A stretch of 34,485 nucleotides of DNA from Gemmatimonadota bacterium. GTDB lineage: Bacteria > Gemmatimonadota > Gemmatimonadetes > Longimicrobiales > RSA9. The DNA is taken from contig SLCC01000075.1 of NCBI GenBank assembly GCA_007126035.1, positions 1 through 34,485 of the forward strand, in the 5' to 3' direction. The translations under genes and the position numbers were made by a program. Positions 1-34,485 of this stretch are shown here, one piece after another. The notes under the pieces are model-generated. The model searched no databases. It was not told the origin of the DNA and was given only the letters and a program-made list of their open reading frames with translations. Every line of letters begins with the position of its first letter. The first letter of the stretch is position 1.

Positions 1-533
1 CGACACTCGCCACCGCGCGGCATCCCCCCGAAGCCCGGCAAGCGGCGGCCGGGTGGCGGAGGGGCGGTCGGAGTTCGGAGCTCGGAGCTCGGAGTTCGAA
101 TCGAGCGCCCGACACTCGCCACCGCGCGGCATCCCCCCGAAGCCCGGCAAGCGGAGGCCGGGTGGCGGAGGGGCGGTCGGAGCTCGGAGTTCGGAGCTCG
201 GAGTTCGAATCGAGCGCCCGACAACCCGCTCCGCGCCCGACAACCCGCCGAAGCCCGCGAACCGGCGGCCGGGTGGTGCTGGGCGGTCGGAGTTCGGAGT
301 TCGGAGTTCGGAGCTCGGAGTTCGAATCGAGCGCCCGACAACCCGCTCCGCGCCCGACAACCCGCCGAAGCCCGCGAACCGGCGGCCGGGTGGTGCTGGG
401 CGGTCGGAGCTCGGAGTTCGGAGCTCGGAGCTCGAGTCGAGCGCCCGCCACCCACCGCCGCCCCGCCATCCCGCCGAAGCCCGGAACTCGGAGGCCGCCT
501 GGTGGCAGGGCGGTCGGAGCTCGCGACTCGAGG
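1..533. repeat. Degenerate tandem repeat array, ~5 units of 109-117 bp
   Basis: Units begin at about 1, 110, 219, 336 and 446 and measure 109, 109, 117, 110 and ~88 bp; the array runs off the left edge. Each unit has a C-rich part (roughly cgaca...cccgccgaagcccg...gcggccgggtgg) and a part built from a nested heptamer, cggagYt, present in 4-5 copies, ending in ttcgaatcgagcgcc. The 117-bp third unit is longer because it has one more heptamer. Reading frames through it give low-complexity Arg/Ser/Pro protein, so I treat the array as non-coding. No direct repeat/unique spacer pattern of a CRISPR is present. Confidence 0.85.
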
Positions 534-592
534 CCCGATACCTGCGGATGCTGCATGTGGAGGCGGCCCTTCGTAGAGAGGAGAGAGTCCAT

Positions 593-952
593 ATGCGTAC
601 CCGGCGTGTAGCACTGACCTTGATCGTGCCATCGCTTGCGGTCGTCCTGGCATGCGGCCTCCGGGAAGCGGACCTGGACGAGGAATGGGACCCTGAAGAA
701 GATACTGTGGTCATCCACGTCCGGAACCAGAACACCAGGCAGGCCATCGTCCATTTCCAGCAGGATGGCGGGATCATGCGCCGGCTGGGAGAGGTGACGT
801 CCCTGAGTGAACGGTTCTTCGAGGAGGACCTCTGGTTGGGGATGTCGGTCCGGTTCCAGATACGGCTCCTGGCGGGCCCGACGCACCTGACCCCCGAGAT
901 CATGGTCTCTCCGGGCGACACCATAGAGGTCACGATACCAGCCCACCTGTAG
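593..952 (+). CDS. Small putative lipoprotein, function unknown
   Basis: This 119-residue protein starts MRTRRVALTLIVPSL and has a lipoprotein signal with the lipobox LAVVLAC, so Cys20 is the likely lipidated residue. After the signal comes an acidic linker (about residues 24-36) and a compact ~80-residue domain with alternating hydrophobic positions that looks beta-rich. The frame is open far upstream through the repeat array, but the ATG at 593 has a purine-rich ribosome-binding site (gagaggagag, 576-588) and is the first point where the protein looks natural. A terminator-like hairpin follows the stop. I do not recognise the family; it could be a small periplasmic or envelope protein. Confidence 0.7.
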   Translation: MRTRRVALTLIVPSLAVVLACGLREADLDEEWDPEEDTVVIHVRNQNTRQAIVHFQQDGGIMRRLGEVTSLSERFFEEDLWLGMSVRFQIRLLAGPTHLTPEIMVSPGDTIEVTIPAHL

Positions 953-955
953 CGC

Positions 956-988
956 GACAGCGAGGCGCGCTGTCTGAGTTTCTTCTCT
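956..988 (+). terminator. Intrinsic terminator after small lipoprotein gene
   Basis: A perfect 7-bp stem GACAGCG/CGCTGTC (956-962 and 968-974) with a 5-nt loop lies four bases after the stop codon and is followed by a T-rich stretch at 979-988. It would separate the lipoprotein gene from the SusC-like gene downstream. The T-tract is interrupted by C, so strength is uncertain. Confidence 0.55.
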
Positions 989-1166
989 CCACCGGCCGCT
1001 CTTGCGGGGCCCCGGTCCGGGTCCTATCCTGTAGAACAAGCGGTAAGCCAGATTCCATTTATCCACTCCGTCCGCCTGTGGAGCGCCAGGTATGGCGTGG
1101 GCACAAGAGTCAGAGCGCGTGGCGACGCAGCCGCAGCTCAGCCGTCGCGCGAGCGATTACCAACCA

Positions 1167-1195
1167 TTGAACGTGGTCGGTGGCCGGCGTTTAGA
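1167..1195 (+). promoter_or_regulatory. Weak candidate promoter for the SusC/SusD operon
   Basis: TTGAAC (1167-1172) and TTTAGA (1190-1195) are 17 bp apart. Both match the sigma70 hexamers only partly. The placement would start transcription near 1202, just upstream of the terminator-like hairpin at 1234. Other promoters are equally possible. Confidence 0.2.
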
Positions 1196-1233
1196 GCGCC
1201 AGCTTCCCTTGTAACAATAGAGATTCCAGGTTT

Positions 1234-1262
1234 CCCTGCTCGCGTATGCGGCAGGGTTTTTT
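1234..1262 (+). terminator. Terminator-like hairpin in the SusC leader (possible attenuator)
   Basis: CCCTGC (1234-1239) pairs perfectly with GCAGGG (1251-1256), and an inner CGC/GCG pairing is possible. Six uninterrupted T residues (1257-1262) follow directly, the classical form of an intrinsic terminator. It lies 50 bases upstream of the SusC start codon and 280 bases beyond the preceding gene, which already has its own hairpin. It is therefore better placed to control entry into the SusC/SusD operon than to end the upstream gene. Confidence 0.6.
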
Positions 1263-1290
1263 ACGTGGCGCCGTGCGTCACGAATCGTTC

Positions 1291-1306
1291 ACCTCCGTGT
1301 GGAGGT
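1291..1306 (+). promoter_or_regulatory. Hairpin sequestering the SusC ribosome-binding site
   Basis: ACCTCC (1291-1296) is perfectly complementary to GGAGGT (1301-1306) across a 4-nt loop. GGAGG is the Shine-Dalgarno sequence of the SusC-like gene, 7 nt before its ATG at 1313. When folded, the ribosome-binding site would be fully paired. This suggests translational control or a temperature-sensitive structure; function is inferred. Confidence 0.5.
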
Positions 1307-1312
1307 CGCTTC

Positions 1313-4294
1313 ATGAGTCTCTCCATGTTCAACCACCAGCGCCCGGAGGGTGCGCGGCCGCGCTGGCCGCTTGCCCTGGCGGCAGCGTTGATCTTGCTGC
1401 CCATGGCGCTCGGGCCTGCCGAGGCGCAGGCTCAAACAGGAACCGTCACCGGCACGGTGACCAGCCAGGCCGGCGAGCCGTTGGTCGGCGCGCAGGTGAT
1501 GATCGTCGGCACCCAGCGAGGCACTCTGACGAATGCCCGTGGCGCCTTCATCTTCACCGGCGTCCCGGCTGGCGAGCGTCAGATCCGGGTAGTGTTGCTG
1601 GGCTATCGGGCGGAGACGCAGACGGTCCAGATCCCGGCTGATGGCACTGCCACCGTCGACTTCCGGCTGACGGTGGCGGCCATCGATCTGGATGCCGTGG
1701 TCGTCACCGGCCAGGCCACGGCCACGTCCCGGCGGGAGGTGGGCACGTCGATCGCCTCCATCGATGTGGGGGCACTGGAGGCGTCGCCCATCAAGAGTGT
1801 CTCCCAGCTCCTGCAGGCCCGGGCGCCGGGTGTCAACGTGATGCCCGGCGGCGGGAAGTCGGGTCAGGGCACACGGATCGTACTTCGGGGCGCCGCCAGC
1901 GTGAGCCAGGCCAATGAGCCGCTCATCTACGTGGACGGCGTCCGGATCGACAACTCCGCCCCCCTGGGTATCGGCACCACCACGGCGGGGACCACCTGGT
2001 CCGGGCTGGACGACATCAACCCCGCCGACATCGAGCGGGTGGAGATCGTCCGGGGGGCCTCTGCCGCCACGCTGTACGGCACTGAGGCGGCGGCGGGCGT
2101 GATCCAGATCTTTACACGTCGGGGCGCCGAGGGACGGGCGGTCTGGAACTATTCGGGCGAAGCCGGCGTGCTGCAAACGCCATTAGAGTGGTGGGACATC
2201 TCCGAGTACAGCCCCTGGTTCTATGACCACATGGTCCAGCGTGGCAACCTCCATTCGCACCAGCTCTCGGTGCGAGGCGGCGGCGACGCGTTCAACTACT
2301 ACGCCGCGGGCTCGTTCCGCGACGAGACCGGCGTGCTGCCGGAGAACACCGAGGAGTCGACGTCGCTGCGGGTGAACCTGGGCGTGGCGCCCCGGGACGA
2401 CATGTCCCTGCGCCTCAACACCAGCTTCACGAGCCGATCGGTGCGGGTGGCGCCGGACGCCAACAACACCCGGGGCTACACCATCAACGGCCTGGTGGGC
2501 GGGCCCGCCGGCCAGTTCGTGGAGACGCTGTCTCTGTTGAACATCCGTGGCATCCAGGACGGCACGCGGTTCCTGGCCGGCCTGACCATGGAGCACCAGA
2601 TCACAGACTTCCTGTCACACCGGGTGACGGTGGGCACGGACATCTGGAACCAGGACCAGCACCAGCTGTTCCCGTTCGGCGCCATCTCCAACTTGCCTCT
2701 CGGGTTCCGGAGCAACTACCGGCGCGAGAACAGGAACACGAACATCGACTACGGCGCCACTCTGCGAACGCACATCACGGGCGACCTCCGGAGCACCACA
2801 GCCGCCGGCTTCCAGGCGTTCCACCGGAGGACCGGCTCGAGCTCTGCCATCGGCGACGACTTCCCGTTCTACGGGATGGAGACGGTGAGCGCAGCGCTCA
2901 CCACGTCGGCAGGCGAGTGGCGTGGCGAGGAGAAGATGGCCGGGTTCTACGCCGAGCAGCAGTTCGCCTGGCGTGACTACCTGTTCTTCACGGCCGGCGC
3001 ACGGGCCGACGGGCACAGCGCTTTTGGCGCCGACGTGGACTTCCAGGTGTACCCGAAGGCCAGCGTGTCGTACGTCATGTCGGACCACCTGACGCTGCCC
3101 GAGCTCATGGGCACGCTGCGGCTCCGTGCCGCGTACGGGACGGCGGGCCAGCAGCCGACCAACTTCGCGGCGGTTCGGACCTGGTCAACGACGGCGGCAG
3201 TGGGCGCGCAGCCCGCGGTGATACCCACCAACCTGGGCAACCCGGACCTGCGGCCCGAGGTGACGCACGAGATGGAGGTGGGCCTCGAGGCCGGCATCCT
3301 CGACGATCGCTTCATCTTCGACATCACGCGCTACGAGCAGACCACGAAGGATGCTCTCTACGCGGTGCGTGAGCCGCCGTCGCTGGGCGTGCTGACCACG
3401 CAGCTCCGCAACGTGGGCGAGATCTTCAATGAGGGCTGGGAGATCAGCTCCCGCGGGACCATCTACGAGCGCCCCGGCTTCAGCTGGGAAGGCATGGTCA
3501 ACTACTCCACGAACAACAACGAGATCGTGAGCCTGGGCGGTGGTGCCCCGATCCAGCTCCAGTGGTTGCAGTGGATGCGTGAGGGCTATCCCGTGGGCGC
3601 CTTCTTCGGCGACCGTCCCGTCGAGCACAACGGCGAGGTCGGCTGGGCCAGAGATCTCCTGCGGGACGCTGATGGCGAGCTGATCGAGGGCTGGGACTAC
3701 ATCGGCCCGCCGCTCCCGACGCGGACCATGCAGTTGGGCAGCACCATGAACCTGGGCGACCGCACGACCGTGGGCATCCTGTTCGACCACCGCTCGGGCG
3801 CGCATGCCCAGAGCAGCACCCTGCGCTGGCTGATGTCGCCGAACCGGAACATCACCGAGTCGCACCTGCAGCGGCACGCCGACGTGGGCTTCCCGGGCGT
3901 GGGCTCGGTGGGGCCGGTGGCGAACATATGCCGCGAGTCCTTCGCCGCCATCGACGCCGGGAACGCCAGCGTCGACCAGCAGAGGTACGCGCTGGCGTGC
4001 GGCCGGAACTCACTGCTGACCCACGGCGACTTCGCCGTGCCCGTCGATTTCTGGAAGCTGCGTGAGGTGAGCCTCACCTACCGGCTGCCGGAGGCGTTCC
4101 CGGCACGGCTGGGCCTGCAATCGGCCACGCTGAACATTGCCGGTCGCAACCTGTGGCGGAGCACGGATTACCTCGGGCTCGAGCCGGAGAGCATGTACCG
4201 GAACGACCTGTCGGACTCGGCTCTCCGGAGCCAGATCTTCTTCGACACCCCGATCCCGCGGCAGATCACGCTGGGGATCCGGGCCCAGTTTTGA
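1313..4294 (+). CDS. SusC/RagA-family TonB-dependent outer-membrane receptor
   Basis: This 993-residue outer-membrane transporter probably imports an oligomer or large nutrient with energy from TonB. Residues 1-40 form a signal peptide ending AEAQA. A carboxypeptidase-regulatory-like beta-sandwich follows (about 43-120, with the typical GEPLVGAQVMI and GYRAETQTV segments). A TonB-box-like LDAVVVTG precedes the plug, which contains LIYVDGVRIDN and the family hallmark NPADIERVEIVRGASAATLYG. The rest is a 22-strand-type barrel ending in a terminal aromatic strand (ITLGIRAQF). There is no STN domain, so sigma/FecR signalling through this receptor is unlikely. The start at 1313 is chosen for its GGAGG ribosome-binding site and signal peptide; the frame is open upstream to 1097. 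The next gene is its SusD-like partner. The substrate cannot be read from sequence. Confidence 0.93.
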   Translation: MSLSMFNHQRPEGARPRWPLALAAALILLPMALGPAEAQAQTGTVTGTVTSQAGEPLVGAQVMIVGTQRGTLTNARGAFIFTGVPAGERQIRVVLLGYRAETQTVQIPADGTATVDFRLTVAAIDLDAVVVTGQATATSRREVGTSIASIDVGALEASPIKSVSQLLQARAPGVNVMPGGGKSGQGTRIVLRGAASVSQANEPLIYVDGVRIDNSAPLGIGTTTAGTTWSGLDDINPADIERVEIVRGASAATLYGTEAAAGVIQIFTRRGAEGRAVWNYSGEAGVLQTPLEWWDISEYSPWFYDHMVQRGNLHSHQLSVRGGGDAFNYYAAGSFRDETGVLPENTEESTSLRVNLGVAPRDDMSLRLNTSFTSRSVRVAPDANNTRGYTINGLVGGPAGQFVETLSLLNIRGIQDGTRFLAGLTMEHQITDFLSHRVTVGTDIWNQDQHQLFPFGAISNLPLGFRSNYRRENRNTNIDYGATLRTHITGDLRSTTAAGFQAFHRRTGSSSAIGDDFPFYGMETVSAALTTSAGEWRGEEKMAGFYAEQQFAWRDYLFFTAGARADGHSAFGADVDFQVYPKASVSYVMSDHLTLPELMGTLRLRAAYGTAGQQPTNFAAVRTWSTTAAVGAQPAVIPTNLGNPDLRPEVTHEMEVGLEAGILDDRFIFDITRYEQTTKDALYAVREPPSLGVLTTQLRNVGEIFNEGWEISSRGTIYERPGFSWEGMVNYSTNNNEIVSLGGGAPIQLQWLQWMREGYPVGAFFGDRPVEHNGEVGWARDLLRDADGELIEGWDYIGPPLPTRTMQLGSTMNLGDRTTVGILFDHRSGAHAQSSTLRWLMSPNRNITESHLQRHADVGFPGVGSVGPVANICRESFAAIDAGNASVDQQRYALACGRNSLLTHGDFAVPVDFWKLREVSLTYRLPEAFPARLGLQSATLNIAGRNLWRSTDYLGLEPESMYRNDLSDSALRSQIFFDTPIPRQITLGIRAQF

Positions 4295-4324
4295 ACCGGC
4301 TGATCCATGAGGGAGATATCTGAT

Positions 4325-5656
4325 ATGCGAAAGCAAGAATGGATTCGGGCCGGTACGGTCGGCCGCTTCAGGGCGGCCGCCATCGGCACCATAGCGGCAG
4401 GAGTACTGCTGGCGTCGTGTGACCTTGGCGTCACGAACCCGGCACTGATCGAGGAGGAGGACCTGTTCGTTCCCGGGGCCGTGGCGTCCATCGTCAACGG
4501 CGCGCGCTACACCTGGGGCATGGCCACCACCATCCAGGGTGCGGGCGGCGTCTACAGCGTGAGCGCCATCCTGACGGACGAGCTGACCCACGTGGGTAGC
4601 TGGGCGCCGCCCCGTGAGATCAGCGACGGCATCCCCGGCAACGAGTCGCCGGAGAACCAGAGCCACTGGGGCTTCAGCTCACGGGCCCGCTGGCAGGCGG
4701 AGCACGCCATCGAGAACGTCAAGCCGCTGGTGGACAACCCGGAGAGCAACCCGTGGGTGGCCGTGGCCAAGCTCTATGCCGGGTTCTCGAACCGCCTGCT
4801 GGGTGACATGTTCTGCGACGGCACCATCGACGGCGGCCCCCTGGTCGCGCACACCGCGTTCTACGAGCGCGGGCTGGACCACCTGGACCGGGCCATCGCC
4901 GTAGCCACCGCGTCGGGCGTGGACTCCCTGCGGCACGCCGCCTACGCCGGCCGTGCACAGATCCGGATTATGATGGGCGACTGGGCGGGCGCGGTGGAGG
5001 ACGCGCAGCGCGTGCCCACCGACTTCGCTTACGTCCAGACCCATTCCGACAACTCCAGCTCCGAACACAACGGCGTGTACAACTGGGCGGCGAGAGCGGA
5101 CGGGCAGTACTCCGTCTGGGCCACGCCCTTCGCCGATTGGGGGCTGGACGTGACGGGGACCCTCGCGACGGAGGCCGACCCCAGGGCCTCGTTCATCTGG
5201 CGTGATGAGATCGGCGGCGGCAGCCCCGACCGGCCATTCTGGTACATCGACAAGTACCAGTCCCGGAACGATGACATCGCCATCGTCAAGGGCACGGAGA
5301 TGCGGCTGATCGAGGCGGAGGCCAGGCTCCGGGCCGGTGACATTCCTGGCATGCTGGACAAGATCAACGAGGTCCGGGCGCACCACGGTCTGGATCCGGC
5401 CACGGCGGCGGGGACCGACGAGGCCTGGCAACTGCTCATGAAGGAGCGGGGGCTGGAGCTGTGGCTCGAGGGCCGGCGGCTGCCGGACCTGCGTCGCTGG
5501 GCCGCCAACGCCGACACGCGCCTGCACATCAACACCACGGCCTGGCGCTTCGGCGAGGAAGCGAGGCCGGTCTACGAGTCGGACCCGTTCTGCCTCCGTG
5601 TGAGCACGAACGAGATCTTCTCGAACCCGCACCTGTGGGAGACACCACCCACCTGA
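4325..5656 (+). CDS. SusD/RagB-family substrate-binding lipoprotein
   Basis: This 443-residue surface lipoprotein should form the lid of the SusC-like receptor encoded 30 bp upstream. The N-terminus ends in a lipobox LLASC, with Cys26 as the likely lipidated residue counting from MRKQEW. Helical TPR-like repeats form the core, and the C-terminal part has the family signature LMKERGLELWLEGRRLPDLRRW, matching the RELWLEG/DLRRW region of SusD proteins. A second in-frame ATG lies at 4307, but GGGAG at 4311-4315 is spaced correctly only for 4325. At 443 residues it is on the short side for the family. It is co-transcribed with the SusC gene and followed by a strong hairpin. Confidence 0.92.
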   Translation: MRKQEWIRAGTVGRFRAAAIGTIAAGVLLASCDLGVTNPALIEEEDLFVPGAVASIVNGARYTWGMATTIQGAGGVYSVSAILTDELTHVGSWAPPREISDGIPGNESPENQSHWGFSSRARWQAEHAIENVKPLVDNPESNPWVAVAKLYAGFSNRLLGDMFCDGTIDGGPLVAHTAFYERGLDHLDRAIAVATASGVDSLRHAAYAGRAQIRIMMGDWAGAVEDAQRVPTDFAYVQTHSDNSSSEHNGVYNWAARADGQYSVWATPFADWGLDVTGTLATEADPRASFIWRDEIGGGSPDRPFWYIDKYQSRNDDIAIVKGTEMRLIEAEARLRAGDIPGMLDKINEVRAHHGLDPATAAGTDEAWQLLMKERGLELWLEGRRLPDLRRWAANADTRLHINTTAWRFGEEARPVYESDPFCLRVSTNEIFSNPHLWETPPT

Positions 5657-5693
5657 TCCACGGCTCCGAGCCGTTGACTGACGCGGTGTCCGG

Positions 5694-5726
5694 AGGCCCC
5701 CCGACCGATCGGTCGGGGGGCCTTCC
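5694..5726 (+). terminator. Terminator with 30-bp perfect palindrome after SusC/SusD
   Basis: Positions 5694-5723 are a perfect palindrome: A, GGCCCCCCGACC, a central GATC, then the exact complement. It lies 38 bp after the SusD stop. The following bases are only TTCCCT, so the U-tract is weak, but the stem is extremely stable. It most likely ends the SusC/SusD transcript. Confidence 0.6.
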
Positions 5727-5799
5727 CTCGCCCCCCTCCCATCGGTCCGTCACGGATGACCATTGCCGAAACGGGATCGCCACGTTCCATTGAGCGCCC

Positions 5800-7131
5800 A
5801 TGATCGGAGCCGTTCTGGAGATCGCGATCATCCTCCTCCTGGTGATCGCCAACGGGCTGCTGGCCGGCGCGGAGATCGCGGTGGTCAGCTCGCGGAAGGC
5901 GCGGCTGAACAAGCGGGCGCGGGCCGGCGACGAGGCGTCGCGTCGAGCCCTGGAGCTGGCGCGCTCGCCGAACGTCTTCCTGTCAACGGTCCAGATCGGC
6001 ATCACCTCGGTGGCCGTGATCGCCGGTGCCTTCGGCGGCGCTCGGGTGGCGGCCACGTTGTCGCCGGTGCTGGCGGCGGTTGGTGTGCCGCCCCGGTTCA
6101 CCCACGAGCTCGCCATCATCCTGGTGGTCGTTGCCATCACCTACCTGACGCTGGTGATCGGTGAGCTGGTTCCCAAGCGGATCGCCCTCAACGACCCGGA
6201 ACGCATGGCGGCGCGTGCGGCGGGACCCATGCAACGGCTGTCGAGGATCGCCGCACCCCTGGTCCGGCTCCTGGGCCACTCAACGGACGCGGCCCTGCGG
6301 CTCATTCGTCTCGAGGAGCCGGACCACACGGAGATCACCGAAGAAGAGATCCAGGCCATGATTGCCCATGCCACGGAGGCGGGCGTGCTGGAGGCCACGG
6401 AGCAGCAGATCGTGGACCGGCTGTTCCGGCTGAGCGACCAGACGGTTGAACAGATCATGACGCCCCGGGAGGACCTGATCTGGCTGGACCGCACCGCCGA
6501 CCCGGAGAACTGGCGTCCGTACCTGAGCGGGATCCGCCACACCCGCTACGTGGTGGCGGATGGTGACCTGGATGACTTCGCGGGCTACGTGATGGTGCGG
6601 GAGCTGCTCCAGCGCCTGCTGGCCGAGGAGCCCCTGTCCCTGGACGAGCTGCTGCGGGAGCCGCACGTACTGCCTCCGTGGACGCCCGTGTTCCGTCTCC
6701 TGGAGCTGTTCCAGTGGTCCGGCGACCACATGGCCCTGGTAGTGAGCGATGACGGACGGCTCGAGGGCGTCGTGACGCTGAACGACGTGCTGGCAGGCAT
6801 CGTGGGAGACATGCCCCAGATCCACCACCGGGTCGCCCCTGGCGTGGCTGAACGAGAGGACGGCACCACGCTGGTGGATGGGCTGATTCCCTTCTCCGAG
6901 TTCGCCCGCATCTTCGGTCGCGGTGCTGACGAAGCCCATCACTACCCCACTCTCCATGCCTTCATGGTGGACCAGTTGCATGGCCCGCCGCGGCGCACTG
7001 CCGTGGTCCACTGGCGAGGGCTGCGCCTGGAGATCGTGGACATGGACGGCTCTCGTGTGGACCAGGTCCTGGTGAGCGATGAGGACTCGGAGGCAACACG
7101 GAGACGGCGTCGAGCGCGCAAGCGGCGCTGA
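5800..7131 (+). CDS. CNNM/CorC-HlyC family membrane protein (DUF21, CBS, transporter-associated domain)
   Basis: This 443-residue inner-membrane protein has the three-part order of CorC/YhdP/CNNM proteins. A DUF21 domain with about three to four hydrophobic helices (residues 1-~135) contains the conserved GAEIAVVSSRKARL and LTLVIGELVPKRIAL segments. A CBS pair follows (about 205-335, with TVEQIMTPREDLIWL and GDHMALVVSDDGRLEGVVTLNDVL). The C-terminal CorC_HlyC domain (about 350-430) has DGLIPFSEFARIF. Known relatives export or help efflux Mg2+/Co2+ or sodium; older names call them hemolysin-related. The very C-terminus is a run of Arg/Lys. It stands alone between two terminator-like hairpins. 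Only a weak ribosome-binding site is visible before the ATG. Confidence 0.9.
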   Translation: MIGAVLEIAIILLLVIANGLLAGAEIAVVSSRKARLNKRARAGDEASRRALELARSPNVFLSTVQIGITSVAVIAGAFGGARVAATLSPVLAAVGVPPRFTHELAIILVVVAITYLTLVIGELVPKRIALNDPERMAARAAGPMQRLSRIAAPLVRLLGHSTDAALRLIRLEEPDHTEITEEEIQAMIAHATEAGVLEATEQQIVDRLFRLSDQTVEQIMTPREDLIWLDRTADPENWRPYLSGIRHTRYVVADGDLDDFAGYVMVRELLQRLLAEEPLSLDELLREPHVLPPWTPVFRLLELFQWSGDHMALVVSDDGRLEGVVTLNDVLAGIVGDMPQIHHRVAPGVAEREDGTTLVDGLIPFSEFARIFGRGADEAHHYPTLHAFMVDQLHGPPRRTAVVHWRGLRLEIVDMDGSRVDQVLVSDEDSEATRRRRRARKRR

Positions 7132-7168
7132 CCGGGCCACGCCGCCGCCTGGTCGGCCGGCAGCACTT

Positions 7169-7199
7169 ACCCCCGGACGGGCATCCCCGTTCGGGGGTT
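7169..7199 (+). terminator. Intrinsic terminator after CNNM gene
   Basis: ACCCCCGGACGGG (7169-7181) pairs with CCCGTTCGGGGGT (7186-7198) with one G-T pair and a CATC tetraloop. It lies 37 bp after the stop codon. Only two T residues follow the stem, so it may be a stable 3' end rather than a strict rho-independent terminator. Confidence 0.55.
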
Positions 7200-7226
7200 C
7201 GCTCATGGTACATCCTCGTCGGCACC

Positions 7227-7250
7227 GGGTATCCCGGAGGGAGAATACCC
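7227..7250 (+). other. Inverted repeat in leader of small lipoprotein gene
   Basis: GGGTAT (7227-7232) and ATACCC (7245-7250) are perfect inverted arms around a 12-nt loop that contains a Shine-Dalgarno-like GGAGGGAG. It lies 29 bp upstream of the lipoprotein ATG. It could be an operator or an RNA hairpin; no function is shown. Confidence 0.3.
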
Positions 7251-7279
7251 ACGAGCCCGGCTGTGGAGGAAACAATATC

Positions 7280-7525
7280 ATGCGGAAAAGCGTTCGTTCT
7301 ATCGTGACGGCCACGCTTCTCAGTGCAACCCTGGGCTGCGGCGCGGCGGAAGAGGTGGGGGAAGACCCAGACATGGCGACTCCGGACGCAGAGCGGCCCG
7401 GTACGCCGGCCCGGCCCGCCGAACGTGTGATACCGGTGGAGATGGAAGGAATGGAGGAACAGTTGCGGGAATGGCGCTGGGAGGATCTTGCGGGACCATC
7501 GGACGCCCAGGGGTTAACCAACTGA
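7280..7525 (+). CDS. Small putative lipoprotein, function unknown
   Basis: The ATG at 7280 is preceded by GGAGGA (7265-7270). The 81-residue product begins MRKSVRSIVTATLLS and has a lipobox-like SATLGC, giving a predicted lipidated Cys20. The mature part is short, acidic and proline-rich, with no recognised domain; a Glu/Met/Trp-rich stretch (EMEGMEEQLREWRWEDL) could form a helix. The open frame begins 201 bases further upstream, but that part overlaps the CNNM gene and the terminator. It lies upstream of the ECF sigma gene and could be an independent envelope protein. Confidence 0.6.
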   Translation: MRKSVRSIVTATLLSATLGCGAAEEVGEDPDMATPDAERPGTPARPAERVIPVEMEGMEEQLREWRWEDLAGPSDAQGLTN

Positions 7526-7662
7526 CCGGGCCAGACGTCCTGATGTGATGACATCGAACTCACGTGCAGCCGGAGGAGCCGACCCAACGTCTGGCCATGC
7601 TCCGGTGTACAGGTATGTGGACCGGGAACCAGAGGGTCGTTGCGGATGGGGTGGTGTGGCGG

Positions 7663-8220
7663 ATGACTGCTGAGACGCCTGGTGATCGGGAGCTGGTGGT
7701 AGCGGTCCGTGACGGCGACGCCCGGGCTTTCGACCTCCTGGTCCGACGGCACTTACGCGCCGCGGTGCGCCTGGCTGCCCGGCTACTGGGCGATGATGAC
7801 GCCGCGGAGGACGTGGTTCAGGACAGCTTCCTGGCGGTGCTGGAGTCGCTGGACGGGTTCGACGAGAACCGGTCGTTTGCGCCCTGGTTCTACAGGATCG
7901 TGGCTAATCGCTGCTCGAACCTGAAGCGGTCCCGGGACCGTCGACCGACGGAGGCGTTGCCGTCGTCGCTGGAGTCGGACGAGCCGGGCCCGGAAGGAGA
8001 GGCGGAGCGACGGGCTCTCGGGAGCCGCCTGAAGGCGGCGCTGGACGGACTCCCGGAGCGGCAGCGGCAGATACTGATGCTGTACGACGTTGAGGGCTTC
8101 ACTGGCCCGGAGATCAGCGAGATGCTGGACATCTCGTCGGCTACGGTCCGCTGGCACCTTCACCAGGCGCGCGCCGCGATGCGCGCGACCCTCGAAGTCG
8201 AGGCACAGGAGGAGAGATGA
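7663..8220 (+). CDS. ECF-type RNA polymerase sigma factor
   Basis: This sigma-70 family, group IV protein has 185 residues counted from the ATG at 7663. Region 2 spans about residues 10-85: DGDARAFDLLVRRHLRAAVRLAARLL, then the polymerase-binding DDDAAEDVVQDSFLAVLESLDGF and the FAPWFYRIVANRC promoter-recognition helix. Region 4 spans about 125-180 with LPERQRQILMLYDVEGFTGPEISEMLDISSATVRWHLHQAR, a helix-turn-helix. A GTG at 7564 would give 33 more residues that look unlike a sigma factor, so I prefer 7663. Its stop overlaps the start of the next gene (ATGA), the usual coupling of an ECF sigma to its anti-sigma. It probably controls the downstream efflux operon and itself. Confidence 0.92.
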   Translation: MTAETPGDRELVVAVRDGDARAFDLLVRRHLRAAVRLAARLLGDDDAAEDVVQDSFLAVLESLDGFDENRSFAPWFYRIVANRCSNLKRSRDRRPTEALPSSLESDEPGPEGEAERRALGSRLKAALDGLPERQRQILMLYDVEGFTGPEISEMLDISSATVRWHLHQARAAMRATLEVEAQEER

Positions 8221-8606
8221 GCGAGGACAGGCACATCATCCCTGATCGTGACGAGGCGCTGGGCCGGCTGCTGGCGGAGGTCGAGCCGCGGCGGGAGCGG
8301 TCCGAGGCGGAGTGGTCGGCGTTGGAGACGCGCATTGCAGGGTCCGTTGAGCTCCCGCTGGCGCGGATGCGCCGGCGGAGTTGGCTGTCGCCGGTGCTGG
8401 ATCGGGCGAGGCCCATGGCGGCCGCGGCGGCGGTGGTGCTGCTGTTCCTGGGCGGAGTGGTCTACCTGACGCCGCGCCCGGCAGCGACCGTGGCCGACTT
8501 CTCCGCCGAACTGATAGAGTTGCTGGGCGAGGAGGAGGTGCGCTCCATATTCCCTGGCGCTGATGACACGGACCGCCTCCTCGAGGCGGCCATTGCGGCA
8601 CGGTGA
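8217..8606 (+). CDS. Single-span membrane protein, probable anti-sigma factor
   Basis: The 129-residue product has a charged cytoplasmic N-terminal part (about 1-65), one hydrophobic helix (about 67-85, PMAAAAAVVLLFLGGVVYL) and a short acidic extracytoplasmic tail. It overlaps the sigma gene by four bases (ATGA) and the next gene by GTGA, so all three are translationally coupled. This position, size and topology fit an anti-sigma factor that holds the sigma factor at the membrane. The zinc-binding HxxxCxxC motif of many ECF anti-sigma factors is absent, so it would be a non-ZAS type such as CnrY. Sequence alone does not prove the role. Confidence 0.65.
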   Translation: MSEDRHIIPDRDEALGRLLAEVEPRRERSEAEWSALETRIAGSVELPLARMRRRSWLSPVLDRARPMAAAAAVVLLFLGGVVYLTPRPAATVADFSAELIELLGEEEVRSIFPGADDTDRLLEAAIAAR

Positions 8607-9010
8607 ACATGAGATTGAACGCGACTGTGACGGCTACGTTCGTCCTGATCGCCGCCTTCGCGGGCGGCCTGCTAACGGGCGTCTTGATAGAACGACGGCT
8701 GGTGACGCCGACGGAGGCGGAAGCTTCCGTGGCCACAGTCTCCCATCGACCCGGCAGCCCCGGTGACAGGGAGCGGATCGCCCGGGAGCTGGGCCTCACG
8801 GCCGAGCAGGAGGCGGAGATCGACGTGATCCTGGACGAGCAGCAGCAGCGGATCCACGAGATCATGAAGGAGACCCGGCCCCTGACCCGGGCCGTGGTCC
8901 ACGAGACGAGGATCCGGATCGAGGAGGTACTGACGCCCGAGCAGAGGGCCAGGTTCGAGGAGATGCGGCATACCTCGTCGAGACCCGAGAAGCCGGGACG
9001 GGACGAGTGA
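8603..9010 (+). CDS. Spy/CpxP/CnrX-like periplasmic sensor with LTxxQ motifs
   Basis: The 135-residue product has an N-terminal hydrophobic anchor or signal (about 8-28) and a charged, helical periplasmic part. It contains two LTxxQ motifs, LTAEQ (65-69) and LTPEQ (110-114), the hallmark of the Spy/CpxP/ZraP and heavy-metal-resistor superfamily. His residues occur at about 48, 85, 100 and 123 with nearby Met, which could bind metal, but I cannot assign ligands. A GTG at 8603 overlaps the upstream stop; an ATG two codons later (8609) is an equal alternative. Being third after sigma and the presumed anti-sigma, it is likely the periplasmic signal input, as CnrX is for CnrYH. Confidence 0.78.
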   Translation: MNMRLNATVTATFVLIAAFAGGLLTGVLIERRLVTPTEAEASVATVSHRPGSPGDRERIARELGLTAEQEAEIDVILDEQQQRIHEIMKETRPLTRAVVHETRIRIEEVLTPEQRARFEEMRHTSSRPEKPGRDE

Positions 9011-9049
9011 ACACCAGTTCGAGGGCAGGGGTATCGACGCCTGCATGGG

Positions 9050-10564
9050 ATGGTCACGATGGGGATGGATAGACGTATGATGCAGCTTCGAGGAGGAACG
9101 CGCCTGCTGGGCGCGATGGTGGCGGCGCTGGTGCTGGTGATACAGCCCTTCCCCGCGGCGGGTCAGGAAGCGGCCCCGGCGCTCACGCTGGAGGAGGCCG
9201 TAGCCCTGGCCCGGGACAACAATCCCGAATTCCTGAGCCAGGAGAACGACCTGACCTCAGCCCAGTGGTCCGTCCGCTCGGCGTACGGAGACCTGCTGCC
9301 GTCGGCGAACGCGTCCATGGGCATGGGCTACTCTGCATCGGGCGAGCGGCGGTTCCAGACGGTGGGGTTGGGTGAGCAGCCGGCCATGTACTCGTCGAGC
9401 TACAACCTGGGCCTTAGCTACACGCTCAACCGTGCCCGCCTCCTGGAGCCGGGTCGCGCCCGGGCGCAGCAGAGGGCGACCCGGGCACGGGTCGACGGCG
9501 CCGGGCAGCAGCTCGACGCGAACGTGCGGCGGGCGTACCTGGCGGTGCTCCAGACCGAGGCGGCGGCCGTACAGGCGCGGCAGGAGGTGGAGCGGACGGC
9601 CGAGCACATCCGGCTGGCGCAGGCTCGCCTGGACGTGGGCACGGGGACCCTGCTCGACGTGCGGCGGGCGGAAGTCCAGCACGGCCAGGCCGAGGTCCGG
9701 GTAGTGCAGGCGGAGAACTCGGCGGCGGCGGAGCGGCTGTCCCTGGGCCGGCTCCTGGGCGTTCGTCTTGACGATGAGGCCCGCCTCACGACGCGGTTCG
9801 AGCTCTTCGAGCCGGAGTGGGAGCGGGACCAGATCGTGGCCATGGCCATGGACAACAACCCGTCCCTGAGGGCCTCGCGGGCGCAGGAAGAAGCGATCGT
9901 GACAGGCCGGTCGGTGGCCAGGAGCGAGTACCTGCCCACCATCAGCGCCAGCCTGGGGTTCCGCGGGGACCTGGCCCAGGCGGCGAGCATCGACCCGCTC
10001 CTCGCCAACGAGCTCGCCCAGGCGGAGCGCAGCTACTCGAGCTGCCTGGAGCAGAACCAGATACGGCAGTCGGCGGGGCTCGCTCCCGTCACCTGCCGGC
10101 CGGCGGACCCGGTGCAGATCGAGGACCGACTCCGGACCCAGCATTCCGGGTGGCCCTTCGACTGGAGGAGCCAGCCCATGTCGGCCAGCCTGAGCATCTC
10201 GCTCCCGCTATTCACGGGACTGAGCCGCCAGCACCGGATCGAGGAGGCGAACCTGGCCGTGGACGGTGCTCGTCACGCGGTGCGGGCCGAGGAGCTGCGG
10301 GTCAGCGCGGAGGCGGAGACGCTGCTGCGCAACGTGTCCGCCTCGTACCGGACCGCGCAGTTGCAGGCCCGGGTCAGGGAGACGGCGGCGGAGGAGCTCC
10401 GGCTGGCACAGGAGCAGTACCGATCGGGCCTGGCCACCACGGTCCAGGTCACGGACGCCCAGACGAACCTGGGCGAAGCTGAGCGGGCGGAGATCGGCGC
10501 CATCTATGACTATCACCAGTCGCTCGCCGCGCTCGAGGCGCTGGTGGGCACACCTCTGCGTTGA
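9050..10564 (+). CDS. TolC-family outer-membrane efflux channel
   Basis: The 504-residue protein has a signal peptide ending near PAAGQ (about residue 38) and the two-fold helical repeat of outer-membrane efflux proteins. The first half begins LTLEEAVALARDNNPEFLSQENDL and the second half repeats with QIVAMAMDNNPSLRASRAQEEAI. Long Ala/Arg/Glu-rich coiled-coil helices follow each, and the C-terminal half has EQYRSGLATTVQVTDAQTNL, typical of TolC relatives. A ~40-residue insertion around YSSCLEQNQIRQSAGLAPVTCRP contains two Cys that could form a disulfide. Several in-frame ATGs (9050, 9059, 9065, 9077) make the exact start uncertain. It should form the exit duct for the RND pumps encoded downstream. 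Confidence 0.92.
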   Translation: MVTMGMDRRMMQLRGGTRLLGAMVAALVLVIQPFPAAGQEAAPALTLEEAVALARDNNPEFLSQENDLTSAQWSVRSAYGDLLPSANASMGMGYSASGERRFQTVGLGEQPAMYSSSYNLGLSYTLNRARLLEPGRARAQQRATRARVDGAGQQLDANVRRAYLAVLQTEAAAVQARQEVERTAEHIRLAQARLDVGTGTLLDVRRAEVQHGQAEVRVVQAENSAAAERLSLGRLLGVRLDDEARLTTRFELFEPEWERDQIVAMAMDNNPSLRASRAQEEAIVTGRSVARSEYLPTISASLGFRGDLAQAASIDPLLANELAQAERSYSSCLEQNQIRQSAGLAPVTCRPADPVQIEDRLRTQHSGWPFDWRSQPMSASLSISLPLFTGLSRQHRIEEANLAVDGARHAVRAEELRVSAEAETLLRNVSASYRTAQLQARVRETAAEELRLAQEQYRSGLATTVQVTDAQTNLGEAERAEIGAIYDYHQSLAALEALVGTPLR

Positions 10565-10568
10565 ACGG

Positions 10569-11909
10569 ATGCCAAAGATGACTGATTCGAGTCTGCCGCT
10601 TCGCCGGTCCGGCACCGGCCGGCTGACCGCCCCCGGGGCTATCCTGCTCCTGGGCGCAATCGCCTTCGGTGCCACGGCTTGTGGCGATTCCCGCGCGGAA
10701 ACACCGACGCGGAACGGGCCCGGGATGACCGGCGGTGGTGAGCGGGCGATCCCCGTGGCCGCCGAGGTGGTGGTGCCCCGGGAGATGCAGGTGATCCTCC
10801 GTGGCAGCGCCAACCTGCGGGCCCGCGAGGAGGTGGAGGTGCTGCCGAAGCAGGCGGGCGTGATCTCCCGGATCATGGTGGAGGAGGGGATGCGGGTGCA
10901 GGCGGGCCAGGCGTTGGCCTCCCTCGACAGTGAGGAGTGGGAGCTTCAGGCCCGTCAGTCGGAGGCCCGGGCCCGGGCGGCGCGTGACGCGGCGAACCGG
11001 GCGGCCCAGCTCCAGAGCCAGGGCCTGATCTCGGACCAGGAGGTGGAACGCCTCATGTCCGACGCCCAGGTGGCCGAGGCGGACCTGGGGTTGGCCCGGC
11101 TCCGGGTCCGGAACGCCGTCATAGTGGCGCCCATCGCCGGCGTCGTCACGCATCGCCTGGTCGAGCGCGGCCAGCTGGTGAACAGCGGCACGCCCACCTT
11201 CCGGGTAGCGGACCTGTCCCGGCTGGAGGCGGCTGTGGGAGTCCCCGAGCGCGAGGCGAATCGTGTCCAGGCGGGTCAGCTGGCCAGGGTCCGGATCGAA
11301 GGACAGGCGCCGAACCAGGGACGGGTGGCACGGGTTCGCCCCGTGGTGGACCCGGCCAGCGGTACGGTGCAGGTGGTGGTCGAGGTCGATCCACAGCAGG
11401 GCGGCGGGCTACGGCCCGGTCAGTTCGTGAACGTGGAGATCGTCACCGAGACGCTGGACGAGCGGCTCACGCTGCCCCGTACAGCGGTACTGGTCGACGG
11501 GGCGGAGCCCCGGGTCTTCGCCATCTCCGGCGGCCGGGCCCAGGAGCGGGAAGTGACGCTGGGCGTGAGCCAGGCCGAGCGGGTCGAGGTGCGCGGGGGC
11601 GTAAGCCCCGGCGATACGGTGGTAGTGGTGGGGCAGGACAATCTGCGGCCCGGTGTGGCGGTGAACCTCATGGAGCTGGACGGCCAGGCCCTGGCTGAGT
11701 CGGAGCGGCCCCGTCCCACACCGGGCCAGGCGCCCGCTGGCGACATACCCAGCCTGGCGGAGATCGAGCAGCGCCTGATCGAGCGGGGCATCCCCCAGGC
11801 GCAGGCGCGCCAGATGGCCGAACAGATCCAGCGGGGCGAGACGCCGGCGGGCATGGGTGGCCGCGGTGGGACTGGCCGACCGGGCGGCGGGCCCGGCGGT
11901 AGCCAGTAG
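10569..11909 (+). CDS. RND efflux periplasmic adaptor lipoprotein (HlyD/MFP family)
   Basis: This 446-residue adaptor should link the inner-membrane pump to the TolC-type channel. A lipobox-like GATAC (about residues 33-37) suggests a lipid anchor. The barrel-sandwich (lipoyl-like) halves are visible: EVEVLPKQAGVISRIMVEEGMRVQAGQALASLD and VIVAPIAGVVTHRLVERGQLV. A short alpha-helical hairpin lies between them, followed by beta-barrel and membrane-proximal domains (RVADLSRLEAAVGVPE, GLRPGQFVNVEI, RTAVLVDGAEPRVFAI). The C-terminus carries an unusual ~60-residue extension, a charged helix then a Gly-rich tail. The gene begins four bases after the tolC-like stop. The open frame extends upstream into the channel gene, but the lipoprotein signal fixes the start near 10569. 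Confidence 0.92.
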   Translation: MPKMTDSSLPLRRSGTGRLTAPGAILLLGAIAFGATACGDSRAETPTRNGPGMTGGGERAIPVAAEVVVPREMQVILRGSANLRAREEVEVLPKQAGVISRIMVEEGMRVQAGQALASLDSEEWELQARQSEARARAARDAANRAAQLQSQGLISDQEVERLMSDAQVAEADLGLARLRVRNAVIVAPIAGVVTHRLVERGQLVNSGTPTFRVADLSRLEAAVGVPEREANRVQAGQLARVRIEGQAPNQGRVARVRPVVDPASGTVQVVVEVDPQQGGGLRPGQFVNVEIVTETLDERLTLPRTAVLVDGAEPRVFAISGGRAQEREVTLGVSQAERVEVRGGVSPGDTVVVVGQDNLRPGVAVNLMELDGQALAESERPRPTPGQAPAGDIPSLAEIEQRLIERGIPQAQARQMAEQIQRGETPAGMGGRGGTGRPGGGPGGSQ

Positions 11910-11961
11910 TGGCGGGTCGCGATGATCCTCGTGCAGTTCACGCAGTAGCGAAGGAAGCTGA

Positions 11962-14900
11962 ATGAAGCTCGTAGACCTGTCCATCCGCAGGCCGGTGGCA
12001 ATTGCGATGGCATTCCTGGCCATCGTCGTCTTCGGCGTGGTCTCGTTCAGCCGGCTTCCGCTGGACCTGCTGCCGGGGATCGCTTTCCCCACAGTGACCA
12101 TCCAGACCACGTACCCGGGAGTCGGCCCACAGGAGATCGAGACGCTGGTCTCACGGCCCATCGAGGAGACCGTCTCGGTAGTGCGCGGTGTCCAGGAGGT
12201 GACCAGCCGGTCCCGTCCCGGCCGCTCCGACGTGACGGTGGCGTTCCGCTGGGGCACCGACATGGACTTCGCCGCCCTGGACCTGCGGGAGCGACTGGAC
12301 CTCCTGAACCTGCCGCCGGCGGCGAGCCGTCCCACCATCGCCCGTTACGACCCGAACACGGAGCCGGTGCTGCGCTTCGCCCTGACCTCCGCCCGTCCCC
12401 TGGACGCACGGGTGGCGGCGGACCGCGAAGAGCTGATGCGCCTGCGCTGGCTGGCCGAAGAGCAGGTCCGCCGGTCGCTCGAGGGGATCGAGGGCGTTGC
12501 CGGCGTCCGCGTCACCGGCGGCCTGGAGGAGGAGATCCGCGTCGAGGTGGACGAGTCCCGGCTGGCGGCGCTGGGCATCCCCTTCCGGCAGGTGGCGGCC
12601 CGGCTCCAGGCGGAGAACGTTAACCTGGCCGGCGGGATCCTGGAGGAGGCGGACGCCGAGTACGTAGTCCGTACGGTGAACGAGTTCGCCAACCTGGACG
12701 AGATCCGTGACGTTGTGATCGGCACGGTGGGCGGCCAGGCGGTGCAGCTCAAGGACCTGGCCGTGGTCCGGCGCGAGGCGGCGGAGCGTGAGACCATCTC
12801 CCGCGTGAACGGTGTGGAGGCGGTGGAGGTGGCGGTGCTCCGCGAGTCCACTGCGAACATCGTGGCGGTGGCGGAGACGGTCCGGCAGCGGGTCGAGACC
12901 CTGGGTGAGACGCTGCCCGCCGGCGTTGGGATAGCGCTGGTCCGGGACGAGTCGGTCTTCATCCGCAACGCCGTCACGGATGTGCAGTGGGCGGCGGCCT
13001 TCGGTGGGCTGCTGGCGGTGCTGGTGCTGCTGCTCTTCCTGCGACACCTGCCCACGACGCTCATCGTGGCCACGGCCATACCCATCTCCGTGATCGCCAC
13101 CTTCGTGCTCATGTTCGGCCGGGGCATCACGCTGAACATCATGAGCCTGGGCGGCCTTGCCCTGGGCATCGGGATGCTCGTGGACAGCGCCATCGTGGTG
13201 CTCGAGTCCGTGGCCCGGGAGCGGGAGGCCGGCCGGTCGCCGGCGGAAGCGGCGTCCGTGGGCGCCGGCCGGGTCGCCCGCGCCGTCATCGCATCCACGC
13301 TGACCACGGTCGCCGTCTTCATTCCCATCGTCTTCGTGGAGGGCGTGGCGGGTCAGCTCTTCGGCGACCAGGCCTGGACGGTCTCGTTCGCCCTCCTGGC
13401 CGCGTTGGTCGTGGCCCTGACCCTGATCCCCATGCTGGCGTCCCGGGGCAGCGGCGCCCAGGTGACGGCTGGGCGGATAGGTCAATCCCGTGCCACCGAG
13501 CGGGTCGGCGCCACGGTGGCGGCTGGCGCGGGCCTGGGGATCCTGGGGCTGCGCAAGGTCGTACGCGTCATCGCACGGGCTCTCCAGCCCCTGCTCGATG
13601 CCTTCGACCGGGGCTACGGCTGGCTCGACTCCCGGTACCCGGACTGGCTGAGCGCAGGCCTGCGGCGCCCCGGACGCGTGCTGGGCGCCACGGGGCTAGC
13701 CGTACTGGTGGCCCTGCTGCTGGTCCCCCGCCTCGGCCTCGAGCTGATCCCGGAGCTGAGCCAGGGCGAGCTGGTGGTGGAGATCGAGGCGGCGCCGGGC
13801 ACCAGCCTCACGCGGATGGAGCAGTTGACGCGCCAGGCGGAGCAGTCCGCCCTCAACGTCCAGGGCGTACGGGAAGTCTTCGCCACCGTGGGCATGCGTG
13901 GTGTGGGCGGCGCCATCGGCGGTGGCAGCGGCGACATCGAGCGCCATGCCGCCACGCTCCTGGTCCGCCTGGACGACATCCGCGTCCCGGAGACCCGGGT
14001 CAGGGAGGCCCTGGCCGAGTCACTGTCCGGCATGCCGGGCGTGGCCTTCCGCATCGACCAGCCCCGGCTGTTCACCCTGGCCGCGCCCATCGAGGTGGAG
14101 GTCAGGGGCTACAACCTCCAGCAGTTGAGCGAGGTGACGGCGGACGTGCGGGCGAGGCTCCGGGCCATGCCAGAAGTGGCAGGTGTGGAGGAGCCCCGGC
14201 GGGAAGGCAATCCCGAGATCACCATCCGGTTCGACCGGGACCGGGCGGCCCGGGCCGGGCTGACTGTAGTGGACGCGGCTGAAGCCGTATCGGCTCGGGT
14301 CAGGGGCATAGGCGCGACTGAGTTCACCGAGCGGGACCGGGACATCGGGATCCTGGTCCAGGCCCGTGAAGAGCAGCGGCGTACGCTCCAGGACCTGGCG
14401 GACCTGCGGATCGAGACGCCCACCGGCAGCGTTGCCCTGTCGTCCATCGCCACCCTGGGCTTCGGCGAGGGCCCGGCGGAGATAGTGAGGCGGAACGGGT
14501 CACGCGTTGCCCTGGTGCAGGCGGTGCCCGCGGGCCGTGACCTGGCGGGCATACTGGGCAGGATCCAGGAGGAGGTCCGGTCCGTGCCCGCGCCCGCCGA
14601 CATGGCCGTGGTGGTGGCGGGACAGTCCCGGGAGCTCCAGGGCTCCATCCGCTCCATGCAGATGGCCCTGCTCCTGGCCGTCTTCCTGGTCTACCTGGTG
14701 ATGGCCAGCCAGTTCGAGTCGTTCCGGCAGCCCATGGTCATCATGGTATCGGTGCCGCTGGCTATGGTGGGCGCCGGGCTCAGCCTCTGGATCACCAGGA
14801 CGCCCATCTCGGTGGTGGCCCTCATAGGCGTGGTGATGCTGGCGGGCATTGTGGTCAACAACGCCATCGTGCTGCTGGACACGGTCAACCAGCTCCGCCG

Positions 14901-15225
14901 CGACGAGGGGCTCGAGCTGGACGACGCCTTGCGGGAGGGCGCCCGGTTGAGGCTCAGGCCTATCGTGATCTCCACCCTGACCACGGTCCTGGGGCTCATG
15001 CCGCTGGCACTGATCCGGGGCGAGGGGATGGAGCTGCGCGCGCCGCTGGCCATCCCGGTGATCGGCGGCCTGCTGGTGGCCACGGTCCTGACCCTGATGG
15101 TAGTGCCGGTCCTGTACCGGCTGGTGGAGAGCTGGAGCCTGCGCCGGGCAACGAGCCGGGCGCTGGCGGCGGCGGGTACGGTGTCCCCGCCGTCCGAGGC
15201 CAGGCCCGAGCTGGCGGGGGAATGA
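11962..15225 (+). CDS. RND-family inner-membrane efflux pump, first of two
   Basis: At 1087 residues this is a full-length AcrB-type transporter with 12 expected transmembrane helices and two large periplasmic loops. The start has a good ribosome-binding site (aaggaag). The N-terminus MKLVDLSIRRPVAIAMAFLAIVVFG and the PGVGPQEIETLVSRPIEE pore-domain segment are typical. In helix 4 the proton-relay region reads GIGMLVDSAIVVLES, with one Asp instead of the Asp-Asp pair of AcrB; helix 10 reads IVVNNAIVLLDTVNQL, with Asn where AcrB has Lys. These resemble the hydrophobe/SwrC-like branch and lack the DFG...DGAVVMVEN signature of heavy-metal pumps. About 50 extra residues lie in the central loop (near residue 495-545). 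Substrate unknown. Confidence 0.93.
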   Translation: MKLVDLSIRRPVAIAMAFLAIVVFGVVSFSRLPLDLLPGIAFPTVTIQTTYPGVGPQEIETLVSRPIEETVSVVRGVQEVTSRSRPGRSDVTVAFRWGTDMDFAALDLRERLDLLNLPPAASRPTIARYDPNTEPVLRFALTSARPLDARVAADREELMRLRWLAEEQVRRSLEGIEGVAGVRVTGGLEEEIRVEVDESRLAALGIPFRQVAARLQAENVNLAGGILEEADAEYVVRTVNEFANLDEIRDVVIGTVGGQAVQLKDLAVVRREAAERETISRVNGVEAVEVAVLRESTANIVAVAETVRQRVETLGETLPAGVGIALVRDESVFIRNAVTDVQWAAAFGGLLAVLVLLLFLRHLPTTLIVATAIPISVIATFVLMFGRGITLNIMSLGGLALGIGMLVDSAIVVLESVAREREAGRSPAEAASVGAGRVARAVIASTLTTVAVFIPIVFVEGVAGQLFGDQAWTVSFALLAALVVALTLIPMLASRGSGAQVTAGRIGQSRATERVGATVAAGAGLGILGLRKVVRVIARALQPLLDAFDRGYGWLDSRYPDWLSAGLRRPGRVLGATGLAVLVALLLVPRLGLELIPELSQGELVVEIEAAPGTSLTRMEQLTRQAEQSALNVQGVREVFATVGMRGVGGAIGGGSGDIERHAATLLVRLDDIRVPETRVREALAESLSGMPGVAFRIDQPRLFTLAAPIEVEVRGYNLQQLSEVTADVRARLRAMPEVAGVEEPRREGNPEITIRFDRDRAARAGLTVVDAAEAVSARVRGIGATEFTERDRDIGILVQAREEQRRTLQDLADLRIETPTGSVALSSIATLGFGEGPAEIVRRNGSRVALVQAVPAGRDLAGILGRIQEEVRSVPAPADMAVVVAGQSRELQGSIRSMQMALLLAVFLVYLVMASQFESFRQPMVIMVSVPLAMVGAGLSLWITRTPISVVALIGVVMLAGIVVNNAIVLLDTVNQLRRDEGLELDDALREGARLRLRPIVISTLTTVLGLMPLALIRGEGMELRAPLAIPVIGGLLVATVLTLMVVPVLYRLVESWSLRRATSRALAAAGTVSPPSEARPELAGE

Positions 15226-15228
15226 GCC

Positions 15229-18200
15229 ATGTCGCTACCGCGCTTCGCCGTCCGCCGGCCCGTGACCACGGGCATGATGATCGTCACCATCGTGATCTTG
15301 GGGGCGATATCCACCAGCATGATCAGCCTGGACCTGTGGCCCTCCTTCGAGCGCCCGGTCATCCGGGTGACGGTCCCCTACCCCGACGCCAGCCCGGCGG
15401 AGGTGGAGCGGAAGATCGTGCGCCCGCTGGAGGAGGAGCTGGGCACGGTGCGCCGGCTCGAGAGCATCACGTCCACGGCCAGCCAGAACCGGGCCCGGCT
15501 CCAGCTCGAGTTCGAGCCGGGCACCCACATGGACCTGGCCGCCCTCGAGGTCCGGGAGCGAGCCGAGCTGACCCGGAGCCGCCTGCCGGACGACGTGGAC
15601 CGGATCGACCTCAGTCGCTTCGGCACGGACGACCAGCCGGTCCTGCGCGGCGCTATCTCGTGGCAGGGTGAGCCCGCCCGGCTCACCGAGCTGATCGAGC
15701 GACGCGTCGAGCCCGCGATCCTGGCGGTACCGGGCGTCGCGGCGGTGGACTTCAGCGGTCTCGAGGCCCGGGAAGTCACGGTCGAACTGGACCAGGCCCG
15801 GATGCAGTCGGCGGGCGTGACCCTGTCCCAGATCGGCGCGGCGCTCTCCCGTGGTAACCAGGACGTGTCCGCCGGCGAGGTAGAGCTTGGCGACATGCGG
15901 TTCCTGGTCCGGGCGGAGGGTACGTTCCGCCGGCCCGAGGAGATCGAGGCCCTGCCGCTGGGCTCGAACGGCGTGCGCCTGGGCGACGTGGCCACCGTCC
16001 GCTACGACTACCCGGACCGGGACTTCTTCTTCAGGCTCAACGGCGAGAACGCGCGCCAGCTCCAGGTCTACAAGGACTCGGAGGCCAACATCGTGGAGGT
16101 GGCCCGGGAGGTCCGGGCCACGCTGGAGGCGTTGCGCGAGGAGCCGGGGCTGGCGGGCATCGGGTTCAGGTTCTGGCAGGACCAGTCGGACGGGATCCTC
16201 GAGGCGCTGCACGCACTGACCAGGGCAGGCGTCATTGGCGGGATCCTGGCCATCATCATCCTCTTCGTGTTCCTGCGACGCATCACGCCCACCCTCATCG
16301 TGGCGGCGTCGATCCCCGTGTCCCTCATCTTCACGGTGACCATCCTCCACGTGAGCGGTGCCAGCATCAACGTCATTACGCTGTCGGGCCTGATGCTGGC
16401 CGTGGGAATGCTCATCGACAATGCCGTGGTGGTGGTGGAGAACATCTTCCGGCACCGGGAGGCGGGCGACAGCGCCGAGGACGCCGCCGTCTCCGGCGCG
16501 TCGGAGGTGGGGCTGGCGATCCTGGCGGGCACGACCACGACCATCGTGGTGTTCATGCCCCTGCTGTTCATGACACCGAACATGATGGGCACCCAGATGA
16601 GGGCGTTCGGGATGTCCATCTCCTTCGCCATCGCCGCGAGCCTGGGCATCGCCTTCACCCTGGTCCCGCTGCTGGCCAAGTGGCTGCTCCGGGGCGAGAT
16701 GCCCGAGCCGGGCGGGCTGTTCACGAAGGTCTCGAACGGGTACCGATGCGTCCTGGACCGGCTGCTGGGCCGCCGTCTCCTCACCGGCCTCGCGGCCCTG
16801 GCGGTCTTCGCCGGCGGTGGGTACGCCGTCTGGTCGCTGCCCAGGGACCTCATGCCCAACGAGGACCGGCGCTTCGTCATGATGGGCGTCTCCACGCCGC
16901 GGGGCATGAGCGTGGAGGAGCGGAGCGAGCTGTTCGCGCAGGTGGAACTACTGCTGCTGGATAACGCCGAGCGGCTCGAGATCACCAACGTCAACGCCAT
17001 GTCATCGCCCAACTTCAGCAACATCATGATGTCGCTGAAGCCGTACTCGGAAGGCGCCCAGCTGTCGTCCGCCGAGATCAGCATGATGATCCAGGACGAG
17101 CTGCCCGTGGTGCCCGGCGTGCAATGGCGCCAGCGCCGGGCCTGGGGCATGGGCGGGCGAGTGAGCGTCCGGCTCATCGGCGAGAGCACCGACGTCCTGG
17201 CCGAGCTGGCCGAGCTAGTCGAGTGGCGCCTCGAGCGGGAGATCCCGGGCATCCAGAACCTGGACAACTCCCTCCAGGCCGGCAACGAGGAGATCCGGGT
17301 CCGGGTGAGCCGGGAAGCCGCCGAGCGACAGGGCCTCACGTCCCGCGACGTGGCCCAGGCCGTCTCCGGCGCCCTCCGTGGGCGCGCCGCCACACGATTC
17401 CGGTCCGGCGACCGCGAGGTGGAGGTGCTGGCCCAGCTCCGGGAAGAGGACCGCCTCTCCATCGACCAGCTCGGCACCCTGGCCATCGGCACGCCAGACG
17501 GGCGGAACATCCAGCTCAACACCTTGGCCGACCTGGTACTGGTGGGCGGGCCCCAGGACATCCGGCGGGAGAACCGGCTCACATCCGTGAGCGTGTCCGG
17601 CGAGGTGTCGCCGGGGCACAGCCGCGAGGCGGTCCAGGGCGAGGTCACCGCCCTCATGGAAACGCTGGAGCTGCCCGCTGGTTACAGCTGGGACCTTGGC
17701 CGGGGCTTCCGGGAGGAGCAACAGCAGCTCGGTGAGATGTTCTTCGCCATAATCCTGGCACTCGTGCTCATCTACCTGCTCCTGGCAGCCCTCTTCGAGA
17801 GCCTCCTGCTCCCGGTCATCATCTACTTCTCCATCTTCTTCGCCCTGCCCGGGATGGGCGTCGTGTTCCTGCTCACCGGCACGCCGATCTCCATCCTGTC
17901 GTTCCTGGGCATCCTCATCACCGTGGGGATCGTGGTGAACAACTCCATCGTCATGATCGACCTGGTGAATCAGCTCCGGGCCCGCGGTCAGGACAGGAAG
18001 ACCGCTTTGCTCAACGGCTGCCAGGCCAGGATGCGGCCCGTGCTGATGACATCACTCACCACCCTCATCGGGATGATGCCCATGGCCTTCTTCTCCGGCG
18101 AAGGGATGGGTCAGATGTTCTCGCCCATCGGTCAGGCGGTCATCGGAGGCCTCACCACCTCCATGATCCTGACCCTCCTGCTCACGCCCGTCCTCTACGC

Positions 18201-18303
18201 GTGGGTAGACGACATCGGCCTGTGGGGCGCCGCCGTCGCGCGACGGGCCCGCTGGGTGGCGGCGGGGCGGCCCCGGGTACCGGCACGGCAGGCTGCAGAG
18301 TAG
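15229..18303 (+). CDS. RND-family inner-membrane efflux pump, second of two
   Basis: This 1024-residue pump starts three bases after the stop of the first pump and is certainly co-transcribed with it. It begins MSLPRFAVRRPVTTGMMIVTIVILG and has the usual PYPDASPAEVERKIVRPLEEEL, helix-4 VGMLIDNAVVVVENIFRHRE and helix-10 IVVNNSIVMIDLVNQLRARG signatures. It is clearly diverged from its neighbour, so this is not a recent duplication. With one adaptor and one outer-membrane channel in the operon, the two pumps may form a mixed trimer like MdtB/MdtC or alternate on one adaptor. The stop codon lies within an inverted repeat shared with the convergent metK gene. Confidence 0.93.
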   Translation: MSLPRFAVRRPVTTGMMIVTIVILGAISTSMISLDLWPSFERPVIRVTVPYPDASPAEVERKIVRPLEEELGTVRRLESITSTASQNRARLQLEFEPGTHMDLAALEVRERAELTRSRLPDDVDRIDLSRFGTDDQPVLRGAISWQGEPARLTELIERRVEPAILAVPGVAAVDFSGLEAREVTVELDQARMQSAGVTLSQIGAALSRGNQDVSAGEVELGDMRFLVRAEGTFRRPEEIEALPLGSNGVRLGDVATVRYDYPDRDFFFRLNGENARQLQVYKDSEANIVEVAREVRATLEALREEPGLAGIGFRFWQDQSDGILEALHALTRAGVIGGILAIIILFVFLRRITPTLIVAASIPVSLIFTVTILHVSGASINVITLSGLMLAVGMLIDNAVVVVENIFRHREAGDSAEDAAVSGASEVGLAILAGTTTTIVVFMPLLFMTPNMMGTQMRAFGMSISFAIAASLGIAFTLVPLLAKWLLRGEMPEPGGLFTKVSNGYRCVLDRLLGRRLLTGLAALAVFAGGGYAVWSLPRDLMPNEDRRFVMMGVSTPRGMSVEERSELFAQVELLLLDNAERLEITNVNAMSSPNFSNIMMSLKPYSEGAQLSSAEISMMIQDELPVVPGVQWRQRRAWGMGGRVSVRLIGESTDVLAELAELVEWRLEREIPGIQNLDNSLQAGNEEIRVRVSREAAERQGLTSRDVAQAVSGALRGRAATRFRSGDREVEVLAQLREEDRLSIDQLGTLAIGTPDGRNIQLNTLADLVLVGGPQDIRRENRLTSVSVSGEVSPGHSREAVQGEVTALMETLELPAGYSWDLGRGFREEQQQLGEMFFAIILALVLIYLLLAALFESLLLPVIIYFSIFFALPGMGVVFLLTGTPISILSFLGILITVGIVVNNSIVMIDLVNQLRARGQDRKTALLNGCQARMRPVLMTSLTTLIGMMPMAFFSGEGMGQMFSPIGQAVIGGLTTSMILTLLLTPVLYAWVDDIGLWGAAVARRARWVAAGRPRVPARQAAE

Positions 18304-18323
18304 GAACGACGATCAGCGTTCCT
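18302..18323. terminator. Inverted repeat holding both convergent stop codons
   Basis: AGGAACG (18302-18308) and CGTTCCT (18317-18323) are perfect arms around an 8-nt loop. The TAG of the second RND gene overlaps the left arm and the TGA of metK lies at the loop edge on the other strand. The hairpin would form in both transcripts and may end both; no T-run is present. Confidence 0.4.
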
Positions 18324-19494
18324 CCCAGGGCAACCCCGGCCGCCCGAAGTGGCCGTAGTTGGTGGTGGCGCGGTAGATGGGTCGGGCCAGCTCGAACTGC
18401 TCGATTATGGCGCCGGGGCGGAAGTCGAAGCGGCTGACGAAGTCGGCGGCTTCGCGATCGTCGCCGGTGCCGAAGGTATCGACCGCCACAGAAACCGGCC
18501 GGGCCTGACCGATGGCGTATGAGACCTGGATCTCGGCGCGGCGGGCCAGGCCCCGGCGCACCAGCTCCCGTGCTATCCAGCGGCAGAAGTAGGTCCCGCT
18601 CCGGTCCACCTTGGTGGGGTCCTTGCCGCTGAACGCTCCACCGCCGTGCCGTGCCATGCCGCCGTAGGTGTCCACGATGGTCTTGCGGCCGGTTACGCCG
18701 GCATCGGCGGACGGGCCGCCGTGCGTCCATTCCCCAGCCGGGTTGACGGTTATGCCGCCGGTTACGGGGGCCAGGTCGCCGAGGATCCGGGGTACCAGGT
18801 CGAGGCGCACGTACTCGTCCACGGTGCCCAGCGCGCCCGGGGCGTGCTGGGTCGAGACGAGGACATCGGTCACGGCCACGGGCTGGCCATCCCGGTACTC
18901 GACCGAGACCTGTGTCTTGCCATCGGGTCGGAGCCAGTCGTGACCACCGCGTCGGTCCTGGGCCAGCGCGGCGGCCAGGCGGTGCGCCAGGAGGATGGGC
19001 AGCGGCATGAGCTCGGGCGTCTCGTCGGTGGCGTACCCGAACATGATACCCTGATCACCGGCACCCAGCTCACCGGCTTCGCCACCCTTGACACCGGAAG
19101 CGATCTCGTGTGACTGGCGGGTGATGAGCACCTGGATCCGGACGCCGTCGGCATTGAAGGGCTCGCCGGGATCCACATACCCTGCGCTGCGAACGGCGTC
19201 CCGAGCAACCTGCCGGTAGTCCACCACGCACCCCTCAGGCAGCGACACCTCGCCGGCCAGCACCACCGTCTCACTCTTGACCAGCGTCTCACACGCCACC
19301 CTGGCCCCGGGGTCCTGCTCCAGACACGCGTCCAGCACACTGTCGGAGATGAGGTCAGACACCTTGTCCGGGTGTCCTTCCGTTACCGACTCCGACGTGA
19401 ATACGAACGTGGAGCCCGTGCGAGGGTCCCGGAGTTGCCCGGCGGCCATCGCCTCTTCGGTGTCGGAGGCCGGGGTCGTGGTGCTCTTGCTCAT
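18313..19494 (-). CDS. metK: S-adenosylmethionine synthetase
   Basis: This cytoplasmic enzyme makes S-adenosylmethionine from methionine and ATP, releasing phosphate and diphosphate. The 393-residue length fits the bacterial family (~384-400). Visible signatures are FVFTSESVTEGHPDKVSD (ATP and Mg2+ binding, His41 and Asp43), the GAGDQGIMFGYATDE hexapeptide region and the P-loop-like GGAFSGKDPTKVDRS. KTQVSVEYRDG and GPSADAGVTGRKTIVDTYGG are also present. The ATG at 19494 has AGGAG seven bases upstream; the frame is open further but that part is the structured leader. The leader contains a sigma70 promoter, a SAM-II-like aptamer and a terminator, consistent with feedback control by the enzyme's own product. 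Confidence 0.97.
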   Translation of the reverse strand: MSKSTTTPASDTEEAMAAGQLRDPRTGSTFVFTSESVTEGHPDKVSDLISDSVLDACLEQDPGARVACETLVKSETVVLAGEVSLPEGCVVDYRQVARDAVRSAGYVDPGEPFNADGVRIQVLITRQSHEIASGVKGGEAGELGAGDQGIMFGYATDETPELMPLPILLAHRLAAALAQDRRGGHDWLRPDGKTQVSVEYRDGQPVAVTDVLVSTQHAPGALGTVDEYVRLDLVPRILGDLAPVTGGITVNPAGEWTHGGPSADAGVTGRKTIVDTYGGMARHGGGAFSGKDPTKVDRSGTYFCRWIARELVRRGLARRAEIQVSYAIGQARPVSVAVDTFGTGDDREAADFVSRFDFRPGAIIEQFELARPIYRATTNYGHFGRPGLPWEER

Positions 19495-19535
19495 TCCTGT
19501 CTCCTCTTGCGGCTGGGACGGCTGGTATGGACATG

Positions 19536-19567
19536 AAAAAGGCCCCGCAGCGAGTCCGCGCGGGGCC
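19536..19567 (-). terminator. Intrinsic terminator in the metK leader
   Basis: On the minus strand GGCCCCGC (19567-19560) pairs perfectly with GCGGGGCC (19548-19541); an inner GCG/CGC adds to the stem. Five T residues (19540-19536) and a C follow immediately. It sits between the aptamer-like element and the metK ribosome-binding site, 42 bases before the start codon, so read-through is required for metK expression. Confidence 0.8.
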
Positions 19568-19572
19568 GATCC

Positions 19573-19626
19573 GAGCGGTTTAGCACGTTGGTCACCCGGA
19601 TGCAATCGCCACAACTCGCCGGGGTG
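19573..19626 (-). ncRNA. SAM-II-like riboswitch aptamer upstream of metK
   Basis: Read on the minus strand, C19626-G19619 (CACCCCGG) pairs with C19599-G19593 (CCGGGTG) as stem P1 with one bulged C. The 19-nt loop ends in ATTGCAT, and the 3' tail reads GACCAACGTGCTAAACCGC. This follows the SAM-II layout as I remember it: P1, an ~18-nt loop ending in AUUGCA, GUGA after P1, and GCUAAA in the tail. The pseudoknot can form in two pieces: loop GTGG (19612-19609) with tail CCGC (19578-19575), and loop GCAT (19603-19600) with tail GTGC (19586-19583). A terminator follows at once, and the downstream gene makes SAM. The assignment is by eye, without a covariance search. Confidence 0.72.
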
Positions 19627-19662
19627 CCGGTCATCAGCACGGGTAATGATACAATGACCGGC
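19626..19662. promoter_or_regulatory. 9-bp inverted repeat flanking the metK -10 box (possible operator)
   Basis: GCCGGTCAT (minus 19662-19654) and ATGACCGGC (19634-19626) are perfect arms around 19 bases. One arm lies in the promoter spacer and the other just after the predicted start site, so most of it cannot be one RNA hairpin if the predicted promoter is used. The position fits a repressor operator. Confidence 0.4.
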
Positions 19663-19674
19663 AGCAGCTAACAA
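19646..19674 (-). promoter_or_regulatory. metK promoter (sigma70-type)
   Basis: On the minus strand TTGTTA (19674-19669) and TATCAT (19651-19646) are separated by exactly 17 bases; the -10 matches the consensus in five of six positions and the -35 in four. Transcription would start near 19639, about 13 bases before the aptamer, so the leader RNA would begin almost directly with the riboswitch. Confidence 0.6.
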
Positions 19675-19681
19675 CCCGGGG

Positions 19682-19719
19682 CCGCACGTGCGGAACGCCC
19701 ACAGCGGCAAGAGGCGTTC
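19682..19719. promoter_or_regulatory. Two adjoining palindromes between metK and the divergent gene
   Basis: CCGCACGTGCGG (19682-19693) is a perfect 12-bp palindrome. Immediately adjacent, GAACGCC (19693-19699) and GGCGTTC (19713-19719) are perfect inverted arms. They lie upstream of the metK -35 box and in the leader or promoter region of the divergent gene at 19795. Binding sites for a regulator are possible, but nothing shows which. Confidence 0.35.
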
Positions 19720-19794
19720 TCAGACGCGGCGGCACAGTCCTGGCCATGGTGGGGGGTGTGGAGGAGACGAACCCTGTGCACAAGGAGTCGACAC

Positions 19795-20169
19795 ATGGAC
19801 CCCGTGCCATACGAGATCCGGGAAGAGGACGTGGACGAAGTGCTGGACGCGTACGAGCCGGTGGGCGGCGGCGAGTGGCAAGAGGATCGGCGCCAGGCGG
19901 CGTGGGAGCACGTGAAGAAGAACCTGGTGGAGCTGGATGAGACCATCCGCACTGCGTCCGAAGACCCGAGTGACGCTCTGGGCGCCGCGGGAGACCGGAT
20001 GGGCGGGATCGAGGATCGGCCGGGTGACCGGGAGCCTGAGCGGCGAGACATGGCGCTCGCGGCCATCGAGGACCTGCTGATCCGTGACGGCTTCATAGAT
20101 GTGGACGCCGACGAGGCCCGGGTCTTCCCTGCCACGGACGGCCTGGACACGGAACGGGACGACGCCTGA
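19795..20169 (+). CDS. Small acidic hypothetical protein
   Basis: The 124-residue product is strongly acidic, has no signal peptide or membrane segment and is presumably cytoplasmic. Visible parts are an N-terminal acidic region (EEDVDEVLDAYEPV), a central helix (AWEHVKKNLVELDETI), a linker rich in Asp/Arg/Gly and a second helix (RRDMALAAIEDLLIRDGFI). The ATG at 19795 is fixed by AAGGAG at 19782-19787; the open frame extends 13 codons upstream without a better site. It is transcribed away from metK from a shared palindrome-rich intergenic region. I do not recognise the family. Confidence 0.65.
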   Translation: MDPVPYEIREEDVDEVLDAYEPVGGGEWQEDRRQAAWEHVKKNLVELDETIRTASEDPSDALGAAGDRMGGIEDRPGDREPERRDMALAAIEDLLIRDGFIDVDADEARVFPATDGLDTERDDA

Positions 20170-20197
20170 CACAACCCGTCCGAGGCCCGGCTGAGCT

Positions 20198-20234
20198 CGA
20201 CCGCGGCTGCGCGCCACCAGCGCACCCGCGGTCG
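20198..20234 (+). terminator. Long hairpin after the acidic hypothetical gene
   Basis: CGACCGCGG (20198-20206) pairs perfectly with CCGCGGTCG (20226-20234), and inside it GCGC (20209-20212) pairs with GCGC (20220-20223). It follows the stop by 28 bases. There is no T-run, so it may protect the 3' end or act as a factor-dependent terminator. Confidence 0.4.
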
Positions 20235-20272
20235 CGGCAGTGGCGTTACGAAGTGTTACGGACCGGTAGTTT

Positions 20273-20287
20273 CGACCCCAGGGGTCG
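20273..20287. promoter_or_regulatory. 15-bp palindrome upstream of the M28 peptidase
   Basis: CGACCCC and GGGGTCG are perfect arms around a single A. It lies 65 bp before the peptidase start, close to where a promoter is expected. A repeated GTTACG (20245-20250 and 20255-20260) lies just upstream. An operator is possible. Confidence 0.3.
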
Positions 20288-20352
20288 CGAGGAAGGGCGA
20301 GTTCTTCCATCTTTGGTGGACCTGACCTGAACAACGCAAGCGGGGAGGACTC

Positions 20353-21765
20353 GTGAGGGGTCGATTGACGGGCGGTATGCTGTCGGGGAGTGTGGTGCTG
20401 GTGGCTCTGGGCATCGGGCTGGGGAGCGCTGAGGCTCAGAATACGCTGCCATGGGCCGAGACGGCGGTCGAGCTGAGGGACCGGGCTCTGGCAGACAACA
20501 TCGCGTACGAGATAGTGGAAGGCCTGACCCTGTTCGGGCCACGGCTCGCCGGCACCGATGCGGACCACCGGGCGGCGGCATGGGGCGCCGAGCGGATGCG
20601 GGGCCTGGGCTTCGAGAACGTCAGGATCGAGGAGTTCCCCCTGCTGGTCTGGACGCGCGGCGAGGAGCGTGGCGAGATAGTGTCGCCATACCCGCAGCCG
20701 CTGGTGGTAACCATGCTCGGCGGCTCGCCGGCCACACCGCTGGAAGGCGTCGAGGCGGAGGCCGTGCTCTTCGAGACCTGGCAGGAGCTGCTGGACGCGC
20801 CCGAGGGCTCGCTGACGGGACGCATCGCCGTGGTCCTCCAGCCCACCCCCAGGACGCAGACGGGGAGCGGGTACGGCTCGGTGTCCCAGATACGGTTCCA
20901 GGGCCCGGCGGAGGCGGAGGCCCGGGGGGCCGTGGCCTTCCTGATGCGCTCGCTTGGCACACACGACCGCCGCTCCGCCAACACGGGGTCGACCCGGATG
21001 GGCGTTGGGATCCCGTCGTTCGCCATGTCTCCGCCCGACGCGGAACAGCTCGTCCGGGTGGCGCGGCACGGGCCGGTCCGGCTACGACTGGTTGGCCTGC
21101 CACCCGACCCGGTTCAGGGCCACACACAGAACGTGATCGGTGAGCTCGTGGGCCGTGAGCGACCGGACGAGGTGATCGTGATCGGCGGACACATCGACAG
21201 CTGGGACGTGAGCCCCGGAGCGCTGGACGACGCGGCCGGCATCGGCATCACGACGGCGGCGGCCAAGCTCATCGCCGAGCTGCCCGTCCGGCCTCGGCGC
21301 ACGATACGGGTGGTATGGTGGGGAGCCGAAGAGGTGAGCCAGCCGGAAGGTGGGCTGGCCGGAGCGAGGCACTACGCCGAGACACAGGACGAGCTGGGCC
21401 AGATCCCCGATCACGTGATCGCCAGCGAGAGCGACTTCGGCGCCGGCCTCATATTCAGCCTCAACCTGCCCCCGGGCATGGCGGACACCGAGCTGGCCCG
21501 AGAGGCGATGCGGATCCTGGCGCCCCTGGGCATCCACTTCGACAGCGCGCCGGCCTTGAGCGGCGGACCGGACGTCATCCCGCTGGTGCGACTCGGGGTG
21601 CCCGCCTTCCGACTGAACCAGGATGGCACGGACTACTTCGACTACCACCACACGCCGGACGACACCATCGAGCGCATCGACCCGGCCCGGCTGGACCAGA
21701 ACGTGGCGGCCTGGGCGGCGCTGCTCTGGCTGATAGCGGACTCGGATATCGACTTCAGACGCTGA
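20353..21765 (+). CDS. Secreted M28-family zinc aminopeptidase/carboxypeptidase Q-like
   Basis: This 470-residue exported metallopeptidase probably removes terminal residues from peptides in the periplasm or outside the cell. A signal peptide ends at GSAEAQ (about residue 29). A PA-like insert domain (about 100-245) precedes the catalytic part, as in carboxypeptidase Q-type enzymes. Zinc and catalytic positions are present: GGHIDSWD (His280), LDDAAG (Asp292/Asp293), WWGAEE (Glu326/327), ESDFG (Asp361) and DYHHTPDD (His433/434). The start codon is GTG with GGGAGGA upstream. It is convergent with the acylase-type gene, with only 20 bp between the stops. Confidence 0.9.
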   Translation: MRGRLTGGMLSGSVVLVALGIGLGSAEAQNTLPWAETAVELRDRALADNIAYEIVEGLTLFGPRLAGTDADHRAAAWGAERMRGLGFENVRIEEFPLLVWTRGEERGEIVSPYPQPLVVTMLGGSPATPLEGVEAEAVLFETWQELLDAPEGSLTGRIAVVLQPTPRTQTGSGYGSVSQIRFQGPAEAEARGAVAFLMRSLGTHDRRSANTGSTRMGVGIPSFAMSPPDAEQLVRVARHGPVRLRLVGLPPDPVQGHTQNVIGELVGRERPDEVIVIGGHIDSWDVSPGALDDAAGIGITTAAAKLIAELPVRPRRTIRVVWWGAEEVSQPEGGLAGARHYAETQDELGQIPDHVIASESDFGAGLIFSLNLPPGMADTELAREAMRILAPLGIHFDSAPALSGGPDVIPLVRLGVPAFRLNQDGTDYFDYHHTPDDTIERIDPARLDQNVAAWAALLWLIADSDIDFRR

Positions 21766-21790
21766 GCGGCGACGGCCCCGGGGGCTCAGC
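21761..21790. terminator. Inverted repeat holding convergent stops of peptidase and acylase
   Basis: GCTGAGC (21761-21767) and GCTCAGC (21784-21790) are perfect arms; the enclosed sequence is GC-rich and partly self-complementary. The TGA of the peptidase is in the left arm and the stop of the minus-strand acylase is in the right arm. It may end both transcripts; there is no T-run. Confidence 0.35.
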
Positions 21791-24260
21791 GGCTGCCACG
21801 GACCGTGTACTGCCGTCGGGTGCCAGCGGCGATGTCGTCCTCCCGGAACAGCACGGGCCGCCACTCCTTCCGGGAGAAGAGCCAGGCCTGGTCGGTGAAA
21901 TGCTCAGATGCCGGATCGCCGGATTGGCCGTACGTGAGCAGCGCCATCGCCCTGGGGCCGCCGGCCTGGAACTCCACGGCAAGCAAGTAGCTGGCGCCGT
22001 GCAGGACCGGGTAGCCCGCCTCGGTCATGAACCGGCTGCCAGGGACCCCGGGCGCCAGCTTTACGGGCTCCAGGGTGTTGCTTCCCGAGGACGCCTGCAT
22101 GAGGTTGAGCAGGCCCTCGTAGCCGCCGTTACCGCCGTGCATCGGTATGCGCTGCGGCAGCTTCGAAGGCGCGTACTGGAGCTCCCCCAGAGGCACGTCG
22201 AGCGGGATGCCCTGGCTCTGGAGCAATGCCGCCGCACCCGCCAGATGCTCCAACGCCTGCTCCCCCGGCGCCAGGCCACGGGGCGTGTGCACCGGGTCGG
22301 ACGGGTCGAAGCCCACGGCGAAGAGGTCGCCACTCCTGCGCAGGCTGGCGGGCGAATAGCGGCTCACCCATTCCCGGAACAGCACGGCGCCACGACTGTC
22401 CAGGTCGAAGCGGTGGTCCCAGGCGGCCAGCACGGCACAGCCTTCCGTCAGGTCGACCATCTGCCCGTCGACCTCGACCCGGGGCGTCGCCGTGCACCGC
22501 TCCACGAGCTCGCTGGCAACGAGATCGGCGGTGAGGCTGCGGTTGGCCAGGATCGCGGCCGTCAGCTCCCGGAGGCTGAACCGCCCGTCTTCGCCCGCAA
22601 CCCTGTCCGGGGTCCGGTTGGTCAGGTGCAGGACGTTGCTCCGGGTCCGCAACGAGACCGGCACCCGCTGCTCGCCATGCAGCGGTGAGTAGGCGCCCTC
22701 CAGGAGCGTGTCACCGTGGGAGAGCCAGTAGCTGTCGTTGGCGTTGAACACGTAGTCCCGGCGCTCGAGCTGGGGCAGGTCCCGGTAGGGAACGATCCCG
22801 GGATGTGCGGCCTCCGGGTCGACCACCCACTCGAACAGCGGATCACTGCCGTGGAGGAGGACGATCCCGCTCTGCCAGAGCTGCCGCGTCATGGGCTCCG
22901 CCCGCCGGCGACGGAGCCATTCCGCCTGTGCCTCCGCGCTCAGGTTCGGCGTGGCAGCGGCGTCGATGTACCAGGCGATGCCGTCGGGACTCACTGCGAT
23001 GGTATTCACGAACGGCAGCCCCTGATAGCGGGCGTGCGCCCGCCGAAGGTCCGCCAGTGAGGTGGCGCGGTTGACCGCCAGGACGTGTGCGGCCAGGGCA
23101 TTGTTGTCTTCGTTGGCGTCCCGGAGGGCGAACGCCCGGTCCTCCGTCCACGGGAGGTTGGCGGTGCTCATGACCGGGCCGTGGTGGGTGGACCACAGCG
23201 TCCGCCGCACCGGCTCCGCCTCACCCCGGACCTGGACCGTCACCTCGAGCGCCGTCATGGCCCGCTCCTCGTCACCGAAGCGGTAGCGGGTCGGATCGCC
23301 GGGCACCAGGTCCACGGCGTACAGGGTGTAGCGGGTGCCGGCTGAGACGGTATGGGTCCACGCCACGCCTTCGGTGAACCCGATGAGCACCCCGGGCACC
23401 CCTATCAGGTTCGCGCCGTACACCTCCAGGTCGCCCGGAATCCTCAGCTGCTTCTCCCAGAACCGGTTGGAGCCGACCCATGGGTAGTGGGGATTGGCCA
23501 GCAGCATGCCCCGCCCGCTCTCTGTCAGGTCCCGACCGAGGGCCCATGCGTTGCTGGCCGTCATACGAGGGCCGGGGAAGGACACGGACCGCTCGGCCCC
23601 GTGCCCAGCGCCGACGTTGTCGCGGTCCGCCGCCCCACCGACAGCAGCGACGGCTGGCGCCGGCGGCTGGGCCGTGACTATGGCGCCGGCGAAGTTGCTG
23701 ATGGCCAGGGCGATCAGCCGGTGATACGCGGCCAGGTCACGCGCCGTGATCGGGACCACCCAGTCCTGGCCCCGGCACCACCCGGGCACCCCGTCCCGAC
23801 CGGTCTGCCGGAGGAACTGGTTGTAGCCGGCGACGAACCCCTCCAGCCAGAGCCTCACCTCCTCCGGCTGGGTCTCCAGCATCAGGGCGGCCTTGTCAGG
23901 CACCCTGAGCGCACGCATGGCCAGGTCGCTCACCAGGTGCCGGTCGGCGTCCCCGCGTCCGAAATACTTCGCCCGCTCGCCTCGCGCGCGGACCACCTGG
24001 TCGGCGATGGTGCACAGGTGGTCCTCCGCCTGCGCGTAGCCTTCGCCGAAAGCCAGACTCCCGGCGTCCGCCGCTTCGATATGAGCGACGCCGTAGCCCG
24101 ACCGCCGGATCGTCGCCTCGTAAGCACCGCTCGCACCGGCATCGGAAACCACTCGAGCCACCGCGCCCGACCCGGCGGCGGGAGCCGACGACGCGGCACC
24201 GGCACAGCCGGTGAGCAGCAGCAGAGCGGGCAGGAGGACTGTCGACAATCGCACTCTCAT
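21786..24260 (-). CDS. Penicillin acylase/AHL acylase-family lipoprotein (Ntn hydrolase)
   Basis: This 824-residue precursor belongs to the N-terminal-nucleophile amidases that cleave acyl side chains from penicillins, acyl-homoserine lactones or related amides. A lipobox LLLTGC gives Cys19 as a lipid anchor. The alpha part (~50-200) has GYGVAHIEAADAGSLAFGEGYAQAEDHL. A spacer leads to TASNAWALG, where Ser236 is the expected new N-terminal nucleophile after self-cleavage. The beta part shows LLANPHYPW, GVPGVLIGFTEGVAWTHTVS, the STHHGPV motif and NANDSYW, all typical of the family. The ATG at 24260 has GAGG six bases upstream. The ribosome-binding site overlaps the stop of carB, so the two are probably coupled. 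The substrate cannot be told from sequence; roles in quorum-signal breakdown or scavenging are possible. Confidence 0.9.
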   Translation of the reverse strand: MRVRLSTVLLPALLLLTGCAGAASSAPAAGSGAVARVVSDAGASGAYEATIRRSGYGVAHIEAADAGSLAFGEGYAQAEDHLCTIADQVVRARGERAKYFGRGDADRHLVSDLAMRALRVPDKAALMLETQPEEVRLWLEGFVAGYNQFLRQTGRDGVPGWCRGQDWVVPITARDLAAYHRLIALAISNFAGAIVTAQPPAPAVAAVGGAADRDNVGAGHGAERSVSFPGPRMTASNAWALGRDLTESGRGMLLANPHYPWVGSNRFWEKQLRIPGDLEVYGANLIGVPGVLIGFTEGVAWTHTVSAGTRYTLYAVDLVPGDPTRYRFGDEERAMTALEVTVQVRGEAEPVRRTLWSTHHGPVMSTANLPWTEDRAFALRDANEDNNALAAHVLAVNRATSLADLRRAHARYQGLPFVNTIAVSPDGIAWYIDAAATPNLSAEAQAEWLRRRRAEPMTRQLWQSGIVLLHGSDPLFEWVVDPEAAHPGIVPYRDLPQLERRDYVFNANDSYWLSHGDTLLEGAYSPLHGEQRVPVSLRTRSNVLHLTNRTPDRVAGEDGRFSLRELTAAILANRSLTADLVASELVERCTATPRVEVDGQMVDLTEGCAVLAAWDHRFDLDSRGAVLFREWVSRYSPASLRRSGDLFAVGFDPSDPVHTPRGLAPGEQALEHLAGAAALLQSQGIPLDVPLGELQYAPSKLPQRIPMHGGNGGYEGLLNLMQASSGSNTLEPVKLAPGVPGSRFMTEAGYPVLHGASYLLAVEFQAGGPRAMALLTYGQSGDPASEHFTDQAWLFSRKEWRPVLFREDDIAAGTRRQYTVRGSR

Positions 24261-24268
24261 GGCAAACC

Positions 24269-27200
24269 TCAACTCGGGAAGCTCGTGGACGCCGTCCCGG
24301 ACTCCCCCGCCCTCGCGGTATCGGACCCGAATCGCTCCTGGAGGCTCCTCACCTCCCGGCGCCGATGCGTCAGAGCGATCACCGCGTCCGCCGCCGCCGA
24401 AGCCGCGGACATGGTTGTGCAGTAAGGGATACGGTACGCTATGGCCGTACGGCGCATGGTGTAATCGTCGTATTGTGACTTCTTGCCCAGCGGCGTGTTG
24501 ATGAGCAGCTGCACCTCCCCGCTGATGATCCCATCGGCGATATCAGGACGGCCCTCGCCAACCTTGAAGATCGGCTCCGCCGGGACACCCCGGGCGCGCA
24601 GGTAACGGGCCGTGCCACCAGTGGCTCGGATGGTGAAGCCCAGCTCGTGGAGCCGGCGAACTATGGGCGTGACCGTCGCCTTGTCGTTGTTGTTCACCGT
24701 GACCACCACAGTGCCGGACGTGGGGAGCGACGCGCCCGCGGAGACCTGCGCCTTGGCGTACGCCATGCCGAAGGACTCGTCCAGTCCCATGACCTCCCCG
24801 GTCGAGCGCATCTCGGGACCCAGAATCACGTCCACGTTGAACTTCTCGAAGGGGAAAACAGCTTCCTTCATGGCTACGCCCACCGGTGATGGGTCGGTCT
24901 CCAGGTCCAGCCCCACGTCCGCCAGGCTCCGGCCCACCATGACCCGGGCCGCTGCCCTGGCAAAGGCGATCCCCGTTGCCTTGGCCACGAACGGCACCGT
25001 CCTGGACGCCCGCGGGTTGACCTCGAGCACGTAGACCAGGCCGTCCCTGATGGCGAACTGCACGTTGATCAGCCCGATCACGCCGAGCTCGGTGGCGAAC
25101 CGCCGGGTGAGGCGTCGCATCTCGTCCACCTCCTCGTCCTTGAGGAGGTACGGCGGCAGTACGCAGGCCGAGTCACCGGAATGAACGCCTGCGTCCTCGA
25201 TGTGCTGCATAACGCCGGCGATGACCACGTTCTCGCCGTCGCAGACCGCGTCCACATCCGCCTCGAAGGCATCCTCGAGGAACCGATCGATCAGGACGGG
25301 GTGGTCAGGGCTGGCCCGGACCGCGCGCTCGAAGTACGACCTGAGGGATGCCTCATCGTAGACGATCTCCATGGCCCGTCCGCCCAGCACGTACGAAGGC
25401 CGGACCAGGGCCGGGTATCCCACCTTCGCCGCCACCCGCACCGCCTGCTCCACACTGGTGGCGACCCCGTTGGGCGGCACCGCGGCGCCGATGGAGCGGC
25501 ACAAATCGACGAACCGGTCGCGGTCCTCCGCCCGGTCGATGGCATCGACGCTGGTACCCAGGATCGGCACGCCCAGGTCGGCCAGTGGCTTGGCGAGCTT
25601 GAGGGGCGTCTGTCCGCCGAGCTGGACGATGACCCCCTCCGGCTGCTCCCTGGCGACGATCTCGATCACGTCCTCCAACGTGAGCGGCTCGAAGTAGAGG
25701 CGGTCGGAGATGTCGAAGTCCGTGGATACCGTCTCCGGGTTCGAGTTCACCATGATGGTCTCGAACCCGTCGGCACGCAGTGCCAGCGCCGCCTGGACAC
25801 AGCAGTAGTCGAACTCGATCCCCTGGCCGATCCGGTTCGGGCCACTCCCCAGGATCAACACTTTGCGGGCATCGCTGGGAGGCGCCTCCGACTCGGATTC
25901 GTAGGCCGAGTACAGGTACGGCGTGGCGGCGGGGAATTCGCCGGCGCAGGTGTCCACCATCTGGTAGGTGGGCCGGACGCCCAGCTCCCAGCGCAGGTCC
26001 CGCACCTCCCTCTCGGTCACGCTCCGGAGCCGGGCCAGCTGCTGGTCGGAAAAGCCCAGGCGCTTCATGTGGCGCAGCGCCGCCGCGTCCACGCCCGTCA
26101 GTCCCGCTCCCGCCGCATCCTCCACCTGCCCTTGCCCCTGGACGCCGAGCCCGGCGAACCAGCGCTCCGCGTCCACCAGCTCCGCGAACTGGGCCAGGAA
26201 CCATGGATCGATGCCGGTGACCTGGTGGATCTCTGCCGGGGCACACCCCTTCTCCAGGGCACGCTTGACCTGGAACGGCCGATCGGCGGTAGGACGACGC
26301 AGTGCGGCTCGCAGCGTCTCTTCCGTGTCGTCCGCCAGGCCGTCGTCCTGGGGGCGGTCGCCGGTGACCCAAGCGCCCCGGTCTATCTCCAGACCCCGCA
26401 GCCCCTTCTGCCAGGCCTGTTTGAACGTCCGGCCAATGGCCATCGCCTCGCCCACCGCCTTCATCTGCACCCCCAGCGTCGGATCCGCTGCCGGGAACTT
26501 CTCGAATGCGAACCTGGGGAACTTGACCACCACGTAGTCAAGCACCGGCTCGAAGGAAGCGGGCGTCACGCGGGTGATGTCGTTGGGCAGCTCGTCCAGC
26601 CGGTAGCCCACCGCCAGCTTGGCACCGATACGGGCGATGGGAAAACCCGTGGCCTTGGACGCCAGCGCCGACGAGCGGGAGACCCGGGGATTCATCTCCA
26701 CCACCAGCATCTCGCCGTCCCCAGGGTTCACCGCGAACTGGATGTTGCAGCCACCAGCCTCGACGCCGATCTCCCGGATGATGGCGATGGCCGCGTCCCG
26801 CATCGCCTGGTACTCCACGTCCGACAACGTCTGGGCCGGCGCTACCGTGATGGAGTCGCCGGTGTGGACGCCCATGGGATCCACGTTCTCGATGGAGCAG
26901 ACCACCAGCACGTTGTCGGCCCCGTCCCGCATCATCTCCAGCTCGTATTCCTTCCAGCCGATGACGGAACGGTCGATCAGGACTTCGTTGACCGGTGAGA
27001 GATCGAGCCCTCGCTGCACCGCCACCCGGAACTCCTCCAGGTTGTAGGCGATCCCGCCGCCCGAACCGCCCAGCGTGAAGGACGGCCGGATGATGGCAGG
27101 ATAGCCGATGTCATCCACGATCCCCAGCGCCTGGTCCACCGTGCGGGCGAACCCGCCGGTGGGAACGTTCAGCCCGATGCGGACCATGGCCGCGGCGAAC

Positions 27201-27592
27201 TCCTCACGGTCCTCGGCCATGCGAATGGCACGGGCGTCCGCGCCGATCAGCTCCACGTTCCACCGCTCCAGCACGCCCCGGTCATGGAGGTCCAGCGCCA
27301 CGTTCAGGGCGGTCTGGCCGCCCATGGTGGGCAGCAGGGCCTGCGGACGCTCCCGCTCGATGATCCGCTCGACCCACTCGGCTGTGATCGGCTCTATGTA
27401 CGTGCGGTGGGCCAGGTCCGGGTCCGTCATTATCGTGGCCGGGTTGCTGTTCACCAGCACCACCCGGTAACCCTCCTCACGGAGAGCCCGGACCGCCTGG
27501 GTCCCGGAATAGTCGAACTCGCAGCCCTGTCCGATCACTATCGGGCCGGAGCCTATGAGCAGTATGCTCCCCAGATCGTCTCTTCTCGGCAC
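24269..27592 (-). CDS. carB: Carbamoyl-phosphate synthase large subunit
   Basis: This cytoplasmic enzyme makes carbamoyl phosphate from ammonia, bicarbonate and two ATP for arginine and pyrimidine synthesis. It has 1107 residues (E. coli 1073). The two homologous halves are clear: [22 protein letters not shown] and [10 protein letters not shown] in the first, [20 protein letters not shown] and [11 protein letters not shown] in the second. The C-terminal MGS-like regulatory domain follows ([16 protein letters not shown]). I choose the GTG at 27592, giving [14 protein letters not shown], because family members start this way; the frame stays open to a GTG at 27667. The partner carA is not in this window. 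The next gene on the strand is the acylase, eight bases after the stop. Confidence 0.95.
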
Positions 27593-27807
27593 AGCAGGTC
27601 CGGTGGATGGGAATGGATACGGGTCGGTATACTGGCGCAGCGGGGTCCGAAAACGCAAGCCCGACACCTGCCAGCCCCACAGCCGGACCTCTCCCGGGCC
27701 AATCTACGCGGTCTAGCTCTTGCACCCGTGGACCGAGCCGGGGGAGCCAGCCCGCCGGGCCGGATAGCGCCGCGCTTCACCGCCACGGGCAGAGCGCGAT
27801 TCCATAG

Positions 27808-28134
27808 ATGACCACCAACTGGATCAACCGTGAAACAAGGCAGCAACCCGTGGACGGCGGCTATCCGGCAGTAGAAGAAAGGCTCGGCACATTGATCATC
27901 GAAGGCCAGCGCCAGGAGGTGTGGGTCCGATCCACGCCGGACTCCGACGGCACCTGGCACAACGCACTCCTCTTCCGAAGAGACGGTAAGCTAGCGGCGC
28001 TGCACAGCAGCGTGGCAGGAGTCAGCTGGCACGTACCTCCCGGCATCGCTCTCCAGCGAGCACGGGAACTGGGTGAGCAGGAGCAGATCCAGATGTTCCA
28101 GCGGGCCCAACGGCCACGCCCGCCACTGCTGTGA
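27808..28134 (+). CDS. Small hypothetical protein
   Basis: The 108-residue product, divergent from carB, has no signal or membrane segment. Its middle alternates beta-like strands (GTLIIEGQRQEVWVRSTPD, TWHNALLFRRDGKLAAL), suggesting one small beta-sheet domain, followed by a helical end (ALQRARELGEQEQIQMFQRA) and a Pro-rich tail. No convincing ribosome-binding site precedes the ATG; a GTG at 27850 is an alternative start. High G/C in third codon positions supports coding. I do not recognise the family. Confidence 0.6.
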   Translation: MTTNWINRETRQQPVDGGYPAVEERLGTLIIEGQRQEVWVRSTPDSDGTWHNALLFRRDGKLAALHSSVAGVSWHVPPGIALQRARELGEQEQIQMFQRAQRPRPPLL

Positions 28135-28194
28135 GCCCGCCGGGCCAGATATGAGCCGCCCGCCCGCGACCACCGGAGCCGGGCGTCACCAGGA

Positions 28195-28413
28195 TCAGCC
28201 GTCGACCTCCTGCGGCGCCACCTCTTCCGGCTCCCTGGGACGCGGCCGGACCGGCTCGCCCAGCTCAGCCATCTCGCTGACCTCCTCGCCCCGGACCACC
28301 AGGCCAGGCTTCTCCAGCGGGGGCTTCACGTAGCCCCGGTCCCGATCGGGCCCGGGGTCGCCACAGGCGGTAAGAACCGCCGCAGCCAGTAGCACCAGAA
28401 CCTTCCGCAGCAT
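28195..28413 (-). CDS. Small putative lipoprotein
   Basis: The 72-residue product begins MLRKVLVLLAAAVLTAC, a clear lipoprotein signal with lipidated Cys17. The mature peptide is short, highly charged and proline-rich (GDPGPDRDRGYVKPPLEKPG...), probably disordered. The ATG at 28413 is preceded by AGGAGG about five bases upstream, which fixes the start over a longer frame beginning at 28437. It is convergent with the preceding small gene. Function is unknown. Confidence 0.6.
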   Translation of the reverse strand: MLRKVLVLLAAAVLTACGDPGPDRDRGYVKPPLEKPGLVVRGEEVSEMAELGEPVRPRPREPEEVAPQEVDG

Positions 28414-28548
28414 CCAGCCTCCTGATCCGTCGTTCATGGAAGACCCGCATACTACCCGAGGTGGGGCGACCGCGCCAGCGGCGCCCCCTCACCCGGCCGA
28501 CCGCCAGCCGCATTCACCCATACCGCGGGGAGTGTGGGAGAGTGGCCC

Positions 28549-28577
28549 TTGACATTATCGTATATGTAGCTTCCTAT
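28549..28577 (+). promoter_or_regulatory. Candidate promoter of the basic protein gene
   Basis: A consensus -35 box TTGACA (28549-28554) is followed 17 bases later by TCCTAT (28572-28577), a poor -10. The surroundings (28550-28600) are far more A/T-rich than the rest of the window. The weak -10 could mean dependence on an activator. Confidence 0.45.
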
Positions 28578-28595
28578 TTGTGACATTCATCACAA
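28578..28595. promoter_or_regulatory. Crp/Fnr-family-type binding site
   Basis: TTGTGA (28578-28583) and TCACAA (28590-28595) are perfect arms around 6 bases, so the core is exactly TGTGA-N6-TCACA, the Crp consensus. It directly follows the candidate -10 box and lies 32 bp before the ATG at 28627. Overlap with the start site suggests repression; activation of a promoter further downstream is not excluded. No Crp-type regulator gene is in the window. Confidence 0.55.
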
Positions 28596-28626
28596 TAAAG
28601 CACCCGCAATCCGAAAGGACGTCCAT

Positions 28627-29055
28627 ATGGCCGAGACAAACCCTGAAGTCATGGCGATGATCAAGGATGAGCTGCAGAAGAACCCTGACATCTCCAATCA
28701 GGAACTGTTCGAAAAGGCCCAGTCCGTAGACCCGGACATTGCCAAGCTGTCCGCCCGGCAGTTCAATGCCCGCTATCCACTACAGGTCAAGCGGACCGTG
28801 GCGCCGAAGAAGAAGACCACGACCCGGCGCACCGCCCGAGGTCGCACTCGCGGGGAGACCAGGACCGCCGCGGCGCGACGGGCACCAGCAACGCCCCGCC
28901 TGAGCAAGGCGCCCACCGACTCCCGCGACAAGGTCAGGGCCGTCCTCCTCGAACTGGCACGTGACGTGGCCGCCGCCGAGGGTAAGGGCGATGTGGTGGA
29001 CGTGATCATGAGTATCGATCGCTACGTCGATCGCGTGGTCAAGGCAGCCGGCTGA
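28627..29055 (+). CDS. Basic histone-H1-like protein, possible nucleoid-associated protein
   Basis: The 142-residue product has three parts. Residues 1-56 form an acidic-to-neutral helical domain (MIKDELQKNPDISNQELFEKAQSVDPDIAKLSARQFNARYPLQV). Residues 57-95 are a very basic, low-complexity stretch rich in Lys, Arg, Thr and Ala (KKKTTTRRTARGRTRGETR), like bacterial H1-type DNA-binding tails. Residues 96-142 form a second helical domain (DKVRAVLLELARDVAAAEGKGDVVDVIMSIDRYVDRVVKAAG) that could drive oligomerisation. AAAGGA precedes the ATG. DNA binding is inferred from composition only; an RNA-binding or ribosome-associated role is also possible. The upstream A/T-rich promoter with a Crp-type palindrome suggests regulated expression. 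Confidence 0.7.
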   Translation: MAETNPEVMAMIKDELQKNPDISNQELFEKAQSVDPDIAKLSARQFNARYPLQVKRTVAPKKKTTTRRTARGRTRGETRTAAARRAPATPRLSKAPTDSRDKVRAVLLELARDVAAAEGKGDVVDVIMSIDRYVDRVVKAAG

Positions 29056-29086
29056 GCCGTCGCCCAGGTCCTGATCAAGTCCCGAC

Positions 29087-29103
29087 CCACGGTGCTACCG
29101 TGG
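29087..29103 (+). terminator. Hairpin after the basic protein gene
   Basis: CCACGG (29087-29092) pairs perfectly with CCGTGG (29098-29103) across a 5-nt loop, 31 bases after the stop. No T-run follows. It may mark the transcript end. The rest of 29104-29325 shows no further convincing element. Confidence 0.3.
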
Positions 29104-29325
29104 CACATTGACGTATTTGGATCATATTCGCTGGCATTTACCTCTGGCGCCGGCTCGGCGACTGGCGGTGGGAAGGCTTGCCCTGTCGCTGACCGGAGGG
29201 TCCGGGTGTGATGGCAGGCGAGATGGTGGCATGGAAGTGCCTGTTCCGTGGCCGCTGAAACCACCGGGCGCAGGGCTGCGTAGGTAGGGGTGAGGCGTAG
29301 ACTACTGGTCTCGTTCCGAGCGTCC

Positions 29326-31551
29326 ATGACCATGCCACGAAGGTTGTCCGGTCTTGTCTTCCTGTGCTGGTGTATAGCTGCCGCGGTCTTCTGCGAACGC
29401 GCACCGGCTGCGTTGCCTCTTGTCCTCCTGCCCGCCCCGCTGCAGGCGCAGGCTGCAGGTGGTGGGGCGGCTCCCGCGGACACGGCCGGCGCATTCGTGG
29501 ACGCGGGCGCGGCGGAAATCCTGGATCGTGCCCGTCAGGCCAGGCACCATACGGACGAGGCGCTGCGCAGCTACTCGGCGCTGATCCGCTCCCGCATGGC
29601 GCTGGGCCTCCGGATGCCGTTGAAGGACCGTACCCTGGCCCGCTACGAGGGCGCCGCGCGGGTCCGCTGGAGCCGGGATGCCGACGACGTGGTCCAGGTC
29701 CTGGCCGGCAGGCTCCAGACGCCGGAGGGTGTGGAGCCCACGGCCGACGCGGGCCAGATGCGGCCCTTCGATCCGGGCGGCGACCGTCTCTACCTGGGCA
29801 TCAACTTCGGACGCGACGGTGATCAAGACGATTACTGGATCCGCCACCCCCTGGGCGACCTGGCGGAGGAGCACTACCGCTACCAGAGTGGCGACACGCT
29901 TGTGGTCAGGCTCCAGGACGGGCGCGAGGTGCGGGTGGTGGAGCTCCGGGTGATCCCCCGGCGAACCGACCCGAACAGCGTGCGCGGCGTCCTGTGGGTC
30001 GACGCGGCGTCCGGCGCACTGGTCCAGGGCGCGTTCCGGCTGGCGCGTCGAGTGGACATTTTGCATGACATCGCGTCCGTGGACGACGATGCCAGGAGGA
30101 TGGCCGGCAGAGTGCCGTTCATCACGCCCCTGGAGTTCGACATATCTCTCATGACGGTGGAGTACTCCTTGTGGGAGATGCGGCACTGGCTGCCCCGGAG
30201 CATGCGCTTCGAGGGCATGGTCCGGACGGGGATCCTCCATTTCCCGGCGTCCTTCGACGTCAGCTATCAGCTCTTCGACGTGACGACGGACGCGGACCCG
30301 GTCCTGGAGCCGGAGGCGGACATCATCGCCCGCACCATCGCCGAGTGGAGCGGCGAGGGTGAGACATCCACGTCGGAGCGGGAAGTGAACGGGCGTCGGC
30401 AGGTGCGGATACTGCCGGTGGACACGTCGCTCCTGCTGGAGAGCGACCTGCTGCCGCCGCCGATCTGGGCAAGTGCGCCCGACTTCCTGAGCGACAGCGA
30501 CCTGAAAGCGATCGAGGATCGCCTGGCCTCGATTCCCATGCCTGCGCGACCGGGGCTGCCGGTCCGGTTCGGCTGGGGCTACGGCGAGCCGGGGATGCTT
30601 CGCTACAACCGGATCGAGGCTCTGTCCGTGGGAGCACGGCTGACAGCGCCGTTACCGCACGTGACGCTGACGGCCATCGGCCGGCTGGGCCTGGGAGACC
30701 TGCACCCCAACGCCGAGGTGTTGCTCACCCACGAGACCATCCGACGGCGCCTCGCGCTGAAGGGTTATCACGAGCTGGCCACCGCCGACGTATCGCGCGG
30801 CGCGCTTGGCGCTGGCAACTCCCTGTCCGCCCTGTTCTTCGGCCGCGACGAGGGCGAGTACTACCGTGCCACCGGCGCCGAAGTAGCCCTCTCCCCGCCG
30901 GCACTGGAGCGGCGGATGTGGGACCTGCGGGCCTACGCCGAGCGGCAGGGCGCCGTGGAGCGGAACACTCAGATCGCGCTGCCCCGGGCATGGTCCGACA
31001 GCGTGTTCCGCCCCAACATCGCAGCCGACGCCGCCACGCAGTTCGGGGCACTATTCCGGCTCCAGCCGTGGTGGGGGACGGACCCGGCCAGGGCACAGCT
31101 CGGGCTGGACCTCCTGCTCCAGGCGGAGACGGGGGACTTCGATCACGCCAGAGGCGGGCTGACCCTGCGGGGGGCCGTGCCCATCTTCGCCGGGTTGCGA
31201 CTGGGCGCGGAGGCGGGCGTAGGCACGTCCCACGGCGAAGTCCCCGTCCAGCGGCAGTTCTTCCTGGGTGGCGCCAGCACGCTCAGGGGCTACGAGCCCA
31301 GCACCGTGGCTGGCACCAGCATGGTTCGGAGCCGCTTGGAGGTGGCACGGGCCACACCATTCGCGAACCTGGCGGTCTTCTCCGACTGGGGCTGGGCCGG
31401 CGACCGCGCGGACATCCGCAGCCGGGACCAGCGCTGGTCGGTCGGCGTCGGCGGATCGCTGCTCGATGGGCTGATCCGTCTCGACCTGGCCCGCGGCCTG
31501 GCGGCGCCAAGGGGCTGGCGCCTGGACCTGCACCTGGACGCGGTGCTGTGA
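29326..31551 (+). CDS. Outer-membrane barrel protein with Omp85-like C-terminus (DUF5686-like)
   Basis: This 741-residue protein has an N-terminal signal (MPRRLSGLVFLCWCIAAAVF...LQAQA), a large periplasmic beta-rich region (about 50-400) and a C-terminal beta-barrel. The barrel contains VQRQFFLGGASTLRGYEPS (near residue 641-659), which matches the conserved loop-6 region (VRGY/F-type) of BamA/TamA-like proteins. It ends in strands typical of outer-membrane proteins (GWRLDLHLDAVL). POTRA repeats are not evident, so it is not BamA itself. The style fits DUF5686-type proteins of Bacteroidota and relatives. The start is uncertain: ATG 29326 or 29332, or GTG 29290; none has a strong ribosome-binding site, and the signal peptide favours 29326/29332. 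Function unknown. Confidence 0.82.
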   Translation: MTMPRRLSGLVFLCWCIAAAVFCERAPAALPLVLLPAPLQAQAAGGGAAPADTAGAFVDAGAAEILDRARQARHHTDEALRSYSALIRSRMALGLRMPLKDRTLARYEGAARVRWSRDADDVVQVLAGRLQTPEGVEPTADAGQMRPFDPGGDRLYLGINFGRDGDQDDYWIRHPLGDLAEEHYRYQSGDTLVVRLQDGREVRVVELRVIPRRTDPNSVRGVLWVDAASGALVQGAFRLARRVDILHDIASVDDDARRMAGRVPFITPLEFDISLMTVEYSLWEMRHWLPRSMRFEGMVRTGILHFPASFDVSYQLFDVTTDADPVLEPEADIIARTIAEWSGEGETSTSEREVNGRRQVRILPVDTSLLLESDLLPPPIWASAPDFLSDSDLKAIEDRLASIPMPARPGLPVRFGWGYGEPGMLRYNRIEALSVGARLTAPLPHVTLTAIGRLGLGDLHPNAEVLLTHETIRRRLALKGYHELATADVSRGALGAGNSLSALFFGRDEGEYYRATGAEVALSPPALERRMWDLRAYAERQGAVERNTQIALPRAWSDSVFRPNIAADAATQFGALFRLQPWWGTDPARAQLGLDLLLQAETGDFDHARGGLTLRGAVPIFAGLRLGAEAGVGTSHGEVPVQRQFFLGGASTLRGYEPSTVAGTSMVRSRLEVARATPFANLAVFSDWGWAGDRADIRSRDQRWSVGVGGSLLDGLIRLDLARGLAAPRGWRLDLHLDAVL

Positions 31552-31592
31552 TGCGCCGGAGGGTCAGCGGTCCAGCATTGTGAGCCGAGCCA

Positions 31593-31649
31593 TCATCCCC
31601 CGGCCGGCATGGCGGCGACGGCGGCAAGGGCGATGAACAGTCGGCTCAC
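31593..31649 (-). CDS. Possible 18-residue hydrophobic peptide
   Basis: On the minus strand a strong ribosome-binding site GGGAGGA is followed after five bases by GTG at 31649 and an 18-codon frame, MSRLFIALAAVAAMPAGG. It resembles a signal peptide cut short, or a leader peptide. It lies between the OM-barrel stop and the ROK gene. It may be a decayed gene start or chance; the strong ribosome-binding site is the only reason to list it. Confidence 0.2.
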   Translation of the reverse strand: MSRLFIALAAVAAMPAGG

Positions 31650-31673
31650 GGAGTCCTCCCGGTAAAGCGTCCA

Positions 31674-31709
31674 CTGCAGGGCTCGAAGTGCAAAGGGCGT
31701 ACCCTGCAG
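31674..31709. other. 8-bp perfect inverted repeat in the OM protein/ROK intergenic region
   Basis: CTGCAGGG (31674-31681) and CCCTGCAG (31702-31709) are perfect arms around 20 bases. It lies just upstream (minus strand) of the small peptide's ribosome-binding site and downstream of the ROK gene. It may be an operator or a 3' hairpin of the ROK transcript. Confidence 0.35.
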
Positions 31710-31809
31710 GCTATGGCAGGCAATGTTCATCGGCTGTCCGGAGCGGGTCCCTGGCTTCAGGCGAGCAGACGTGGACATTCGTCTTGCTGCGGGGGGCGGG
31801 TGGGCGTGT

Positions 31810-32805
31810 TCAGGCGCTTCTGTCGGCGAAAGCCTGCCGAGCCAGCACGGCGCCGCCGATCACACCGGCCTCCGGCCCGAACCTGGCCCGGTGGACCTCC
31901 AGGTCTCGGGTGCAGGCGTCGAGGGCGTACTCCCGGACATGCGCTTCCGCCATCTCCAGGAGCCTGGGTATCCCGTCAATGACCCCACCACCGATCACCA
32001 GCCGCTGCGGGTTGAACCCGTTGACGACACCCACCATGCCAGCGCCCAGATGATGTCCCGCCTCCTCCACGATCTGCGCGGCGAGGTCGTCGCCGTCGTC
32101 GAATGCTTCCGCTACGGTCTCGGACCGGATCCGGTCGAGTCCACCCGCCCGCTCGATGATCCCGGCCCCGAGCTCAGGGTCTCGTTCCGCTGCCTGGCGA
32201 GCCTGTTTGGCCAGGGCCCACCCGCCGACATACGCCTCCAGGCAGCCGCGATTGCCGCAACTGCATTCCCGGCCGTCCACCACGATCGTGGTATGACCGA
32301 TCTCGGCCGCGTGGCCCAGGTGACCGGTGAGGAGCCGTCCGTCCGCCACGACGCCGCCGCCCAGGCCGGTGCCGATGAAGACCACTACCATGTCCCGGAC
32401 CTCCTGCCCGGTGGTCTGCGACCACTCCCCCAAAGCGATCACGTTCACGTCGTTGCCGACGACCACCGGCAACTCCAGACCCCGCTCCAGCCGATCCCGG
32501 AGCGGAACATTGTCCCAACCGGGCAGGTTCGGCGAGCTGAGCACCGCGCCGCGGTCCATGCTCACCTGCCCACAGATCCCGACACCGATGGCCAGCGGCT
32601 CGGATTCCGCCTTCTCCCGAAGCTCCGCGAGACGCTGGATCAGCTCGACGATTATCGCCTCAGGACCGCGCTGCGCCAGCGTCGGATACTCCTCCAGCTC
32701 GGTCACTTCGCCGCGGCGAGCCACCACACCCAGAGCGATTTTTCCGCCGCCGATGTCCACGCCGATCGCGGGCCACTCGCGCCCGGGTTCACGATCACGA
32801 CTCAT
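31810..32805 (-). CDS. ROK-family sugar kinase (glucokinase-like)
   Basis: This 331-residue cytoplasmic protein most likely phosphorylates glucose or a related sugar with ATP. The ATP-binding start reads IGVDIGGGKIALGV (the usual DIGGTK with Thr replaced by Gly). The catalytic GNDVNVIALGE and the GTGLGGGVVADG phosphate loop follow. The zinc-binding segment reads AEIGHTTIVVDGRECSCGNRGCLEAY with the C-x-C-G-x-x-G-C pattern. A C-terminal IGGGV and GVIGGAVLA complete the fold. No N-terminal helix-turn-helix is present, so it is a kinase rather than a ROK repressor. The ATG overlaps the upstream small gene's stop (ATGA) and has GGAGGT upstream. Confidence 0.92.
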   Translation of the reverse strand: MSRDREPGREWPAIGVDIGGGKIALGVVARRGEVTELEEYPTLAQRGPEAIIVELIQRLAELREKAESEPLAIGVGICGQVSMDRGAVLSSPNLPGWDNVPLRDRLERGLELPVVVGNDVNVIALGEWSQTTGQEVRDMVVVFIGTGLGGGVVADGRLLTGHLGHAAEIGHTTIVVDGRECSCGNRGCLEAYVGGWALAKQARQAAERDPELGAGIIERAGGLDRIRSETVAEAFDDGDDLAAQIVEEAGHHLGAGMVGVVNGFNPQRLVIGGGVIDGIPRLLEMAEAHVREYALDACTRDLEVHRARFGPEAGVIGGAVLARQAFADRSA

Positions 32806-33038
32806 TGAACCTCCACGTCCCGCACCAAGCCCCGGTCATCGCCAGTGGCGATCCGGCCGTCAGACCCGGCACCGCAACTTCCGTGACGACTCGCGTCTGG
32901 CCGAGCGCCGGGACCAGGTGGTGAACGCGCCGTCTTCCGGACATTGGGCGACAGGGCGGTGAGCGTCTCCTCCAGCTCCAGGTAGTGCTGGAGGAACTCG
33001 CCGACCTCGAGGTCAAAGGTGATGTCAGGTCGGCGCAT
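32802..33038 (-). CDS. Small DUF1858-like protein with apparent out-of-frame middle
   Basis: The 78-residue frame starts inside the end of the DUF438 gene (14-base overlap) and ends in the ATGA overlap with the ROK gene, so it belongs to the operon. Residues 1-35 (DITFDLEVGEFLQHYLELEETLTALSPNVRK) match the DUF1858 pattern as I remember it. From 36 to about 61 the protein becomes Pro/Ser/Gly-rich and unlike the family. The neighbouring frame there reads RRVHHLVPALGQTRVVTEVAVPGLTA, family-like, with clearly higher G/C in third positions (21 of 26 codons against 15 of 28). The last part (RIATGDDRGLVRDVEVQ) again fits in the first frame. This points to two compensating one-base shifts near 32933 and 32853, either sequencing errors or real damage. 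Confidence 0.6.
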   Translation of the reverse strand: MRRPDITFDLEVGEFLQHYLELEETLTALSPNVRKTARSPPGPGARPDASRHGSCGAGSDGRIATGDDRGLVRDVEVQ

Positions 33039-34302
33039 TGCCACCGCCGGCTCCTTGCCGGTCCCAGGCCAGGAGTCTTCGCTCGCCTGTCAGCGCGCGT
33101 TTATCGGTCAGATCCTGGCTGACCTCGAGGCATCCGAGGTACTGGCCTTTCTCATCCCGTAGCGCCCGATACTCGATGTGCAGGAACCGGCCGTTCAATG
33201 TGATCCAAAACTCGGCCTGGTCCTGCTCGCCGGAGCGGAACGCGGCGAGGATCCGCTCCACCACATCGACGCTGGAGGGCGGGTGGCAGAACTGCACCTT
33301 GCGGCCCAGGATCGCGCGGGTGCGGGCGAATATGCGCTCGGCGCCCTGGGTGAAGAACCTGACGTTGTCGTCCTTGTCGACGAAGGTGAGATCGAAGGGT
33401 ATGGTGTTGAGGATAGCCGTCAGCTCCGGCCCGGTCAGGCTGCCGCTGGGCAGCTGCACGCGGCCGGCCTGCCCGGCCTCCAGGGACCCCTCCGCCCGCT
33501 CCGGCGGTAGATCCGACGGGCGCCAGCTCTCTTCAGGGTCGACCAGACAGAACCCGATCTCGGCGCTGCCCTTCGCCACCTCCCACCATTCCGCCTCGTC
33601 CAGCGTATCCATGCACATGGGCAACAGGATCTGCTCTTCCTTGTAGATCATGCCCGCGACGGCTTCGGCAGCGGGCCGCAGGGCAATGGCCGCCATGCTC
33701 AGCGCCTCCGCAACGCTCACCCCGGAGGCCGCCCCCGCCAGTGCCTCGCTTGCGTCCTTCAACAGTGCCCGCGCCTCGTCGTGCTTGCCCCACATCACCG
33801 TGGGTGGCCCGCTGATGCCACGCTTCTCCAGGAACGGGAAGAGCAGATGCTCCTTCCGAAGGTAGTGCTTCTCCACGTCCATCAGCGCGTTGAAATGCAC
33901 CCGGACCAACTCCAGCTGTTCCGTCCCATTGGCGTCTGCCGGCAACTCCCCCAACGCCTCCAGCAGCTTGTCGATCTGGTTCAGCTCCCACTCCAGAGCC
34001 CGGTTCTCCTGCCGCAAGATGTCCACTGGGTGTCCCGGCGGCACCGTCCTGGCGCCAGCCTGCGAGATGGCACCCTCCAGCGCTTCCGTGTGCACGTCGC
34101 ACAACTTCAGCACTTCCGACACGGGCATGCCCTCCGAAATCAGTTCCTGCTCCACCTCGACCACGTCGCTGTAAGGTACCTGTCCCAACAGCCGGACCAG
34201 CTGCGGCCGCACCGTCTCCGGCGCCTGGCCCTCGTGGAGCTGCAGGATCATGTGCTTCAACAGGTCCTGCCGACGTCGTGCGCTATCTATGATCTCGCTC
34301 AT
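33025..34302 (-). CDS. DUF438 / hemerythrin-like / PAS domain protein
   Basis: This 425-residue cytoplasmic protein probably senses a small molecule such as oxygen, nitric oxide or redox state. The N-terminal DUF438 domain (about 1-75) includes LKHMILQLHEGQAPETVRPQLVRLL and VEQELISEGMPVSEVLKLCDVH. A hemerythrin-like helical bundle (about 85-240) has iron-ligand candidates in GHPVD, VRVHFNALMDVEKHYLRKEHLLFPFLE, MWGKHDEA and YKEEQILLP. A C-terminal PAS domain (about 285-410) contains NTIPFDLTFVDKDDNVRFFTQGAERIF and the family segment FCHPPSSVDVVERILAAFRSGE. There is no kinase or DNA-binding domain. The ATG at 34302 has an excellent GGAGGTGAG site; an upstream GTG at 34353 is less likely. It heads the operon with the DUF1858-like gene and the ROK kinase. 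Confidence 0.88.
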   Translation of the reverse strand: MSEIIDSARRRQDLLKHMILQLHEGQAPETVRPQLVRLLGQVPYSDVVEVEQELISEGMPVSEVLKLCDVHTEALEGAISQAGARTVPPGHPVDILRQENRALEWELNQIDKLLEALGELPADANGTEQLELVRVHFNALMDVEKHYLRKEHLLFPFLEKRGISGPPTVMWGKHDEARALLKDASEALAGAASGVSVAEALSMAAIALRPAAEAVAGMIYKEEQILLPMCMDTLDEAEWWEVAKGSAEIGFCLVDPEESWRPSDLPPERAEGSLEAGQAGRVQLPSGSLTGPELTAILNTIPFDLTFVDKDDNVRFFTQGAERIFARTRAILGRKVQFCHPPSSVDVVERILAAFRSGEQDQAEFWITLNGRFLHIEYRALRDEKGQYLGCLEVSQDLTDKRALTGERRLLAWDRQGAGGGNAPT

Positions 34303-34349
34303 CTCACCTCCCTCGCGTTGATACAACAGTCCATTCTCATGGTAAGCAT

Positions 34350-34485
34350 TCACTGCGGCCGCTCGGTGGCCCGCGCTGCGTGCTGGCGATAGCGCCGGGC
34401 GAGCCGCTTCGTCTGGAACAGCGCGGCGGAGAGGCCCGTCCAGAGCGTGACCGCACCCAGAATGATCGCCATCCGCTCCCAGTCG
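34350..34485 (-). CDS. C-terminal end of a membrane protein (partial)
   Basis: The frame enters from the right edge and reads DWERMAIILGAVTLWTGLSAALFQTKRLARRYRQHAARATERPQ before a TGA at 34350-34352. There is one hydrophobic helix of about 18 residues followed by a strongly basic tail, the usual shape of a cytoplasmic C-terminus of an inner-membrane protein. The stop lies 47 bases before the DUF438 start on the same strand, so both may be in one operon. The family cannot be identified from this piece. Confidence 0.55.
   Translation of the reverse strand, partial: DWERMAIILGAVTLWTGLSAALFQTKRLARRYRQHAARATERPQ

Follow-up and report, generated by a model that had tools for sequence, protein, structure and literature searches.

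Leader architecture upstream of metK

The window analysed here, a 34,485-nucleotide stretch of a Gemmatimonadota genome, carries on its minus strand a metK gene whose product is a full S-adenosylmethionine synthetase, as the Pfam N, M and C domains are all present. It is convergent to an AcrB-type pump gene (15229-18303). Upstream of metK, a SAM-II aptamer-like fold on the minus strand (19626-19575) is followed by an intrinsic terminator. The features of this leader, with loop positions numbered by alignment to 2QWY, are:

19669..19674, minus strand: -35 box TTGTTA, with a -35-like box at the same place in relatives
19646..19651, minus strand: -10 box TATCAT, 17-nt spacer to the -35 box, sigma-70-like promoter
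19619..19626, minus strand: P1 5' strand CACCCCGG, core pairs at 19623-19619, extended by 19626-19625 across a bulged C
19600..19618, minus strand: L1 loop CGAGTTGTGGCGATTGCAT, with G8 at 19617, A9 at 19616, position 10 (G, not U) at 19615, U11 at 19614, U12 at 19613, U20 at 19605, U21 at 19604, G22 at 19603 and C23 at 19602
19607..19609, minus strand: distal pseudoknot helix, 5' side, GCG
19593..19599, minus strand: P1 3' strand CCGGGTG, pairing with the P1 5' strand
19579..19584, minus strand: GCTAAA, 3' core of the pseudoknot, invariant in 42 distinct relatives, with G42 at 19584, C43 at 19583, U44 at 19582, A45 at 19581, A46 at 19580 and A47 at 19579
Inner pseudoknot pairs, minus strand: C19602-G19584, G19603-C19583, U19604-A19581 and U19605-A19580
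19575..19577, minus strand: distal pseudoknot helix, 3' side, CGC
19578-19571, minus strand: tail CCGCTCGG between GCTAAA and the terminator
19571..19578, minus strand: antiterminator 5' strand CCGC-T-CGG, overlapping the pseudoknot 3' strand
19556..19563, minus strand: antiterminator 3' strand CCG-C-GCGG, overlapping the terminator 5' arm
19541..19567, minus strand: intrinsic terminator hairpin GGCCCCGCGCGGACTCGCTGCGGGGCC, 8-bp stem plus 3 inner pairs, -22.7 kcal/mol
19536..19540, minus strand: terminator T run TTTTT
19501..19508, minus strand: putative purine-rich ribosome-binding site AAGAGGAG
18313..19494, minus strand: metK, S-adenosylmethionine synthetase, 393 aa, ATG at 19494, Pfam S-AdoMet_synt N/M/C

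Transcription is predicted to start a few bases past the -10 box, at about 19639, and the -35/-10-like boxes of relatives lie 18-31 nt (mostly 24-31) before P1. L1 contains GCGATTGC at 19609-19602 and ends in GCGATTGCAT, and an A-rich linker lies 5' of GCTAAA. One promoter-like and one terminator-like site occur in the stretch, compared with 0.0 and 0.1 in shuffles. The promoter at 19674-19669 and 19651-19646, the P1 helix (19626-19619 with 19599-19593) and the 8-bp terminator stem with five Ts before the metK ribosome-binding site had all been recognized in a preliminary description of the DNA and are confirmed here. Its core reading, a SAM-II-class aptamer with an intrinsic terminator as the putative control of metK, is well supported by homology, covariation, conservation of the binding pocket and gene context.

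Relationship to SAM-II riboswitches

At the gathering threshold, Rfam models matched neither the window nor any of 18 relative loci. A permissive search of 301 bp returned SAM_alpha/SAM-II (RF00521) as the best family, at full length and on the correct strand, with a score of 16.2 bits where the cut-off is 36 (E 0.21). The gathering threshold is a curator's detection cut-off rather than a structural feature and was not taken to exclude membership in SAM-II. The SAM-V, SAM-SAH, SAM-I and SAM-III models gave no match to the 301-bp stretch of the window at E up to 10, and neither SAM-V nor the SAM-II long loops model (RF01726) matched the window (E up to 10) or 20 related leaders (E up to 5). Elsewhere in the genome of the window, RF00521 gave chance-level matches only.

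While the Rfam score alone is not decisive, the metK leaders of relatives settle the homology to SAM-II. The same element was present in 12 further metK leaders among the 40 related genomes examined, and RF00521 independently ranked first or close to first among the sub-threshold families in nearly all of these, and in no fewer than 12 related leaders overall. R3, a covariance model built from 14 sequences with the window left out, scored the window element at 59.5 bits (E 1e-13 across the whole 3.9-Mb genome), and this was the only significant site there. A model of the window-type element (R1) was run against 395 genomes from the phylum and matched in 168 at E 0.1. Bridging loci score high with both the new model and RF00521 (e.g. 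44.4 and 42.8 bits on G251:C9), and the aligned series runs unbroken from the form in the window to the canonical CGUGG..GAUUUG..AUUGC..CCACGUUAAACAAGUCGCUAAA. Contigs matching the DNA pattern include those of Gemmatimonadetes/Gemmatimonadota, Gemmatimonas and Longimicrobium; pattern matches outside Gemmatimonadota to which R1 gave no match or was not applied were treated as probable chance. Many Gemmatimonadota carry this element in front of metK, and it passes by degrees into copies over the Rfam cut-off. Of 298 genomes sampled from the phylum, 174 have a match to RF00521 itself above that cut-off, and the host, which had been called notable for a SAM-II element, is thus less unusual than was claimed.

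P1 and the pseudoknot in relatives

Among 42 distinct sequences, the five core pairs of P1 were paired in 100% of cells, with compensatory changes in three of the five, and variants with perfect partners include CCCGG/CCGGG, CGCGG/CCGCG, CGUGG/CCACG and CCCAG/CUGGG. Over the whole structure 19 cells were changed on both sides versus 3.6 in shuffles (0 of 500 shuffles were as high), and sliding the partners out of register lowered pairing from 98.6% to 30-49%. Of the two outcomes that together would speak against a SAM riboswitch, the lack of a significant Rfam match was seen at the gathering threshold and a lack of covariation in relatives clearly was not.

The inner pseudoknot UUGC:GC(U)AA is invariant in the 42 sequences and, as it never varies, gives no evidence of covariation; part of this uniformity comes from how the relatives were chosen, as they were gathered with a model of this very element. 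The distal helix GCG:CGC was paired in 94% of cells and is little compensated because it hardly varies, with one A-U compensation (L092) and one shifted register (L080). L1 and the 3' tail are predicted to form an H-type pseudoknot for which direct covariation support is thin. Two pseudoknot pairings had been proposed originally. The distal one, of GTGG with CCGC in loop and tail, is not confirmed, as its partner columns are broken in many relatives and the conserved helix is GCG 19609-19607 with CGC 19577-19575.

Terminator, candidate antiterminator and proposed mechanism

The GC-rich hairpin and T run lie between the aptamer and metK, as in an attenuator. Stable hairpins with T-rich tails are likewise found directly 3' of most copies of the aptamer, and a few copies have weak or unrecognizable terminators. 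In most leaders, the region from the end of GCUAAA to the terminator 5' arm can fold into an alternative hairpin of the form CCGC-U-CGGGA...UCCCG-C-GCGG, which begins at the first base past GCUAAA or one later in most of 25 leaders. In the window this hairpin pairs CCGC-U-CGG with CCG-C-GCGG (19578-19571:19563-19556, -11.4 kcal/mol). Changes on both of its sides occur in several relatives: CGAA:UUCG (L145), CGAG:CUCG (L086), CGCGUGGGA:UCCCGUGCG (L088) and GCGC:GCGC (L076). Leaders were compared by direct duplex and fold comparison. The duplex of each tail with its own arm reached -14.7, compared with -13.6 +/- 0.34 for permuted arms (p 0.0013, 24 leaders) and -8.7 +/- 0.5 for shuffled arms; as the leaders are interrelated, the permutation p-values are not strict probabilities. 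Because its 5' side is the 3' strand of the pseudoknot and its 3' side is the 5' arm of the terminator, this putative antiterminator is exclusive with both aptamer and terminator.

Sequence and comparison establish the predicted fold and its SAM-II homology, the promoter, the terminator, the gene context and the complementarity and covariation of the alternative hairpin. The element is very probably a cis-acting riboswitch of the SAM-II class that acts as an OFF switch on metK by transcription attenuation; SAM binding, the direction of control and a kinetic competition between the hairpins are what we infer. When SAM is bound, the tail strand (GCUAAA plus CGC) would be held by P1 and the H-type pseudoknot and could then not fold onto the terminator 5' arm, so that the hairpin at 19567-19541 and its T run would form and transcription would stop before metK. 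At low SAM, the freed tail CCGCUCGG would pair locally with the emerging CCGCGCGG of the terminator 5' arm, and this pairing would delay or block the terminator and let the polymerase read into metK. As the terminator (-22.7 kcal/mol) is far stabler than the antiterminator (-11.4), the competition between the hairpins would have to be kinetic. The conserved hairpin of tail and arm would explain in a simple way how termination can be driven by a small aptamer of the pseudoknot type.

The preliminary description had offered another pairing as a possible antiterminator, between CGGG in the P1 3' strand and CCCG in the terminator 5' arm. Four base pairs are indeed possible in the window, and P1 3' strands and terminator arms are GC-rich in every leader. 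Across 31 leaders, however, the P1 3' strand pairs with its own arm no better than with permuted arms (-8.2 vs -8.8, p 0.93), comparative support is absent, and the pairing would break P1, which is reported to be protected without SAM in the metX SAM-II riboswitch (PMC10907184). We consider this route improbable, and comparison of leaders favours, as candidate antiterminator, a local hairpin between the 3' strand of the pseudoknot and the 5' arm of the terminator. The window leader also has a competing helix of the P1 3' strand with the tail and a long-range fold, in which P1 5'/L1 pairs with the terminator 3' arm, within 0.4 kcal/mol of the terminator-bearing fold; relatives do not conserve them. 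As the minimum-energy fold retains the terminator in nearly all relatives, both were dropped as a general mechanism.

In some leaders (L102, L092, L079) the terminator 5' arm or loop holds a complement of the aptamer loop GCGAUUGC, e.g. GGCAAUCGC, which suggests other antiterminator designs.

The predicted binding pocket

Thirteen pocket nucleotides are reported as fully conserved in SAM-II, namely U10, U11, U12, U20, U21, G22, C23, G42, C43, U44, A45, A46 and A47 in the numbering of the metX structure (PMC3764141). Twelve of them are present in the window, the exception being U10, which is replaced by G. This replacement could mark a SAM-II fold with an altered or relaxed ligand preference: despite the reported full conservation of U10, the window and eight other relatives among the 42 distinct sequences have G there, and SAM-I variants with a changed ligand provide a precedent (PMC10853860). 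Such a shift is nevertheless unlikely, as all listed direct contacts to SAM (U11, U21, G22, U44 and A47) are retained, the gene downstream is metK, and relatives with G10 and with U10 alike precede metK.

A third form of the element (CGACUUGACGG .. CCGUCUAAGUCG) occurs in metK leaders of the window's own family (L016:1263-1352, L017:1146-1236 and L010). It seems to have no equivalent of A47, which contacts the methionine part of SAM, and its binding is possibly altered.

Gene context and further metK copies

Nineteen of the 42 distinct elements lie directly upstream of metK, and others precede probable MetX (a MetX-like alpha/beta hydrolase) and MetH genes, with names read by eye. The genome of the window contains two further metK genes, at G000:C156:2279-3379 and G000:C111:53913-54989, one of them on a short 6.6-kb contig. 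One copy is 67% and one 58% identical to the one in the window. The 67% copy closely follows a coding region and the 58% copy follows a ptsI-like gene (identified by eye). Neither the SAM-II motif nor R3 was matched in the upstream stretches inspected of these two genes, so the window copy appears to be the regulated one among the three.

These additional copies also bear on the idea of a constitutive leader, in which a decayed SAM-II relic is left behind and the terminator attenuates metK regardless of SAM. Two other metK genes could have relaxed the regulation of the window copy, and the low Rfam score would fit decay. Against this, the pocket core is intact, P1 is compensated, and none of promoter, aptamer, antiterminator and terminator has been lost, which makes a relic distinctly improbable. 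A chance hairpin and terminator with no aptamer, which the Rfam E of 0.21 taken alone would allow, has next to no probability given the R3 match at E 1e-13 and the conservation with covariation in many genomes.

Some elements have other surroundings. SAM-II-type elements in L084 and L087 precede small cysteine-rich proteins with weak Pfam similarity to zinc-ribbon/anti-TRAP-like families. One genome (G296) contains four element matches, and two of the strong ones share one contig. A strong match was also found in a record of a Euryarchaeota archaeon (RS442; L145), where it has the gene neighbour that is also seen in a Gemmatimonadetes MAG (L091/L123); the archaeal MAG is probably mislabelled or misbinned.

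Comparison with known SAM-II systems

The element in the window shares with RF00521 and the metX aptamer (2QWY) an H-type pseudoknot, a short P1, a U-rich L1, the UUGC/GCUAAA core and the A-rich linker, as well as a downstream gene of the SAM cycle (metK) and a terminator platform as in many SAM-II riboswitches. It differs from RF00521 by an L1 that two 2-nt gaps make shorter than in the Rfam consensus, by G at position 10, by the distal helix GCG:CGC and by its score of 16.2 bits against the cut-off of 36. The target gene also differs, as the listed proteobacterial SAM-II targets are metX, metY and metA (PMC4239095), and metK in Proteobacteria is under other SAM riboswitches (PMC4239095). The metZ SAM-II of Sinorhizobium meliloti is alike in its predicted SAM-dependent Rho-independent termination before a methionine-pathway gene (PMC9373788), although that gene is not metK. 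SAM-V has a related pseudoknot architecture and ligand-binding mode (PMC9481103), but its model did not match the window at E up to 10.

SAM-II is known from alpha- and gammaproteobacteria and Bacteroidetes, and it was pointed out in 2007 that in alpha- and betaproteobacteria it usually occurs together with a terminator (PMC2258182; also PMC9373788). The terminator arrangement, like the host, had been presented as notable; since SAM-II with transcription terminators has long been known (PMC2258182, PMC9373788), this was an overstatement. Our literature search, which was not exhaustive, found no paper joining a SAM-II riboswitch with Gemmatimonadetes, although automated annotation with Rfam would already pick up many of the SAM-II copies in Gemmatimonadota. 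The window element is a member of the known SAM-II class that is missed by the Rfam cut-off and whose target gene is not among the listed ones. What is new is a sub-threshold SAM-II subfamily on metK, as neither host nor terminator is exotic. Most descriptions of SAM-II come from Proteobacteria, Bacteroidetes and marine metagenomes; the present data suggest that it is a common regulator in Gemmatimonadota, that the standard model misses one of its branches, and that SAM synthetase itself can be under its control.

A second element in Longimicrobiaceae

The metK leaders of Longimicrobiaceae often contain a second element (type B) downstream of the SAM-II terminator, in most cases accompanied by a hairpin of its own (e.g. 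L004:1312-1386, L006:2720-2795, L144:6053-6127, L092:1060-1137 and others). Its fold is an H-type pseudoknot of the pattern GCUUUGA..GACAGCUUGGCGG .. CCGCCUAAAGCGUCG, in which the core is UUG/CUAAA and the tail helix is longer. The two sides of the tail helix change in step (GGCGG:CCGCC, GGUGG:CCACC, GGUGAG:CUCACC), and both-sided changes also occur in its P1. Type B was found in 15 of the 395 genomes of the phylum at E 0.01, and no SAM family in Rfam matched the type B stretches at E up to 5. A search for type B gave no significant match in the window, where the SAM-II element is a single copy. Tandem SAM-II (44 cases) and pairs of SAM-II with SAM-V have been described (PMC9481103), and tandem SAM-II resembles the pairs of the element with type B in Longimicrobiaceae, in contrast to the single copy in the window. 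Tentatively, the Longimicrobiales-type elements might represent an unlisted branch of SAM-II, with G at position 10 and the tail itself as antiterminator in a fixed expression platform, often in tandem with type B, which is perhaps a separate SAM-sensing class. Type B, as seen in these relatives, is a candidate for an RNA family that Rfam lacks.

Type B also precedes genes with no evident link to methionine (L161, L162, L163 and L092). Its neighbours at these loci are a small membrane protein and a protein family (LDFRPASYTDFGDPVALALNGI...) that Pfam does not match.
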